From NCBI RefSeq assembly GCF_039729145.1, contig NZ_CP155793.1, forward strand, positions 1,736,001-1,800,000: a DNA stretch of 64,000 nucleotides, given 5' to 3'. This document shows positions 1-64,000 of this stretch, one piece after another. A program made the translations under genes and the position numbers. The DNA is from Microbacterium sp. SY138. GTDB lineage: Bacteria > Actinomycetota > Actinomycetes > Actinomycetales > Microbacteriaceae. The notes below the pieces were generated by a model, which saw only the letters and a list, made by a program, of their open reading frames with translations, had not been told where the DNA came from and searched no databases. The stretch's first letter is position 1. Each line of letters starts with the position of its first letter.

Positions 1-2
1 AG

Positions 3-1021
<1,019 letters not shown>

Positions 1022-1025
<4 letters not shown>

Positions 1026-1717
1026 GCCAGGCGAACGACGGCAAGGCGCTCGAGGCGAGCGTCGACGGCAAGAGCTATGCGCGTATCCCGCTGCGTACCC
1101 GTGTGGTCATGCCCGAGGACGACCTCGATGCGATCATCACGGAGTACGCCAAGGACGCCGTGCAGCCGGGCGACCTGCTGTTCGTGACCGAGAAGATCGT
1201 GGCGATCACCCAGGGGCGGTCGTACCGTCTCGACGAGATCAAGCCGCGCAAGCTCGCCCTGTTCCTCTCCAAGTACGTCACCCGCACGCCGTACGGCATC
1301 GGGCTCGGCATGCCGGAGACGATGGAGATGGCGCTGCGGGAATGCGGCACTCCGCGGATCCTGTTCGCGTCGGCCGTGGCAGCGGTCACCAAGGCGTTCG
1401 GTCGTCGTGGTGACTTCTACCGCATCGCGGGTGACAAGGCGCGGGCCATCGACGGTCCCACCAAGCACACCATCCCTCCGTACAACGAGGCTGTCGTGCT
1501 CGGACCGAAGGATCCCGACGGCGTGGCCGCGCGGCTGAAGGCACTGATCGGTGGCCAGGCAGAAGTGGCAGTGGTCGATATCAACGACCTCGGCGGCAAC
1601 ATCCTCGGGTCGACGCTCGACAAGGACGGCGAGCGTCGTCTGGTCAAGATCCTCGGGGACAACCCGCTCGGACAGGGGCTCGAGTCCACACCGCTCGGCA
1701 TCGTCCGCGCAGTCTGA
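1022..1717 (+). CDS. Coenzyme F420:L-glutamate ligase-like (CofE-like) protein
   Basis: 231-residue protein resembling the CofE/FbiB ligase domain, which in F420 makers adds glutamate to F420-0. Visible family features are the early [19 protein letters not shown] stretch, the central [13 protein letters not shown] segment, the acidic [13 protein letters not shown] segment (a metal/GTP-site signature in this family) and the C-terminal [17 protein letters not shown]. It starts on the ATG that overlaps the sigA stop (ATGA), so it is probably co-translated with sigA. No other F420 biosynthesis gene is in the window, so an F420 role is not shown; it may act on another acceptor. A strong bidirectional terminator follows at 1747-1785. 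Confidence 0.72.
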
Positions 1718-1746
1718 CCTCTGTCATCTGATCCGCTCAGAACGAC

Positions 1747-1785
1747 GACGAAGGCCCCGGATGCTCGGCATCCGGGGCCTTCGTC
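1747..1785. terminator. Bidirectional terminator between convergent genes
   Basis: Perfect 18-bp inverted repeat (1747-1764 and 1768-1785) with a 3-base loop, lying between the CofE-like gene and the ATP-grasp gene. Its strength and the convergent setting make a shared terminator the simplest reading. There is no long U tract, which is common in high-GC actinobacteria. Confidence 0.85.
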
Positions 1786-1794
1786 ATCTCTGTC

Positions 1795-2811
1795 TCAGAA
1801 ACCGATGACTTCGCGGTACCGAGGTTTGTGGCCCGTGCGGATACCGGTGACGCTGGGCTTGTTCTCGTAGACTCCGGCGCCCCAGTTGCCCTCGACGAGG
1901 ACGGGACCGTCCGGGGAGACGACGATGTCCCAACCGACGTACTGCACCTGGGGCACGACGCGGGCGACCTCGTCGATGAACGCGCGCACCTCGTCCATGT
2001 AGGGCAGCTGGAAGTCGGCGATGCGGAAACCCGAGTCCGGGTGCGTCTCGTGCACGTGCCCGTGCGAGTCGTACCCGGCACCGACGGCATGACCGTTCTC
2101 GTCGAGCATCGTGTAGAAGCCGCCGAAGGTCATCTGATCGCTCACCGCACCGCGACCGAACTTCTGGGCCATGGCGAGGATGTGCGCCTTCTCACCATCG
2201 AAGAACGCCGTGATGCGGGTGGTGTTCACCGTGCCGGGGCACACGGCCGCAAGCGCGTCGTGCTGGCGGATCACCTCTTCGATCAGCAGCTCGCCTCGAG
2301 CGAGGAGCCCCTGGTGGAACTCGTTCCAGTCGGTGATGTCGGCGGCGTGATAGCGATGCACTCCGGTTCCGGCCTGTCCCACAGGTTCCTTCGTGACGAT
2401 CGTGCCGAGTCGCTGTGTGAACTCGCGCACCGCGTCGGCGTTGCCCTGGTCGACGACCATCCATTCGCGGTGCAGGTGGTCGGAGAACTGCTTGTCGAAC
2501 TCGACCTTGTCCTGGAAGATCCAGCGGTAGTCAGGGTGGTCATACCGCTGCGAGAGCTGGTTCGAGACGGGATGCGTCATGTAGGTGTCGCGCTCGGCCT
2601 TCGTCAGCATCGCGAAGTCGTAGTCGATGTAGTCCTGGAACCCGACGTTGTGGCGCGCGGCCGACCAGAGCATGTCCACGACGATGGCGGGGACGGCCTT
2701 GTGATGCTGAGCGGATGCCTCCTTGGCGCGTTCCACCACCGATCCGACGTCGATGCGGCGGGCACGTCCCATCAGATAGCGGATGCGGGGCGCGAGGGAA
2801 AGACGAGACAT
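1795..2811 (-). CDS. Sugar-transfer-associated ATP-grasp family protein
   Basis: 338-residue protein that fits the ATP-grasp group often found near polysaccharide genes (ATPgrasp_ST type). The ATP-grasp core is seen as VTKEPVGQAGTGVHRY (nucleotide loop region), ELLIEEVIRQHDAL, VNTTRITAF, and the metal-binding end GWDIVVSPDGPVLVEGNW, where D and the E-x-N pattern are the expected Mg ligands. It lacks a signal peptide and should be cytoplasmic. The substrate is unknown; carboxylate-amine or -thiol ligation is the family chemistry. A ribosome-binding GGAG lies just before the ATG, and a TAGACT -10 box on the minus strand (2838-2843) lies about 26 bases upstream of the start. No glycan genes are adjacent. 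Confidence 0.75.
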   Translation of the reverse strand: MSRLSLAPRIRYLMGRARRIDVGSVVERAKEASAQHHKAVPAIVVDMLWSAARHNVGFQDYIDYDFAMLTKAERDTYMTHPVSNQLSQRYDHPDYRWIFQDKVEFDKQFSDHLHREWMVVDQGNADAVREFTQRLGTIVTKEPVGQAGTGVHRYHAADITDWNEFHQGLLARGELLIEEVIRQHDALAAVCPGTVNTTRITAFFDGEKAHILAMAQKFGRGAVSDQMTFGGFYTMLDENGHAVGAGYDSHGHVHETHPDSGFRIADFQLPYMDEVRAFIDEVARVVPQVQYVGWDIVVSPDGPVLVEGNWGAGVYENKPSVTGIRTGHKPRYREVIGF

Positions 2812-2837
2812 GAGGCTCCAGGGTCGGGGTCCCCACC

Positions 2838-2843
2838 AGTCTA
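2838..2843 (-). promoter_or_regulatory. -10 box for the ATP-grasp gene
   Basis: TAGACT on the minus strand, placed to give a leader of about 20 bases containing GGAG before the ATG at 2811. No good -35 is visible. Confidence 0.45.
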
Positions 2844-2878
2844 CGGGGGCCGGGACGGCCGACCTGAGAGCCGGAAGC

Positions 2879-2884
2879 TAGGGT
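2879..2884 (+). promoter_or_regulatory. -10 box for a probably leaderless racemase-like gene
   Basis: TAGGGT ends 7 bases before the GTG at 2892, the spacing expected if transcription begins at the start codon. The same arrangement recurs before dut, the PemK-like gene, ruvC, ruvA and parE. Confidence 0.45.
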
Positions 2885-2891
2885 GGAAGAC

Positions 2892-3596
2892 GTGTGTGAG
2901 ACGACTTCCAGCGCCCTGCCGCGTGCGATGATCTCCCGTTCGGCCCTGGCCGCGGGCGCCTTTGCTGCCGTGTCGGCAGGCGGCCGAGTCGCCGATCTAC
3001 GGCGTGACGCCTGGGGTCATGGTGTTCTCGCCGTCGCGCAGCTCGTGACGGCCGCAGGAGCCGAGCGAGTGCTCGTCGACGCCCGCGGAGAGGTGGAGGC
3101 GTTGCAGCTCGAGGGAATCGACGGCGCCACGACGGGTGAGCCGGACATCGACGCGACGCTCCTCTACGGTCTTCCTGATGCGACCGGACGCACGAGGACG
3201 CGACCGGTGATGCGGCTGACGGGTCGCGTCCTCTCCACCAAGGGGCTCCGGCCGGGAGACGCCGTCTCCTACGGTTACACCTACCGCGCCTCGCGTGAGA
3301 CCACGGTGGCGCTGGTGACCGGTGGGTACGCCCAAGGCATCGTGCGCGCGCTCGGAAACCATGCCGAGGTCGAGATCGACGGCGCAGCTCGCCCCATCGT
3401 CGGCCGTGTCGCCATGGACGTCTGCGTCGTCGACCTCCAAGGCGCGGATGCCGAGGCGGGCGCGGAGGTCACGTACTTCGGCGGCGAGGGTCAGGCGGGA
3501 TCCGCCATCGCGCACTGGGCCGCCGTCACCGGAATGAGCCCGGCGGAACTCGTCACCGTCGCCGGCGCACATGCCGTGCGGGGGTGGGAGGCTTGA
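2892..3596 (+). CDS. Alanine racemase-like subunit: C-terminal domain with catalytic Tyr, truncated barrel
   Basis: About 234 residues. The N-terminus matches only the first two strands of the alanine racemase TIM barrel: DLRRDAWGHG stands where normal enzymes have VVKADAYGHG, so the PLP lysine is replaced by Arg, and most of the barrel is missing. In contrast the C-terminal beta domain is complete: VMRLTGRVLSTKGLRPGD, the catalytic-Tyr motif VSYGYTYRA, GGYAQGIVRALGN and the VGRVAMDVCVVD motif. It therefore cannot form a racemase site alone. The next gene overlaps it and has the opposite losses, suggesting a heterodimer. GTG 2892 is favoured because of the TAGGGT box; GTG 2883 and ATG 2928 are alternatives. 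The frame is intact and motifs are conserved, so it is not simply a decayed copy. Confidence 0.8.
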   Translation: MCETTSSALPRAMISRSALAAGAFAAVSAGGRVADLRRDAWGHGVLAVAQLVTAAGAERVLVDARGEVEALQLEGIDGATTGEPDIDATLLYGLPDATGRTRTRPVMRLTGRVLSTKGLRPGDAVSYGYTYRASRETTVALVTGGYAQGIVRALGNHAEVEIDGAARPIVGRVAMDVCVVDLQGADAEAGAEVTYFGGEGQAGSAIAHWAAVTGMSPAELVTVAGAHAVRGWEA

Positions 3597-4633
3597 GCCG
3601 TCCGGAGCTGCGCCTGAGCAGCAGCACGTTCCGGGCGAACATCGACGCGGTACGCGCCCGAGTGGCGCCGTCGACGTTGATGCTCGTGCTCAAGGACGAC
3701 GCGTACGGCCACGGACTCTCGTGGGCCGTCGAGTCCGCGGCCGACGCGGGCGTCACGTGGTTCGGCAGCTATGACATCCGTACCGGGTTGACCGTGCGCA
3801 GGATCGCCGGCGGCGACGCCAGGATCTTCGCGTGGGTGACGTCGACGGACGCCGAGATCGACGACGCCCTCATGCAGAGGCTCGACCTCGGCGTCGGCAC
3901 GAGCGACTACCTTCGGCGGATCATCACGCGCGCAGAGGCGCTCGGCACGCCCGCGCGCGTGCACCTGAAGATCGACACCGGCCTTCATCGCAATGGCATC
4001 CTGCCCGACGACTGGGCTGCGGCCGTCGCTGTCGCGCGCGACGCCGAGCGCGCAGGACTCCTGGAGTTCGAGGGGGTGTGGAGCCATATCGCCGAGGCGA
4101 GCGACGCGGACGACGACGTCGCACAATCGGTGTTCCTCGAAGCGGTCCGTACCGTGGCGGATTCGGGGACGACCCCTGCCGCGCTTCACCTGACCGCGTC
4201 GGCGGCGTCCTGGTGGCGCCCCGAACTGCGCGGAACGGTCTCGCGCATCGGAGCCTTCTGTTATGGCATCCGATCCGCAGACGGACCGGAACTGGAAGGC
4301 ATCCTCCCGGCTGCGAGCCTCGTCGCGCCCGTCATCAGCGTCCAGCGGGACGACGTGACCATCGGCATCGGCAGTTTCGACGGATTCCCTTCGACACTGG
4401 CCGGAAGTCGCGTCGGCACATCTGCCGGAACGCGCACCCTCACGTCGGTGGGACATACGACGTCGACTGTCGAAGGCTGGGCAGGAGCGAGAGCGGGGGA
4501 TCAGGTCGTGGTCTTCGGCGCCGGGACGCACGGAGAGACGTCGGCGACGACTCTCGCTGAGCGTATCGATACCGTGGGAGAAGAGATCCTCACCCGGCTC
4601 ACATCACGTGTGCGGAGAGTCGTCGCCGATTGA
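3584..4633 (+). CDS. Alanine racemase-like subunit: barrel with PLP Lys, degenerate C-terminal domain
   Basis: 349 residues (348 codons plus an early alternative TTG at 3593). The N-terminal barrel is near complete: LVLKDDAYGHG carries the PLP lysine, followed by VHLKIDTGLHRNG, GVWSHIAEASDADDD, HLTASAAS and RIGAFCYGI, all recognisable alanine racemase landmarks. The C-terminal domain keeps its scaffold (ILPAASLVAPV, GDQVVVFGAG, GEEILTRLTSRVRR) but the SYG-x-TY segment with the catalytic Tyr is absent and the GRxxMD motif has become SVGHTTST. The start overlaps the upstream gene by 13 bases, so the two are translated together. Taken with its neighbour, each active-site half is present once across the pair. 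A true alr gene is presumably elsewhere in the genome. Confidence 0.8.
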   Translation: MGGLSRPELRLSSSTFRANIDAVRARVAPSTLMLVLKDDAYGHGLSWAVESAADAGVTWFGSYDIRTGLTVRRIAGGDARIFAWVTSTDAEIDDALMQRLDLGVGTSDYLRRIITRAEALGTPARVHLKIDTGLHRNGILPDDWAAAVAVARDAERAGLLEFEGVWSHIAEASDADDDVAQSVFLEAVRTVADSGTTPAALHLTASAASWWRPELRGTVSRIGAFCYGIRSADGPELEGILPAASLVAPVISVQRDDVTIGIGSFDGFPSTLAGSRVGTSAGTRTLTSVGHTTSTVEGWAGARAGDQVVVFGAGTHGETSATTLAERIDTVGEEILTRLTSRVRRVVAD

Positions 4634-4692
4634 TTCGTGTGCGCTGACCGCAGCCGACTGACCGGGACCAGTCGACGTGCGTCAGGATGCGA

Positions 4693-4911
4693 TCAGACCG
4701 TCTCGACGAGGCGGGCGGTCTCGTCGTGCCAGCTGGTCGCGATGCTGCGGAGCTTCTCTTCGTACTTGCGGCCGTGGTGGGCGCAGAACAGGAGCTCGGA
4801 TCCGTTGACCTCAGCGGCGATGTACGCCTGAGCGCCGCATGAATCACAGCGATCCATGGCGGTCAGGCGGAACTCGACGGTGGAGGTGTCACGTTCGGTC
4901 GTTGCGTTCAT
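4693..4911 (-). CDS. Small Cys-rich DUF7455-type actinobacterial protein
   Basis: 72-residue conserved protein of unknown function. The core MDRCDSCGAQAYI and LLFCAHHGRKYEEKLR contain CxxC and CxxH, which probably form a small zinc site. The ATG at 4911 is chosen because GAGGAGG lies seven bases upstream; an in-frame ATG further upstream at 4965 lacks support. It is divergent from parE. The family is widespread in actinobacteria, often near sigA or topoisomerase genes, but no role is established. Confidence 0.8.
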   Translation of the reverse strand: MNATTERDTSTVEFRLTAMDRCDSCGAQAYIAAEVNGSELLFCAHHGRKYEEKLRSIATSWHDETARLVETV

Positions 4912-5078
4912 CTCGGTGCCTCCTCGGGTGTCGGCTTCGCTGGGGGATTTGGTCAATACAACCACGCCCCACCTGTGCGCATGCCCGGTTTGCGGCGTGT
5001 TTCGCTCAGCGCGTACGCGACGCCCGTCGAGTGGCCCTCCGCGGGGAGTGTCTGCGGAGCCGGAACGACTCGCGAGAT

Positions 5079-5084
5079 TAGACT
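5079..5084 (+). promoter_or_regulatory. -10 box for parE
   Basis: TAGACT ends 8 bases before the GTG at 5093, which matches the point where ParE homology starts. This supports a leaderless or near-leaderless transcript and argues against longer upstream starts in the same frame. Confidence 0.5.
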
Positions 5085-5092
5085 CGGAGATT

Positions 5093-7213
5093 GTGAATGC
5101 CGAGTACTCCGCCCATCATCTCCAGGTGCTTGAAGGCCTCGAGGCCGTCCGCAAGCGCCCAGGGATGTACATCGGGTCGAACGGGTCGCCCGGACTCATG
5201 CACTGCCTCTGGGAGATCATCGACAACTCCGTCGACGAGGCGGTGGCCGGCAACGGCACGAAGATCGACATCATCCTGCATGCCGACGGCAGTGTCGAGG
5301 TCCACGACCGTGGCCGCGGCATCCCGGTGGACGTCGAACCGCGCACCGGTCTGACCGGCGTCGAGGTGGTCTATACCAAACTGCACGCCGGTGGGAAGTT
5401 CGGCGGCGGGTCGTACGCGGCATCCGGTGGTCTGCATGGTGTCGGCGCCTCCGTGGTGAACGCGCTCTCCGAGCGCCTGGACGTCGAGGTCGATCGCGGC
5501 GGCAAGACCTACGCCATGTCGTTCCATCGTGGCGAACCGGGGGTCTTCGCAGACTCCGGAGAGAAGCGTCCCGACGCGCCGTTCACTCCCTTCCAGGAGA
5601 AGAGCGAGCTCCGTGTCATCGGCAAGGCGCCCCGCGACGTGACCGGTACGCGGGTTCGCTACTGGGCCGATCGGCAGATCTTCACCAAGGACGCGGCCTT
5701 CCAGCTCTCCGAGCTCGAGACCCGCGCCCGACAGACGGCGTTCCTCGTCCCGGGCCTCGAGATCGAGGTCGCCGACAAGCGGACGAATCGTCCGGATGCT
5801 CCCGAGCTCGGCTCCGAGGATGCGGATGCCACCGGGACGGTGACGTCCTACCTCTATGAGGGCGGGATCTCGGAGTTCGTCGACTACCTCGCGGTCGATC
5901 CGCCGGTGACCGACAACTGGCGCATCCAGGGGGAGGGGACGTTCAAGGAGACCGTTCCCGTTCTGCAGGCCGACGGGCACATGGTCGCTACCGAGGTGGA
6001 GCGCGTGTGCGCCGTCGACATCGCGCTGCGGTGGGGCACCGGTTACGACACGCGCGTGCGGTCGTTCGTCAACATCATCGCGACGCCCAAGGGCGGAACC
6101 CATCAGCAGGGCTTCGAGCAAGAACTCCTCAAGGTTCTCCGCACCCAGGTCGAGCAGAACGCGCGTCGTCTCAAGGTCGGCAACGACAAGCTCGAGAAGG
6201 ACGACGTCCTCGCGGGCCTCACAGCGGTGCTCACGGTGAACGTGCCCGAGCCGCAGTTCGAGGGGCAGACGAAGGAGATCCTCGGCACTCCGGCCGTCCG
6301 GCAGATCGTCGCCCAGGTGATCCGCAAGGACCTGGCCCAGCGATTCAGCTCGACCAAGCGCGACGACAAGAACCAGGCGTCGCAGCTGCTCGACAAGATC
6401 GTCTCGGAGATGAAGGCGCGCGTGTCGGCACGTGCGCACAAGGAGACGCAGCGCCGCAAGAACGCACTGGAGTCGTCGACCCTTCCGACGAAGCTCGTCG
6501 ACTGCCGCACGAACGATGTCGAACGCAGCGAGCTCTTCATCGTCGAGGGAGACTCGGCGCTCGGCACCGCCAAGAACGCGCGCAACAGCGAGTTCCAGGC
6601 GCTGCTGCCGATTCGGGGAAAGATCCTCAACGTGCAGAAGGCGTCGGTCGGCGACATGTTGTCGAATGCGGAGTGCGCGTCGATCATCCAGGTGATCGGT
6701 GCAGGCTCCGGCCGGACCTTCGACATCGATGCGGCTCGCTACGGCAAGATCATCCTGATGAGCGATGCCGATGTCGACGGCGCCCACATCCGCACCCTCC
6801 TGCTCACCCTGTTCTTCCGCTACATGCGGCCGCTGATCGAGCACGGCCGCGTGTTCGCCGCCGTCCCGCCGCTGCACAGGATCATCGTGATGAACCCGGG
6901 CTCGAAGCCGAACGAGACGATCTACACCTACAGCGAGCAGGAGATGCACACGCTGCTGGCGAAGCTCCGCAAGGCGGGCAAGCGCTGGCACGAGCCGATC
7001 CAGCGGTACAAGGGCTTGGGTGAGATGGACGCAGAACAGCTGGCGAACACCACGATGGACCGTTCCGGACGGCTGCTGCGTCGCGTGCGCATGGAGGATG
7101 CGGAGGCCGCGGGCCGCGTGTTCGAGCTCCTGATGGGCAACGAGGTCGCCCCGCGCCGCGAGTTCATCATCGACTCCTCCGACCGGCTGTCGCGCGAGTC
7201 GATCGACGCCTGA
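5093..7213 (+). CDS. parE: DNA topoisomerase IV subunit B (GyrB/ParE family)
   Basis: 706-residue ATPase subunit of a type IIA topoisomerase. The GHKL ATPase domain shows EIIDNSVDEA (catalytic Glu near residue 41, Asn near 45), DRGRGIP (Asp near 72) and GGLHGVGASVVNALS. The transducer domain follows, then TOPRIM with the catalytic Glu in IVEGDSALGTAKNARN (near residue 485) and DADVDGAHIRTL (near 558). The end QRYKGLGEMDAEQL is the conserved tail. It is paired with a convergent ParC-type A subunit, and the TOPRIM wording (EGDSALG rather than EGDSAGG) fits the second, non-GyrB paralogue; gyrB/gyrA should lie near dnaA elsewhere. The frame is open well upstream (to 4856), but homology begins at 5093. 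Confidence 0.93.
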   Translation: MNAEYSAHHLQVLEGLEAVRKRPGMYIGSNGSPGLMHCLWEIIDNSVDEAVAGNGTKIDIILHADGSVEVHDRGRGIPVDVEPRTGLTGVEVVYTKLHAGGKFGGGSYAASGGLHGVGASVVNALSERLDVEVDRGGKTYAMSFHRGEPGVFADSGEKRPDAPFTPFQEKSELRVIGKAPRDVTGTRVRYWADRQIFTKDAAFQLSELETRARQTAFLVPGLEIEVADKRTNRPDAPELGSEDADATGTVTSYLYEGGISEFVDYLAVDPPVTDNWRIQGEGTFKETVPVLQADGHMVATEVERVCAVDIALRWGTGYDTRVRSFVNIIATPKGGTHQQGFEQELLKVLRTQVEQNARRLKVGNDKLEKDDVLAGLTAVLTVNVPEPQFEGQTKEILGTPAVRQIVAQVIRKDLAQRFSSTKRDDKNQASQLLDKIVSEMKARVSARAHKETQRRKNALESSTLPTKLVDCRTNDVERSELFIVEGDSALGTAKNARNSEFQALLPIRGKILNVQKASVGDMLSNAECASIIQVIGAGSGRTFDIDAARYGKIILMSDADVDGAHIRTLLLTLFFRYMRPLIEHGRVFAAVPPLHRIIVMNPGSKPNETIYTYSEQEMHTLLAKLRKAGKRWHEPIQRYKGLGEMDAEQLANTTMDRSGRLLRRVRMEDAEAAGRVFELLMGNEVAPRREFIIDSSDRLSRESIDA

Positions 7214-7227
7214 GCCCCGGAGACACG

Positions 7228-7265
7228 GAAGAAGCCGGCACGGGTCATCCCTTGCCGGCTTCTTC
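7228..7265. terminator. Bidirectional terminator between parE and parC
   Basis: Perfect 13-bp inverted repeat (7228-7240 and 7253-7265) with a 12-base loop, midway between the convergent stop codons. A short T-rich stretch follows on the plus strand. Confidence 0.8.
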
Positions 7266-7296
7266 GCTGCAGGCGGTCACCCCGCCTGCGGAGCAC

Positions 7297-9738
7297 TCAG
7301 ACCAGGGTGCGGCCGATGCTGCCGATCACGCCTTCGACGGGCTGTCCGGAGGCATCGCGACGCGCGCCCGTCTCGGGAAGCTTGCGCACGGCACCGGTCG
7401 GATCGACCGCCAGCGGTGGCTGGGGCCCGACCCACGCGACCGTGAGGCGATCCTCACCCTTCAGGAATGCGTGCGCGCGCACGCCGCCCGTGGCGCGGCC
7501 CTTGGCCGGGTACTCGGTGAACGACGAGACCTTCGCGCGCCCCGGCTCCGTGCCGGGAAGCGCGCTGTCGCCTCCGGAGACGGTGGCGACGACCGACTCG
7601 GTGGCGGGATCGACGACACCGAAGAAGAGGACCGATGCCCCGGAGCTGAGCTTGACGCCAGCCATGCCGCCGGCCGGCGCTCCCTGCGGGCGCACGGCGG
7701 AGGCCGAGAAGTGCAGCAGCTGCGCGTCGGTCGTGACGAACACCAGTTCGGCGTCGTCCGGCGCCTCGGCCGCGCCCACCACCGTGTCGCCCTGCTTCAG
7801 GCCGATGACCTCGAGGTCGGGCCGCACGGGAAGCGCTGACGGGACGATGCGCTTGACCGTACCCTGGGCGGTGCCGATGGCGATCGGCGTATCGCTGTCG
7901 AACCGCACGAAACCGAGAACCCGCTCGCCCTTCGTCGTGATCCCGAGGTAGTCGCGCAACGGCGTGCCGGCAGCGAGCTGAACCGAGGTGGCAGGCACGG
8001 AAGGCAGGTCGACGGGGGAGAAGCGGACGACGCGTCCGAGGTTCGTGAGCGCTCCGAGCTCGGCCCTGACCGTGGTCTCGACCGTGGTCAGGATCGCGTC
8101 GTGCTTGCTACGACGTGCCGGGGAAGTGAGCTCCTGCCCTTCGCCGAGGTCGACTCGGACCGTGCGCCCGGTGGTCGAGAGGATGAGCACCGTGGGGGCG
8201 TCGGCGATCTGCAGGTCGACCGCGCCCTTGGTGGCGCGGGGCTTGGGCGGTGCGGCGTTCATGAGCAGTGTGCGCCGGGGCGTGCCGTACGCGTCGGCCG
8301 CGGCATCGAGTTCCTTCGCGACCGCGGCGCGCAGCAGCACGGGGCTCCCCAGCAGTTCGCGGAGGGCAGCGATCTCGGCCAGCAACGCGTCTCGTTCGGT
8401 CTCGAGCTCGATGCGGGAGAACTTCGTCAGACGGCGCAGACGCAGCTCGAGGATGTACTCCGCCTGCAGCTCGCTCAGATCGAAGACCGAGCGCAGGCGG
8501 GTGCGGGCCTGCTCCGAGTCGTCGGATGAGCGGATGACCTGGATGACCTCGTCGATGTCGAGGATCGCGATGAGCAGCCCCTCGACGAGGTGCAGACGCT
8601 CCTCGCGCCGCTTCAGGCGGTAGCGGCTGCGCCGGGTGATGACCTCGAGGCGGTGGCCCACGTAGACGCTCAGCATCTCCTTGAGCCCGAGCGTGCGCGG
8701 CTGGCCTTCGACCAGAGCGACGTTGTTGATGCTGAACGAGTCTTCCAGCGGCGTCAGACGGTAGAGCTGTTCGAGGACGGCGTTCGGGTCGAAGCCCGTC
8801 TTGATGCCGATCGCGACGCGGAGTCCGTGGTTGCGGTCGGTGAGGTCGGTGACGTCGCTGATGCCCTGCAGCTTCTTCGACTGCACGGCGTCGCGGATCT
8901 TCTCCAGCAGACGCTCGGGGCCGACCATGTACGGCAGTTCCGACACGATGATGCCGGTGCGCCGAGGGCCGAGGGGCTCGATCGAGGTCTTCCCTCGGAC
9001 CTTGAGCGCACCGCGTCCGTTCGTGTAGGCGTCTTTGACCCCGTCCAGTCCCATCAGGATCCCGCCCGACGGGAAGTCCGGACCGGGAACGAACTCCATC
9101 AGGTCCTCGGTGGTCGCGTCCGGGTTCTCCAGGAGATGCGTGGCGGCCGCGACGACCTCGATCAGGTTGTGGGGCGCCATGTTGGTCGCCATGCCGACCG
9201 CGATGCCGCTCGCTCCGTTGACCAGGAGGTTCGGGAAAGCAGCGGGCAGGACAGCCGGCTGTTGGAACTGGCCGTCGTAGTTCGGGATGAAATCGACGAC
9301 GTCCTCGTCGAGGTTCTCGGTGAGCGCGAGGGCGGCGGCGGCGAGCCGTGCCTCCGTGTATCGAGCCGCGGCCGGACCGTCGTCGAGGGAGCCGAAGTTG
9401 CCGTGTCCGTCGACCAGAGGGACGCGCAGCGCCCACTCCTGCGCGAGGCGCACCAGCGCGTCGTAGATCGCGGAGTCGCCGTGGGGGTGGAGCTTTCCCA
9501 TGACCTCGCCGACCACGCGGGCGCTCTTGACATGACCGCGGTCGGGGCGAAGGCCCATCTCGGCCATCTGGTACAGGATGCGGCGTTGCACCGGCTTCAG
9601 ACCATCGCGCGCATCGGGGAGCGCGCGCGAGTAGATCACCGAGTATGCGTACTCGAGGAACGAGCCCTGCATCTCGGTGGAGAGGTCGATGTCCTGGATG
9701 CGCTCCTCGACAGGCTCGGGCGGCGGGGTTTTCGGCAT
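7297..9738 (-). CDS. parC: DNA topoisomerase IV subunit A
   Basis: 813-residue breakage-reunion subunit. [19 protein letters not shown] marks the winged-helix start, [14 protein letters not shown] the quinolone-resistance region, and the catalytic Tyr (with its partner Arg) is in [11 protein letters not shown] near residue 127. The coiled tower region is seen as [18 protein letters not shown], and the C-terminal half is a beta-pinwheel with repeats such as [13 protein letters not shown]. Length and the degenerate pinwheel, with no clear GyrA box, fit ParC better than GyrA. It faces parE rather than following it in an operon, so the two subunits are transcribed separately. Only 44 bases separate it from the divergent phosphodiesterase gene. 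Confidence 0.93.
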
Positions 9739-9782
9739 GGACTTCCTGAAGGCATACGGGAGCCTGTGTCAGACTGGCTCGG

Positions 9783-10904
9783 ATGTCCTTCATGCTACCG
9801 TCCGCGTCGCCGAGTGCCCGGAGTGTCGTCGGGGTGGCGGACGACCTGCTCGCCGCCCTCCGCGGCGAATCGGCGCTGTTGCCGCGCGCAGACTCGGCCG
9901 TGCTCGTCGTGATCGACGGGCTCGGAGCGATCAGTCTGCGGGCACACGCCGGTCACGCACGTGCGTTGACGGCGGGGATGGCGAAGAAGGACGTCGCGCA
10001 GTCGGTCTTCCCCTCCACCACCGCGGCGGCGCTGACCAGCATCGTCACCGGTGTCTGGCCGGGGGAGCACGGCCTCGTCGGCTACCGAGTGCTCGATCCG
10101 ACCCGCGACGTGCTCGTCAACCAGCTCAGCGGCTGGGAGACCGACGGGATCGACCCGTATACGTGGCAGGCGGCTCCCACGATCTTCGAGCGCGCCGGTG
10201 GTGCCGGCCACGAGAGTTTCGCCGTGGGGTTCGCCGGATACGCGCACAGCGGCTTCACCAAAGCCACTCTCCGAGGTGCCGAGTTCGTCGCAGCCACCAC
10301 AGCGGCGTCGCGTATCGAAGCCGCCTATGCGCTCGCTCAGTCCCATCCGGGCTCGCTGGTCTACTGCTACCTTCCAGAGGTCGACAAGGCCGGCCACAAG
10401 TACGGCATCGCCTCGTCCGAATGGGTCGCGGCGCTCGAGGACGTCGATGCCGCTCTTTCCGCACGGGTGCCCCCGGGCGTCGGGGTCGTGGTCACGTCGG
10501 ATCATGGGATGGTCGATGTGGCGCCGAACCGACAGATCGTGCTCGAAGCGGACTACCTCGAAGGCGTCCGACACGTGGGTGGTGAACCGCGGATGCTGCA
10601 CGCCTATCTGGAGCCCGATGCGGATGGCGTCTCGCTGGTATCGCGCTGGCGTGCGGATCTCGAGGGGGTCGCCGATGTCGTCACCCGCGAGGAGGCCGTG
10701 CGTGCGGGCCTCTTCGGACCCACGGTCTCCGAGGCAGCCTCGCCTCGGATCGGTGACGTGCTCGCGATCGCGCGTGGGTCGTGGGCGGTCTATGACGGCA
10801 CGGCTGCGGACCAGCGCGGTCGCGGAATGGTCGGCCAGCACGGTGCACTCACACCGGAGGAGCGGCAGGTCCCCGTCGTCAGGCTCGGCGCTTTCGCTCG
10901 CTGA
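9783..10904 (+). CDS. Alkaline phosphatase superfamily nucleotide pyrophosphatase/phosphodiesterase
   Basis: 373-residue protein of the type I phosphodiesterase/nucleotide pyrophosphatase group. The two-metal site is visible: VVIDGLG (first Asp), the nucleophile Thr in VFPSTTAAAL, PEVDKAGHKYG (Asp and His), TSDHGMVD (Asp and His) and a late GQHGALTP His. No signal peptide or membrane segment is evident, so it is probably cytoplasmic, which is usual for this actinobacterial branch. The substrate cannot be read from sequence; phosphodiesters or pyrophosphates are likely. It is divergent from parC with a 44-base gap. Confidence 0.8.
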   Translation: MSFMLPSASPSARSVVGVADDLLAALRGESALLPRADSAVLVVIDGLGAISLRAHAGHARALTAGMAKKDVAQSVFPSTTAAALTSIVTGVWPGEHGLVGYRVLDPTRDVLVNQLSGWETDGIDPYTWQAAPTIFERAGGAGHESFAVGFAGYAHSGFTKATLRGAEFVAATTAASRIEAAYALAQSHPGSLVYCYLPEVDKAGHKYGIASSEWVAALEDVDAALSARVPPGVGVVVTSDHGMVDVAPNRQIVLEADYLEGVRHVGGEPRMLHAYLEPDADGVSLVSRWRADLEGVADVVTREEAVRAGLFGPTVSEAASPRIGDVLAIARGSWAVYDGTAADQRGRGMVGQHGALTPEERQVPVVRLGAFAR

Positions 10905-10963
10905 CGACGATCGCCCGGTATGCTCTCCGGCACGACTTCCCGGCGAGCACTCTCAGGCCGGTC

Positions 10964-12013
10964 TCACTCGTCCGTTCGTGCGCCGAAGACGATCTCGTCC
11001 CAAGAGGGCATGGCGTTGCGACGACGTCTCCGACCTGTGGATTCGCCGGAATCCGAGTTGGTCGTCTGAGGCGCGGGCTGCGGAGACTGCGGCTCGTCGT
11101 CCGGCTGCTCCAGGACCTCGAAGAGTGAGATCGGGCTCTGATCGGCCCGATCTGCGTCCGTGGGCTCATCCAGCAGCGGCGCGGTCTCGCGCTGGCCGCG
11201 ACGACGGCGGAGAGCTTCGAGAAGGTCTGCGGTCTCGGGGCTCGTCGTCTGTGATGCCGGTGCGCGTTTGATCGCCGCGTCCTGTGCGGCCGCGTCGGAA
11301 CGCTCGGGAAGGGAGGGATCCTCGATCTCGGCGTCGGGAGCAGGGAGCAGACGGGGGCCGAATGCGCCGGAGTCGAAGCGGCTCTCGTCCTTGTACGGAG
11401 AGGTGATCCGTTCTGCGTCCACGGCCCGCAGGCGGGGGATGAGTCCCTCGGGCAGCGAGCCCTGGCGGGACAGCTGCGTGGCGTCCGCATTGAGCGGCGA
11501 GAGGGCGCTGCGGCGGGGATCGAAGCTCCAGCGGGCGTCGTGCTCGACGTCGTTGGCGGTGAACTCGAGCTTGATGGTCCAGCCCGAGTCCTCCTTCCAG
11601 CTCGCCCAACGCTCCGACGTCGCTTCGACCTCCGCGAGCTTGGCGCGGACGGCAACTCCGAAGGTGGGCTGCGCGTCGGGCTCGACCTCGCTGCCGATGA
11701 GAACGGGAACGGCGAGGGCCTGGCCGATGACGTGCTCGCGTTCGGCCAGGACGGGGCCTTCGAAACGGGCGACGTCGTCGACGCTGATACCCAGGAGCTC
11801 GGCAACCTCCGGAGCCGTGAGACCGGCTCGGATCTGCGCCTGGATATCACGCGGACTCGCGGCGAGCTTCTGTGCCGTCGGCTCACTCTGACGGGTGGCG
11901 CGACGGATCTCGCGCTGCAGCATGTCGTCGATGGGCAGCGCGAACCGCTCGCCCGACTCGGTCGCGAGTACGAGGACTCCTGCTTCTGTGCCGACGATGG
12001 TGACGTTTTCCAT
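10964..12013 (-). CDS. sepH: Septation protein SepH
   Basis: 349-residue actinobacterial cell-division protein that in Streptomyces and Mycobacterium binds FtsZ and promotes its assembly. The N-terminal DUF3071 domain is clear: MENVTIVGTEAGVLVLATE, then a helix-turn-helix-like part SPRDIQAQIRAGLTAPEVAELLGISVDDVARFEGPVLAERE. A second folded part lies around residues 120-190 (WTIKLEFTANDVEHDARWSFDP). The rest is low-complexity, acidic and Pro/Ser-rich, ending in RRRRRNAMPSWDEIVFGAR, the conserved C-terminal patch. It is monocistronic and divergent from the DUF4193 gene. Confidence 0.93.
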   Translation of the reverse strand: MENVTIVGTEAGVLVLATESGERFALPIDDMLQREIRRATRQSEPTAQKLAASPRDIQAQIRAGLTAPEVAELLGISVDDVARFEGPVLAEREHVIGQALAVPVLIGSEVEPDAQPTFGVAVRAKLAEVEATSERWASWKEDSGWTIKLEFTANDVEHDARWSFDPRRSALSPLNADATQLSRQGSLPEGLIPRLRAVDAERITSPYKDESRFDSGAFGPRLLPAPDAEIEDPSLPERSDAAAQDAAIKRAPASQTTSPETADLLEALRRRRGQRETAPLLDEPTDADRADQSPISLFEVLEQPDDEPQSPQPAPQTTNSDSGESTGRRRRRNAMPSWDEIVFGARTDE

Positions 12014-12120
12014 GCGAATGCCCCTCTGATGGGTGTCTCATCATGGTGTCACGCATGGGGCATCCGGGCCGGGAATACCCTGGGCGTGCCGTGAGTTTGT
12101 TCAGGCGAACGGGCGAGCAT

Positions 12121-12149
12121 TTGCGTTATGTCGTCCGGTCGTGCAAACT
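12121..12149 (+). promoter_or_regulatory. Possible promoter of the DUF4193 gene
   Basis: TTGCGT (12121-12126) and CAAACT (12144-12149) are 17 bases apart, giving a leader of about 55 bases before the ATG at 12212. The match is fair only. Confidence 0.35.
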
Positions 12150-12211
12150 ATGGCCGCCGAATACCCGACGGCGCACCACCCACTCGCACCATGAAAGTGG
12201 AGATCTACCGC

Positions 12212-12505
12212 ATGGCAACCGATTACGACGCCCCCCGAAAGAGCGAAGACGACTCCGAGTCGATCGAAGCCCTGAAGGAGCGTGTGCCGGACAAGCTCTC
12301 CGGCTCAAGCGGGGACGAAGACTCCGACAACCCGTCGAGCTTCGACCTTCCGGGTGCCGACCTCTCCGATCTCGAGCTCGACGTCGTCGTGCTGCCCGCG
12401 CAGCAGGACGAGTTCACGTGCATGAGCTGCTTCCTCGTGAAGCACCGTTCACAGCTCGACCACGAGGGCGCATCCGGGCCCATCTGCAAGGAGTGCGCTG
12501 CGTAA
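12212..12505 (+). CDS. DUF4193 family protein
   Basis: 97-residue conserved actinobacterial protein of unknown function. It begins MATDYDAPRK, has an acidic middle and ends with two CxxC motifs (FTCMSCFLV and GPICKECAA) that could form a zinc site. The start is ATG 12212, preceded by GTGGAGA; the longer frame from 12128 lacks similarity. Its position next to DUF3093 and dut is conserved across actinobacteria. The resemblance of such proteins to RNA polymerase-associated or regulatory zinc proteins is speculation. Confidence 0.85.
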   Translation: MATDYDAPRKSEDDSESIEALKERVPDKLSGSSGDEDSDNPSSFDLPGADLSDLELDVVVLPAQQDEFTCMSCFLVKHRSQLDHEGASGPICKECAA

Positions 12506-12528
12506 GCAGTCCTCCGAGCGACGTATCA

Positions 12529-12559
12529 CGCGCCCCCGACCACTCCGGTCAGGGGCGCG
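12529..12559. terminator. Terminator after the DUF4193 gene
   Basis: A 13-bp stem (12529-12541 with 12547-12559, one mismatch) and 5-base loop lie downstream of the DUF4193 stop and before the convergent DUF3093 gene. Confidence 0.7.
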
Positions 12560-12618
12560 CTGTCGTATGCGGGTGCCTCTCGGCTCCGCACCTCAGCTCT
12601 GCCTCTTCGTGCCGCGTC

Positions 12619-13083
12619 TCAGCTCTGCGCAGTGCGGATCGCCGCTGCCAGTCGATCCGGCGTGCGTGTCGAGACGGTCCACGTGTCGACGGGGTCGTCC
12701 GGGTCGAGATTCGGGACGACGACGATTCCGTCGATGCCGCCGCGGATCAGGTGCCACCCGCGCGCCGGGAGCCCGGGGCCGCGAGCCTGCCGGGCGTCGT
12801 CGCCGGTCAGGGCCACCGGCTCGCCAAGATGCTTCGTGTCGATGTGCGCGCGGCCGGCGCGCAGCACCGTGCCGATGACGGAGACGACAGGGGTGGCCGC
12901 GATGAAGCCCAGCACCAGGAGGGCCGATACGGCGGCGCCGAGGACCAGTGCGACGGTCGAGCCGATCGGCACGAAGACGAGCGACACCATGGGGCCGGCG
13001 ACCGCGACGGTCACGAGCAGCCAGAGGCTCGGCGAGAGTCTTTCGCGGTAGCGGGGACGTGCGTCTGTGGCGGGGTTCTGCAT
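12619..13083 (-). CDS. DUF3093 family membrane protein
   Basis: 154-residue protein with a pair of hydrophobic helices near residues 20-65 (LWLLVTVAVAGPMVSLVFV and VALVLGAAVSALLVLGFIA) and a soluble C-terminal part that contains HLGEPVALTGDDAR, GWHLIRGGIDGIVVV and DDPVDTWTVSTR, all typical of DUF3093. It faces away from dut; only 12 bases separate the two start codons (ATG 13083 and GTG 13096), so both promoters overlap. Function is unknown; the link to dut is conserved in actinobacteria. Confidence 0.85.
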   Translation of the reverse strand: MQNPATDARPRYRERLSPSLWLLVTVAVAGPMVSLVFVPIGSTVALVLGAAVSALLVLGFIAATPVVSVIGTVLRAGRAHIDTKHLGEPVALTGDDARQARGPGLPARGWHLIRGGIDGIVVVPNLDPDDPVDTWTVSTRTPDRLAAAIRTAQS

Positions 13084-13089
13084 TAGCCT
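13084..13089 (+). promoter_or_regulatory. -10 box for dut
   Basis: TAGCCT ends 6 bases before the dut GTG at 13096, implying a leaderless transcript. It fills half of the 12-base gap between the divergent dut and DUF3093 start codons. Confidence 0.5.
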
Positions 13090-13095
13090 CATGGG

Positions 13096-13569
13096 GTGAC
13101 CGATTCCGTTGATGTCCCCATTATCGCTGCAGTGGTGCCCGGGTATGCGCATCCGGGCGATGCCGGTGCCGATCTGGTCGCGGCGGAGGCCGTGCACCTC
13201 GAGCCGGGAGAGCGTGCACTGGTGCCGACGGGCGTCAGCATCGCGCTGCCCGACGGGTACGCCGCTTTCGTGGTTCCGCGCAGCGGACTGGCCGCGAAGC
13301 ACGGGATCTCGATCGTGAACTCGCCGGGGACGGTGGATGCCGGGTATCGCGGCGAGATCAAGGTGAGCCTGATCAACACGGATACCCAGAGCGCGTACGA
13401 TGTGGCGGTCGGCGATCGTATCGCGCAGCTGATCATCATGCCGGTCACGCGCGCCACGTTCATCCCGGTCGACGAGCTGCCGGACAGTGTCCGCGGTGCC
13501 GGTGGGTTCGGTTCCACCGGTTACCAGGCAGCGACCCACCAGAACGAAGCAGGACAGGCCAATGACTGA
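13096..13569 (+). CDS. dut: dUTP diphosphatase
   Basis: 157-residue trimeric dUTPase that hydrolyses dUTP to dUMP and pyrophosphate, keeping uracil out of DNA. All five motifs are present: PGDAGADL (written HPGDAGADL), VPRSGLAAKHG, NSPGTVDAGYRGEIKV with the catalytic Asp and Tyr, GDRIAQLII, and the C-terminal RGAGGFGSTG that closes over the site. It starts at GTG 13096 (MTDSVDVP). Its last 8 bases overlap the DUF3710 start, so the downstream genes are co-expressed. Confidence 0.96.
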   Translation: MTDSVDVPIIAAVVPGYAHPGDAGADLVAAEAVHLEPGERALVPTGVSIALPDGYAAFVVPRSGLAAKHGISIVNSPGTVDAGYRGEIKVSLINTDTQSAYDVAVGDRIAQLIIMPVTRATFIPVDELPDSVRGAGGFGSTGYQAATHQNEAGQAND

Positions 13570-14149
13570 CAACAACGAGACCCCTTCGAAGTCGGCACCG
13601 CTGAATCGTGCCACCGACGGTCCCTTCGACGATTCCGAGGCGAACCCGGTCCGTCCCTACATCGACCTCGGCGGCATCAAGATCCTGCCGCGCGAAGGTC
13701 TGAACCTGCGCCTCGAGGTCGAGGAGCAGTCGAAGCGCATCGTGGCGGTCGGCCTCGATTACGCGGACTCCTCGCTGCAGGTGCAGCCCTTCGCCGCACC
13801 GCGCACCGGAGGACTGTGGGACGAGACCCGCGTACAGCTCCGCGACCAGGTCAAGGCGCAGGGCGGCCGCGTGGAAGAGCGCGAAGGCCCGCTGGGCAAG
13901 GAGCTCCTCGCCGAGGTCCCCGCCACGGCGGCGGAGGGATCCGGTCTGCGCCTCGCGCGCTTCATCGGCATCGACGGCCCGCGCTGGTTCCTTCGCGGCG
14001 TGATCGGCGGCGCCGGTGCCTCGGACCCCGAAGCGGCGGAGAAGGTCGAAGACCTCTTCCGGTCGATCGTGGTCGTCCGCGGCGGGTCTCCGATGCCGCC
14101 GCGCGACCTGATCCCGCTCAAGATGCCGGCGACCCCTGGTTCCGCGTGA
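13562..14149 (+). CDS. DUF3710 family protein
   Basis: 195-residue conserved actinobacterial protein of unknown function. The recognisable core is YIDLGGIKILPREGLNLRLEVE, VQPFAAPRTGGLWDETR and RLARFIGIDGPRWFLRGVIGG, close to the family pattern, followed by the tail PMPPRDLIPLKMP. It is soluble. ATG 13562 is the start (MTDNNETPSK), preceded by GAAGCAGGA; it overlaps the dut stop by 8 bases and its own stop overlaps the next gene (GTGA). Confidence 0.88.
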   Translation: MTDNNETPSKSAPLNRATDGPFDDSEANPVRPYIDLGGIKILPREGLNLRLEVEEQSKRIVAVGLDYADSSLQVQPFAAPRTGGLWDETRVQLRDQVKAQGGRVEEREGPLGKELLAEVPATAAEGSGLRLARFIGIDGPRWFLRGVIGGAGASDPEAAEKVEDLFRSIVVVRGGSPMPPRDLIPLKMPATPGSA

Positions 14150-14880
14150 GCACTCCCGAGCCCGACGCCGAACGGGAGAAGAGCACCTCCGAGATCCTCG
14201 GGGAGGCCCTCGGAGGAGTCGCCCGTCGTGCCGGGCTCGACCCGTCGGAGAGTGCGGCCACCCACACGGTCGTGTGGACCGCCATGGGCGGGTGGCGGGG
14301 CATCCTCGAGTCGGTGCTGCCCAGCCTCGCGTTCGTGATCATCTTCACGATCCGCCCCGAGCCGCTGATCCTCTCGCTCGGCATCTCGGTCGGTCTCGCA
14401 GCCGTCTTCACGATCGTCCGACTCGTGCAGAAGTCGCCGCCCTCGGCCGCCCTCGGCGGTCTCATCGCCGCGGTCGCCGCGGCAGCGCTGGCTCTGTGGA
14501 CCGGACGCGGCGCCGACAACTTCGTCCCGGGGCTCATCACCAACGCGGTCTACGGCTCGGTCATCCTGGTGTCGGCACTGATCGGCTGGTCGCTGATCGG
14601 CCTCGCCGTCGGATTCCTGATGGGGGAGGGCACCACCTGGCGGAACGATCGCCGCAAGCGACGTGCCTACTTCTGGCTGGGGATCGCCTGGGCCGCGCTG
14701 TTCTTCACCCGGCTGGCTGTGCAGCTGCCCCTTTATCTGGCCGGTGACGTCACGGCGCTGGGCACGCTCAAACTCATCATGGGGCTGCCGCTGTTCGCCC
14801 CGCTGATCGCCGTCACGTGGCTCGTGGTCCGCGCGTTGCACCCGCGCGAGCCCGCGCGCGAGGATGCCCCCGAGGCGTGA
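14146..14880 (+). CDS. DUF3159 family integral membrane protein
   Basis: 244-residue membrane protein with about six hydrophobic helices. The family landmarks are GWRGILESVLPSLAFVIIF, VGLAAVFTIVRLV, and the pair of charged loops WRNDRRKRRAYFWLGI. The start is the GTG at 14146, overlapping the DUF3710 stop as GTGA. Family function is unknown; the dut-DUF3710-DUF3159 order is conserved in actinobacteria. A TGATAG double stop leads straight into the AT-rich inverted repeat upstream of acn. Confidence 0.88.
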   Translation: MSTPEPDAEREKSTSEILGEALGGVARRAGLDPSESAATHTVVWTAMGGWRGILESVLPSLAFVIIFTIRPEPLILSLGISVGLAAVFTIVRLVQKSPPSAALGGLIAAVAAAALALWTGRGADNFVPGLITNAVYGSVILVSALIGWSLIGLAVGFLMGEGTTWRNDRRKRRAYFWLGIAWAALFFTRLAVQLPLYLAGDVTALGTLKLIMGLPLFAPLIAVTWLVVRALHPREPAREDAPEA

Positions 14881-14882
14881 TA

Positions 14883-14908
14883 GATTTATCTTGACATCAA
14901 GATAAATC
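14883..14908. promoter_or_regulatory. Perfect inverted repeat, probable operator upstream of aconitase
   Basis: Two 12-base arms (14883-14894 and 14897-14908, core ATCTTGA-CA-TCAAGAT) with a 2-base spacer. It is strikingly AT-rich in a GC-rich setting and ends only 125 bases before acn. The shape resembles sites for dimeric MarR-type repressors. It does not match the known AcnR pattern of Corynebacterium. It lacks terminator features (too little loop), though it lies just after the DUF3159 stop. No regulator gene is adjacent. Confidence 0.6.
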
Positions 14909-14945
14909 GCAGGCTTTCGCCGGTGAGCTGCGCGGAGCAGACTGG

Positions 14946-14951
14946 TTAGGT
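14946..14951 (+). promoter_or_regulatory. Possible -10 box for acn
   Basis: TTAGGT lies about 37 bases downstream of the inverted repeat and about 80 bases before the acn start. A small hairpin (GCTCGC/GCGAGC, 14972-14985) lies in the resulting leader. Weak evidence. Confidence 0.25.
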
Positions 14952-15033
14952 CCGCCTTGCTAGCCGCAGGGGCTCGCTGGCGAGCAAGATGGAGGCGCCT
15001 GTCGCTCCCATCCGAATAGAAGGAGACGGATTC

Positions 15034-17868
<2,835 letters not shown>

Positions 17869-17879
17869 TCGCACGAGAC

Positions 17880-17913
17880 GAAGGGGCTCGGGTCTGCGGA
17901 CCCGGGCCCCTTC
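17880..17913 (+). terminator. Terminator after acn
   Basis: A 15-base stem (17880-17894 with 17899-17913, one G-T pair) and 4-base loop, 12 bases after the acn stop. Confidence 0.85.
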
Positions 17914-17974
17914 ATCGTGCCGGCCCTTCCTGTCAAGGGGGTCCGATTCGCCGTGCTCTCTGAGTCCGGCGGGG

Positions 17975-17980
17975 TAGGAT
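17975..17980 (+). promoter_or_regulatory. Possible -10 box for dxs
   Basis: TAGGAT, about 58 bases before the dxs start; the leader would carry the GAGGAGG ribosome site. Confidence 0.35.
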
Positions 17981-18037
17981 CGAGGGGCGCTCGCACCGTC
18001 GTCGGGCGCTTCTGACGGAGCCTGTGAGGAGGTGCAG

Positions 18038-19978
18038 ATGCCCATTCTTCCGAGCATCTCTGGACCCCGTGATCTCGATGCACTCTCGACCGACCAGTTG
18101 ACCGAGCTCGCTGCGGAGATCCGCACGTTCCTGGTCGAGAACGTGTCCAGGACGGGCGGCCACCTCGGCCCCAACCTCGGCGTCGTCGAACTCACGATCG
18201 CTCTCCATCGAGTGTTCTCCTCCCCGGACGACCCCTTCATCTTCGACACCGGACACCAGTCCTACGTGCACAAGCTCCTCACCGGGCGCCAGGACTTCTC
18301 GGCGCTGCGCGTGCGCGGTGGTCTCGCCGGGTACCCGCAGCGGGGCGAGAGCGCCCATGATGTGGTGGAGTCGTCGCACGCCTCCAGCTCGCTCAGCTGG
18401 GCGGACGGCATCTCCCGGGCCTTGACGGCCACCGGTCGTGCAGACCGGCACGTGGTCGCGGTCGTCGGCGACGGCGCGCTGACCGGCGGCATGACCTGGG
18501 AGGCGTTGAACAACATCTCCGACGACAACGATCGCAACCTGGTCATCGTCGTCAACGACAACGGACGCTCCTACGCGCCGACGATCGGCGGCATGTCGCG
18601 GTACCTCAACCGCGTGCGCACGGCAGCAGCCTACAAGGACCTCCACCAGCGGTCCGATCGCCTGTTCCGCGCTTTCGGTCCCGTGGGACGTGCGGTGTTC
18701 CGCGGCGTCCGGGGAGGCACGCACGGCTTCCTGTCGAGGTTCACCAACAACGAGGCGCTGTACTCCAACCTCGACATCAAGTACCTCGGTCCGGTCGACG
18801 GCCACGATCTTCCCGCGCTCCTCGAGACTCTGGAGTTGGCGAAGTCGTACGGTGCGCCCGTCATCGTCCACACCATCACCGAGAAGGGCCGTGGCTACCA
18901 GCCGGCCCGCGACGACGAAGCCGATCAGTTCCACGCCGTCGGCAAGATCGACCCCACGACCGGGGAGACCCTGTCGTCCGGTGGGCGTGGGTGGACCGAT
19001 GTGTTCTCCGACGCGTTGGTGGCTGTCGGCGAGCAGCGCGACGATGTGATCGCGATGACGGCTGCGATGCTGCGCCCCACCGGCCTCGCGCCGTTCGCCG
19101 AACGCTTCCCCGATCGCGTCTATGACGTGGGCATCGCAGAACAGCACGCGGTGGCGTCAGCGGCTGGTCTGGCCTACGGGGGCTTGCACCCCGTCGTCGC
19201 CCTGTACGCCACGTTCATGGGACGCGCCTTCGACCAGGTGCTGATGGACGTGGCTCTGCACCGTGCCGGAGTCACCTTCGTCCTCGATCGAGCGGGCGTC
19301 ACCGGTCCCGACGGTCCCAGCCACCACGGCATGTGGGATCTCGCGATGCTGCAGATCGTCCCGCACATTCGCATCGCCGCGCCGCGTGATGGGGCGCGGC
19401 TGACGGAGGCCCTCGGTGAGGCCGTCGACGTCGAAGACGCTCCGACGGTCATCCGCTTCCCGAAGGGCGAGGTCGCCGCCGATCTTCCCGCGATCGAACG
19501 TCTGAGCGACGGCGTCGATGTGCTCGCCCGCGGCGAATCCGAAGACGTCCTGATCGTCGCCATCGGACCATTCGCCGAACTCGCTCTCGATGTCGCGGAC
19601 CGCCTTCGAGCGCAGGGGATCGGCGCGACGGTCATCGACCCGCGCTGGGCTATTCCGGTGCAGCCGTCGATCGTGGAACTCGCCGCCCATCACCGCCTCG
19701 TGATCACCCTCGAAGACGGGATCCGGGTCGGAGGCATCGGCACCCGTGTACGTCAGGTCCTTCGCGAGGCGGGCATCGACACCGCGGTGGATGAGCTGGG
19801 TCTTCCCGACGAGTTCATCGACCACGCATCGCGTGATCAGATCCTCGTCGACGCCGGCCTCACAGCGCCGAAGATCGCACAGGACATCGTGTCGCAGGTG
19901 CTCGGGACGCGAATCCCGAAGGCGCGTGACGCGGGAGAGACAGGAACCATCGATCTTCCGCTGCACGAACGGCACTGA
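18038..19978 (+). CDS. dxs: 1-deoxy-D-xylulose-5-phosphate synthase
   Basis: 646-residue TPP enzyme that condenses pyruvate with glyceraldehyde 3-phosphate, the first step of the MEP isoprenoid route. The TPP-binding motif is VGDGALTGGMTWEALNN; TGHQSYVHKLLTGR and the His-containing SRTGGHLGPNLG are substrate-site landmarks; YDVGIAEQHAVASAAGLA carries the catalytic Glu of the transketolase-type pyrimidine domain, and DRAGVTGPDGPSHHG follows. ATG 18038 is preceded by GAGGAGG; the in-frame GTG at 18032 sits inside that site. Length matches the family. Monocistronic. Confidence 0.96.
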   Translation: MPILPSISGPRDLDALSTDQLTELAAEIRTFLVENVSRTGGHLGPNLGVVELTIALHRVFSSPDDPFIFDTGHQSYVHKLLTGRQDFSALRVRGGLAGYPQRGESAHDVVESSHASSSLSWADGISRALTATGRADRHVVAVVGDGALTGGMTWEALNNISDDNDRNLVIVVNDNGRSYAPTIGGMSRYLNRVRTAAAYKDLHQRSDRLFRAFGPVGRAVFRGVRGGTHGFLSRFTNNEALYSNLDIKYLGPVDGHDLPALLETLELAKSYGAPVIVHTITEKGRGYQPARDDEADQFHAVGKIDPTTGETLSSGGRGWTDVFSDALVAVGEQRDDVIAMTAAMLRPTGLAPFAERFPDRVYDVGIAEQHAVASAAGLAYGGLHPVVALYATFMGRAFDQVLMDVALHRAGVTFVLDRAGVTGPDGPSHHGMWDLAMLQIVPHIRIAAPRDGARLTEALGEAVDVEDAPTVIRFPKGEVAADLPAIERLSDGVDVLARGESEDVLIVAIGPFAELALDVADRLRAQGIGATVIDPRWAIPVQPSIVELAAHHRLVITLEDGIRVGGIGTRVRQVLREAGIDTAVDELGLPDEFIDHASRDQILVDAGLTAPKIAQDIVSQVLGTRIPKARDAGETGTIDLPLHERH

Positions 19979-20017
19979 CGCTCGCTCCGACCCTTCGCAA
20001 TCCCCTGCGCGCAGACG

Positions 20018-20779
20018 TCAGTTCAGAGCGTGCAACGCGGCGACGGCCTGTGCTCCGCGATCGGCATCTCGGAGCGCGGTCGACAGCAGGTAACCGTCGG
20101 TGAGTGCGTCGCCGGTGACCATGACCCGCACCAGCTCGACGCCGCAGGCGCGACGCACCTCCGCGGCGCTGGCCGCGATCACTCGGGTGTTGATCTCGTC
20201 GTTGTGCGGCAGCTCGGCTCCCTCGAGCCCACGGATCACGTCTCTCAGCGCGGCGCCGACGATGTTCGAGGCTCGCTCCTTGACGTTCACGACGTCGAGC
20301 TCGAACACCCGAAGATCGCTTCCCGTCGGTATCGGACGCCACTCGAACGAGGCATGCACGCGGTGCTGGTGTCCGCTCGCGCCGCTCATCTCTCGCGCGG
20401 GCAGATCGGTCGCACGGCAACGGACGTCGATGAGCTTGTACCAGTAGAACAGCGGGAATGCTCCGTGCGAGCCCGGGTCAAGAACGACGACCTCTCCGAC
20501 GGCCCCGCCGCGGTTCCGCGGACGACGCTGCGGGCGGTTGCGGATGATCGGCTTGCCGTTGCGCGTCCGGATCGCCGCCCACCCCTCGTCGACGGTGACG
20601 ATGAAGAGCTTGAGGAGGGCGGGGAGGACCAGAAGGGTGGTGAGGATCGCCGTTCCGGTCTTCAGCAGACCCGACATCCCCTTGCTGCCCAGCATCGTGA
20701 AGAGCATGTCCATGTCACCACTGTGCAGGGTCGCCGGGGTCCGGGGTGCCTTCGGGACGGGTCGGGCGGGGGAGTTCAT
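20018..20779 (-). CDS. SPFH/band-7 domain membrane-anchored protein
   Basis: About 253 residues. One membrane helix near residues 35-55 (GTAILTTLLVLPALLKLFIV) is followed by an SPFH-type domain starting VTVDEGWAAIRTRNG and including GEVVVLDPGSHGAFPLFYWYKLIDVRCRATDLPA, the family's early beta strands, then a helix-rich part with NVKERASNIVGAALRDVIRGLEG. Such proteins form membrane microdomain assemblies; its partner is unknown. ATG 20779 is favoured because TAACGT on the minus strand lies 14 bases upstream; ATG 20713 (MDMLFTML) is a plausible shorter start. It faces dxs without a clear terminator. A 20-bp tandem repeat lies directly upstream. Confidence 0.65.
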   Translation of the reverse strand: MNSPARPVPKAPRTPATLHSGDMDMLFTMLGSKGMSGLLKTGTAILTTLLVLPALLKLFIVTVDEGWAAIRTRNGKPIIRNRPQRRPRNRGGAVGEVVVLDPGSHGAFPLFYWYKLIDVRCRATDLPAREMSGASGHQHRVHASFEWRPIPTGSDLRVFELDVVNVKERASNIVGAALRDVIRGLEGAELPHNDEINTRVIAASAAEVRRACGVELVRVMVTGDALTDGYLLSTALRDADRGAQAVAALHALN

Positions 20780-20830
20780 GCGCTGTTCCGCGCACGTTAC
20801 CCGCGGCGCTGTGCGCTGGATACGCACCGC

Positions 20831-20910
20831 TCAGGATTCGCCGCGGCGGGCCAGGATTCGCCGCGGCGGGCCAGGATTCGCCGCGGCGGGCCAGGATTCG
20901 CCGCGGCGGG
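20831..20910. repeat. Four tandem copies of a 20-bp unit
   Basis: Unit CCAGGATTCGCCGCGGCGGG occurs four times head to tail (20831, 20851, 20871, 20891; the first copy begins TC instead of CC), with a 5-base fifth start. It fills the gap between the glpD stop (20911) and the promoter area of the SPFH gene. Each unit holds the palindrome CCGCGG. Near-identity of copies suggests recent slippage expansion. There are no spacers, so it is not CRISPR. Confidence 0.95.
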
Positions 20911-22362
20911 TCAGGCGAGGTCGGCGAGAGTGCGGGCGACGACGTTCTCGACCGCCGCGTGGCAGCGTGCGCGATCGGCATCCACGAGTCCGACACGGGT
21001 GCGCCTGTCGAGGACGTCATCGACGGTCATCGCGCCCTCCGTGCGAACGGCGAACTCGACCTCCGCGGCGGTCAAGCCCGTGGCGTCGTCGAGCACGTCA
21101 TCCGAGGCGGGCACCGACCGATCGACGAGGCGCAACGACGCCGTGCGGCTCGGCCCCGACTGCAGTCCGCGGGTGCGTCCCGCAAGGTCCACGGCATCCT
21201 CGGCCATCCGGCGGTAGGTGGTCAGCTTTCCCCCGAGCACCGTGACGAATCCGGCGGTGGATACCGTCACCAGATGCCGGCGAGAGACATCGGCGGTGGA
21301 GTCGGTCCCGCTGTCGACCAGCGGACGCAGGCCGGCGAACGCGCCCCGCACCCGATCGCGGCCGAGGGGAGCAGCGATCACGCGATTGAGGTTCTGCAGC
21401 AGGAAATCGATCTCCGGCTCCGTCGGCCGGGCGACACGCGGTACGACACCGGGGGAGTCTTCGTCGGTGAGGCCGACGATCACGCGGCCGAAGGCCTGCG
21501 GCAGCGCGAAGACGTAGCGACTGATCGATCCCTCGTGCGGGATGGTGAGCGCGGCCGACGGCGAACCCAGGTCGGCGGCGGCGAGGACGATGTGCGTCCC
21601 TCGGCTCGGGCGCACGTGGATCGTCTGATCGAGCGCACCGGCCCAGACGCCGGTCGCGTTGATGACGGCGCGGGCTCTGACCTCGAACCGCTCGCCCGTG
21701 GACGTCTCCTCGACCGATGCGCCGTCTTCCCGCAACACGACCGCGCGGACGCGGGTGAGGATGCGAGCGCCAAGAGATGCCGCCGTGCGGGCGACGGTCG
21801 CCACGAGCCGCGCGTCGTCGACCAGCTGGCCGTCGAAGGACAGCATTCCGCCGCGGAGGCCGTGAGGGTCGAGCGCAGGCACCAGGCGGGTGGCGGAGCG
21901 CGCGGACACGAGAGCGGGGGCAGGCAGCGTCGTCCGGGTGGTGTGCGCGCGCATGCGGAGCAGATCTCCCAGCCCCATCCCGACGGCGCCCGCAGTGCGC
22001 TGGCGGAGCGTGACTCCGCGGGAGAAGGGCAGGAGCTGTCCGAGCGGGCGGATCAGATGCGGGGCGATCGTGGTCATCAGGAGATGTCGCTCGTGTGCGC
22101 TCTCTCGCGCGGTCGCGATGTCACCGGTCGCGAGGTAGCGCAGGCCGCCGTGCACGAGCTTCGAGCTGAATCGGCTGGTCCCGAAGGCGAGATCCTCGGC
22201 TTCTATCAGCGTCACACGGAGCCCGCGCGAGACGGCGTCCAGAGCGACACCCACGCCCGTGATACCGCCCCCGACGACGAGGACGTCGACCGTCTCGTCG
22301 GCTGCGCGTGCGAGTTCGATCCTCCGTCGCGCGACGTTGAGCGCGGATGACTCCCGGGTCAT
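20911..22362 (-). CDS. glpD: Glycerol-3-phosphate dehydrogenase/oxidase, FAD-dependent
   Basis: 483-residue flavoenzyme oxidising sn-glycerol 3-phosphate to dihydroxyacetone phosphate. DVLVVGGGITGVGVALDAVSRG is the FAD Rossmann motif, FGTSRFSSKLVHGGLRYL is the hallmark GlpD/GlpO segment, and the C-terminal helical domain holds GGKLTTYRRMAEDAVDL. The ATG at 22362 overlaps the stop of the upstream tetR gene (ATGA), so the regulator and enzyme are co-translated. The product, DHAP, is the substrate class used by acyl-DHAP/alkyl-DHAP enzymes such as the divergent AGPS-like protein next door. Confidence 0.9.
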   Translation of the reverse strand: MTRESSALNVARRRIELARAADETVDVLVVGGGITGVGVALDAVSRGLRVTLIEAEDLAFGTSRFSSKLVHGGLRYLATGDIATARESAHERHLLMTTIAPHLIRPLGQLLPFSRGVTLRQRTAGAVGMGLGDLLRMRAHTTRTTLPAPALVSARSATRLVPALDPHGLRGGMLSFDGQLVDDARLVATVARTAASLGARILTRVRAVVLREDGASVEETSTGERFEVRARAVINATGVWAGALDQTIHVRPSRGTHIVLAAADLGSPSAALTIPHEGSISRYVFALPQAFGRVIVGLTDEDSPGVVPRVARPTEPEIDFLLQNLNRVIAAPLGRDRVRGAFAGLRPLVDSGTDSTADVSRRHLVTVSTAGFVTVLGGKLTTYRRMAEDAVDLAGRTRGLQSGPSRTASLRLVDRSVPASDDVLDDATGLTAAEVEFAVRTEGAMTVDDVLDRRTRVGLVDADRARCHAAVENVVARTLADLA

Positions 22363-22937
22363 GGGCGGAGCAGCCCGTCGAGTGCGGCTCGCAGTTCGCG
22401 CTCCCACGCGTTCTCCGAGATGAGGTCTGCCACGGTGCCGTGGGAGAGGACCGCGGACTGTGCGATGAGCAGCAGCATGACCGCGATCTCCTGCGGTGGT
22501 CCCGATCTGACCGAGCCGTCGGCCTGTGCGGTGCCGATCGCCGTGGCGAGCCAGTCGAGGATCAAGCGCTGACTCGATCCCACCCGCTGCAGCGTGTAGC
22601 GGGTGAAGGCTTCGGGTTCATCGGCGAGCAGACGCCCGTAGAGGGTGTCATTGCGGAAGAGCGTCGTGAAATGGAGGACGTCGTTGACGAGGACCGTCCG
22701 GGTGCGCGCTTCCGCGGGGAAGGTGCCCAGGATGCCGTCGACGCGCCGCAGCAGCGCGGCGCGGACGACATCATCGGCATCGCTCCAGTTGCGGTAGATC
22801 GTGGGGCGACTGAGATCGGCGCGACGGGCGAGCTCGGCGATGGTGACGCCGTGCACGCCGCGACGCTCGATCAGCGCGTCGGCCGCGTCGAGGATCCGCG
22901 TCTGTGTCGCATCCCATTGTGGTTGACGTTCTTCCAT
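22359..22937 (-). CDS. TetR family transcriptional regulator
   Basis: 192 residues with an N-terminal TetR helix-turn-helix: TRILDAADALIERRGVHGVTIAELARRADLSRPTIYRNWSDADDVV (residues about 13-57). The remainder is a helical ligand and dimer domain. It is the first gene of an operon with glpD, and its start codon is only 20 bases from that of the divergent AGPS-like oxidase, so it probably controls both directions and itself. The ligand is unknown. Confidence 0.88.
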   Translation of the reverse strand: MEERQPQWDATQTRILDAADALIERRGVHGVTIAELARRADLSRPTIYRNWSDADDVVRAALLRRVDGILGTFPAEARTRTVLVNDVLHFTTLFRNDTLYGRLLADEPEAFTRYTLQRVGSSQRLILDWLATAIGTAQADGSVRSGPPQEIAVMLLLIAQSAVLSHGTVADLISENAWERELRAALDGLLRP

Positions 22938-22957
22938 GATGTGTCACACTGTAACGC
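22938..22957. promoter_or_regulatory. Divergent promoter/operator between tetR and the AGPS-like gene
   Basis: The two start codons are only 20 bases apart, so transcription in both directions must start at or beside the start codons. TACAGT on the minus strand (22948-22953) can serve tetR; CACTGT on the plus strand (22947-22952) is nearly the same bases read the other way. A TetR dimer binding here would block both promoters. Inference from spacing. Confidence 0.4.
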
Positions 22958-24580
22958 ATGGGCCAAGACAGTGGCAGGGTCGATGCGGACCCGTCGATGA
23001 GATGGAACGGCTGGGGTGATCCGGCCAAGGCGAAGGACCTGCCCCTGGCGGTGCGCGCGCTGCTGCCGATGCTGCTGGGGCGAGTGCGCAAGCCCGGACC
23101 GGCGATCGAGCTCGGGCACGTGCAGCTCGATCCGCCGCGCTTGACCGCTGAGGATCATGCGGCATTCAGCGCCGCGCTCGGCCCGACGAACATCGATGAT
23201 GCCGCCGAGGCACGCATCCGCCACGCAGGTGGGCGTTCGACACCCGACCTCCTCCGTCGTCGCGAGGTGCGTCAGGAGGCGCCGGATGCCGTCCTCCGTC
23301 CTGCCGATCACGACGAGGTGCGCGCGTGCCTCGACATCGCGGTCGCGCGAGGGATCGCGGTGATCCCCTTCGGGGGCGGCACTAGTGTCGTCGGCGCACT
23401 GGACCCCGACCGGGGCGCGCATCACGCGGTCGTGAGCCTCGACCTGCGACGTCTCAGCGGTCTGATCCGGCTGGATGAGTTCAGCGGCGAAGCCCTGTTC
23501 GCGGCGGGGACGACAGGCCCGGAGGCGGAAGCAGCGCTGTCCGCGCACGGCTTCGAACTCGGCCACTTCCCTCAGAGCTTCCGCTACGCCACGATCGGCG
23601 GATTCGCGGCGGCCCGGTCTTCGGGACAGAACTCGGCGGGCAACGGGCGCTTCGACACGATGGTGACCGGGATCAGAGTGGCGACGCCGACCGGCGACAT
23701 CGAGCTCGGGCGCTCGCCCGGTTCCGCCGCAGGGCCAGACCTGATCAGGGTGTTCCTCGGCTCCGAGGGCATCTTCGGCGTGATCACCGAGGTACGGGTG
23801 CGGGTGCATCGGATCCCGCGCGACCGCGTGTTCGAATCCTGGTCCTTCCCCGACTTCACCAGCGGCGCCGAGGGGCTGCGGCGGGTCGCGCAGCAGGGCG
23901 ACGGCCCCACCGTCATCCGGCTCTCCGACGAAGCGGAGACGGCGGTGAGTCTCGCGCAGGTCGGCAAGATCGGCAGGGCTCTCGCGAAGGGCGCCAGCGT
24001 GGTGACCGTGTACGAAGGTGACGGTATCGCCGAGCGGCGTGCCCGCGCCAGCATCCAGCTCGCTGCGGCCGGCGGAGTCTCGGCAGGTGAAGGGGCAGCG
24101 GAGGACTGGCTGAAAGGTCGGTTCGACGGCCCCTACCTGCGGGATTCGCTGCTCGACGCCGGTGTCTTCTGCGAGACGCTCGAGACCGCGACCACATGGT
24201 CGAACCTGCAGACACTGCGTTCGGCGGTCGACTCTGCACTCAAAGACGGCTTCGCCGACGCCGGGGCGAAGTCGTACATCATGTGCCACGTCTCCCACAT
24301 CTACCCGACCGGGGCTTCCCTGTACTTCACCGTGCTCGCCGGCATCCGTTCGGACCCGCTCGGTGTGTGGGAAGTCGTGAAGGCGCGCGTCAACGATGCG
24401 ATCGTCGCGTCGGGGGGGACCATCAGCCATCACCACGCGGTCGGCAGGGATCATGCGCCCTGGCTCCGTGCGGAGATCGGCGAGACGGGCGTCCGTATCC
24501 TCCGTGCGATCAAGCGCGAACTCGATCCGTCGGGCATCCTCAACCCGGGTGCTGTGATCCCCATCGAGCGGACGCTCTGA
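22958..24580 (+). CDS. FAD-binding oxidase of the alkyldihydroxyacetonephosphate synthase family
   Basis: 540-residue vanillyl-alcohol-oxidase-fold flavoprotein. The FAD domain shows PDAVLRPADHDEVRACLDIA, IPFGGGTSVVGAL and the AGPS-type stretch GHFPQSFRYATIGGFAAARSSGQNS with GRFDTMVTG. The C-terminal cap includes CHVSHIYPTGASLYFT and the poly-His motif ISHHHAVGRDHAPWL, corresponding to the HHH of AGPS that contacts the DHAP phosphate, and ends ELDPSGILNPGAVIP. AGPS swaps an acyl group of acyl-DHAP for a fatty alcohol to make ether lipids; other members are D-lactate or glycolate oxidases. The neighbouring DHAP-forming GlpD and lipid kinase favour a glycerolipid role. Actual substrate is not proven. 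Confidence 0.8.
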   Translation: MGQDSGRVDADPSMRWNGWGDPAKAKDLPLAVRALLPMLLGRVRKPGPAIELGHVQLDPPRLTAEDHAAFSAALGPTNIDDAAEARIRHAGGRSTPDLLRRREVRQEAPDAVLRPADHDEVRACLDIAVARGIAVIPFGGGTSVVGALDPDRGAHHAVVSLDLRRLSGLIRLDEFSGEALFAAGTTGPEAEAALSAHGFELGHFPQSFRYATIGGFAAARSSGQNSAGNGRFDTMVTGIRVATPTGDIELGRSPGSAAGPDLIRVFLGSEGIFGVITEVRVRVHRIPRDRVFESWSFPDFTSGAEGLRRVAQQGDGPTVIRLSDEAETAVSLAQVGKIGRALAKGASVVTVYEGDGIAERRARASIQLAAAGGVSAGEGAAEDWLKGRFDGPYLRDSLLDAGVFCETLETATTWSNLQTLRSAVDSALKDGFADAGAKSYIMCHVSHIYPTGASLYFTVLAGIRSDPLGVWEVVKARVNDAIVASGGTISHHHAVGRDHAPWLRAEIGETGVRILRAIKRELDPSGILNPGAVIPIERTL

Positions 24581-24581
24581 C

Positions 24582-25487
24582 ATGGCCGAGCACATCGCCG
24601 TGCTCGCGAATCCGTTCTCCGGCAAAGGGCGGGGCGGGCGAGCGGCGGAAGCTGCTGTTCTGCATCTTCGTGATCGTGGTGTCGAGGTGCGGGCCTATGC
24701 GGGAGGATCCGCAGAAGACACCGCACGGCTCGCGGTCGCGGCCGTGGCAGACGATCCGCGAGCGCTGGTCGTCGTCGGTGGTGATGGCACACTGTCCGGT
24801 GTGCTCGACACGGTATGTGCGGCATCGGTCCCCGTGGTGCTGGTCGCGGCCGGGACCGGGAACGACCTCGCCCGCGCTCTCGGACTCCCACGCAGCGACG
24901 CACGGGCTGCCGCCGAACTCGCTCTCACGGGCGTGCCCCGGTCGATCGACGTCGGCGTGGTCCGCACCGGGAAGGGCAGCAGGAAATTCCTGACCATCGC
25001 GGCGCTGGGTTTCGACGCGAAGGTCAGCGATCGCACCAACCGGCTCCGCTGGCCGCACGGTGCGCCTCGCTATTACCTCGCCCTGCTGATCGAACTCGTG
25101 CGGCTGCGTCCCATGGAGTTCACCCTCGCCATCGATGGCGAGCCGCCGAGAAGCGAGCCGGGTACGCTGATCGCGGCCGGCAGCACCTCCAGCTACGGCG
25201 GCGGGATGCCGATCTGCGCCGGGGCCGTCCCCGACGACGGGCTCCTCGACATCGTCCATGTCGCCCCGTTGGGCCGGCTGCGCCTGCTTCGTCTCTTCCC
25301 CCTGCTGCTCCGCGGGACGCATCTCGCGCGCGACGAGGTGGCGCATCGTCGTGCACGGTCCGTCACGGTGTCGGCCACCGGCCTGGTGGTCTATGCCGAC
25401 GGCGAGCGGATCGGCGAGGATGAGTGCACCATCGCGGTGCTGCCGGGCGCGCTCACGATGATGGTGCCGAAGGGGAGCGATGACTGA
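24582..25487 (+). CDS. Diacylglycerol/lipid kinase family protein
   Basis: 301 residues. The catalytic domain begins IAVLANPFSGKGRGG and contains the nucleotide loop VVVGGDGTLSGVLD, then LVAAGTGNDLARALGLP, the usual DAGK signatures; the second domain includes TIAALGFDAKVS and AGSTSSYGGGMPICAGAVPDDGLLDIV. Members phosphorylate diacylglycerol, sphingosine or related lipids. The gene starts one base after the AGPS-like stop and overlaps the GMC gene by 8 bases, so the three are one transcript. Confidence 0.9.
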   Translation: MAEHIAVLANPFSGKGRGGRAAEAAVLHLRDRGVEVRAYAGGSAEDTARLAVAAVADDPRALVVVGGDGTLSGVLDTVCAASVPVVLVAAGTGNDLARALGLPRSDARAAAELALTGVPRSIDVGVVRTGKGSRKFLTIAALGFDAKVSDRTNRLRWPHGAPRYYLALLIELVRLRPMEFTLAIDGEPPRSEPGTLIAAGSTSSYGGGMPICAGAVPDDGLLDIVHVAPLGRLRLLRLFPLLLRGTHLARDEVAHRRARSVTVSATGLVVYADGERIGEDECTIAVLPGALTMMVPKGSDD

Positions 25488-27111
25488 GTTCGACGAGGAT
25501 GTCGTGGTCGTGGGTTCCGGATTCGGAGGTTCCGTGGCCGCTCTGCGACTTGCGGAGAAGGGCTACCGCGTCCGCGTCTACGAGGCGGGTCGCCGCTTCG
25601 AGGACGATGACTTCGCGAAGACCAACTGGAACGTCCGCCGGTACCTGTGGGCACCAGTGCTCGGCTGTTACGGTGTGCAGCGCATCCACCGACTGCCGCA
25701 CGTGATGATTCTGGCGGGCGCCGGGGTGGGTGGCGGATCACTCAACTACGCGAACACGCTGTACCAGCCGGGGGCGGCCTTCTTCGCGGACCCCCAGTGG
25801 CAGGGCATCGCGGACTGGGAGTCCGAGTTGGCACCCCACTATGCCACGGCGAAGCGGATGCTCGGCGTCGTGGAGCGCTACCCGCACACGGGTCCGGTGG
25901 AGCGGATCATGGCCGGCGCCGCGGACGACCTCGGCGTCGGTGCGACGTTCCGCCACGCGCCCGTCGGGGTCTGGTTCGGGAAGCCGGGGGAGCGCACTCC
26001 GGATCCGTTCTTCGGCGGTGAGGGCCCTGATCGCACCGGTTGCACCCTCTGCGGCAACTGCATGGTGGGCTGCCGCGTCGGCGCGAAGAACACGCTCATG
26101 AAGAACTACCTGCATCTCGCGGAGCGCCGAGGGGTCGCGATCGAGGCGCTGCGAACGGTGAGCGAGGTGCGGGAGCTCCCCGGGGGTGGGTTCGCGGTGA
26201 CGACGCAGCGCAGCGGAGCCTGGTTCCGGCATGAGCGGAGAACCGTGACCGCCCGGCAGGTGGTGCTGGCCGCCGGCACCTGGGGTACGCAGCAGCTGCT
26301 GCACCGTATGAAGGCGTCCGGGGCGCTGCCGCGGGTCTCCGACGCCGTGGGGCAGCTGACCCGAACCAACTCCGAGGCGCTGGACGGCGCGGTCGCCACG
26401 AGCGTCCCGGAATCGCTCGAGCTCGCCCGGGGCGTCGCGATCACGACCTCGTTCCACATAGACGATCGCACGCACGTCGAGAACGTCCGCTACGGTCCGG
26501 GATCGAACCTGATGGGTGCGCTGGCGACCGTCATCGTCCCCGGCGGACAGCCGCTGGGCGTGCGCCTGCGCCGTCTGGTCGCGCAGGTGCTCCGCTCACC
26601 GGTGAGACAGTGGCGGCTCGGGAGTCTCCGCCGTTGGAGCGAGCGTGGAATCATCGCGCTGGTGATGCAGACGGCGGACAATTCGCTCACCCTCTCGCTG
26701 CGCCGCCGCTTCGGTCGCCTCGTGATGACGAGTGCGCAGGGACACGGGGAGCCGAACCCGAGCTATCTGCCCCAAGCCCATACGGCTGCTGCGGCGATCG
26801 CCGCGCGGGTCGAGGCGGACGGCGGGGTGTCTGCGGCCGCACGCGGATCCTGGCCGGAGGTGTTCGGCATCCCGCTCACGGCGCACTTCCTCGGCGGTGC
26901 GGTGATCTCGGCGTCGCCCGCGGAAGGGGTCGTCGACGCATATCACCGGGTCTGGGGACACCCCGGCCTGCACGTCGTCGACGGGGCGGCCGTTCCCGCG
27001 AATCCCGGCGTGAACCCCTCGCTCACGATCACCGCGCTGGCCGAACGGGCGCTGTCGTACTGGCCTCGACGTGGTGACGAAGACCCCCGACCGGCTCAGC
27101 CCGCGAGCTGA
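25480..27111 (+). CDS. GMC-type FAD oxidoreductase with a ferredoxin-like Cys motif
   Basis: 543 residues resembling actinobacterial cholesterol-oxidase-like GMC proteins. The Rossmann motif DVVVVGSGFGGSVAALRLAEKG is at the start, ILAGAGVGGGSLNYANTLYQP is the second FAD signature, and HFLGGAVISASPAEGVVDAYHRVWGHPGLHVVDGAAVPANPGVNPSLTI is the C-terminal substrate and FAD closure (shown here in parts: HFLGGAVI, VVDGAAVPANPG). A CTLCGNCMVGC run (CxxCxxCxxxC, near residues 188-198) is the pattern of a 4Fe-4S site and is shared with mycobacterial relatives. No signal peptide. Third gene of the AGPS-like/lipid kinase operon. An alcohol or sterol-like substrate is likely, but unknown. Confidence 0.82.
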   Translation: MTEFDEDVVVVGSGFGGSVAALRLAEKGYRVRVYEAGRRFEDDDFAKTNWNVRRYLWAPVLGCYGVQRIHRLPHVMILAGAGVGGGSLNYANTLYQPGAAFFADPQWQGIADWESELAPHYATAKRMLGVVERYPHTGPVERIMAGAADDLGVGATFRHAPVGVWFGKPGERTPDPFFGGEGPDRTGCTLCGNCMVGCRVGAKNTLMKNYLHLAERRGVAIEALRTVSEVRELPGGGFAVTTQRSGAWFRHERRTVTARQVVLAAGTWGTQQLLHRMKASGALPRVSDAVGQLTRTNSEALDGAVATSVPESLELARGVAITTSFHIDDRTHVENVRYGPGSNLMGALATVIVPGGQPLGVRLRRLVAQVLRSPVRQWRLGSLRRWSERGIIALVMQTADNSLTLSLRRRFGRLVMTSAQGHGEPNPSYLPQAHTAAAAIAARVEADGGVSAAARGSWPEVFGIPLTAHFLGGAVISASPAEGVVDAYHRVWGHPGLHVVDGAAVPANPGVNPSLTITALAERALSYWPRRGDEDPRPAQPAS

Positions 27112-27263
27112 GTCTCGGCGATCGGGGCCTGCGGCGCAGGGGCATCATGCAGGGCCCACGACGCCGGCCAGCGCCGGCAGTGGGCCACGCCGACGGGGCT
27201 CACGCCAGGGAGCGGCAGCGCGATGTGCGGCTCGGAGGTGTGCGTGCTTATGCGGCGGACGAC

Positions 27264-27306
27264 GAAGCGCTCCACCGGATTCGCCAGGAATCCTGTGGAG
27301 CGCTTC
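27264..27306. terminator. Large hairpin between convergent GMC and fadB genes
   Basis: An 18-bp stem with one mismatch (27264-27281 against 27289-27306) and a 7-base loop, in the 214-base gap between the convergent genes. No U tract follows on either strand, but location and stability fit a bidirectional terminator. The rest of the gap (27112-27263) shows no gene that I can support. Confidence 0.65.
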
Positions 27307-27325
27307 GCGGGATGGCGTCCGACGA

Positions 27326-29482
27326 TCAGCGGCTCTCGACGCCGCGGATCTGCGGGGTGTGGAACGAGCCGCCGAAGGCCCGCTCCGAGGCTCCCTCACG
27401 GTCGAGGTACGGTGAAGCACCACCGTCGATGAACGGCCAGCCGGCGCCGAGGATCAGGCACAGGTCGATGTCCTCGACCTCGGGCACGACGCCCTCGTCG
27501 AGCATCAGCTTGATCTCCTGCGCCAGACCGTCCTGCACCCGCTGGAGGATCGTCGCCGCCGTTGCGGGGTTCTTGCCGACGGCGGGCTTCAGAACCTTCT
27601 CCGCCTGCTTGCTCCAGCCGATGACGCGCCCGCCCTTGTCCTTCTCCACGACGGTGTCGAGCTCCGCGAGCGCATGGAAGTTCTCGTTGGCGTAGAAGCG
27701 GTCGGGGAAGGCCTTCACCATCGTGTCCTGCACGTGGGCGGCGACCTTCCAGCCGACGAGGTCGATCAACTGGAACGGGCCCATCGGCAGGCCGAGCGGG
27801 CCGAAGGCCTTCTCGACATCGGCGATGGGGGTGCCCTCGTAGACGGCGCGAGCCGCCTCGCCCATGACCTTGGCGAGCAGTCGGTTCACGACGAAGCCGG
27901 GGGCGTCGGCGGTGAGGACCGCGTTCTTTCCGAGGTTCTTCGCGACCACGAACGCCGTCGACAGAGCCGCATCGTCCGTCGCCGGTGTCTTCACGATCTC
28001 GATCAGCGGCATCACCGCGACAGGGTTGAAGAAGTGGAAGCCGACCAGGCGTTCGGGGTGAGCGAGCTTCGATCCGATCTCCTCGACGGAGAGCGACGAC
28101 GTGTTGGTCGCGAGGATCGCGTCCTCGGCGATGATCTTCTCGATCTCGCCGAACACCTGCTGCTTGACCCCGACCTCTTCGAACACGGCCTCGATCACGA
28201 AGTCGCAGTCCGCGTACAGGCTCTTGTCGGTGGTGCCGGTGACGAGCGCGCGCAGCTTGTTCGCCGAATCGGAGTCTAGGCGTCCCTTCGCTTCGAGCTT
28301 GCCGATCTCCTCGTGGATGTAGGCGACGCCCTTGTCGACGCGTGCCTGATCCAGGTCGGTGATGAGCACGGGCACCTGGAGCTTGCGCACGAAGAGCAGT
28401 GCGAACTGGCTCGCCATGAGACCGGCGCCGATGATGCCGACCTTGGTGACCTTCTTCGCGAGCGCCTTGTCGGGAGCTCCGACCGGTCGCTTCGCGCGCT
28501 TCTGCACGAGGTCGAAGGCGTACATGGATGCAGCGAACTGGTCGCCCGTGACGAGTTCGGCGAGTGCCTCGTCCTCGCGGGCGAAGCCTTCGGCCTTGGT
28601 GCCGCCCTTGGCCTTGTCGAGCAGGTCGAGGGCCGCATACGGCGACTTCGGCATGGTGCCGATCTTCGACTCCAGCATCCCGCGCGCCATCTTGATGGCG
28701 ATCGGCCACTTGGTGAGACGCTCGATCTTGCCGGGCTCGTTCTTGCGCTCGACCTTCTTGCCACCCAGGACGGCATCCGCCCAGGCCAGCGAGTTCTCGA
28801 GGTAGTTCGCCGCGGGGAAGATCGCGTCGAAGATGCCCAGGTCGAACGCCTGCTGCGGCTTCAGCATCCGGTTCTGCTTGAGCGGGTTGGAGATGACGAC
28901 CTCGAGGGCGTTCTCGATGCCGATCAGGTTCGGCAGCAGGTAGGCGCCGCCCCAACCGGGGATGATGCCGAGGAAGACCTCGGGCAGTGCCACCGCCGCA
29001 GCAGAGGAGTCGACGGTGCGGTAGCTGGAGTTCAGCGCGATCTCCAGGCCGCCGCCCAGGGCGAGGCCGTTCACGAAGGCGAACGACGGCACGCCGAGGT
29101 CGCTGAGCGTGCCGAGGACCTTGTGTCCGAGCTGCGCGATCAGGCGGGCGTTGTCGCGCGATCCGACCTTGCTGATGTCGGACAGGTCGGCGCCGGCCGC
29201 GAGGATGTACTGCTTGCCGGTGATGCCGACAGCCTGGATCTCGCCGGCCGCGGCTCGCGCCTTGAGGCCGTCGAGCGTCTCGCCCAGCTGCGTCAGCGTC
29301 GCGGGACCGAGCGTGTTCGGTCGCGTGTGGTCACGGCCGTTGTCGAGCGTGATCAGGGCGAGCACCTTGCCGGACGCGAGACGGATGTCGCGCACCGGCG
29401 ACTGCGTGATGACCTCGCCCTCGGTGAGTGCCTGGATGGGGGAGAAGTCGATCTCGTCGTAGTTGGTCACGTTCGCGCTCAC
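27326..29482 (-). CDS. fadB: Fatty acid oxidation complex alpha subunit (enoyl-CoA hydratase / 3-hydroxyacyl-CoA dehydrogenase)
   Basis: 718-residue bifunctional beta-oxidation enzyme. The N-terminal crotonase domain includes GITGKQYILAAGADLSDI and NGLALGGGLEIALNSSYR with VALPEVFLGIIPGWGG (oxyanion hole and acidic residues). The NAD domain begins KVGIIGAGLMASQFALLFV; IEAVFEEVGVKQQVF and LVGFHFFNPVAVMPLIEIV carry the catalytic Glu/His region; a second C-terminal helical domain ends near GAGWPFIDGGASPYLD. The GTG at 29482 overlaps the fadA stop as GTGA; upstream in-frame sequence belongs to fadA's other frame. Confidence 0.92.
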   Translation of the reverse strand: MSANVTNYDEIDFSPIQALTEGEVITQSPVRDIRLASGKVLALITLDNGRDHTRPNTLGPATLTQLGETLDGLKARAAAGEIQAVGITGKQYILAAGADLSDISKVGSRDNARLIAQLGHKVLGTLSDLGVPSFAFVNGLALGGGLEIALNSSYRTVDSSAAAVALPEVFLGIIPGWGGAYLLPNLIGIENALEVVISNPLKQNRMLKPQQAFDLGIFDAIFPAANYLENSLAWADAVLGGKKVERKNEPGKIERLTKWPIAIKMARGMLESKIGTMPKSPYAALDLLDKAKGGTKAEGFAREDEALAELVTGDQFAASMYAFDLVQKRAKRPVGAPDKALAKKVTKVGIIGAGLMASQFALLFVRKLQVPVLITDLDQARVDKGVAYIHEEIGKLEAKGRLDSDSANKLRALVTGTTDKSLYADCDFVIEAVFEEVGVKQQVFGEIEKIIAEDAILATNTSSLSVEEIGSKLAHPERLVGFHFFNPVAVMPLIEIVKTPATDDAALSTAFVVAKNLGKNAVLTADAPGFVVNRLLAKVMGEAARAVYEGTPIADVEKAFGPLGLPMGPFQLIDLVGWKVAAHVQDTMVKAFPDRFYANENFHALAELDTVVEKDKGGRVIGWSKQAEKVLKPAVGKNPATAATILQRVQDGLAQEIKLMLDEGVVPEVEDIDLCLILGAGWPFIDGGASPYLDREGASERAFGGSFHTPQIRGVESR

Positions 29483-30684
29483 TTCTTCTTCTTGCCGTCG
29501 TAGTGCGGGTTCTCCCAGATGACCGAACCGCCCTGACCGAGACCGACGCACATGGCGGTCAGACCGTAGCGGACGTCGGGACGCTCGGCGAACTGCGCGG
29601 CGAGCTGGATCATCAGACGCACACCGGACGCCGCGAGCGGGTGTCCGAGTGCGATCGCGCCACCCCACTGGTTGACGCGGGGATCGTCATCGGCGATGCC
29701 GAAGTGGTCGAGCAGCGAGATCACCTGGATGGCGAACGCCTCGTTGAGTTCGAACAGCCCGATGTCGGCGATCGTCAGTCCGGCCTTCTTGAGCGCCTTC
29801 TCGGTCGACGGAATCGGTCCGATGCCCATGATCTCCGGCTGCACGCCGGCGAACGCGAACGAGACCATCCGCATCTTCGGCGCGAGTCCGAACTCCTTCA
29901 CCGCGCCACCTCCGGCGAGCAGCGACATCGTGGCGCCGTCGGTGAGGGGGGAGGAGGTGCCGGCCGTGACACGCCCGTGCGGACGGAAGGGAGTCTTGAG
30001 GGCCGCGAGGTCTTCCATCGTCGTCTGCGGGCGACGGCCCTCGTCTTCGGTCGCGAGACCCCAGGCGCCGTCGGCACCCTTGGTGGCGACCGACACGAGG
30101 TCGGGCTGGATCTTGCCGGCGTCGTACGCCGCCTGCACCTTGTGCTGGCTCAGCATGCCGAACCGGTCGGAGCGCTCCTTGGTCAGGTGCGGGAACCGGT
30201 CGAAGATGCGCTCGGCGGTGACGCCCATGTTGAGTGCACCGGGGTCGACCATCTTCTCGGCGACGAAGCGCGGGTTCGGATCCGCGTTGCCACCGATCGG
30301 GTGATGACCCATGTGCTCGACACCGCCGGCGAGGGCGAAGTCGTACATGCCGACGCCGATCGAGGCTCCCATGGTCGTGACGCTCGTCATGGCGCCGGCG
30401 CACATGCGCTCGACCGCGAGGCCGGGCACGGTCTGCGGAAGCCCGGCGAGGATCGCCACCGAGCGTCCGAGCGTCAGCCCCTGGTCGCCGGTCTGGCTCG
30501 TCGCGGCGATCGCGACGTCATCGATGCGGTCTGCCGGGACGGCGGCGTTGCGCTCCATCAGGCCGATGGTCGCCTTCACGGCGAGGTCATCTGCGCGGGT
30601 GTTCCAGTACATGCCTTTTTCGCCGGCGCGCCCGAAGGGGGTGCGTACTCCATCGACGAAGAAGACGTCCGAGATCTCGGCCAC
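29479..30684 (-). CDS. fadA: Acetyl-CoA acyltransferase (3-ketoacyl-CoA thiolase)
   Basis: 401-residue thiolase, beta subunit of the beta-oxidation complex with the coupled fadB. The acyl-accepting Cys is in VERMCAGAMTSV (near residue 93), the substrate-binding FELNEAFAIQ carries Asn-Glu-Ala, GGAIALGHPLAASG carries the catalytic His, and CVGLGQGGSVIWE has the proton-shuttle Cys. The C-terminal KKKK tail immediately precedes the GTGA overlap with fadB. ATG start with GGAGG about 15 bases upstream in a 72-base gap from rnd. Confidence 0.93.
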   Translation of the reverse strand: MAEISDVFFVDGVRTPFGRAGEKGMYWNTRADDLAVKATIGLMERNAAVPADRIDDVAIAATSQTGDQGLTLGRSVAILAGLPQTVPGLAVERMCAGAMTSVTTMGASIGVGMYDFALAGGVEHMGHHPIGGNADPNPRFVAEKMVDPGALNMGVTAERIFDRFPHLTKERSDRFGMLSQHKVQAAYDAGKIQPDLVSVATKGADGAWGLATEDEGRRPQTTMEDLAALKTPFRPHGRVTAGTSSPLTDGATMSLLAGGGAVKEFGLAPKMRMVSFAFAGVQPEIMGIGPIPSTEKALKKAGLTIADIGLFELNEAFAIQVISLLDHFGIADDDPRVNQWGGAIALGHPLAASGVRLMIQLAAQFAERPDVRYGLTAMCVGLGQGGSVIWENPHYDGKKKK

Positions 30685-30756
30685 TCTGCCTCCAAGTTAG
30701 TGCGTGGCCTCAGTCTATGAAGCCCGCGAAACGGGGAGGAATCGGTTGGGTCGAAC

Positions 30757-31950
30757 CTACGAAGCCGGTGCGGGCGTCGTGTCGGGCGTTTGCGCCGCCT
30801 CTACAAAGGCGGCAGCGATCTTCTGTGCGGTCTGTGCAATCTGCCAGGGTCGGGCACCCAGCGCTGCCAACGCGTCCGCGATCGCCTCGGGGGTTTCACC
30901 GGGCAGGTCCCAGGCCACGCGGCGCAGGTGCTCCGGAGTGAGGAGGTTCTCGGTGGGCATGCCCAGCTCCTCGGCGACGGCCTCCACGACCGGACGGGCG
31001 GCCTTGAGTCGTGCATCCGCCTCGGGATTCCGGTCAGCCCACGCGCGAGGGGGCGGAAGGGTGTCGCTCGGAACGCGTTCGCGGGGAAGCTCTTCCGACG
31101 CCCTGCCTTCGACGATCGCCTGCCACCAGCGGTCGAGCTGCGTGCGGCTCGCGCGGCCCTGGAACTCCTTGAGGCCGGCCAGCGCCTGCTTCGACTGCGG
31201 GTTCGCCAGCACCGCCGCCACCAGGGAGCGGTCGGGCACGAGTCGTCCGGGGGAGACATCCTGCTCCTGCGCGTACGCTTCGCGTGCCTGCCAGAGGGCA
31301 CGGGCGACGGCGAGGTTCCGGGCTCCACGCACCTGGTGCAGGCCGCTGAGGCGGCGCCAGGGATCTTCGCGCGGCGGTTTGGGAGCGCGGGCGAGGGTGG
31401 CGGCGAACTCCTCGGCGGCGAACTCGGTCTTGCCCTGCTCTTCGAGCTCGAGAACGAGGACGTCGCGGACGTCGATCAGGTGCAGGACGTCGAGGGCGGC
31501 GTACTCGAGCCAGGAATCGGGGAGCGGGCGTGTCGACCAGTCGGCGGCGGAGTGCTCCTTCTTGAGCATGATGCCCAGCGTGTCCTCGACGACGGCACCG
31601 AGGCCGACACGCTCGTGGCCGAGCAGGCGCGAGGCGAGCTCGGTGTCGAAGATCACCGGCGGTTCGAGGCGCAGTTCGCGAAGGGACGGCAGGTCCTGGC
31701 TCGCTGCGTGGAGCACCCACTCCACGTCACCGATCGCCTCCTGGAGAGGTGCGAAATCGCCGATCGCCGGCGGGTCGAAGAGGAAGACGCCGGCCTCGCG
31801 ACGGAACACCTGCACCAGATAGGCGCGCTGCGAATAGCGGAAGCCGGACGCCCGCTCGACGTCCACGGCGACGGGTCCGGTACCGGCGGCGAGCACGGCG
31901 CAGGCTGCGCGGAACTCCTCGGCATCCGAGATCACGGAGTATTCAGTCAC
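30757..31950 (-). CDS. rnd: Ribonuclease D family exonuclease with HRDC domain
   Basis: 397-residue 3'-5' exoribonuclease. DEDDy catalytic residues are visible: VAVDVERASGF (Asp and Glu), VLHAASQDLPSL (Asp) and LEYAALDVLHLIDV (Tyr and Asp). The HRDC domain follows around residues 205-290 (RARNLAVARALWQAREAYAQEQDVSPG), with a second helical part near the C-terminus. Role: RNA 3' end trimming. It overlaps the upstream DUF3000 gene by 8 bases, a pairing seen widely in actinobacteria. Confidence 0.92.
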   Translation of the reverse strand: MTEYSVISDAEEFRAACAVLAAGTGPVAVDVERASGFRYSQRAYLVQVFRREAGVFLFDPPAIGDFAPLQEAIGDVEWVLHAASQDLPSLRELRLEPPVIFDTELASRLLGHERVGLGAVVEDTLGIMLKKEHSAADWSTRPLPDSWLEYAALDVLHLIDVRDVLVLELEEQGKTEFAAEEFAATLARAPKPPREDPWRRLSGLHQVRGARNLAVARALWQAREAYAQEQDVSPGRLVPDRSLVAAVLANPQSKQALAGLKEFQGRASRTQLDRWWQAIVEGRASEELPRERVPSDTLPPPRAWADRNPEADARLKAARPVVEAVAEELGMPTENLLTPEHLRRVAWDLPGETPEAIADALAALGARPWQIAQTAQKIAAAFVEAAQTPDTTPAPAS

Positions 31951-32524
31951 GTACAGCCTTTCGCGCGCCGATCACGGCGATGCCCTCGGAGCCGGGCGGA
32001 AGCCCCGCCAGCATTCCGACCAGCTCGGCCCATGCTTCGACGTGCGGTCGGAACGGGCCCTCCGGAGTCCAGGACGCCCGCAATTCTATCTGGGCGCCGT
32101 CTCCTTCGACGGCGAGCCCGCCGAATCCCTTCGACAGCGTCTTCGTCGACGTGCCCGATTCCGAGTGATAGACCGCTTGGCGCGAGTCGAGAGCATCGAC
32201 CAGCCATGACCACGTCACGTCGGCGAGAAGCGGATCGGTGCCGATCTCGGTCTCGAGCGGCGCCTGCGCGAAGATGACGATGCGCCACGAGCCTCCCCAG
32301 GCTCCCGGCTCGTCCGGATCGTGCAGCAGGACGAACCGGCCGGTGCCGTACACGGACTCGCCGTCACCCTCCGGGCGCACGTCGGCGGCGAGGGCGATGG
32401 CGAAAGGCGCGAGGCCCTGTGGCGTGGCGATCTCGCGCACCGTGATGTCATCGCGGAACTCGGTCTCGCGCAGTTCGGCCACGGCGCTCTCGAAAGGCGT
32501 CCCGGCCTCGGGGTGTGCGGTCAC
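31943..32524 (-). CDS. DUF3000 family protein
   Basis: 193-residue conserved actinobacterial protein. Family landmarks are PFESAVAELRETEFRDDITVREI, the PFAIALAADV segment, GRFVLLHDPDEPGAWGGSWRIVIFAQAPLETEIGTDP (split here: GRFVLLHDPD, GSWRIVIFAQAPLE) and VTWSWLVDALDSR. Soluble; function unknown. Its conserved coupling to RNase D by an 8-base overlap hints at RNA metabolism, by context only. Confidence 0.87.
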   Translation of the reverse strand: MTAHPEAGTPFESAVAELRETEFRDDITVREIATPQGLAPFAIALAADVRPEGDGESVYGTGRFVLLHDPDEPGAWGGSWRIVIFAQAPLETEIGTDPLLADVTWSWLVDALDSRQAVYHSESGTSTKTLSKGFGGLAVEGDGAQIELRASWTPEGPFRPHVEAWAELVGMLAGLPPGSEGIAVIGARKAVRD

Positions 32525-32534
32525 GGCAACAGGC

Positions 32535-32540
32535 TAGAGT
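32535..32540 (+). promoter_or_regulatory. -10 box for the alpha/beta hydrolase gene
   Basis: TAGAGT, ending 9 bases before the ATG at 32550, with GGAAG in between. It lies 10 bases beyond the divergent DUF3000 start. Confidence 0.4.
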
Positions 32541-32549
32541 CAGGAAGCG

Positions 32550-33704
32550 ATGAAGAGTCTCAGGCACGCCGTTACGCTCCTTGTCCCTGCCCTGTTCGCG
32601 TTCGGAGCAGCGCTCGCTCTCGTCGTGTTCGCCGTGGCCCGTCGGGTCGTCACGCCCATGCGCCGCGCGACCGACACGGAGATCCTCTCGGTCGACACGG
32701 GTGCCCAGACCATCGAGCTGAAGCGCACACCCGACACCGAGCTTCCCGGTCGCTACGGCCTGTTCACGACGGGCACCTACGGCTACGTCAAACTCGGGGC
32801 GGTGCTCAGCGCCGATGGTTCGGCCGTACGGCGCAAGCTCCTCACCCAGATCGAACCCGGCGCACGTGTCGATCGTGCCGCGGCCTTCAGCGGCTACTAC
32901 TACTCGTCTCCGAGCGAGCTCCATCTGCGCTGGGAGAACCTGCTGATCGGCTCTCCCGCAGGGCCATGCCCTGCCTGGTACTTCCCGGCGTCGTCGTCGA
33001 CCTGGGTGATCCAGGTTCACGGACGCGGAGCGACCCGCGCCGAGTGCCTGCGGGCGGTGCCGGTGCTGCACGCCGCGGGGTTGCCGAACCTGGTCGTGTC
33101 GTACCGCAACGACGGCGAGGCCCCGCGCACGAGGGCGGGTGCCTACGCCCTCGGAGCCTCGGAGTGGCGTGACGTCGACGCCGCCATCGCCTATGCGCTC
33201 CGACACGGCGCCGAGCGGGTGATCCTGATGGGCTGGTCCATGGGGGGCGCCGTATCGCTGCAGGCCGCAGTGACGTCCGGCCACCGGGAGCGCATCGCCG
33301 GGATCATCCTCGAGTCTCCCGTGGTCGACTGGCGCACGGTGCTGCGGTTCCAGGCGAAACTGGCCGGCGTGCGTGCGCCGCTGCCGGAACTCGCGATGGG
33401 GGCACTCCAGATGCCTCTGACCGCGCGCCTGAGCGGAGCGGACGAACCGATCCACTTCGATCGTCTGGACATGGTCGCTCGTGCCGACGAACTGACCGCG
33501 CCCGTGCTGATCCTGCACAGCGACGACGACGGCTTCGTGCCGGCGGATTCATCGCACGCGCTGCAGGAGGCACGTCCGGATCTCGTGACGATGCCGAAGT
33601 TCACGGTGGCACGCCACACGAAGCTGTGGAACTACGACCAGACCGGCTGGACGACCGCGATCACGGACTGGCTCGAATCACAGGCTCTCAGCGTTTCTGG
33701 CTGA
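32550..33704 (+). CDS. Membrane-anchored alpha/beta hydrolase
   Basis: 384 residues. An N-terminal hydrophobic helix (about 8-30, TLLVPALFAFGAALALVVFAV) anchors the protein or acts as an uncleaved signal. The hydrolase fold spans about 150-380: WVIQVHGRGATRAECLRA (oxyanion region), the nucleophile elbow MGWSMGGAVSLQAA, LILHSDDDGFVP (Asp) and FTVARHTKLWN (His). It is therefore a complete Ser-Asp-His triad. The substrate is not indicated by neighbours. Its 3' end overlaps the convergent sufE end by 17 bases. Confidence 0.82.
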   Translation: MKSLRHAVTLLVPALFAFGAALALVVFAVARRVVTPMRRATDTEILSVDTGAQTIELKRTPDTELPGRYGLFTTGTYGYVKLGAVLSADGSAVRRKLLTQIEPGARVDRAAAFSGYYYSSPSELHLRWENLLIGSPAGPCPAWYFPASSSTWVIQVHGRGATRAECLRAVPVLHAAGLPNLVVSYRNDGEAPRTRAGAYALGASEWRDVDAAIAYALRHGAERVILMGWSMGGAVSLQAAVTSGHRERIAGIILESPVVDWRTVLRFQAKLAGVRAPLPELAMGALQMPLTARLSGADEPIHFDRLDMVARADELTAPVLILHSDDDGFVPADSSHALQEARPDLVTMPKFTVARHTKLWNYDQTGWTTAITDWLESQALSVSG

Positions 33705-34119
33705 CCTGGTTCTTCGCCCGCATCAGCATCCCGGTCATGCCCCCGATGCGCAGAGGGGACACGGCCTTCGTGAGACCGATCGACTGCGGGTAGTCATTCG
33801 GAATCGCGAGCACCTCGTCTGCGGTGAGGCCGGTGAGACCCTGCACCAGGATGCTTGCGAACCCGCGGGTCGTCGGAGCTTCGGGCGGGGCTGTCGCGTG
33901 CATCGTCACGATGTCATCGTTCACCTCGACATGGATGTACACCGGCGACTGGCACTCCGCGACGCGCTCGTACATCTCCGGGTGGGCCGCGACCTCGTCG
34001 GAGACGTCGGGAAGCTCGTCCGAGAACTCGAGCAGCAGCAGGAGGCGATCGGGCTCCGGGGTCTCCAGGAAGCCGTCGCGGATCTCGGCGAGAGTGTCAG
34101 GAACGTCGCTTGTGCTCAT
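33688..34119 (-). CDS. sufE: SufE family protein
   Basis: 143 residues. SufE accepts persulfide sulfur from a cysteine desulfurase for Fe-S assembly. The conserved Cys is in RVAECQSPVYIHVEV (near residue 56), and IRDGFLETPEPDRLLLLLEFSDELP and DEVLAIPNDYPQSIGL are close to the family consensus. It lies 19 bases downstream of sseA, so both sulfur-handling genes are one transcript. The start is uncertain between ATG 34119 and ATG 34128. Confidence 0.88.
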   Translation of the reverse strand: MSTSDVPDTLAEIRDGFLETPEPDRLLLLLEFSDELPDVSDEVAAHPEMYERVAECQSPVYIHVEVNDDIVTMHATAPPEAPTTRGFASILVQGLTGLTADEVLAIPNDYPQSIGLTKAVSPLRIGGMTGMLMRAKNQVSQKR

Positions 34120-34138
34120 CCCTGTCATTGTCACATGT

Positions 34139-35032
34139 TCAGAGTGTGCCGGGCTCGGAACCGGTGACGATGGGCACGCGTACCGCGCTGCCCCACTCTG
34201 TCCAGGATCCGTCGTAGTTGCGCACGTTCTCGAAGCCGAGGAGGTGCTTGAGCACGAACCAGGTGTGGCTCGACCGCTCGCCGATCCGGCAGTAGGCGAC
34301 GACATCATCCCCGTCGCGGAGCCCTGCGCCGTCGCGGTAGATCGCGTCGAGCTCCGCACGGCTGCGGAAGCCGCCGTCCTCGGCCACCGCCTTCGCCCAC
34401 GGCACGCTCTGCGCGGTCGGGATGTGACCGGCGCGGAGGGTTCCCTCCTCGGGATACGCGGGCGCCGTCGTGCGCTCTCCGCTGTACTCCTCTGGGGAGC
34501 GCACATCGATCAGCGGGCTGCCGATGTGGGCCAGGACATCTTCCTTGTATGCACGGATGATCGAGTCGTCGCGCTCGACGACGGGGTACTCCGTGGGCGG
34601 CCGGTTCGTTGCCTCACGCGTGAGCTCGCGCCCCTCGGCGATCCACCGATCGCGTCCGCCGTCGAGCAGACGCACGTCTTCGTGGCCGAACAGCGAGAAC
34701 ACCCAGAGGGCGTAGGCGGCCCACCAGTTGTTCTTGTCGCCGTAGATGACGACCGTGTCGTCGCGTGCGATGCCCTTGCGGCTGAGCAGCTCGGCGAAGC
34801 CCTCGCCGTCGACGTAGTCGCGCACGACCGGGTCGTTGAGTTCGGTGTGCCAGTCGACCTTCACCGCGCCCGGGATGTGGCCGGTTTCGTAGAGGAGCAC
34901 GTCTTCGTCGGACTCGACGACCACGAGTCCAGGAGTCCCCAGCCGTTCCGCGAGCCACTCGGTGGTGACGAGCCGGCCGGGTTCGGCGTACTCGGCGAAC
35001 TTGGGGGAGGAGGAATCGAACTCGATGGCCAT
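34139..35032 (-). CDS. sseA: Sulfurtransferase (rhodanese, two domains)
   Basis: 297 residues with two rhodanese domains. The N-terminal one is inactive in form ([26 protein letters not shown]), the C-terminal one has [13 protein letters not shown] and the active-site loop [15 protein letters not shown] with the catalytic Cys near residue 251. It would transfer sulfane sulfur, probably from thiosulfate or 3-mercaptopyruvate, to a thiol or cyanide acceptor. The ATG at 35032 is supported by CGGAGATC upstream; homology starts there. Confidence 0.9.
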
Positions 35033-35178
35033 GGGATCTCCGAAGCGTTTGAGCGGACGAGGGTGCGGCTGCAGACGGCGTAGTGTTGATCCGTCCCTTC
35101 GACGATAGATCCCCGCCGAGCACCCTGCGCCCGATTCGTAAGACTTCGACACAGGTGAGCACCTGATTCAGGACCGTG

Positions 35179-36216
35179 ATGACCGACCCGACCAGCCGCA
35201 CGGGAATCGTGCACCTCACCGAGCGCCAGCCGACCGTCAGCGGACCCGAGATGCTGGCGAGCCTGGTGCCGCCGCCGCAGTTCGACACCGCGACGTTCGA
35301 CAGCTATCGCGCCGATCCCGCATATCCCTCGCAGGAGGAGGCGAAGGAGACGCTGATGCGCTTCGCCGGGCGCGGCACCCCCGCGAAGCGCGGAGGGCTG
35401 TTCAGCCGGGCGAAGAAGGAGCCCGAGCTGAAGCCCGGCGTCTACCTCGACGGTGGTTTCGGCGTCGGGAAGACGCACCTGCTCGCCTCGATCTATCACG
35501 CGATGCCCGCCCGCCGGAAATACTTCGGCTCGTTCATCGAGTACACCGCCCTGGTCGGCGCACTCGGCTACAAGAACACCGTCGATCTGCTCAAAGGTGC
35601 CGACCTGCTGTGCATCGACGAGTTCGAGCTCGACGACCCGGGCGACACGATGGTGATGACCCGCCTTCTGGGAGAGCTCGTGCCGACGGGGACCCGGCTC
35701 GCCGCGACCTCGAACACCCCGCCGAACGCGCTCGGCGAGGGACGATTCGCCGCACAGGACTTCCTGCGCGAGATCCATGCGATGTCCGACAGCTTCCAGA
35801 CGCTGCGCATCGACGGCGTCGACTTCCGCCAGCGCGCCCTCGACGGACACGCGGTGGTGCTCGACGACGACGCGTACGAGACGGCGATCGAAAAGGCCGG
35901 CGCCGCGGGCGCAGCGTCCGACGACCGGTTCGACGACCTGATCCGTCATCTCGCGCAGGTGCACCCCTCGCGCTACATCAGGCTGATCGACGGACTGGGA
36001 AGCGTGGGCCTGCGCAGCGTGCGCCAGCTCACCGATCAGTCGGAGGCGCTGCGCTTCGTCGCGTTCGTCGATCGTGTGTACGACGCGCAGATCCCGATCG
36101 TGGCCACCGGGCTCGGCCTCGACGCGGTCTTCTCCGACGAGATGCTCGCCGGCGGGTACCGCAAGAAGTACCTCCGCGCCATCTCCCGACTCAATGCCCT
36201 GACACATTCTGCGTAA
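35179..36216 (+). CDS. zapE: Cell division protein ZapE (AFG1-type ATPase)
   Basis: 345-residue P-loop ATPase. Walker A is GGFGVGKTHLLASIYH (near residue 97), Walker B is LLCIDEFELDDPGDTMV, sensor TSNTPP follows, and FREIHAMSD-like FLREIHAMSDSFQTLRIDG, YRKKYLRAISRL are family features. ZapE destabilises FtsZ polymers in E. coli; the mitochondrial homologue AFG1 handles proteins. ATG 35179 is chosen with AGGA five bases upstream; GTG 35176 is possible. Divergent from sseA by 146 bases. Confidence 0.88.
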   Translation: MTDPTSRTGIVHLTERQPTVSGPEMLASLVPPPQFDTATFDSYRADPAYPSQEEAKETLMRFAGRGTPAKRGGLFSRAKKEPELKPGVYLDGGFGVGKTHLLASIYHAMPARRKYFGSFIEYTALVGALGYKNTVDLLKGADLLCIDEFELDDPGDTMVMTRLLGELVPTGTRLAATSNTPPNALGEGRFAAQDFLREIHAMSDSFQTLRIDGVDFRQRALDGHAVVLDDDAYETAIEKAGAAGAASDDRFDDLIRHLAQVHPSRYIRLIDGLGSVGLRSVRQLTDQSEALRFVAFVDRVYDAQIPIVATGLGLDAVFSDEMLAGGYRKKYLRAISRLNALTHSA

Positions 36217-36230
36217 GCCTGCAGGCGCGC

Positions 36231-36277
36231 GTAACGCGATGTTCACGGGCGGAGCCGCGCTGTAACAGCGGGGAAAC
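36231..36277 (+). promoter_or_regulatory. GlnR-like binding site upstream of amtB
   Basis: GTAAC-6-GAAAC at 36262-36277 matches the actinobacterial GlnR half-site pattern (gTnAC-6-GaAAC) exactly. A second, weaker GTAAC-6-TTCAC lies at 36231-36246. GlnR activates ammonium uptake genes under nitrogen limitation in actinobacteria, and the next gene is an ammonium transporter. Sequence match and position only; no promoter mapping. Confidence 0.55.
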
Positions 36278-36350
36278 AAACCTCACGCATTGACGAAACC
36301 GCAGGTCGTCACACTGAAGCTCTCAATTACTTCGGATGTGAGGTTTTCCT

Positions 36351-37589
36351 ATGGATGCTCCCGGCAACATCTCGTGGGCGATCACCGCGACAGCGCTGGT
36401 GCTGCTCATGACGCCCGGCGTCGCCTTCTTCTATGGCGGTCTCGTCAAGGCGAAGAGCGTCGTCAGCATGATGATGATGAGCTTCGGCTCCATCGGACTC
36501 GTCGCCGTGCTCTGGATTCTCTTCGGTTTCTCGATGAGCGCGGTCGACAGCCCGACCGCGTTCGCTGGCAACCCCTTCGCGGACTTCGGGCTGTCGAGCC
36601 TGGCGGCCGGTGAGGGCTCGAACGTCGCGCTCCTGGGGGTGGCCTACGGTGCCACATTCGCGATCATCACGGTCGCGCTGATCTCCGGAGCGATCGCGGA
36701 TCGTGCGAAGTTCGGCAGCTGGCTCATCTTCGCCGGCATCTTCGCGACCGTCGGCTACTTCCCGGTCGCCGCGTGGGTCTGGGGCGGTGGCTGGATCATG
36801 AACCTCGGCACCACGCTCTTCGGCGAGGACAGCGGCATCGGCGTGATCGACTACGCCGGCGGTACCGCCGTGCACATCAACGCGGGCGCCGCGGCTCTGG
36901 CACTCGCCCTGGTCCTCGGCAAGCGCATCGGGTTCCAGAAGGGCATCCTGAAGCCGCACAACGTGCCGCTCACGCTCCTCGGGGCCGCCCTGCTGTGGTT
37001 CGGCTGGTTCGGTTTCAACGCGGGAGCGGAATGGCTGGCCGAAGACATGGGCGGCGTCGGACTCATCGGTCTGAACACCCTGGGCGCCACGGCGGCCGCC
37101 ATCCTCGGCTGGATCCTCGTCGAGAAGATCAAGGACGGCAAGCCCACCTCGGTCGGTGCAGCGTCCGGTGCCGTCGCCGGTCTGGTCGCGATCACCCCGG
37201 CCTGCGCCAACCTGACGCCGGGTTGGGCTCTGCTTCTCGGCGCACTCGCCGGTGTCGTGTGCGCCCTCGCGATCGAGTTGAAGTTCCGCCTCGGATTCGA
37301 CGACTCGCTCGACGTGGTCGGCATCCACCTCGTCGGCGGTCTCATCGGAACGCTGTACCTCGGCTTCTTCGCCACCGAGACGGGACTGTTCGTCGGCGGC
37401 GACGCCCGCCAGCTCGCCGTGCAGCTGATCGCGGCGCTCGGAGTGCTGATCTACTCCTTCATCGTCGCGTTCATCATCGGCTTCGCGATCGAGAAGACCA
37501 TCGGCTTCCGCGTCACGAACGAAGACGAGATCGCCGGTGTCGACCAGGTCGTGCACGGCGAGGAGGGCTACGCACTCGCAGACGCGTGA
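36351..37589 (+). CDS. amtB: Ammonium transporter
   Basis: 412-residue Amt/MEP channel with about 11 membrane helices. MDAPGNISWAITATALVLLMTPGVAFFYGGLVK is the typical start, FGSIGLVAVLWILFGFS continues helix 2, GVIDYAGGTAVHINAGAAALALAL contains the conserved Asp and first pore His, NTLGATAAAILGWILVEK is canonical, and DVVGIHLVGGLIGT contains the second pore His (with HLVGG in place of the more common HGVGG). The cytoplasmic tail ends ...GEEGYALADA. No glnK/glnB follows, so the usual amtB-glnK pair is broken here. GTGAGG ribosome site. Confidence 0.95.
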   Translation: MDAPGNISWAITATALVLLMTPGVAFFYGGLVKAKSVVSMMMMSFGSIGLVAVLWILFGFSMSAVDSPTAFAGNPFADFGLSSLAAGEGSNVALLGVAYGATFAIITVALISGAIADRAKFGSWLIFAGIFATVGYFPVAAWVWGGGWIMNLGTTLFGEDSGIGVIDYAGGTAVHINAGAAALALALVLGKRIGFQKGILKPHNVPLTLLGAALLWFGWFGFNAGAEWLAEDMGGVGLIGLNTLGATAAAILGWILVEKIKDGKPTSVGAASGAVAGLVAITPACANLTPGWALLLGALAGVVCALAIELKFRLGFDDSLDVVGIHLVGGLIGTLYLGFFATETGLFVGGDARQLAVQLIAALGVLIYSFIVAFIIGFAIEKTIGFRVTNEDEIAGVDQVVHGEEGYALADA

Positions 37590-37597
37590 TCAGCGGT

Positions 37598-37603
37598 TAG
37601 GGT
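37598..37603 (+). promoter_or_regulatory. -10 box for the PemK-like gene
   Basis: TAGGGT ends 6 bases before the GTG at 37610, inside the 20-base gap after amtB; another leaderless arrangement. Confidence 0.45.
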
Positions 37604-37609
37604 GACCGT

Positions 37610-38194
37610 GTGAGCAAGACCAACGGCATCCTGGCAACACTCGCGGAGATCCTGCTCAAGGCAGTGGGCTCCGGCCGGGCGTCTCGGACATCAGATCCGA
37701 GACGCCCGGACGCGCGTCTACGGACCCCGCAGGAGCGCCCGACGCCCGCGGGTGGCGGCACCGACCCGGGACGGGCGCGCGGCACCGACACCGTCCGCAT
37801 CGATCCGGATCGGATCACGCACCTGCAGGTCGGTTACGCACCGCAGCGGGACGGCGCACCGGACGCGGGAGAGATCGTCTGGACCTGGGTTCCCTACGAG
37901 GAGAACGACGGTCGCGGGAAGGATCGTCCCGTGCTCGTCATCGGACGGGAGTCCGCAGAGCGCGTGTACGCGGTGCGGATGACGAGCAAGCCCCATGACG
38001 GTGACCGCGACTACCTGTCGATCGGTACGGGCGACTGGGACTCTCAGGGTCGAGAGTCCTGGGTGGATGTCGAGCAGCTGTACAGCGTGCACGAGCGCGG
38101 GTTGCGGCGAGAGGCCGCCGTTCTCGATCGGGGGCGCTATGACCGGGTCGGAGCGGCTCTCACGCGGCGCTACGGGTGGTCCGTCGCGGGCTGA
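37610..38194 (+). CDS. PemK/MazF-like (type II toxin fold) protein without adjacent antitoxin
   Basis: 194 residues. The C-terminal half (about 85-190) fits the PemK/MazF fold: PDAGEIVWTWVPYEENDGRGKDRPVLVIG, then RVYAVRMTSKP, WVDVEQLYSVHERGLRR. The first 80 residues are Arg/Pro/Gly-rich and probably disordered after a short hydrophobic N-terminus (ILATLAEILLKAVG). No antitoxin ORF sits upstream, where amtB ends 20 bases away, and the longer, fused N-terminus differs from plasmid PemK. A similar protein is widespread in actinobacteria and may not be a toxin. Its 3' end overlaps the convergent DUF1611 gene by 35 bases. Confidence 0.7.
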   Translation: MSKTNGILATLAEILLKAVGSGRASRTSDPRRPDARLRTPQERPTPAGGGTDPGRARGTDTVRIDPDRITHLQVGYAPQRDGAPDAGEIVWTWVPYEENDGRGKDRPVLVIGRESAERVYAVRMTSKPHDGDRDYLSIGTGDWDSQGRESWVDVEQLYSVHERGLRREAAVLDRGRYDRVGAALTRRYGWSVAG

Positions 38195-39317
38195 GCGTCG
38201 GGAACGCCTGCAGCACCATCTCCACGAGCTCCGCCAGCGGTCGGGTCAGCGGGTCGGTGGCGGGGAGTCCGGTGTCGAGCTCGATCTCGTCGATGGCGGC
38301 GGCGAGCTGCTCCGCCGTGAGGTTCTCATGGTTCACCGTGACGCCGATGACCTTCGTGTCGGCGAAAGCCTCGATCAGGGCGATCTCACTCGTGACCGTC
38401 GGCATAGCGACCATCGGGAAGTCGCCCAGGACCGTCCGGCCCGGGGCGTGCTGCACGATGACCCCCGCAGGCTGACTGCCGCGGAGGATGTGCGCCGAGG
38501 TGATGTATGCGGGGTGGCTGAGCGCGCCCTGGCCCTCCACGATGATGACGTCCGGGTCTTCGCCTTCGAATGCCGCGACCACCTGGTTCTCGACCTCACC
38601 CGAGCAGAACTGGGGCACGAGGGCGTCGAGCGCGACGCCGTAGCGGCCGCCCTGGATGATCGTGGTCTGTCCGGTGCCGACCATCACGGCGTGGACGCCA
38701 CGATCGTTGAGGGCCTTCACGAGGATCGTCGCGGTGGTGCGCTTGCCGATCGCGCCGTCGGTCCCGAGGATGGTGATCCGCGGACAGGTCACGTCGAAGA
38801 TGCGGCCGGAGAACAGATGGAGATCCTTCTTGTCCCGGGGGCGACGGATATCGGTGATCGTGACCTGGGCGAGAAGGGCAGCCGCGACGAACTCGGCATC
38901 GTCGGTGAGGAACTCGTGCAGGCCGTTGATGATGTGCATCCCGCGGGCGATGCCGTCCAGCAGCACGGTGCGCTGGTCGGCGGAGAGCAGCCCATCAGCC
39001 GGTGCGACACCGCAGATCAGGTAGTCCGGCACGTGACCTGCATGAGCGATCGCCGTCGGGAGTCCGTCGAGGATCGGGATGTCGTTCGCGAGACCGTCCA
39101 GGAGCACCCCGGCGTCCGCACCCGCGTGGGTGCTGTCGATGACGCTGAGGATCTCGTACTTCTCCGAGTGTCGGACCAGACCGTTCGCGGTCTTGCCGTC
39201 CTGCTCGCCGAACTGGCCCTCGCAATACACGATGGCCGTGGTGCCGACGGGGAGGGCGGTGGGCGCCGCCCAGGCGTGCGCAGGGTCGAGAAAAGAGGGG
39301 ACTGACGGGGTGGGCAT
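38160..39317 (-). CDS. DUF1611 family protein (DgcN-like N-acyltransferase fold)
   Basis: 385 residues. The C-terminal DUF1611 domain, a P-loop-like fold, is visible in ITILGTDGAIGKRTTATILVKAL and VIIVEGQGALSHPAYITS, with the N-terminal Rossmann-like part giving TTAIVYCEGQFG and DYLICGVAPADGLLS. The family includes DgcN, a D-glutamate N-acetyltransferase of D-glutamate catabolism, and proteins of unknown role; no partner DgcA epimerase is adjacent. ATG 39317 has GAGGAGC upstream. The 3' end runs 35 bases into the convergent PemK-like gene. Exact function is uncertain. Confidence 0.78.
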   Translation of the reverse strand: MPTPSVPSFLDPAHAWAAPTALPVGTTAIVYCEGQFGEQDGKTANGLVRHSEKYEILSVIDSTHAGADAGVLLDGLANDIPILDGLPTAIAHAGHVPDYLICGVAPADGLLSADQRTVLLDGIARGMHIINGLHEFLTDDAEFVAAALLAQVTITDIRRPRDKKDLHLFSGRIFDVTCPRITILGTDGAIGKRTTATILVKALNDRGVHAVMVGTGQTTIIQGGRYGVALDALVPQFCSGEVENQVVAAFEGEDPDVIIVEGQGALSHPAYITSAHILRGSQPAGVIVQHAPGRTVLGDFPMVAMPTVTSEIALIEAFADTKVIGVTVNHENLTAEQLAAAIDEIELDTGLPATDPLTRPLAELVEMVLQAFPTLSPRRTTRSAA

Positions 39318-39593
39318 GATGCTCCTCGGGCTCACACAGAGGAGGCGACGGAGAACGAAATGACCCAGGAGGCCCGTTGGTCGACGAGAAGTCTTCCCTG
39401 ATGCCGGCGAGATACCGGCATGCTCAACGTAGCAGGGCTGCCTGGGACCGGGCCGCGAGTGCGCCGTCGAGAGACTCGAGTCGAGCTCCCCGGCCCGCAG
39501 GTCGTTCGTCCTCGAGGCGGGGAGGCAATCCGATCCGTGGCGGGCTTCGAACCAGTGGTGAGTCGCGGAAGCGGCGCCACACAAGGAGGAATC

Positions 39594-39980
39594 ATGCGTT
39601 TCATCCCCACCAAGGTCCACGGAATTCTCGACTACATCGTCGGCGTCGCGTTGATCGCCGCTCCCTGGCTGTTCGGCTTCGCGAACGTGGGCGGAGCGGC
39701 GGTCATCATCCCGATCGTCCTCGGTGTCGGGCTGATCGTGTACAGCCTCTTCACGAAGTACGAATGGGGTCCCTTCGGTTTCATCCCGATGCCCGTCCAC
39801 CTGGTGTTCGACATCGTCGCCAGCCTCTTCCTCGCCCTCTCGCCGTGGATCTTCGGGTTCGCGGGCGAGGCGCTGAACGTCTGGCTCCCGCACGTCGTCG
39901 TCGGCGTCGCCGTGATCGTCGTGGTGCTGTTCTCGCAGCCGCAGCCGGCGACCACCAGGGGGCATGCGGCCACGGCCTGA
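39594..39980 (+). CDS. SPW repeat membrane protein
   Basis: 128 residues with four membrane helices built as two similar hairpins: IVGVALIAAPWLFGFANVGG and IVASLFLALSPWIFGFAGEA carry the APW/SPW motif that names the family. MRFIPTKVHGILDYIV is a common start. Function unknown; such proteins are often stress-linked. A near-perfect AAGGAGGA ribosome site precedes the ATG. The 276-base gap upstream (39318-39593) shows only a short hairpin (39401-39421) and no gene. Confidence 0.85.
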   Translation: MRFIPTKVHGILDYIVGVALIAAPWLFGFANVGGAAVIIPIVLGVGLIVYSLFTKYEWGPFGFIPMPVHLVFDIVASLFLALSPWIFGFAGEALNVWLPHVVVGVAVIVVVLFSQPQPATTRGHAATA

Positions 39981-40055
39981 TCCCCGCAGAGACGCGGTGC
40001 CGGGCGACTGGACTTCCCGAAGCGGTCGCCCGGCATCGTCATGTCCTGGCGCAGG

Positions 40056-40493
40056 TCACGAGGCATCGAGACCGCGGAGCGCGTTGCTCAGCCATCGCCC
40101 GTAGAGCAGCCACGGCTCACCCTCGCGGCGGAGGGCGTCGACGTGCGTCCGCAGATCGTCCGTCAACGTGAACCACTCTCCGCCTTCGCGGACCGAGGCG
40201 AACTCGCGGTGTCGCTGCTGCTCGACCGGGCGTCCGCCTCGCTCGAAGGCGAGGAGCTCGTCGTGTCGGATGCTCGCCAGCCGTTGTCGCGGTCGTCGGC
40301 TCGTGCCGATCTTCACCCGACGGTCGAAACGGATGTAGTAGACGATGTCGATACGGGGGAGCGGGAGATCGGCGTCGGGGACGTCCCCGTAACGCCATCC
40401 GCAGGAGGCGCAGCGCCAGGAGTCGTCACCGCGGGCACCGACCGTTCCTCCGCAGAGGGTGCACGGGCCCGGGAGAGCTTGTTCCTTCGACAC
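40056..40493 (-). CDS. GIY-YIG-type (T5orf172-like) protein with zinc ribbon
   Basis: 145 residues. The N-terminal CxxC pair (GPCTLCGG and WRCASCGW) forms a zinc ribbon. The rest resembles the T5orf172/MUG113 branch of GIY-YIG: IVYYIRFDRRVKIGTSRRPRQRLASI includes the KIGT-x-R-RQRL signature and GGRPVEQQRHREFASVREGGEWFTL the E-x-x-H-x-x-F-x-x-R-x-x-G-E-W-F pattern. Nuclease activity is likely from the family but not shown; the target is unknown. It stands alone, convergent with the SPW gene. Confidence 0.72.
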   Translation of the reverse strand: MSKEQALPGPCTLCGGTVGARGDDSWRCASCGWRYGDVPDADLPLPRIDIVYYIRFDRRVKIGTSRRPRQRLASIRHDELLAFERGGRPVEQQRHREFASVREGGEWFTLTDDLRTHVDALRREGEPWLLYGRWLSNALRGLDAS

Positions 40494-40583
40494 CGTGGCA
40501 GGCTACGCGCCCCCTCGGACACCTGCCTCTTCTGCGGTGCGCGCCGCTCGCCTACTCTCGAACGGAGGATGAAGGGATCGGCG

Positions 40584-41741
40584 ATGACGACGACGCGGAG
40601 GGCGCAGAGGACGCCGGCCGATCCGCGTGTCGCCGCGGTCGCTCGCGGGGCGGGCGCTCTCGTCTCGACTGCTCTCGTCTCGACTGCTCTCATCGCGATC
40701 GCTCTCGCCGCGTGCGCTCCTACGTCCCCCGCCTCGTCCTCTCCCGCGCCGCTCGCACCCTCGCCGTCCGCCGGATCGGGAAGCATCGTTCCGGGGCGCG
40801 CGTCTACGGTCGCGGCTGGACTGGAGGCCCCATGGTCCATCGCCTTCTTCGGGAGCACGGCGCTGATCAGCGAACGGGACACCGCCCGCATCGTCGAGGT
40901 TTCCGGCGACGGGAGGCTTCGCGAGCTCGGGATGATCGACGGCGTCGCGCCTCGAGGAGAGGGGGGACTGCTCGGTATCGCGCTGCGGGACGATTGGCTG
41001 TACGCGTACTCGACGGCTGTCGGCGAGAACAGGGTGCAGCGCTTCGCGTTGTCGGGGGCGCCGGGTTCGTTCGAGCTCGGCGAATCCGAGACGATCCTCT
41101 CCGGGATCCCCGCCGCCGGGAATCACAACGGCGGACGCATCGCGTTCGGCCCCGACGACATGCTCTACGTGACGGTCGGCGACGCGGGCGACCGTGAGGG
41201 GGCTCAGGATCGGGACTCGCTGGCCGGGAAGATCCTCCGCATCACACCGGACGGGGACGTGCCGGAGGACAACCCCTTCCCGGGATCACCCATCTACAGC
41301 CTGGGCCACCGCAATCCTCAGGGCCTGGCGTGGGACGACGAGGGCACGCTCTACGCGAGCGAGTTCGGCCAGGACACCTGGGACGAACTGAACGTGATCG
41401 AGGCCGGTGGGAACTACGGGTGGCCGACGGTCGAGGGGATCGCCGATCATGAAGGGTTCGTCGATCCGGTCCAGCAGTGGTCGCCGGACACCGCGAGTCC
41501 GAGCGGCATCACGATCGCATCGGGATCGATCTTCATCGCGAATCTCCGCGGAGAGCGGCTCAGGGAGGTGCCGCTCTCCGACGTGCGCACCGCCGGGGAA
41601 TACTTCGTCGAATCGCTCGGGAGGCTTCGCGACGTCGTGGTCGCGCCAGACGGGGCACTCTGGGTTCTCACGAACAACACGGACGGGCGGGGCGATCCCC
41701 GCGAGCGCGACGACCGGGTCCTGCGTATTCCGATCGAGTAG
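40584..41741 (+). CDS. PQQ-dependent sugar dehydrogenase-like lipoprotein
   Basis: 385 residues. A signal peptide ends in the lipobox IALAAC, so the mature protein is a surface lipoprotein. The beta-propeller of the soluble glucose dehydrogenase/Hhip type shows GLEAPWSIAFF, EGGLLGIAL, NHNGGRIAFGPDDMLYVTVGDAGD (with quinone and Ca contacts expected in NHNGG and GDAG), SLGHRNPQGLAWD and NYGWPTVEG. Members oxidise sugars using PQQ, but no PQQ synthesis gene is near. ATG 40584 has GAAGGG upstream; ATG 40569 follows GGAGG too closely. The signal peptide contains a 15-base tandem repeat. Confidence 0.85.
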   Translation: MTTTRRAQRTPADPRVAAVARGAGALVSTALVSTALIAIALAACAPTSPASSSPAPLAPSPSAGSGSIVPGRASTVAAGLEAPWSIAFFGSTALISERDTARIVEVSGDGRLRELGMIDGVAPRGEGGLLGIALRDDWLYAYSTAVGENRVQRFALSGAPGSFELGESETILSGIPAAGNHNGGRIAFGPDDMLYVTVGDAGDREGAQDRDSLAGKILRITPDGDVPEDNPFPGSPIYSLGHRNPQGLAWDDEGTLYASEFGQDTWDELNVIEAGGNYGWPTVEGIADHEGFVDPVQQWSPDTASPSGITIASGSIFIANLRGERLREVPLSDVRTAGEYFVESLGRLRDVVVAPDGALWVLTNNTDGRGDPRERDDRVLRIPIE

Positions 41742-41833
41742 GGCCACGGAGGGCGGCGACGCGCGACGACGGGCGGCATCGGGGCAATCCGCTTCGTCCG
41801 AGCGGGAGAGGTGCAGGCGCGGGGGCAGTGCGC

Positions 41834-41878
41834 CGATGGCTCCGCACACGCCTTGTCGACATCTGTGCGGAGCCATCG
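41834..41878. terminator. Terminator between the dehydrogenase and symporter genes
   Basis: Perfect 15-bp inverted repeat (41834-41848 and 41864-41878) with 15-base loop between convergent genes; no U tract. Confidence 0.75.
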
Positions 41879-41882
41879 ATGA

Positions 41883-42014
41883 TCAGATGATGTCGCGCCC
41901 TTCGCGTTTCGCCTCCTTGGCGTCCTTCACGAAAGCCCGAATCACGACGGTGAGCACCCCGACGACGATGATCGGCCACACCAGTACGTACGCGGTCAAC
42001 AGAATGGTCTCCAT
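41883..42014 (-). CDS. Putative small subunit of the sodium:solute symporter
   Basis: 43-residue single-helix membrane protein: METILLTAYVLVWPIIVVGVL starts the helix, and the tail VKDAKEAKREGRDII is charged. Its ATG overlaps the symporter stop by one base (TGATG), so both are translated together. Similar 30-50-residue proteins accompany SSS and NSS transporters in actinobacteria (for example MetS with MetP in Corynebacterium). It is too short to be caught by usual ORF length limits. Role by analogy and position. Confidence 0.75.
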   Translation of the reverse strand: METILLTAYVLVWPIIVVGVLTVVIRAFVKDAKEAKREGRDII

Positions 42015-43705
42015 CAGGCGTCCTTCCCGGCGAGCGTGGCGTCGCCCTTCACATCGGCGCTTCGTGTGATATCCCCGGTGTCGAAGCTGCCGGTGCGCTC
42101 CTTGATCAGGTCGAAGTCGAATCTCCGCGTCCTGTTCATCATCGTGAGGGCGACGCAGACCAACGTGCTCACCGCGTATGCGACCAGCGACCCCGACAAC
42201 ACCGGGTACTGGTGCAGGAAGCCGATCGCGAACGGCGCCGACACCAGCGTGGCCAGCGTCCCGACCACAAGCGCCACCCGCAGACCGAAGAAGCCGAACG
42301 ACATCAGGGCCAGGACCACCCCGATCCCGACGACGGAGAGGACGTCACTCGCGAGACCCCAGCCCCCCGACAGGGAGATCCACTCGAAACGCACGGGCAG
42401 GAACGCGGCGAGCGCGGCGATCACGGCGATGCTGAACGCGGCGTTCGTCACGCGGTCCCAGTAGAAGCTCGCGATGACCGGGAACACGAGCGCTCCCCAC
42501 AGTGCACCGACGAACACCAGGAGGTCGAGGATGTTGAACTGCATCGATGCGAAGCCGAGTGCCGCGGCGGTTGCGCCGATCATGGTGAGTCTGCCGATGA
42601 GCAGCATCGTCTTCGGATTGGCGTTCTTCTTGCCCGCGATGTTCTGCCCGTAGATGTCAGCCATCATGATCGACGAGAGAGCCGTCATGTCGGCATCCGC
42701 GGTCGACGACAACGAGCCGATGATCATGACGAAGAACACGCAGATCAGCAGCGGGGGCAGGTATGTCGACGCCATCTGCGGGATCAGATTGTTGACGTCG
42801 CCGTCCATCGGCTGGATCCCTGCGTACAGGGCGAGCACTCCCAGCATGCCGATCCCGATGATAGACGCGCCGTACCCGAATGTCGCGGTGACGAATGTCT
42901 TCTTGATCAGGTCCTCTCGCACGGCGAACAGTCGTTGCGCGATGGTCTGGTTGCCGATCGCGTAGGCGAGCACCGCGGCGATGTAGGGAGCGCCCTGGTT
43001 GAAGAACGCGTCGGAAGAGAAGAAGTCGCCCTGCTGCGGGGTGAGGTTCGCTGCGCCGGTGACGAACAGCTCGGGGCCACCCGCGGCGAAGAAGATCACC
43101 GGAACGATGATCGCGACGGCCCCCAGCATGGCGATGACCTGCGCGAAGTCGGTGAGCACCGACGCCCTGAAGCCCGACCACAGCGTGTAGGCGAGCACGC
43201 CGATCGCGATGGCGACGATGCCCTGTGTGAAGGTGAACGGCGACAGCATCGAGACGAGCGCGCCTCCGGCGATCAGATTCGACGTGAGGCTGATCAGGCT
43301 GCCGAGCACATTGGAGCCGGCGAGCATGAGCTGACTCGAACGTCCGTGGCGGGCGAACATGACCTCGGCGATGGTGTGCGCGTGGGGTGCGACCGTGCGG
43401 ATGCGGCGCCCGAACGGATAGATGAGGAGGATCATCAGTGCACCCCAGAGGCCGTAGTGAATGGGGCCGGAGATGCCGTAGGTGTATCCGGATGTCGCGG
43501 AGGCGTACATCGAGGATGCCCAGATCCAGGTAGCGGTCATCGAGGCGGCGGAGATGCCGAACCCGATCTTGCCGCCACCGGTCATGTATCCGTCGGCGTT
43601 CTCCTTTCTGCGGGAGATGCGGATGGACATGTAGAGGCTGCCGCCGAAGAACAGCAGCATGAGCAGGATCACGACCGGTCCTGACAGTGTGTGGAAGTCT
43701 TCCAC
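42014..43705 (-). CDS. Sodium:solute symporter (SSS family)
   Basis: 563 residues with about 13 membrane helices. ISAASMTATWIWASSMYASATSGYTYG (helices 2-3) and GALMILLIYPFGRRIRT are typical of the SSS subgroup related to urea or carboxylate carriers; IIGSLSSTADADMTALSSIMMADIYG is the conserved Na-site segment with paired Ser/Thr (helix 8). Substrate cannot be deduced. GTG 43705 fits the start of homology; the in-frame extension upstream is not supported. Followed at once by the 43-residue partner. Confidence 0.88.
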   Translation of the reverse strand: MEDFHTLSGPVVILLMLLFFGGSLYMSIRISRRKENADGYMTGGGKIGFGISAASMTATWIWASSMYASATSGYTYGISGPIHYGLWGALMILLIYPFGRRIRTVAPHAHTIAEVMFARHGRSSQLMLAGSNVLGSLISLTSNLIAGGALVSMLSPFTFTQGIVAIAIGVLAYTLWSGFRASVLTDFAQVIAMLGAVAIIVPVIFFAAGGPELFVTGAANLTPQQGDFFSSDAFFNQGAPYIAAVLAYAIGNQTIAQRLFAVREDLIKKTFVTATFGYGASIIGIGMLGVLALYAGIQPMDGDVNNLIPQMASTYLPPLLICVFFVMIIGSLSSTADADMTALSSIMMADIYGQNIAGKKNANPKTMLLIGRLTMIGATAAALGFASMQFNILDLLVFVGALWGALVFPVIASFYWDRVTNAAFSIAVIAALAAFLPVRFEWISLSGGWGLASDVLSVVGIGVVLALMSFGFFGLRVALVVGTLATLVSAPFAIGFLHQYPVLSGSLVAYAVSTLVCVALTMMNRTRRFDFDLIKERTGSFDTGDITRSADVKGDATLAGKDA

Positions 43706-44093
43706 CGGGTACTCGCTTTCTCGTCTTGGTGCGGCGATGCCGCCTGTCGATGGAGAAGGAGTCCCGCTAAGTGGGGGAGTAATGCGTCGTCTGGTGTTGA
43801 GGGTTCTGCGGGGAGTGGAGAAGGGTCGGCATGGCGAGAACGAACCTGGACCACTGAGGCGCATCACAGCACACAGACGAGTAGCCCGGGGTGCGGCTCC
43901 TTTCGAGGACGTCCGTTTCCGGGCGCACCGAACAGCGGTGCATCCTCGAACGGGATTCGGTGATCGCGTGGTCGCCGGTCGGCGTCTGACGCGTGAGATC
44001 GCGGCGGAGCCACGACCATCGCTCAGGGGGTGAGAGCGTCTCTCGACCATAGCAAGTTCCCAGGAACGCCGCCGGGGGAGCGGGCAGGGGACG
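43706..44093. other. Intergenic stretch without a supported gene
   Basis: About 390 bases upstream of the symporter start and before the tRNA-Val terminator. It presumably holds the symporter promoter. Open frames here are Arg-rich, without homology or ribosome sites. I looked for riboswitch-like conserved stretches and saw none I could name. Confidence 0.5.
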
Positions 44094-44119
44094 AAAAAGC
44101 CCCCGGGAGAACCGGGGGC
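44094..44119 (-). terminator. Terminator after tRNA-Val(CAC)
   Basis: 8-bp stem (44099-44106 and 44112-44119) with 5-base loop, followed on the minus strand by five T residues. Confidence 0.85.
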
Positions 44120-44126
44120 GATGTGG

Positions 44127-44199
44127 TGGGCGATACCGGACTCGAACCGATGACCTCTTCCGTGTGAAGGAAGCGCGCTACCAACTGCGCCAATCGCCC
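44127..44199 (-). tRNA. tRNA-Val (anticodon CAC)
   Basis: 73-base cloverleaf: acceptor GGGCGAT, D-loop GGCGCAGTTGGTAGCGC, anticodon stem CTTCC with loop TTCACAC, and T-arm GGTTCGAGTCC. CCA is not encoded. A terminator follows at 44094-44119. Confidence 0.95.
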
Positions 44200-44350
44200 A
44201 TACCCGTGGGGTACGTCAACCGATACTACCGGACGCTCGGAGGCCTCGCGGACCACTCGGCGAGACACGCGCGAGATTCGCTGCCGGTTTGGCGGAGTGC
44301 GGATCTTCGGCTAATGTTTCATGAGTGCCCGGGACAACCGGGAACGAAAT

Positions 44351-44423
44351 GCGGATGTAGCGCAGTTGGTAGCGCACAACCTTGCCAAGGTTGGGGTCGC
44401 GAGTTCGAGTCTCGTCATCCGCT
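44351..44423 (+). tRNA. tRNA-Gly (anticodon GCC)
   Basis: 73 bases: acceptor GCGGATG pairing with CATCCGC, anticodon stem CAACC with loop TTGCCAA, T-loop GAGTTCGAGTC. CCA not encoded. First of three plus-strand tRNAs sharing one terminator at 44653-44678. Confidence 0.96.
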
Positions 44424-44477
44424 CGAGTGCAGTAGGTCTTCTTCGGAAGGTCTGCCGCACGTGGGGTCAATCCACAC

Positions 44478-44548
44478 GGTGGCGTGGCCGAGCGGCTAGG
44501 CACCGGCCTGCAAAGCCGTTTACACGGGTTCGAATCCCGTCGCCACCT
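44478..44548 (+). tRNA. tRNA-Cys (anticodon GCA)
   Basis: 71 bases: acceptor GGTGGCG pairing with CGCCACC, anticodon loop CTGCAAA, T-arm GGGTTCGAATCCC. CCA not encoded. Confidence 0.95.
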
Positions 44549-44574
44549 CACGGAAAACTGAAAAGCCCCAACGG

Positions 44575-44646
44575 GCGCGATTGGCGCAGCGGTAGCGCGC
44601 TTCCCTGACACGGAAGAGGTCACTGGTTCGATCCCAGTATCGCGCA
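44575..44646 (+). tRNA. tRNA-Val (anticodon GAC)
   Basis: 72 bases: acceptor GCGCGAT pairing with ATCGCGC, anticodon stem CTTCC with loop CTGACAC, T-arm TGGTTCGATCCCA. CCA not encoded. Confidence 0.95.
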
Positions 44647-44652
44647 CACTGA

Positions 44653-44678
44653 AACCCCCGGATCTCCGGGGGTTTTTT
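44653..44678 (+). terminator. Terminator of the Gly-Cys-Val tRNA cluster
   Basis: 10-bp stem (44653-44662 and 44665-44674) with a 2-base loop and a T tract. Confidence 0.9.
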
Positions 44679-44763
44679 CGTGTCTCGAAAGTCTCTCGTA
44701 CTCCGAGGATGTCGCATCGGTTTCCGAAGCTGGCCGTTCCTCGTCGGGGGAGTGCCGCCCGCC

Positions 44764-44803
44764 GCTGCGGGCGTGCCCGGATGGGCCCGGGCACGCCCGC
44801 AGC
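44764..44803 (-). terminator. Terminator of the copC-PCuAC-efeB operon
   Basis: Perfect 17-bp inverted repeat (44764-44780 and 44787-44803) with a 6-base loop, directly after the efeB stop on the minus strand. Confidence 0.85.
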
Positions 44804-44806
44804 CGA

Positions 44807-46033
44807 TCACGTCAGAAGCGTGTCGCCGATGAATCCGTCTTCCGCGCATCCCGGCGGGATCGCGAACACGGCGGAGCCGATCGGCACGGTCCACTCGTTC
44901 AGCAGGTCGAGCTCGTCGAGCCGGCGCTGCATCGGGATGAACTGCCGCTCGACGTCGGCTTGGAACGAGACGAAGATCAGCCCCGACTCGGAGACCTCGG
45001 CGCCGATCGGACGCTCGTCGTAGTTGTACGCGCGCCGGAAGATGCGCTCCTCCCCGTCGCCGCGGGCCCGCCGGATATGTGCGAACTGCGGGATCACGGG
45101 GAACCCTATCGACGTCGTCGCCTCGAAATCGGGTTCGTCGAACTCGTCCGTCCCCGTCAACGGTGCCCCGTTGGCGAGTGTTCGCCCCACAGAGGCATCG
45201 CGGCCGCCGCGGTCCAGGCGGTCCCACTTGTCGAGGTCCATGCGGATGCGGCGGATCACCATGCCGGTGCCGCCTGCCAGCCAGCCGTCCGCACTCCACA
45301 CGACCTCGTCGAAGTCCGGTGTGCCCGGTTCGGGGTTGGTCGTGCCGTCCACCTGTCCGAAGAGGTTGCGCATCGTCGTCCCGGGGCGTTCCGTGCCGTA
45401 CGCGCGGCGGAACCCCTGCTGCGTCCATCGGATGCTCGCGAAGCCGCGGGCGTCCTTCAGGAGCATCCGTGTCGCGTGGGCAACCGTCAACGGATCGTCC
45501 CCGGCGATCTGCAACAGCAGGTCTCCATCCGAGAATTCCGGTCGCAGTTGATCCACCCCGAAAGCCGGGAGCGGTGCGAGCCACGCAGGGCCGGAGCCCG
45601 CGGCGCGCGCGACGAGACCGGGTCCGAAGCCGAAGGTGATCGTGAGCCGCGCCGGCGAGAGCGCGAGCTCCGGCTCGGAATCGGCGAGGGCGGGGAGCCC
45701 CTGCGTCAGACGAGCCGCGTCGTCCGTCAGGATCCGCATCAGGCGAGTGAGCCCGTCGCGGTCCACATCCTCGCGGAGATCGAGCCCGAGGAAGACACCG
45801 TGGGCTTGCGCCGCGGTGTCGACACCGGCTTGGTGGGTGCCGAAGAACGGAACGGTCTGCTCGCCGTTCATCGGCGTGGAGACCGGCTTCGCACCGTTCT
45901 CCTGACTGTTCAGGGCGAGGTCCACTCCGACGGCCGCGACCGCGCCGACGCCGGCGACGGCTCCCCCGAGGAGGAACTGTCGCCGGGTCGACCCGGCGCG
46001 GCGGGAGCGGGCGCCCTCGGCGGGCGCCGACAT
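44807..46033 (-). CDS. efeB: Dyp-type heme peroxidase, Tat-exported (EfeB-like)
   Basis: About 408 residues. The N-terminus has a Tat-type signal (GSTRRQFLLGGAVAGVGAVAA), so the folded heme protein is exported. The family motif GxxDG is in NLFGQVDGTTNPEPG, and FVSFQADVERQFIPMQRRLDE, ITFGFGPGL and WVDG-like segments fit EfeB/DyP class A. EfeB oxidises dyes or removes iron from heme; here it sits not with efeU/efeO but after copC and a PCuAC gene, which hints at copper or heme-oxidative stress. ATG 46033 is immediately before the GTG at 46036 that overlaps the PCuAC stop. Confidence 0.88.
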   Translation of the reverse strand: MSAPAEGARSRRAGSTRRQFLLGGAVAGVGAVAAVGVDLALNSQENGAKPVSTPMNGEQTVPFFGTHQAGVDTAAQAHGVFLGLDLREDVDRDGLTRLMRILTDDAARLTQGLPALADSEPELALSPARLTITFGFGPGLVARAAGSGPAWLAPLPAFGVDQLRPEFSDGDLLLQIAGDDPLTVAHATRMLLKDARGFASIRWTQQGFRRAYGTERPGTTMRNLFGQVDGTTNPEPGTPDFDEVVWSADGWLAGGTGMVIRRIRMDLDKWDRLDRGGRDASVGRTLANGAPLTGTDEFDEPDFEATTSIGFPVIPQFAHIRRARGDGEERIFRRAYNYDERPIGAEVSESGLIFVSFQADVERQFIPMQRRLDELDLLNEWTVPIGSAVFAIPPGCAEDGFIGDTLLT

Positions 46034-46566
46034 CACTGCCCCGAGCCGTCTTGCTCTTCGCCGCCCTCGTAGTTCTCGTTCGCGCCGGAGTAGTCCTTGA
46101 CGGGAGCGGTGAACTCATACGTGGAGTCGTCGGAGAACGTGAGGGTGAAGGTCACGTCGCTGCCTGCCGTGAGAGGACCGGTCAGGTCCATCATCATGAT
46201 GTGGTTGCCTCCCGGCTCCAGGGCGAGCTTCCCGCCGGCGGGAATGACGAACCCGCCGTCCTTCTCGCGCATCACCATCTCACCGGCCTCGTTCTCGACC
46301 GTCTCGTGCAGCTCGAGCATGTTCGACGCCTCGGACGTGACGGAGACGACGGTCACGTCGTCGTCACCGCTGTTGACGAGGGTGCCGAAACCGGCGGACA
46401 TGCCCTCTTCCGCCGACTTCACCCACGCATCCTCGATCGTGACGGCGTCACCGGCGGGGCGGGATGCGGATTCGGTCGGGGAGCTCTCCGGGGTGCACCC
46501 GGTGAGCGCGAGGAGGGAGACCGCGATAACGGCCGCGAGGCGGGGAAGGTTCTTGCTGGTGTTCAC
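46033..46566 (-). CDS. PCu(A)C-type copper chaperone lipoprotein
   Basis: About 177 residues. The signal ends in LLALTGC, a lipobox. The copper motif H-x10-12-M-x20-23-H-x-M is present: LELHETVENEAGEMVM and then GGNHIMMMDL. The C-terminal tail is acidic. PCuAC proteins carry Cu(I) to extracytoplasmic copper enzymes such as cytochrome oxidase. GTG 46566 has AAAGG upstream; GTG 46581, overlapping copC, is an alternative. Middle gene of the copC operon. Confidence 0.85.
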   Translation of the reverse strand: MNTSKNLPRLAAVIAVSLLALTGCTPESSPTESASRPAGDAVTIEDAWVKSAEEGMSAGFGTLVNSGDDDVTVVSVTSEASNMLELHETVENEAGEMVMREKDGGFVIPAGGKLALEPGGNHIMMMDLTGPLTAGSDVTFTLTFSDDSTYEFTAPVKDYSGANENYEGGEEQDGSGQ

Positions 46567-46577
46567 AATGGTGCCTT

Positions 46578-47195
46578 TCACAGGTCATCTGCCGCGGAAC
46601 CGCCGTCTTCCGGCGGAGCGGCTGCCGTCCGAGGACGGCGGAGGAATCGGATGAGGACGAGGACGAGGACGGCCACTGCCGCCCCGCCTGCGCCGATGAG
46701 CAGCACCCTGACGGTGCCGCCGGAATCTGCTGCGTTCTGATCCGGCTGTTCTGCGGATGCCGACGGGGTCTCCGCCGCGCCGCCGGGCGCGGGGGCCGCC
46801 ATCGGCTCGGCATCGCCCACGGTGAACGGGACGACGCCGGCGATCGGATGGCCGTCTTCCGACACGACCTGCCACCGCACCTGGTAGCCGGCGGTCGGCA
46901 TGCCTGGCTCGAGGGGGGCGGTCACCGTGCGGCCGGCGACCGTGACGTCACCGGAGACCCAGTCCTTCCCCGAGGCGTCGACGACCAGGACGACAGCCCC
47001 GGTCAGTGACTCGTCGAGCACCAGGAGTTCACCGGAGAAGGTCATCGTGATGCTCTCCGGCCCGGCCGCCAACTGCTCGTCGGCGGCCGGGGAGCTGGAG
47101 ATCAATTGATCGTGGGCGGACGCGGGCGTGGCGATCGCGAGGGTCGCGACCGTCGCCAACGCCAGCCCGGCCGCAATCCTGCGGACAGGGGACAT
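46578..47195 (-). CDS. copC: Copper resistance CopC domain protein
   Basis: 205 residues. Signal peptide ending near TPASA, so the mature protein begins HDQLISSSPAADEQL, with the N-terminal copper-binding His. The CopC beta-barrel follows, including YQVRWQVVSEDGHPIAGVVPFTV with the second His. A C-terminal helix (VRVLLIGAGGAAVAVLVLVLIRF) anchors it in the membrane, and an acidic tail follows. No CopD domain is fused. Upstream minus-strand sequence contains a palindrome at 47215-47232. Confidence 0.9.
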   Translation of the reverse strand: MSPVRRIAAGLALATVATLAIATPASAHDQLISSSPAADEQLAAGPESITMTFSGELLVLDESLTGAVVLVVDASGKDWVSGDVTVAGRTVTAPLEPGMPTAGYQVRWQVVSEDGHPIAGVVPFTVGDAEPMAAPAPGGAAETPSASAEQPDQNAADSGGTVRVLLIGAGGAAVAVLVLVLIRFLRRPRTAAAPPEDGGSAADDL

Positions 47196-47214
47196 GGGAA
47201 TGGCCTCTCATCAG

Positions 47215-47242
47215 ACGTCGCGTGAGCGACGTGCATGCATGC
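47215..47242. promoter_or_regulatory. Palindromes upstream of copC, possible operator
   Basis: A 7-base-arm repeat (ACGTCGC-GTGA-GCGACGT, 47215-47232) followed by the self-complementary GCATGCATGC (47233-47242), 20-47 bases before the copC start on the minus strand. They may bind a copper-sensing regulator; no such gene is adjacent. Confidence 0.35.
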
Positions 47243-47316
47243 GTTCAGAACCCGTGCGCGAGGAACGGCGCACGGAGGTGACGCACCACAGGACCGGTGA
47301 AAGCCCAGGGCGCGGA

Positions 47317-47922
47317 TCAGATCGCTGCGGAGAGGGGAGGAGCGCGGCCTCTGAGGGTCGCGAGGAGAACGAGATCGCCCGTGCGTGCGACGTCGAAGAT
47401 GCCGCGGAGAGCGCGCGGGAGGCGGAGAGCCGGGAGGACCAGCACGTGATCGACCCGGCGGCGCAGCCATCGCCCCAGCTGCACGGCGAGGTTGCGTGCG
47501 GCGATGATCAACCGCTCGCCTCGATACAGCGCGGACACTGTCAGCAGCGCCGCGAGCGCGTGGCCCAGCCACATCGATGCGTCGGCGGTGACAGCCTCAG
47601 GGAGGCCGGGCGTCGCGGGGATCACGAGAGGCGCACCGTGCACGTGCGGGACGGAGACACCGGAGGGCGTGACGGTTCCGAGCACGAAGAGGGTGTGGAA
47701 CAGGAACTGGCTCACCGCGACGGAGATGCCGAGGCGAAGGAGCGAGAGCGTGCGCCCGGCGAGCAGCACGCAGATCATGAAGGAGAACACCCACGGCACC
47801 ACGATGCCGAGCGCACCGGGCATCTGTCCGCCACCCGACACGTGCCCCGCGAGTGCGACGAAGATCGCCAGCGACGAGGCAGCGAAGCCGCGGATGACGG
47901 CTGGCTTCCTGGACTCGGTCAC
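47317..47922 (-). CDS. Multi-pass membrane protein upstream of copC, unknown function
   Basis: 201 residues with about five hydrophobic helices (FAASSLAIFVALAGHVSGGG, GIVVPWVFSFMICVLLAG, LGISVAVSQFLFHTLFVLG, ASMWLGHALAALLTVSALY). Loops hold several His (GHVSG, FHTLF, VPHVHGAP, GHALAA), suggesting metal contact. It precedes copC by about 120 bases in the same direction, so it is probably copper-related by context. GTG 47922 start. No named family recognised. Confidence 0.65.
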   Translation of the reverse strand: MTESRKPAVIRGFAASSLAIFVALAGHVSGGGQMPGALGIVVPWVFSFMICVLLAGRTLSLLRLGISVAVSQFLFHTLFVLGTVTPSGVSVPHVHGAPLVIPATPGLPEAVTADASMWLGHALAALLTVSALYRGERLIIAARNLAVQLGRWLRRRVDHVLVLPALRLPRALRGIFDVARTGDLVLLATLRGRAPPLSAAI

Positions 47923-47986
47923 GGCTCCAGTCTGGCACGGACGGCGCGCGCGTCGTTCTCCGACCATCAGGTGACAGGCCCTCCGG

Positions 47987-49339
47987 TCACTCGCGGCGAG
48001 TGCGTGGGGTGCGCTTGACGACGTCGTACGCGGCGAGTGCCGCCTTGCGTGTGTCACCCAGGTCGACGATCGGCTCGGCGGGGGCGTCTGCGGCCCAGCG
48101 CGAGATGTAGAGGTTCTGTGGGTCGAACTTCTTCGCCTGGAGTTCGGGGTTGAACACACGGAAGTACGGAGCGGCGTCGGCGCCGGATCCGGCGACCCAC
48201 TGCCAATTGAAGGGATTGTTGGCTTCATCAGCGTCGACGAGCGTGTCCCAGAACCACTCTTCACCCCGGCGCCAGTCGATGAGCAGGTTCTTCACGAGGA
48301 AGGATGCCACGACCATCCGCACCCGGTTGTGCATATAGCCGGTGTGCCAGAGCTCTCGCATCCCGGCGTCCACGATCGGCACGCCCGTCTCGCCGTGCTG
48401 CCAGGCATCGAGGTGGGTGGGGTCCAGCGGCGGCCAGGGGAAGGCGTCGAACTCCGGTCGCAGGTTCTCCGAGGCGAGATCGGGGGAGTGGTAGAACGTA
48501 TGCCAGGCGAACTCGCGCCAGCCCAGCTCGGAGAGGAAACCTCCCGCACCGTCCACACCCACCGCCTCGTGCCAGACCGTGAACGGGCTGATCTCGCCCC
48601 AGCGGAGGTGCGGTGACAACCGCGACGTGGCACCGGAGGCGGGCTCATCGCGTGCGCGATCGTAGTGCCCCAGGTCCTCGTCGAGGAAGTGGCGCAGGCG
48701 CCGTCGCGCGGCGGGTTCGCCGGGCTCCCAGGTCTCGCGCAGGCCGTCGGCCCAGTCGGGACCGGTGGGCAGCAGGCTCCAGTCCTCGAGGGACTCGGTT
48801 GCCGGAGTGCGTTGCGGGCCCTCGACCGTTCGCGGCTCCGGGAGCGGAGCGCGGGGCGCGGGGAGCGCGAGGCACGCCCGCCAGAAGGGAGTGAAGACGG
48901 AGTAGTGCGTGCCGCTGCCCGTCGTGACCGTCCACGGCTCATGCAGCAGAGAGCCGGCGAAGGAGGTGACCTCGAGTCCCTCGGCACGGAGGGACGCCTT
49001 CAGCGCGGAGTCGATCGCGCGCTCGGCACCTCCGTAACGGCGATTCCAGTAGACGGCACCCGCTCCGACTTCCGTCACCATCTCACGCACGATGCGCTCG
49101 GCCGGGCCGCGACGGAGCACGAGTGCGCCACCGCGCTCGCGGAGCCGCTCGTCCAGCGACGCCAGAGAGTGGTGCAGCCACCAGCGCGCAGCGCCACCGA
49201 GCGCACGGATGCCCGGTGACTCCTCGTCGAGCACATACAGCGCGATGACCGCTTCGCCTCGTTCGATCGCGGCCCGCAGCGCAAGGTTGTCGGCGAGTCG
49301 GAGATCATCGCGGAACCACACGATGGAGGGGGACGTCAT
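47987..49339 (-). CDS. phrB: Deoxyribodipyrimidine photo-lyase
   Basis: 450-residue flavoprotein repairing UV-induced cyclobutane dimers with light. The N-terminal antenna domain begins PSIVWFRDDLRLADNLAL. The FAD domain includes SRLSPHLRWGEISPFTV, ELGWREFAWHTFYHSPD, GVPIVDAGMRELWHTGYMHNRVRMVVASFLVKNLL and NNPFNWQWVAGSGADAAPYFRVFNP, matching class I CPD photolyase (the Trp triad residues sit in these helices). ATG 49339; upstream in-frame sequence is unrelated. Confidence 0.93.
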   Translation of the reverse strand: MTSPSIVWFRDDLRLADNLALRAAIERGEAVIALYVLDEESPGIRALGGAARWWLHHSLASLDERLRERGGALVLRRGPAERIVREMVTEVGAGAVYWNRRYGGAERAIDSALKASLRAEGLEVTSFAGSLLHEPWTVTTGSGTHYSVFTPFWRACLALPAPRAPLPEPRTVEGPQRTPATESLEDWSLLPTGPDWADGLRETWEPGEPAARRRLRHFLDEDLGHYDRARDEPASGATSRLSPHLRWGEISPFTVWHEAVGVDGAGGFLSELGWREFAWHTFYHSPDLASENLRPEFDAFPWPPLDPTHLDAWQHGETGVPIVDAGMRELWHTGYMHNRVRMVVASFLVKNLLIDWRRGEEWFWDTLVDADEANNPFNWQWVAGSGADAAPYFRVFNPELQAKKFDPQNLYISRWAADAPAEPIVDLGDTRKAALAAYDVVKRTPRTRRE

Positions 49340-49373
49340 GGGGACAATTCTCCTGGAGGTCGGGCTCGGTCGT

Positions 49374-49787
49374 TCAACGACGACGGCGGTCGCGGCGGCG
49401 CGGGTTCTCGTCTCCGGTCGCCCACAGCGCCCACAGAACGAGAAGCGGCTGCAGGAAGAGCCTGCCGAATCGGCGAGCATCCGTGTCGAGTCCCGGGGTC
49501 GAGCGCTTCGTGCGCCACTGGTGGATGTTCCCCGGCAGCACGGCGACGAAGAACGCGGCGGTCGCCCAGCCGATGCGGCGCCGCTCTTTCGGCAGCGTGA
49601 GCAGGCCGGTGGCGAGAGCGACCTCCGTGGCACCGGAGGCGATCACGATCGTGTCCTTGTCCAGCTTGGTCAGGCGGGTCGCCCAGTCCGGCACCACCAC
49701 CCGGAATCCGCGGGTGCTGAGGAAGTGGCCGACCCCGATCGCGCCGAGCGCGATCGCGAGGATCCATCGTGCGACTGCTCTGTCCAT
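49374..49787 (-). CDS. DoxX-like membrane protein
   Basis: 137 residues, four hydrophobic helices (WILAIALGAIGVGHFLSTRGF, DTIVIASGATEVALATGLL, IGWATAAFFVAVLPGNIHQW, LFLQPLLVLWALWATG). GVGHFL and LPGNIHQW resemble the DoxX family. Function unknown. Positioned 34 bases upstream of phrB in the same direction, so possibly co-transcribed. Confidence 0.75.
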   Translation of the reverse strand: MDRAVARWILAIALGAIGVGHFLSTRGFRVVVPDWATRLTKLDKDTIVIASGATEVALATGLLTLPKERRRIGWATAAFFVAVLPGNIHQWRTKRSTPGLDTDARRFGRLFLQPLLVLWALWATGDENPRRRDRRRR

Positions 49788-49905
49788 CCGTTCACGTTAC
49801 GTGATGCTCGCGAGGCGGCGTGGACGTCGTGCGGCGCGGACGAGGACGGTCAGGAGGACCGGGTCATGCGAGTAACCTGGGTATCGACCCAGATGGAGAG
49901 TTTCT

Positions 49906-51894
49906 GTGCCTGAAAACGCCCGGCCGAATGACGGCTTCGCCCTGTTCACTGACCGAAACGTCGTCGCGATGCGCGTCAACGGCGACCTCAAGGATCTCGC
50001 CACGACCGTGACCGACACCGATGTGGTCGAAGCGGTCACGATCGACAGTGCGGACGGGCTGAACATCCTCCGTCACTCGGCAGCCCATGTGCTGGCGCAG
50101 GCGGTGCAGCGCATCAACCCGCAGGCGAACCTCGGCATCGGCCCGCCCGTCACCGACGGCTTCTACTACGACTTCGGGGTCGAGACCCCGTTCACGCCGG
50201 AGGACATCAAGGCGATCTCCAAGGAGATGCAGCGCATCGTCCGCGAGGGACAGCGCTTCGTCCGCCGTGTCGTGACCGACGACGAGGCCAGGGCCGAGCT
50301 CGCGGACGAGCCGTTCAAGCTCGAGCTCATCGGTCTCAAGGGCAGGAAGGAAGCCGCAGAGGGCGCCTCCGTCGAGGTCGGCGAAGGCGAGCTGACGATC
50401 TACGACAACACCACCCGTGATGGCGAGGTCGTCTGGAAGGACCTCTGCCGCGGCCCGCACCTGCCCAACACGCGCATGATCGGCAACGGTTGGGACCTCA
50501 CGCGCATCGCCGCCGCGTATTGGCGCGGCAGCGAGAAGAACCCGCAGCTGCAGCGCATCTACGGCACGGCATGGCCGACCAAGGACGAGCTGCGTGCCTA
50601 TCAGGAGCGCATCGCCGAGGCGGAGCGCCGCGACCACCGCAAGCTCGGTGCGGAGATGGACCTGTTCTCCTTCCCCGACGAGATCGGCTCGGGACTCGCG
50701 GTGTTCCATCCCAAGGGCGGCATCATCCGCTACGAGATCGAGGAGAATCTGCGCAAGCACCTGCTGCGCAACGGGTACGACCTCGTGAACAGCCCGCACA
50801 TCACGAAGAAGGATCTCTTCATGACGTCGGGTCACCTGCAGACCTATGCCGACGGCATGTTCCCGCCGATGCACCTCGACGAGATCGTCGACGAGGAGGG
50901 GAACATCACCCGCCAGGGTCAGGACTACTACCTGAAGCCGATGAACTGCCCGTTCCACAACCTCGTCTTCCGTTCGCGCGGGCGCTCCTACCGCGAGCTG
51001 CCGCTGCGTCTGGCCGAGTTCGGGACGGTCTACCGCTACGAGAAGAGCGGCACGCTGTCGGGACTGACCCGAGTGCGCGGTCTGACGCAGGACGACGCCC
51101 ACATCTACGTCGCGCAGGACCAGGTCAAAGAAGAACTCACCACCAACCTGAACCTCGTCCTCGACCTGCTCCGCGACTACGGCCTCAACGACTTCTATCT
51201 CGAACTGTCGACGAACGAGGAGGGGAACCCGAAGTTCCTCGGCGAGCCGGAGCAGTGGTCGACGGCGATCGACACGCTGCGTGAGGTCGCGATCGAGTCC
51301 GGGCTCGAACTCGTCGCCGATCCCGGCGGTGCGGCCTTCTACGGGCCGAAGATCTCCGTCCAGGCGCGTGACGCGATCGGCCGCACCTGGCAGATGTCGA
51401 CCATCCAGCTCGACTTCAACCAGCCGGAGCGCTTCGAACTGGAGTACACCGGACCCGACGGGCAGAAGCACCGGCCGGTGATGATCCATCGCGCACTCCT
51501 CGGCTCCGTCGAGCGCTTCTTCGCGATCCTCCTCGAGCACTATGCCGGCGACTTCCCGCTCTGGCTCGCACCCAGCCAGGTGGTCGGCGTCCCGGTCGCC
51601 GAGCAGTACGGCGACTACCTGGACGACGTCATCGGGCAGTTGCGCGCTGCGGGCGTCCGGGCAGACGTCGACCACTCGGATGACCGTATGCAGAAGAAGA
51701 TCCGCACCCACACGACGGCGAAGGTGCCCGTCATCCTCATCGTCGGCGAACAGGATCGTGCCGCGGGGACGGTGTCGTTCCGCTTCCGCGACGGCACGCA
51801 GGAGAACGGCGTCCCGGTCGCGGACGCGGTGCGCCGGATCAACGCCGCCATCGCTTCGCACGCGCTCGTGCTGAAGGCAGGGGATCTGGCGTGA
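49906..51894 (+). CDS. thrS: Threonine--tRNA ligase
   Basis: 662-residue class II synthetase. A short TGS region (residues about 25-60) precedes the editing domain ([16 protein letters not shown], with [12 protein letters not shown], and the later [26 protein letters not shown]). The catalytic core shows motif 1 [26 protein letters not shown] with the zinc Cys, motif 2 [17 protein letters not shown], and motif 3 [20 protein letters not shown], followed by the anticodon domain. GTG 49906 has GGAGAG upstream and TAACCT about 28 bases away. No T-box leader. Overlaps the HIT gene (GTGA). Confidence 0.96.
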
Positions 51895-52445
51895 CCGAAG
51901 GGGAGCAGCCGCTGGAGGACGCCGGACGTCTCGCCGGCGTACCGGACGAGTTCCAGCGGCTGTGGACCCCGCACCGGATGGCGTACATCCAGGCGGGGCC
52001 GGAGCCGCTGCGCGAGGAGTGCCCGTTCTGCGAGGCCCCGAAGTTCCCGGATGCCGAGCGGTTGGTCGTCGCCCGGGGCGAGACGGCCTACGTGCTGCTG
52101 AACCTCTTCCCCTACAACTCGGGACATCTCCTGGTCTGCCCGTACCGCCACATCGGCACCTACGACCAGGCGACGCCGGAAGAGGTCGCCGAGATCGGAG
52201 CGCTGACGCAGACGGCCATGCGGGTTCTCCGTGAGGTGTCCCGATGCGACGGCTTCAACCTGGGCATGAACCAGGGCGCGGTCGCCGGCGCCGGCGTCGA
52301 CGCCCACCTGCACCAGCATGTGGTGCCGCGTTGGACGTCGGACGCGAACTTCTTCCCGATCATCGCGAAGACCAAGGCGCTTCCCCAGCTCCTCGGAGAG
52401 GTGCGCGAGGCCGTGGCAGCGGCCTGGCCGGAATCCGACCACTGA
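51891..52445 (+). CDS. HIT family hydrolase/phosphorylase
   Basis: 184 residues. The HIT triad HxHxH is in [13 protein letters not shown], with [15 protein letters not shown] upstream; a CPFC pair (residues about 44-47) adds a possible zinc site with the [14 protein letters not shown] stretch. This matches the actinobacterial Ap4A phosphorylase group (Rv2613c-like), normally located after thrS. Overlaps thrS stop by 4 bases. The downstream pgsA of the usual order is not present. Confidence 0.88.
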
Positions 52446-52526
52446 GGCCGACGGCTTCGTCCCTCACCGCCCACCCGTCCGGCGGGCATCCGTCGAGCGG
52501 GGGAGCGGCGAGAGCGAGTACGGGCC

Positions 52527-53378
52527 TCAGCGCACCTGGCGGGCGGTGAACTGCATCTGCGGGTTCGCGTAGAACTCCTGTGCCTCGACGAGCTGCAGCT
52601 CGCGCTCACCGGATTCGAGCGTGGCCTTGAGCAGGTCGTACACGCTCGATGCCGTGCGCTCGAGCGCGATCCTCGCGCTGCCCGTCTCGACGTAGTGGGC
52701 GGTGAACAGTGCCGCGGTCACATCTCCTGAGCCGTTCGCCTTCATCGGCAGGTGCGGGGTCTGCACGAGCCAGGCGCCCTCCCCGTCGGCGGCGAGCATC
52801 TCGATCGTGCCCTCTTCGCGGTCGGGGCGCTCGACACTCGTCACGAGCACGGTGCGCGGACCCATCGCGTGCGCGAGATCGACCGAGGCGAGCGTGGACT
52901 CGAGCGTGTCGGGCTCGGTGTCGGTGAGGAAGCCGAGCTCGAACTGGTTCGGCGTGATGATGTCGGCGACCGGAACGACGCGCTCGCGCAGCAGCACCGG
53001 GATGGCCGGCGCCACGAAGCAACCCGACTTCGCGTTGCCCATGACCGGGTCGCAGGCGTACACGGCGTTCGGGTTCGCGGACTTGACGCGCGCGACGGCG
53101 TCGATGATCACGTCGCCGATGCCCTCTCCGCCCTGGTAGCCGCTGAGGACGGCGTCGATCTGGCCGAAGACGCCGCGTTCCTCGATGCCCGTGATGACCT
53201 CGCGCACATCGTCGGGAGCGATCATCGGTCCGCGCCAGGCGCCGTAGCCGGTGTGATTCGAGAAGTTCACGGTGTAGACCGGGAGAACTTCGACGCCGAT
53301 GCGCTGCAGAGGGAACACGGCGGCGGAGTTTCCCACGTGTCCGAAGGCCACGGCTGACTGGATGGAGAGGATCTTCAT
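52527..53378 (-). CDS. pdxY: Pyridoxal kinase
   Basis: 283-residue ribokinase-fold enzyme phosphorylating pyridoxal for B6 salvage. ILSIQSAVAFGHVGNSAAVFPLQRIG is the start typical of PdxY/PdxK, YACDPVMGN carries the Asp/Gly substrate contact, TPNQFELGFLT and KANGSGDVTAALFTAHY carry the catalytic Asp motif GSGD. It lies downstream of the MocR regulator on the same strand, so regulator and kinase are likely one transcript. Confidence 0.93.
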   Translation of the reverse strand: MKILSIQSAVAFGHVGNSAAVFPLQRIGVEVLPVYTVNFSNHTGYGAWRGPMIAPDDVREVITGIEERGVFGQIDAVLSGYQGGEGIGDVIIDAVARVKSANPNAVYACDPVMGNAKSGCFVAPAIPVLLRERVVPVADIITPNQFELGFLTDTEPDTLESTLASVDLAHAMGPRTVLVTSVERPDREEGTIEMLAADGEGAWLVQTPHLPMKANGSGDVTAALFTAHYVETGSARIALERTASSVYDLLKATLESGERELQLVEAQEFYANPQMQFTARQVR

Positions 53379-53424
53379 TCTCCGACTCTTTCGTTCAGGG
53401 CGGGCCGGTGCCCGCGACGGATGG

Positions 53425-54732
53425 TCATCGCCCGGCGGCGACGAGGTCTGCGACCAGTGATTCGGCCTCGTCGTCCGAGAGGTCGTGCACCGTCAGGCGC
53501 AGGTGATGCGACGGCCCGGCCTTCTCATCGAGCGCGAAGTCGTCTCCGGTGCGGGCGAGCCAACCGCGGCGCATGAGCCGGTCGGCGACGGTCCGCGCGG
53601 GCCGGGGGAACTCGATCCACAGGCTCATGCCGTCGGACACCGTCGCATCGACGCCGCTCTCACGCAGTCGCGCGGCGAACGCCGCGTTGCGCTGCGCGTA
53701 GTGCGCGGCGGCGGCGGCGACCTCGGCCATCACCGCATCGTCGGTCAACTGCGTGAGGGCGAGTCGCTGAAGGAGATGGCTCACCCAGGTGGTGCCGGGG
53801 CTCAGCCGCATCGCGAGGCGTTCCGCGGTCTCCGGATCGGTGGCGGCGATGGCCAGGCACATGTCCGGTCCCAGGAACTTCGACACCGAGCGCACGAGGG
53901 CGAAACGACGGTGGTCGGGGCCGATGAGGGACTCATAGGGGCGCTGCGACAGCATCGAGAAATGGTCGTCCTCGATGATCAGCACGTACGGGTGGTCGGC
54001 GAGCACGGCACGAAGGTCGGCGGCACGCGACGCGGTGAGGCTCGCGCCGGTCGGATTCTGAGCGCGCGGGGTGCAGATGATGGCGCGGACGCCGGCATCC
54101 AGCGCGGAACGCAGGCCGTCGACCGTCATCCCCTCGGCATCGACAGGCACGGGGACGGCCCGGTATCCGCCCAGGCGCACGGTGTGGATGCTCGCCAGGA
54201 AGCACGGGTCTTCCAGAGCCACCGCGTCGTCACGCATGAGCGCCTGGGCGAGCAGCCTCTCGACAGCGTCGACGGCGCCGCTGGTCACGGTGATGCGGAA
54301 GTCGACGTCGTCGAGGTCGGTCGAGATCCAGCGCCGGGACCACTCTTCGAGACCGCGGTCGATCACGGGCTCGCCGTAGAGGACGGGACGGGACGCGATG
54401 GTCATGAGCGCCGGCGCCGGGTCGGGGATGAGGCGCGGATCGGGGTTCCCCGTGCCGATGTCGCGGAGCACGGTGTCGGGGGCATAGCCCTCCTGAGCCA
54501 CGGCCTCGATCCCGGCGACGACGGTTCCGGCGCGCCCACGGGAGATCACGAGGCCCGCCTGCGCGAGCTGTCGATAGGCGGCGACGGCAGTATTCCGATT
54601 GACGCCGAGGGTGGCAGCCAGCTCCCGCACCGGGGGGAGCACTGCACCGGCCTGGAGGATTCCGCGGTCGCGCAGGGAACGCACGCTGTCGGCGATGTCC
54701 GATGCGGTGCTGCCTGTGATCTGGTCGCTCAT
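53425..54732 (-). CDS. MocR/PdxR-type transcriptional regulator (wHTH + aminotransferase domain)
   Basis: 435 residues. The N-terminal GntR-type winged helix: LPPVRELAATLGVNRNTAVAAYRQLAQAGLVISRGRAGTVV. The rest is a class I aminotransferase-like domain with a likely PLP Lys in RSVSKFLGPDMCLA, and TPRAQNPTGASLT as substrate-site signature. MocR proteins such as PdxR use PLP as a sensor and activate pdxST. It is divergent from pdxS, with a palindrome in the shared promoter, so it is probably PdxR. Confidence 0.88.
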   Translation of the reverse strand: MSDQITGSTASDIADSVRSLRDRGILQAGAVLPPVRELAATLGVNRNTAVAAYRQLAQAGLVISRGRAGTVVAGIEAVAQEGYAPDTVLRDIGTGNPDPRLIPDPAPALMTIASRPVLYGEPVIDRGLEEWSRRWISTDLDDVDFRITVTSGAVDAVERLLAQALMRDDAVALEDPCFLASIHTVRLGGYRAVPVPVDAEGMTVDGLRSALDAGVRAIICTPRAQNPTGASLTASRAADLRAVLADHPYVLIIEDDHFSMLSQRPYESLIGPDHRRFALVRSVSKFLGPDMCLAIAATDPETAERLAMRLSPGTTWVSHLLQRLALTQLTDDAVMAEVAAAAAHYAQRNAAFAARLRESGVDATVSDGMSLWIEFPRPARTVADRLMRRGWLARTGDDFALDEKAGPSHHLRLTVHDLSDDEAESLVADLVAAGR

Positions 54733-54774
54733 GGTCCTCCTCAGCGATTCTAGGTCGAATCGGACAGTGCTATG

Positions 54775-54790
54775 TTTGATCTAGATCAAA
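54775..54790. promoter_or_regulatory. Perfect palindrome in the regulator/pdxS promoter region
   Basis: TTTGATCTAGATCAAA (8-base arms, no spacer). A weaker repeat GATTC-6-GAATC lies at 54746-54761. It lies between the divergent MocR gene and pdxS, overlapping or just after a TATGTT -10 candidate (54771-54776). Candidate PdxR site or operator. Confidence 0.5.
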
Positions 54791-54822
54791 ACCGACTTCG
54801 GTGCATCCGACAGGAGTTCCCC

Positions 54823-55716
54823 ATGGCAGAGCAGACAACCACCGGATCCGCGCGCGTCAAGCGCGGCCTCGCCGAGATGCTCAAGGGCGGCGTCATCATG
54901 GACGTCGTCACGGCAGAGCAGGCGAAGATCGCCGAAGACGCCGGCGCGGTCGCCGTGATGGCCCTCGAGCGCGTCCCGGCCGACATCCGCGCGCAGGGTG
55001 GGGTCTCCCGCATGAGCGACCCCGACATGATCGACAGCATCATCGATGCCGTCTCCATCCCCGTGATGGCGAAGGCGCGCATCGGTCATTTCGTCGAGGC
55101 GCAGGTGCTGCAGGAGCTCGGTGTCGACTACATCGACGAGTCCGAGGTGCTCTCGCCGGCCGACTACGTGAACCACATCGACAAGTACGGCTTCACGGTT
55201 CCGTTCGTGTGCGGAGCGACCAACCTCGGCGAGGCATTGCGTCGCATCAACGAGGGGGCGGCGATGATCCGCTCCAAGGGCGAGGCTGGCACCGGCGACG
55301 TCTCCGAGGCGATGAAGCACATCCGCAAGATCCGCGGCGAGATCGCCGCGCTCACGGCGCTGCCCAAGGACGAGCTCTTCGTCGCCGCGAAGGAGCTGCA
55401 GGCGCCGTACGAGCTCGTGGCGGAGATCGCCGAGACGGGCAAGCTCCCCGTCGTGCTGTTCGTCGCCGGCGGGGTCGCGACCCCGGCGGATGCCGCGATG
55501 ATGATGCAGCTCGGTGCCGACGGCGTGTTCGTCGGATCGGGCATCTTCAAGTCGGGCAACCCGGCTGAGCGCGCGAAGGCGATCGTCAAGGCGACGACCT
55601 TCTTCGACGACGCCAAGGTCATCGCCGAAGTCTCGCGCGGACTGGGCGAGGCCATGGTCGGCATCAACGTCAGCGATCTCCCGGCCCCGCACCGCCTCGC
55701 CGAGCGTGGCTGGTAA
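54823..55716 (+). CDS. pdxS: Pyridoxal 5'-phosphate synthase subunit PdxS
   Basis: 297-residue TIM-barrel subunit that builds PLP from ribose 5-phosphate, glyceraldehyde 3-phosphate and ammonia. The Lys of the first intermediate is in [14 protein letters not shown] (near residue 82) and the second conserved Lys in [13 protein letters not shown] 54823 with AGGAG upstream; the longer in-frame start at 54772 is not supported. Its stop overlaps pdxT by 11 bases. Confidence 0.95.
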
Positions 55717-56326
55717 GACCCGCGTCGGCGTCCTCGCGCTGCAGGGCGACGTGCGAGAGCACGCCGCCCTGCTCGCGCAGTTGGGTGCCGATGCGGTCCT
55801 GGTCCGTCGACCCGACGAGCTCTCCTCCGTCGACGGACTCGTGATCCCGGGCGGCGAGTCGAGCGTGATCGACAAGCTCTCCCGCATCTTCGGCATGCAG
55901 CAACCGATCCGTGACGCGATCGCGGCGGGGATGCCGGTGTTGGGAACATGCGCGGGACTGATCATGCTCGCCGATGACGTCGTCGACGCGATCGACGGCC
56001 AGGAGTCATTCGGCGGACTCGACGTCGTCGTGCGCCGGAACGCCTTCGGCCGTCAGGTCGAGTCGTTCGAGGCTGTGCTCGATGTTCCCGCCTTCGAGGG
56101 CGAACCCGTTTCCGCGGCATTCATCCGCGGTCCCGTGGTCGAATCGGTCGGCCCGGGTGCAGAGGTGCTGGCTGCGCTGGACGACGGCCGCGTGGTCGCG
56201 GTGGAGCAGGGAAATCTGCTCGGGCTGAGCTTCCACCCCGAGATCACGGGGGAGAGGCGCTTTCACCAGCGCTTCCTCGCACGGGTGGAAGCACGTCGAG
56301 GAGTGACGGCACCGCCGCAGGTGTGA
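55706..56326 (+). CDS. pdxT: Pyridoxal 5'-phosphate synthase glutaminase subunit PdxT
   Basis: 206-residue class I glutamine amidotransferase supplying ammonia to Pdx[22 protein letters not shown] is the family start, IPGGESSVI the oxyanion strand, [11 protein letters not shown] carries the catalytic Cys, and LSFHPEITG the His and Glu of the triad. GTG 55706 lies inside the pdxS end. Ends one base before the convergent phosphotransferase gene, with no gap. Confidence 0.94.
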
Positions 56327-57250
56327 TCAGATCAGTGTGGCGAGCCAGCGCAGAGCCGGATCCGCCTGTGCACGCTGAAACTCTCGGAGGCCCGGAAGCT
56401 GAGAGATCTCGGGCTGCGCCTGTTGATACCAGAGGAACGAAGCGAACGCCGAGATGACGGGGAGCAGTGCAACCTGAGGTGGCGCGCCGTGCTCTTCGAA
56501 GATGGCCCAGGCCTCTTCGCAGGACGGCCCTCCGGACGCCTCGACGCTCGGCAGCAGACAGGGGAGATCGATCCACGCGGCACCTCGTCGCGCGTGTGGC
56601 CAGTCCAGGAGATGGGCGCGCCCGTCGCTGATCAGGATGTTGTCTGATCGCACGTCGTCGTGCACGATGACGTCGCCGTGCAGCGCGTCCTGGAAGCAGT
56701 CCTCCATCGAGAGGAGCGCGCGCACGCGGCTGGACAGGCCGTGGGGGAGAGCCTCCAGGAGCGGTGGATCCGCTGCGATCTCGCGCCATCGTGTGAAACC
56801 CGGGATCATGCCGTCCTCCGCGCGGGGCATCGCCGATGGCGCGGGGGTGGTCGACAGGGTGCGAAGGGATCGTGCCACGGAATGCAGGTCCTCGGTCGTC
56901 CAGGGTCGGCCGGGATGGCGTCCGTCGATGGCCTCGATCACGAGCGCGGTACCGACGGCGTCGTCGATGGCGCCACGGAGACGCGGGGCGACAGATGGCG
57001 GCAGATGTGCGAGCGTGCGCATCTCCTCGCGAAGGAAGTGCAGAGAGTCCGCGTGCCAGTCTGCGCCGCAGGCCTTGACGAAAGCGTGACCGGCGGTGGT
57101 CGTCACGACGCCCGCATAGGACGCGCTGAAGCCGCCATGAGCGGGTTCGTCCCCCACGAAGTCGCCACCGATCACGCCGACGATCTGCGTGCGCAGCGAA
57201 GCGGGGAGGGCACTCCAGGCTGGTCGGAGGCGGTCCGCTCCCGGTTTCAT
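56327..57250 (-). CDS. Aminoglycoside phosphotransferase (APH) family kinase-like protein
   Basis: 307 residues. The protein-kinase-like fold shows VIVHDDVRSDNILISD (catalytic loop Asp and Asn, HDxxxxxN) and LLDWPHARRGAAWIDLPCL (metal Asp). The Lys position is probably in GHAFVKACG. No resistance function is implied; APH-like proteins phosphorylate many small molecules. It is the second gene after the esterase-like gene, overlapping it by 4 bases (ATGA). Confidence 0.8.
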   Translation of the reverse strand: MKPGADRLRPAWSALPASLRTQIVGVIGGDFVGDEPAHGGFSASYAGVVTTTAGHAFVKACGADWHADSLHFLREEMRTLAHLPPSVAPRLRGAIDDAVGTALVIEAIDGRHPGRPWTTEDLHSVARSLRTLSTTPAPSAMPRAEDGMIPGFTRWREIAADPPLLEALPHGLSSRVRALLSMEDCFQDALHGDVIVHDDVRSDNILISDGRAHLLDWPHARRGAAWIDLPCLLPSVEASGGPSCEEAWAIFEEHGAPPQVALLPVISAFASFLWYQQAQPEISQLPGLREFQRAQADPALRWLATLI

Positions 57251-57957
57251 GGTGCCGCTCGCTCCGTGTCGTGATCGTTCTGCCGGTGGGAGAGCAGCCA
57301 GCTGTAGAGCTCGGGGTTCGCGTACGTCTCGGTCCAGGAATCGTGACCGACGCCCGCATAGCGCGTGAACCGCACGTCGGCGTCGAGCGATCTGAGCTCC
57401 GCCACGATCTGCTCCGTCGCGGAGATCGGCACGACGTCGTCGGCGTCGCCGTGGAACGCCCACGTGGGCAGGGCGCGGATAGGGACAGCGCTCTGCATCC
57501 ACAGTCCTCCGCAGATCGGGGCGATCGCCGCGAACCGATCGGGGTAGCGCACGGCGAGGCTCCAGGTCCCGAACCCGCCCATGCTGAGTCCGGTCACGGC
57601 TACGCGGGCGGGATCGATGCGGTGCGCCGCGGCGACCTCGTCGAGCAGCACGGACAACGTCGTGAGCTCGGCGACCCACTGACTCGATTCGGGGCACTGC
57701 GGTGTGACGAGGATGAAGGGGAACTCGTGGCCGGCATCTGCCAGCCTCGGCGGCCCGTGCACCGCGGCGAGATCGACGTCGGATCCTCGTTCGCCCGCAC
57801 CGTGCAGGAACAGCACGAGGGGCCAGAGCCTGTCCGGATCCGTTTCGTAGTCGTTCGGCAGATGCACCAGATACCGCAAGGAGTCGGCCGGTGACGGCTC
57901 GCCGTCATGCACGTCCGACGAATGGGATGCAGGGGTGATGTGTCGCGATCGGCGCAT
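57247..57957 (-). CDS. Alpha/beta hydrolase esterase (PHB depolymerase/Fes-like)
   Basis: 236 residues. [16 protein letters not shown] (oxyanion region), [19 protein letters not shown] (nucleophile Ser), [12 protein letters not shown] (Asp) and [13 protein letters not shown] (His) give a full triad. No signal peptide, so the substrate is cytoplasmic or uncertain. Short proteins of this type are often called dienelactone hydrolase-like or polyhydroxyalkanoate depolymerase-like. ATG 57957 is chosen; GTG 57975 is possible. Divergent from yebC. Confidence 0.8.
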
Positions 57958-57988
57958 GCATCCATCCTGCTCCACTTGCGCGGTTCGT

Positions 57989-57994
57989 TAGACT
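57989..57994 (+). promoter_or_regulatory. -10 box for yebC
   Basis: TAGACT with a leader of about 40 bases before the ATG at 58044. Confidence 0.4.
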
Positions 57995-58043
57995 GGACGA
58001 CGCGCTGAGTGCGAGCTCACGCGGATACGACGAGCGGAGACTT

Positions 58044-58805
58044 ATGTCCGGGCATTCCAAGTGGGCGACCACGAAGCACAAGAAGGCCATCATCGACTCC
58101 AGGCGCGCGAAGTCCTGGGCCAAGCTCATCAAGAACATCGAGGTCGCCGCGAAGCTCGGCGGGCCCGACCTTGCGGGCAACCCGACGCTCTTCGACGCGG
58201 TGCAGAAGGCCAAGAAGACCTCCGTCCCCAAGGACAACATCGACCGCGCGGTGAAGCGCGGTGCGGGCATCGGCGGCGAGGCCGTCGAGTACCTCTCGAT
58301 CATGTATGAAGGCTACGGACCCAACGGTGTCGCTCTCATGATCGAGTGTCTGACCGACAACAAGAACCGCGCGGCCGCAGAGGTGCGCACGGCTCTCAGC
58401 CGCAACGGCGGCACGCTGGCGGACCCGGGCAGCGTCGCCTACAACTTCAGCCGCAAGGGCGTCATCGTCGTCGGCTCCGAGGGCACCACCGAGGATGACG
58501 TCATGATGGCGGCACTCGAGGCCGGCGCCGAGGAGATCGAGCCGCATGCCGAGGGTTTCGAGGTCATCACCGAAGCCACCGACCTGGTGGCCGTGCGCAC
58601 CGCGCTCCAGGAGGCGGGTATCGACTACGAATCCGCCGACGTCGAGTTCGTTCCGAACCTCAAGGTCGAGATCGACGCCGACACTGCTCGCAAGATCTTC
58701 CGTCTGATCGACGCTCTGGAAGACAGCGAAGACGTGCAGAACGTGTTCACGAACTTCGACCTCACCCCCGAGGTGCAGGCCGAGCTGGAGAACGACGAGG
58801 CGTAG
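58044..58805 (+). CDS. yebC: YebC/PmpR family regulator
   Basis: 253 residues. [40 protein letters not shown] (shown in parts: [23 protein letters not shown]) is the family start, followed by [13 protein letters not shown] and [16 protein letters not shown]. YebC acts in transcription or ribosome-pausing control. It begins the conserved yebC-ruvCAB-yajC-secDF run. GGAGA ribosome site. Confidence 0.95.
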
Positions 58806-58838
58806 GCGCGCCGGACGGTCCATGTCGGTGCCGCGGCC

Positions 58839-58844
58839 TAGCCT
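58839..58844 (+). promoter_or_regulatory. -10 box for ruvC
   Basis: TAGCCT ends 6 bases before the ruvC GTG at 58851; probably leaderless. Confidence 0.45.
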
Positions 58845-58850
58845 GGGGAA

Positions 58851-59435
58851 GTGACCTCCTCTCTGCGCGTGCTCGGCATCGACCCCGGGCTCACCCGGTG
58901 CGGTGTCGGCGTCGTCGACGTCGACACCTCGCGTCGAGGAACGCTGGTGCACGTGGGGGTGATCCGCTCGTCCCCGGATGCCGAGCCCGGCGATCGCCTC
59001 GCGATCGTCGCCGCCGGGATCCGTGCCGTGATCGCCGAGCATCGCCCGGATGCGGTGGCCGTCGAGCGTGTGTTCGCTCAGCAGAACACGCACTCGGTGA
59101 TGGGCACGGCGCAGGCCAGCGGCGTCGCGCTGCTGATCGCCTCCGAGTCCGGGCTCCCCGCGGCGACGCACACCCCCAGCGAGGTGAAGGCGGCCGTCAC
59201 CGGATACGGCGCGGCGGACAAGCGGCAGGTGCAGACGATGATCGCCCGCATCCTGCGGCTGGACGCCCTCCCGCAGCCGGCCGACGCGGCCGACGCCCTG
59301 GCGATCGCCCTGTGCCACGCCTGGCGACGCGGAGGCGTTGCATCCCCCGGCCAGGGAGCGCTGACTCCGGCGCAACAGGCCTGGGCCGATGCCGAGAAGC
59401 GTGTCGGTCGAACATACCTACGAGCGACGCCGTAG
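58851..59435 (+). CDS. ruvC: Crossover junction endodeoxyribonuclease RuvC
   Basis: 194-residue Holliday junction resolvase. VLGIDPGLTRCGVGVVDV carries the first acidic residue, AVERVFAQQNTHSVMGTAQASGV the Glu, and PQPADAADALAIALCHAW the last two (Asp pair). It works with the downstream RuvA and RuvB. GTG 58851 start. Confidence 0.95.
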   Translation: MTSSLRVLGIDPGLTRCGVGVVDVDTSRRGTLVHVGVIRSSPDAEPGDRLAIVAAGIRAVIAEHRPDAVAVERVFAQQNTHSVMGTAQASGVALLIASESGLPAATHTPSEVKAAVTGYGAADKRQVQTMIARILRLDALPQPADAADALAIALCHAWRRGGVASPGQGALTPAQQAWADAEKRVGRTYLRATP

Positions 59436-59438
59436 GCT
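59433..59438 (+). promoter_or_regulatory. -10 box for ruvA
   Basis: TAGGCT overlaps the last codons and stop of ruvC and ends 6 bases before the ruvA ATG at 59445; probably leaderless, giving ruvAB a promoter of its own. Confidence 0.45.
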
Positions 59439-59444
59439 GAGAGA

Positions 59445-60065
59445 ATGATCTCCTCTCTGCACGGTGTCGTCCTGCACGCGACATCCGATCAGGTCGTCAT
59501 CGACGTGGGCGGAGTCGGATTCGCCGTCGCCGTCCCCACTGATGTGGCGCACACGGCCGTGGTGGGGGAGAAGCTCCTGCTGCACACCAGTCTCATCGTC
59601 CGCGAGGACTCGCTGTCGCTGTTCGGCTTCGCCGACCGGGGTGAGCTGGAGATCTTCGGTCTGCTGATCGGTGTGACCGGTGTCGGTCCGAAGTCGGCGC
59701 TCGGTGTGCTCTCGCACCTCACGGGTGATCAGATCGCCGAAGCCGTCACGGCCGAAGACGACGCCCCGTTCCGGCGGGTGTCCGGGATCGGTCCCAAGAC
59801 CGCCAAGCTCATCGTGCTGCAGCTCGCCGGCAAGGTGCAGGCCTTCGCCGCGCCGTCGAGGCCGGCCGCCACGGGAGGCACGGACGTCGTGACGCAGGTG
59901 GCCGCAGCGCTCGTCGGCCTCGGCTGGTCGGAGAAGGTGGCCGCGGAAGCCGCAGCCCAGACCGCGGCAGAGGCTACCGAGGCGGAGAGTGCATCGGTCG
60001 CCGCGCTGCTCCGACGCACTCTCGCCCTTCTCGGGCCGGCTCAGGGAGGCCAGGCGCGTGTCTGA
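59445..60065 (+). CDS. ruvA: Holliday junction branch migration protein RuvA
   Basis: 206 residues. [26 protein letters not shown] is the OB-fold start; the two helix-hairpin-helix motifs are [17 protein letters not shown] and [20 protein letters not shown]; the C-terminal domain III that touches RuvB follows an Ala-rich linker. Overlaps ruvB by 8 bases. Confidence 0.95.
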
Positions 60066-61083
60066 TCCGTTCGACGCCAGTGAGCCGTCCGACGAGACCG
60101 AACTCGCGATCGAGGGCGCCCTGCGCCCGACGAGCCTGGGGGAGTTCGTCGGACAGCAGAAGGTCCGCGGTCAGCTGCAGCTGCTCCTGGAAGCGGCCCG
60201 CATCCAGAGCCGTCCCGCTGATCACATCCTCCTGGCGGGCCCTCCGGGACTCGGCAAGACGACGCTCGCGATGATCGTGGCGCACGAGAGCGAGCGTCCG
60301 CTGCGTCTCTCGAGCGGCCCGGCGATCCAGCATGCCGGTGACCTCGCCGCCCTGCTGTCGAGCCTGGTCCCCGGCGAGGTCCTCTTCATCGATGAGATCC
60401 ACCGCATGGCGCGCTCCGCAGAAGAGATGCTCTACCTCGCGATGGAGGATTACCGCATCGACATCATGGTGGGAAAGGGCGCGGGGGCCACGAGTATCCC
60501 GCTCGAGCTCTCGCCGTTCACCCTGGTCGGCGCGACGACGCGCTCCGGGCTGCTGCCCAACCCGCTCCGCGACCGCTTCGGATTCACCGGGCACCTCGAG
60601 TTCTACGAGGAGTCGGAGCTGGAGCAGGTGATCGCCCGGTCGGCTGCGGTCCTCGGTGTGGATCTGCCGACCGACTCGCTCTCCGAGATCGCCCGGCGTT
60701 CGCGGGGCACACCACGCATCGCGAACCGCCTGCTCCGCCGCGTGCGCGACTACGCCCTGGTGCACACGGGGGGAGTGGCCACGATCCGCGAGGTGCGCGC
60801 GGCTCTGGAGCTGTACGACGTCGACCCGATCGGTCTGGACCGCCTGGACCGCGCGGTCCTGGAAGCGCTCGTCCGGCGGTTCCGTGGCGGCCCGGTCGGG
60901 CTCAGCACGCTCGCGGTGGCCGTCGGCGAGGAGGCGGAGACCGTGGAGAGCGTGGTGGAGCCGTATCTCGTGCGGATCGGCTTCCTCGGGCGCACTCCTC
61001 GGGGCCGCGTGGCTATGCCCGAGGCGTACTCGCATCTGGGCGTCCCGCATCCGGACGGGATGCTTAAGTTGGATGACCTATAA
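60058..61083 (+). CDS. ruvB: Holliday junction branch migration helicase RuvB
   Basis: 341-residue AAA+ motor. [19 protein letters not shown] is the family start, Walker A is [14 protein letters not shown], Walker [11 protein letters not shown], sensor [10 protein letters not shown] with the Arg finger in NPLRDRFGF, and the C-terminal winged helix ends with [18 protein letters not shown] 60058, inside the ruvA end. Its TAA stop is part of the TATAAT box of yajC. Confidence 0.96.
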
Positions 61084-61084
61084 T
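61079..61084 (+). promoter_or_regulatory. Consensus -10 box for yajC-secDF
   Basis: TATAAT, formed by the last bases and TAA stop of ruvB, 72 bases before the yajC ATG. It is the only exact consensus -10 I noticed in a strongly GC-rich window. No clear -35. Confidence 0.5.
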
Positions 61085-61155
61085 CACTGAAGACTTCCCG
61101 GTTACCTTCGCGCGCCCAAAGGCTGGAGCGTGCACCTGAGAAAGGCGCTTCCCCC

Positions 61156-61560
61156 ATGCCCATGGAATTCCTGCTCTTCGGCCTTCTCGCCGTCCTCCTC
61201 GTCTTCATGATCTTCAACACGCGCAAGCGCACGAAGCAGATGAAGGCCGAGCAGGAGGAGAAGGCCACCAAGACCGTTCCGGGCGCCAAGGTGCTCCTTC
61301 AGGGAGGCATCTACGGGACGATCGTCTCCTACGACCCCGAGGACCTCGACACGCCGGCACTCGTCGAGATCGCTCCCGGCACCATCATCGACGTCCACAG
61401 CCAGGCCATCCTGCGCGTCGTCGAGCCCAAGGACGCCATCGTCGACGCTCCGGCCGATGAGGTCGTCGACCCGTCGGTCGCCGACGAGTCGATCGCTCCG
61501 GCCGTCGAGACCCCCGAGGAGACCCGCGCCCGCCTCGAGCGCGACGCCGACGACAAGTAA
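61156..61560 (+). CDS. yajC: Preprotein translocase subunit YajC
   Basis: 134 residues with one N-terminal membrane helix (EFLLFGLLAVLLVFMIFNT) and the conserved RKRTKQMKAEQEEK and VLLQGGIYGTIVS. The acidic C-terminal tail (VDAPADEVVDPSVADESIAP...) is longer than in E. coli. YajC joins SecD and SecF in the SecYEG holotranslocon. Confidence 0.92.
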   Translation: MPMEFLLFGLLAVLLVFMIFNTRKRTKQMKAEQEEKATKTVPGAKVLLQGGIYGTIVSYDPEDLDTPALVEIAPGTIIDVHSQAILRVVEPKDAIVDAPADEVVDPSVADESIAPAVETPEETRARLERDADDK

Positions 61561-61615
61561 GCCCGGGGCCGACACGGCCGCTCGGATCTCCGTCCTTCCA
61601 GAAAGCTGAACACAC

Positions 61616-63364
61616 GTGGCTTCATCCTCTCCCGTCCGTCACGCCTGGCGGGTCCTTCTCGGCCTGCTCCTCGTGACGGGCGTGCTCTTCGGCATCAATG
61701 CGCTGGGCGTCTACGTCTTCAAGGACAGCAACGGGGAGGCTGCGAGCTCGTGGTCGCCTGAGCTCGCCCTCGACCTGCAGGGCGGCACGCAGATCGTTCT
61801 GAGCGCGGAGACCGAGGACGGCGCGGCGCCGTCCTCCGAGCAGCTCGACCAGGCGGCGGCGATCATCCGTCAGCGCGTCGACGCTTCCGGTGTCGCCGAG
61901 GCGGACATCACCACCGAGGGCGGCCAGAACATCGTCGTCCAGATCCCTGGCGAGGCGGACGCGCAGACACGGGAGCGGATCCAGTCCAGTGCGCAGCTCG
62001 AGTTCCGGCCCGTGCTGTACACGACGGCGGCGACCAACGAGTTCGTCGGCGAGGACGGGAACTCCACGCCGTACCCCAGCCCGGACCCGGGACTCAACTC
62101 GACGCCGACGGCTGAGCCGACCGACGCGAGCGACCTCTCCTGGGTGACGGACAAGCTGGCAGCGGAGTTCCAGGCTTACGACTGCGCGAACCCGGACAAC
62201 GACGCCGCGAAGGCGCCGAAGGACGAGCCGCTCATCGCGTGCTCGGCCGATGGGTCAGCGAAGTACCTCCTCGGACCGGCCGAGCTCGACGGCACCGCGA
62301 TCACCGATGCCGCAGCCGGCCGCGACCCGAAGTCGGGTGCATGGCTCGTCCAGCTCACGATGAACGCCGATGGTGCCGATGCGTTCGGCAAGGTGAGCAC
62401 GCGGCTGAACCAGAACCGCATCGACGGTCTCACCCCGCGTGACCAGTTCGCGTTCGTGCTCGACGGCAACGTGATCAGCGCCCCGCGCATGAACGGGCAG
62501 ATCCTCGACGGGCGCCCCAGCATCTCGGGCAGCTTCACGCAGGAGTCGGCGACCACCCTGGCCGACCAGCTCAAGTTCGGTGCCCTTCCGCTCAGCTTCA
62601 CGGTCCAGAGCTCGGACACGATCTCGGCGACGCTGGGTACCCAGCAGCTGCAGATCGGTCTGATCGCCGGGCTCATCGGTCTCGCGCTGGTGGCGATCTA
62701 CTCCCTGATCGTCTATCGAGCGCTCGGGTCGGTGATCATCGCGTCGATCGCGGTGATGGCGATCCTGACCTACATCATCATCTGCATCCTGGCGTGGCGC
62801 ATCGGCTTCCGGCTCTCGCTCGCGGGAGTCGCCGGTCTGATCGTCTCCATCGGCTTCACGGCGGACTCGTTCATCGTGTACTTCGAGCGAATACGAGACG
62901 AGCTCCGTGACGGCAAGTCCATCACCGCCGCGGTGGAGGACGGCTGGGGCCGCGCGAAGCGGACGATCTACATCTCCAAGTCGATCAACATCCTGGCCGC
63001 GCTCGTGCTCTACATCCTTGCCGACGCCACGGTGAAGGGTTTCGCGTTCACGCTCGGACTCACGACGCTCATCGACGTGTTCATCTTCGTGATCTTCACG
63101 CACCCGGTCATGCAGCTGCTCGCTCGCACGCGTTTCTTCGGCGGCGGACACAAGCTCTCCGGTCTCGACCCCGAAGCGCTCGGTGCCGTGTACCGCAGCC
63201 GGTCGCAGTACCGCGAGGTCACCACTGCATCCGCAGGTCGGGGTGCGAAGAACGCCCGCTCGCGCGGTGAGGCGGATCGTCGACAGACCATCGCCGAACG
63301 TAAACGTGCCGAGGCCCTCGCGGGCGACAAACCCACCAACGCCGGAAGTGAGGGAGACGCCTGA
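61616..63364 (+). CDS. secD: Protein translocase subunit SecD
   Basis: 582 residues. TM1 lies near residues 10-28, then LALDLQGGTQIVL (conserved DLQGG), the P1 head region, and after it the RND-like membrane bundle with GLIGLALVAIYSLIVYRALG, IIASIAVMAILTYIIICILAW, GLIVSIGFTADSFIVYFERIRDEL and ILADATVKGFAFTLGLTTLIDVFI. Uses proton motive force to complete protein export. GTG 61616; the stop overlaps the secF ATG by one base. A basic tail (RRQTIAERKRAEA) follows the last helix. Confidence 0.95.
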   Translation: MASSSPVRHAWRVLLGLLLVTGVLFGINALGVYVFKDSNGEAASSWSPELALDLQGGTQIVLSAETEDGAAPSSEQLDQAAAIIRQRVDASGVAEADITTEGGQNIVVQIPGEADAQTRERIQSSAQLEFRPVLYTTAATNEFVGEDGNSTPYPSPDPGLNSTPTAEPTDASDLSWVTDKLAAEFQAYDCANPDNDAAKAPKDEPLIACSADGSAKYLLGPAELDGTAITDAAAGRDPKSGAWLVQLTMNADGADAFGKVSTRLNQNRIDGLTPRDQFAFVLDGNVISAPRMNGQILDGRPSISGSFTQESATTLADQLKFGALPLSFTVQSSDTISATLGTQQLQIGLIAGLIGLALVAIYSLIVYRALGSVIIASIAVMAILTYIIICILAWRIGFRLSLAGVAGLIVSIGFTADSFIVYFERIRDELRDGKSITAAVEDGWGRAKRTIYISKSINILAALVLYILADATVKGFAFTLGLTTLIDVFIFVIFTHPVMQLLARTRFFGGGHKLSGLDPEALGAVYRSRSQYREVTTASAGRGAKNARSRGEADRRQTIAERKRAEALAGDKPTNAGSEGDA

Positions 63365-64000
63365 TGCCTTCCATGAATGAGTTCGGCAACAACCTCTATT
63401 CGGGCAAGACGTCTTTCCCGTTCGTCGGCAAGCGCCGGCTGTGGTTCATCATCGCGATCGCCCTCGTCGTCGGTTCGGCACTCGTACCGCTCATTCGTCC
63501 GATCCAGTTCTCGATCGAGTTCACCGGCGGATCGCAGTTCACGGTGCAGGCACCGGACAGCCTCGACCAGGAGACCGCCACCACCGCCGTGCAGTCGGTC
63601 GTACCGGGGGCCGCCACCAAGGTCGTCGTCGTCAGCGGCAAGGACGTGCGCGTCCAGACCGACCAGATGAGTGCGGCCGAGACCCAGCAGGTCGGCGAAG
63701 CTCTGGCAGAGGCCTATGGTGTGGATCCTTCCGACGTCACGTCGTCGTTCATCGGACCCGCGTGGGGTGAGAACGTCACGAAGCAGTCCCTGTGGGGCCT
63801 CGCGATCTTCCTGGCCCTCACGTTCCTGATCCTCGCGATCTACTTCCGCACGTGGAAGATGTCGGCCGCCGCCATCATCGGTCTTCTCGACGTGCTGGTG
63901 ATCACGGTGGGCGTTTATGCGCTGGCCGGCTTCGAGATCTCGCCCGCGGCGGTGATCGGCTTCCTGACGATCCTGGCGTACTCGCTGTACGACACCACGG
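63364..64000 (+). CDS. secF: Protein translocase subunit SecF, 3' end outside the window
   Basis: First 212 residues of SecF. A short N-terminus NEFGNNLYSGKTSFPFVGKRR precedes TM1 (LWFIIAIALVVGSALVPLI), then the FSIEFTGGSQF motif, the soluble P1 region, and the first helices of the RND bundle (SLWGLAIFLALTFLILAIYFRTWKM, ILDVLVITVGVY-like), ending at AYSLYDTT. Coupled to secD by a 1-base overlap (TGATG). Confidence 0.95.
   Translation, partial: MPSMNEFGNNLYSGKTSFPFVGKRRLWFIIAIALVVGSALVPLIRPIQFSIEFTGGSQFTVQAPDSLDQETATTAVQSVVPGAATKVVVVSGKDVRVQTDQMSAAETQQVGEALAEAYGVDPSDVTSSFIGPAWGENVTKQSLWGLAIFLALTFLILAIYFRTWKMSAAAIIGLLDVLVITVGVYALAGFEISPAAVIGFLTILAYSLYDTT

Follow-up and report, generated by a model that had tools for sequence, protein, structure and literature searches.

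Two adjacent genes in Microbacterium, which we call A and B, encode alanine-racemase-like proteins that have lost complementary halves of the active site, and the two proteins very probably make one composite racemase-like site together. On balance, sequence and gene context favour the further reading that this would be a composite diamino-acid racemase for the type-B2 peptidoglycan bridge. The complementary conservation, linkage, joint presence and absence, fusions, purifying selection and locus context on which these readings draw were all computed. The genes lie near the start of the window, the 64,000-nucleotide stretch of DNA that was analysed, in a genome that consists of a single contig of 3.92 Mb; the best named match of the locus is Microbacterium maritypicum MF109, with A and B 100% identical.

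Gene A (2892-3596, + strand) encodes a degenerate alanine-racemase-like subunit of 234 amino acids, counted from the GTG at 2892, and this is also the length of many database orthologues. Its sole alanine racemase Pfam domain is Ala_racemase_C (PF00842, E 7.7e-31). Residues were assigned by alignment to the host genome's own full-length alanine racemase (Alr) and are numbered as in the G. stearothermophilus enzyme. The C-terminal beta domain of A is intact, with equivalents of Tyr265, Tyr284, Arg290, Met312 and Asp313 all present; the catalytic Tyr265 equivalent lies in the motif VSYGYTYRA (codon 3270-3272, + strand) and those of Met312 and Asp313 in GRVAMD (3414-3419, + strand). The barrel side is a remnant of roughly 80-90 residues ahead of the C-terminal domain, in which an Arg codon (3000-3002, + strand) occupies the place of the PLP lysine, Lys39. 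The alignment thus bears out the original prediction, made from the sequence of this stretch, that the first protein carries both motifs, has its PLP lysine changed to Arg and has lost most of its barrel.

Gene B (3584-4633, + strand) encodes the PLP-barrel subunit of 349 amino acids, with an Ala_racemase_N domain (PF01168, E 9.2e-41) that keeps the equivalents of Lys39, Tyr43, Lys129, Arg136, His166 and Arg219. The PLP lysine is Lys37 of B (3692-3694, + strand), in the motif LKDDAYGHG. Ala_racemase_C is matched only at profile positions 36-126 (E 1.8e-8), which amounts to most of a degenerate C-terminal domain that has neither the SYG-x-TY segment around Tyr265 nor the GRxxMD motif. The lysine and the two missing motifs had been correctly predicted; the view of B as a barrel only did not hold, as the degenerate C-terminal domain remains. 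The two genes do overlap by 13 bases as claimed (3584-3596, + strand). Most closer relatives have the start of B at the same position, many others have a 4-base overlap of A and B, and a few lack a start codon at either of these places; the overlap makes translational coupling probable. Against the alanine racemase model TIGR00492, A scores 102.3 bits and B 113.3 bits, both below the cut-off of 168, and neither has both full domains in one chain.

We compared the window's pair with those of 27 Microbacterium relatives, in which A is 41-85% and B 45-84% identical. Throughout these 28 pairs, A retains Tyr265, Tyr284, Arg290, Met312 and Asp313, and has Arg (18 pairs), Ala (8 pairs), Thr or Asp at the place of Lys39. 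B retains Lys39, Tyr43, Lys129, Arg136, His166 and Arg219 in all 28, and Tyr265 in none. Since the losses are found in 28 of 28 pairs for each gene, chance or sequencing error is excluded. In this alignment the complete set of alanine racemase active-site residues is available across a dimer of A and B. The arrangement follows the pattern of a pseudoenzyme heterodimer, in which one partner is without the cofactor residue, the other is without the base, and the two are encoded together.

The same split, with Lys in B only and Tyr in A only, extends to 67 of the 70 pairs in a family alignment of 11 Microbacterium pairs and 59 from other Microbacteriaceae loci. The remaining three (L169, L174 and L179) are intact tandem genes, which supply the only A rows with Lys39 and, as full-length racemases, the only B rows with Tyr265. 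Because full-length Alr proteins score as high on the A profile as distant A genes do, A genes were assigned by their residues. Tyr265, Arg290 and Met312 of A are present in 70/70 rows and Tyr284 in 67, with Phe in the other 3; the Asp313 equivalent is Asn in 15/70, which counts against the preferred reading. B has Lys39, Arg136, His166 and Arg219 in 70/70 rows and Lys129 in 67/70. The barrel of A shrinks in a graded series, with 228 residues separating the Lys and Tyr positions at one end and 62 at the other, while the Tyr is invariant. A motif count over 74 loci, in which some genomes enter twice from two collections, found SYG and GRxAMD in A at every locus, and SYG and GRxMD in B at none (0/74 each). 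The triplet GEE at the gate position of B, discussed below, is present in 72/74; the two exceptions (L069 and L098) are assemblies with a broken B frame, in which the remainder of B can still be made out in a different frame.

The two genes also come and go together. Among 35 Microbacterium genomes (the window's own and 34 others), 28 have both genes, 7 have neither and none has a single gene. The original prediction had called for such a check of co-occurrence, and it revealed no independent loss. In all loci that hold both genes (74/74, where again some genomes enter twice), A and B are adjacent and in the same order. One further locus, L110, ends before B. Estimates of dN/dS for A and B against 7 relatives range from 0.12 to 0.31, which indicates purifying selection, the values being rough since dS is near 1. 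Both genes nevertheless change faster than their parE, CofE and ATP-grasp neighbours, which speaks against the preferred reading and, together with large deletions in both genes and the B frame broken in 2/74 assemblies, could suggest that A and B are two decaying pseudogenes of a duplicated alr. With purifying selection, active-site halves conserved across many genera, joint presence and absence, gene fusions and recognisable remains even of the broken B frames, that explanation is extremely improbable, and we reject it on dN/dS and conservation.

A single alr split by a sequencing frameshift was likewise considered and rejected, as A and B share content, each having the barrel start and parts of the C-terminal domain; separate genes moreover recur throughout the family, and a C-domain tree places A with ordinary Alr and the first tandem copies, apart from the second tandem copies (see below).

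Searches with a B profile over 299 Microbacteriaceae genomes, followed by direct reading of loci, gave a split or fused pair under 25 genus labels; under 8, two intact genes stand in tandem. In an order-wide search of 248 genomes, which included at least 18 from Microbacteriaceae, the matches listed from other families are all at least 1,068 bases long, like the full-length enzyme. The sequences examined suggest that the pair is likely restricted to Microbacteriaceae.

Fusion of A and B into a single reading frame is seen in at least two genera. Two loci with the same genus label (L150 and L151) encode A and B as one frame of 729 and 766 amino acids, respectively, and a locus with another genus label (L251) has an 832-amino-acid frame in which A spans residues 183-418 and B spans 480-829. 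The L150 protein, used as a database query, returned more fusions, including P0005 of Parafrigoribacterium mesophilum (732 amino acids); P0013 and P0015 are fused proteins with a short A half. In all seven fused proteins that were read (P0002, P0005, P0008, P0009, P0012, P0013 and P0015), the Tyr is in the first half and the Lys in the second. The AlphaFold model of one fused homologue (pLDDT 90.2, pTM 0.90) has two alanine-racemase-like halves whose position relative to each other is well defined; both halves match alanine racemases. A alone has a confident predicted fold, that of Alr with part of the barrel deleted. The best PDB matches of the models are alanine-racemase relatives, in lists that are filled by this one family and exclude nothing.

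Complementary conservation, joint presence and absence, the fusions and the pTM of the fused model thus argue for a heterodimer with one composite site. The obligate heterodimer with a single rebuilt site had been put forward in the original prediction, which gains from each of these lines; nothing that it named as speaking against it, such as independent loss of the two genes, appeared among the points tested. From these patterns we infer a physical complex, its catalysis, its substrate and its pathway, as follows. A and B would form an obligate heterodimer that acts as one PLP-dependent fold type III amino-acid racemase. The barrel of B would bind PLP through its lysine, which would serve as one catalytic base. 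The C-terminal domain of A would lie over this barrel, as in the head-to-tail dimer of alanine racemase, so that its Tyr would be the other base, flanked by Arg290, Met312 and Asp313. The second site, made of the barrel of A and the C-terminal domain of B, would be dead.

The same heterodimer could instead use PLP to decarboxylate or transaminate a diamino acid, or for beta-chemistry on it; alternatively, A could regulate a B that works by itself or as a homodimer. B itself lacks the second base, and fold type III includes decarboxylases. However, Tyr265, Arg290 and Met312, which A keeps in every family row, would not be needed in a regulator; all seven fused proteins keep the same division of Tyr and Lys between their halves; and B preserves Arg136 and His166 everywhere and Lys129 nearly so. 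We consider this alternative unlikely. The rival named originally, a PLP-binding protein that is not a racemase, is weakened by the same evidence and keeps a small share of the probability.

If A and B make a composite racemase, the alanine gate bears on its substrate. At the place of the gate residue Tyr354, B has Glu333 (4580-4582, + strand), and the residue is Glu in 28/28 Microbacterium pairs, and Glu in 51 and Asp in 19 of the 70 family rows. According to PMC3485190, the narrow distance between Tyr265′ and Tyr354 sets the alanine specificity of alanine racemase, and Tyr354 is replaced by Thr or Ala in the lysine racemases Lyr and Bar. Glu or Asp in B may thus open the pocket and set an acid there, which would suit an omega-amino group. 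The substrate is likely a basic diamino acid, with L-ornithine converted to D-ornithine in Microbacterium, and perhaps diaminobutyrate or lysine used in other genera. This reading draws on one residue, on gene context and on one species-level lysine/ornithine contrast made through an inferred species name. A heterodimer with a composite site might still be simply another alanine racemase, for D-Ala supply or regulation, as its closest families are alanine racemases and all the catalytic residues are available. We regard this as rather improbable: Tyr354 is replaced by an acid in all 70 B rows, 7 of the 35 Microbacterium genomes do without the pair, and the host genome has two further full-length Alr genes (near C1:925481 and C1:379245), so D-Ala does not depend on the pair.

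The gene neighbourhood suggests a role in the peptidoglycan bridge. On the left, the conserved locus is bordered by a principal sigma factor gene of the sigA/hrdB kind (195-1025, + strand), which is followed by genes for a CofE-like protein (F420_ligase, PF01996; 1022-1717, + strand), a candidate amide ligase whose place is taken by a MurT-GatD-like pair in most of the other loci read, and for an ATP-grasp protein (ATPgrasp_ST, PF14397; 1795-2811, - strand), a candidate bridge ligase. On the other side of the pair are a gene for a small DUF7455 protein (4693-4965, - strand) and, as the right border, a gene for what we take to be a DNA topoisomerase subunit of the ParE/GyrB kind (5078-7213, + strand). 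The neighbours were surveyed in 42 pair loci, several of which share a genus (L145-L168, L170-L173, L175-L178, L180-L184, L237 and L248-L251). MurT-GatD-like genes are present in 30 of these, among them L166, where they are weak and occur together with CofE; 10 more have CofE-like genes, with or without ATP-grasp. Neither kind was found in the remaining two, L165 and L172, the fetched stretch of the latter stopping short of sigA. Eight MurT-like proteins exceed the cut-off of PF08245 and seven of these eight that of PF08353; four that were compared with NCBIfam gave partial matches far below the equivalog cut-offs. One GatD-like protein was without a match in Pfam and matched the NCBIfam GatD model in part (66.8 bits versus 450). 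The host genome has no MurT_C match.

MurT-GatD amidates the alpha-carboxyl of D-Glu in lipid II, and in type-B peptidoglycan this same carboxyl carries the bridge. The MurT/GatD-like or CofE/ATP-grasp neighbours suggest work on the D-Glu carboxyl that bears the type-B bridge: the product of the racemase would be the D-diamino acid of the type-B2 bridge, which the neighbouring gene products would attach there. For Rhodoluna, PMC4156110 reports D-Dab, with D-Ala-D-Dab and Gly-D-Glu fragments. The ATP-grasp partner is not constant, as it is absent at E<=1e-60, with a divergent query, from 6 of the 28 pair-bearing Microbacterium genomes, and this counts against the preferred reading.

In the seven pair-less Microbacterium genomes, sigA, CofE and parE are still neighbours, with ATP-grasp between them in six and elsewhere in the seventh (G012); the fetched stretches of these genomes have no A or B match above chance. 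A distinct type of ATP-grasp (at least 73% identity to the query) is found in four pair-less Microbacterium genomes and in 0/28 pair-bearing ones. It always lies beside a second diverged copy, and the pair-bearing G030 has a copy at 50%. The ATP-grasp protein of this distinct type in pair-less G013 is identical at 339/340 residues to a protein of M. invictum, the wall diamino acid of which is given as lysine in table 2 of PMC10978784. Named records that bear the pair include loci of M. galbinum, M. sufflavum and M. algeriense; for M. croceum and M. phyllosphaerae, only A was seen in database records. According to PMC10757982, the wall contains L-lysine in M. enclense, in M. gubbeenense and in two of the three M. 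imperiale clade species. D-ornithine is given there for the M. liquefaciens clade and for M. galbinum, M. sufflavum and M. croceum. Wall data were at hand for few of the named species that bear the pair, and these are D-ornithine types. The same source gives M. radiodurans as a D-ornithine type, and its ATP-grasp protein (P0207) is of the type found here only in pair-less genomes (4/4). M. radiodurans is thus an awkward case for the ornithine reading, which is in trouble if this species is pair-less.

We also fetched 18 genomes of 18 genera at parE, and none of these stretches has A or B. Eight belong to genera with the intact tandem, termed T1-T2; the other ten lack a tandem paralogue in the sequence read (one of them, G100, has a second match in the B-profile searches), and these ten genera, with neither pair nor tandem paralogue, count against the preferred reading. 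MurT-GatD-like genes lie beside sigA in 13/18 (weakly in G318), CofE and ATP-grasp in G080, and neither in G071. Three of the 18 stretches have parC beside parE and stop short of sigA. A tree of MurT sequences (41 rows) gathers five pair-less genera on one long stem (100/100), a pattern compatible with a change in the amine donor; G143 and G100, also pair-less, fall elsewhere in the tree, which speaks against a simple rule.

The tandem suggests how the pair arose. In the 8 sampled genera with intact T1-T2, the first racemase has Tyr354 and the second Glu or Asp at this position. An N-domain tree (68 rows) separates B and T2, which group together (99/97), from ordinary Alr and T1; the T2 rows are nested among the B rows. 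A C-domain tree (60 rows) places A with ordinary Alr and T1, not with T2, at moderate support (90/95 and 85/80). Deep forks are weak in both trees and the A branches long. These groupings indicate that the probable ancestors were an ordinary Alr-like copy for A and, for B, the T2 copy of a tandem. T1 being of the ordinary Tyr354 kind, one could also imagine that the active enzyme is mainly B with another full-length Alr, and that A is a spare donor of the tyrosine domain. This is very unlikely, as A and B are neighbours in every locus that holds both, and sometimes fused, and the tyrosine side of A would not stay conserved if another Alr supplied it.

The broadest reading is that complementary decay of tandem Alr genes produced, across the family, a composite racemase that is the missing D-diamino-acid racemase of type-B2 walls, and that the sigA-parE locus sets the wall chemotype of Microbacteriaceae as a bridge cluster; we would give this an even chance. 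The decay would have been graded by lineage and possibly repeated, with gene fusion coming after it in at least two genera. The textbook alanine racemase is a homodimer, and the enzyme is a drug target; a natural heteromeric form with one shared site, if true, would be a clean case of duplicated enzymes turning mutually dependent, with intact tandem, half-decayed and fused forms all extant. If the substrate is ornithine or diaminobutyrate, the pair would also identify a gene behind the D-diamino acid of type-B peptidoglycan and make the ligases encoded nearby candidate bridge enzymes. Wall chemotype is a taxonomic key of long standing, whose genetics could then be tested directly.

In open-licence papers, we found neither the phrase "heterodimeric alanine racemase" nor "split alanine racemase", nothing on the A/B pair in the search listings, no match of the ATP-grasp family name together with peptidoglycan, and no gene listed for the D-diamino-acid supply or bridge steps of type-B peptidoglycan. 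The closest known system is alanine racemase itself (PF01168 and PF00842; PDB 1sft, 1xfc and 5fac), which resembles A and B in its fold, its PLP site, its bases Lys39 and Tyr265′ and, presumably, its head-to-tail dimer. However, Alr is a homodimer with two identical sites, whereas A and B have a half-site per chain, one site in all, and Glu or Asp for Tyr354. The neighbours resemble the isoglutaminyl synthase MurT-GatD, but the homologues compared score far below its equivalog cut-offs and may use another amine donor. Lyr and Bar (4dza and 4dyj; PMC3485190) share with the pair an alanine-racemase fold without the Tyr354 gate and act on basic amino acids, but they are homodimers encoded by an unsplit gene, with Thr or Ala rather than an acid at Tyr354. 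A and B are closer in sequence to their best ordinary Alr matches than to Lyr and Bar. Serine racemases of the VanT type (NF033131, 4ecl) are alanine-racemase relatives devoted to a cell-wall precursor; they have a full-length catalytic chain, and the scores of A and B fall far short of the VanT cut-offs. Finally, in serine palmitoyltransferase, the paralogues LCB1 and LCB2 form a heterodimer in which one subunit is without the PLP lysine and one active site is left, as proposed here for A and B, although that enzyme is eukaryotic, belongs to fold type I and has an untruncated inactive subunit.

The two alanine-racemase-like subunits, A (with the catalytic Tyr, without the PLP Lys) and B (the converse), are naturally fused at three loci of relatives (L150, L151 and L251) and in seven database proteins (P0002, P0005, P0008, P0009, P0012, P0013 and P0015). 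Wherever the source gives a name, the fusions are labelled simply as "alanine racemase", and the dead barrel of their A half is almost complete in some and short in others. In two assemblies (loci L069 and L098) the reading frame of B is interrupted, with the remainder of B recognisable in another frame.

In most non-Microbacterium loci read (L146, L152, L156, L158, L164, L171, L178 and L181, among others), the order is sigA, MurT-GatD-like genes and then the A-B pair. In Microbacterium, CofE-like and ATP-grasp genes occupy the interval from sigA to the pair in their place. The two gene sets look like alternatives. The DUF7455 small protein (window positions 4693-4965, minus strand) is near-constant in the sigA-parE locus among the genomes seen.

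Two diverged tandem ATP-grasp genes are found in Microbacterium genomes without the pair (L252, L254, L255 and L259), in three of these at the sigA-parE locus. In genome G281 the A-B pair occurs twice within a single sigA-parE locus (L167), which also carries two ATP-grasp genes. In the Microbacterium stercoris assembly, two loci on separate contigs (L112 and L113) match A and B with the same statistics as each other, which reflects either duplication or an assembly artefact.

Seven loci (L232-L236, L238 and L239) encode two intact racemases in tandem. The first has the usual alanine-gate Tyr354 (Geobacillus stearothermophilus Alr numbering), and the second combines Asp354 with the full catalytic residue set. 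This second enzyme is a possible homodimeric relative of B, which has Glu or Asp at position 354.
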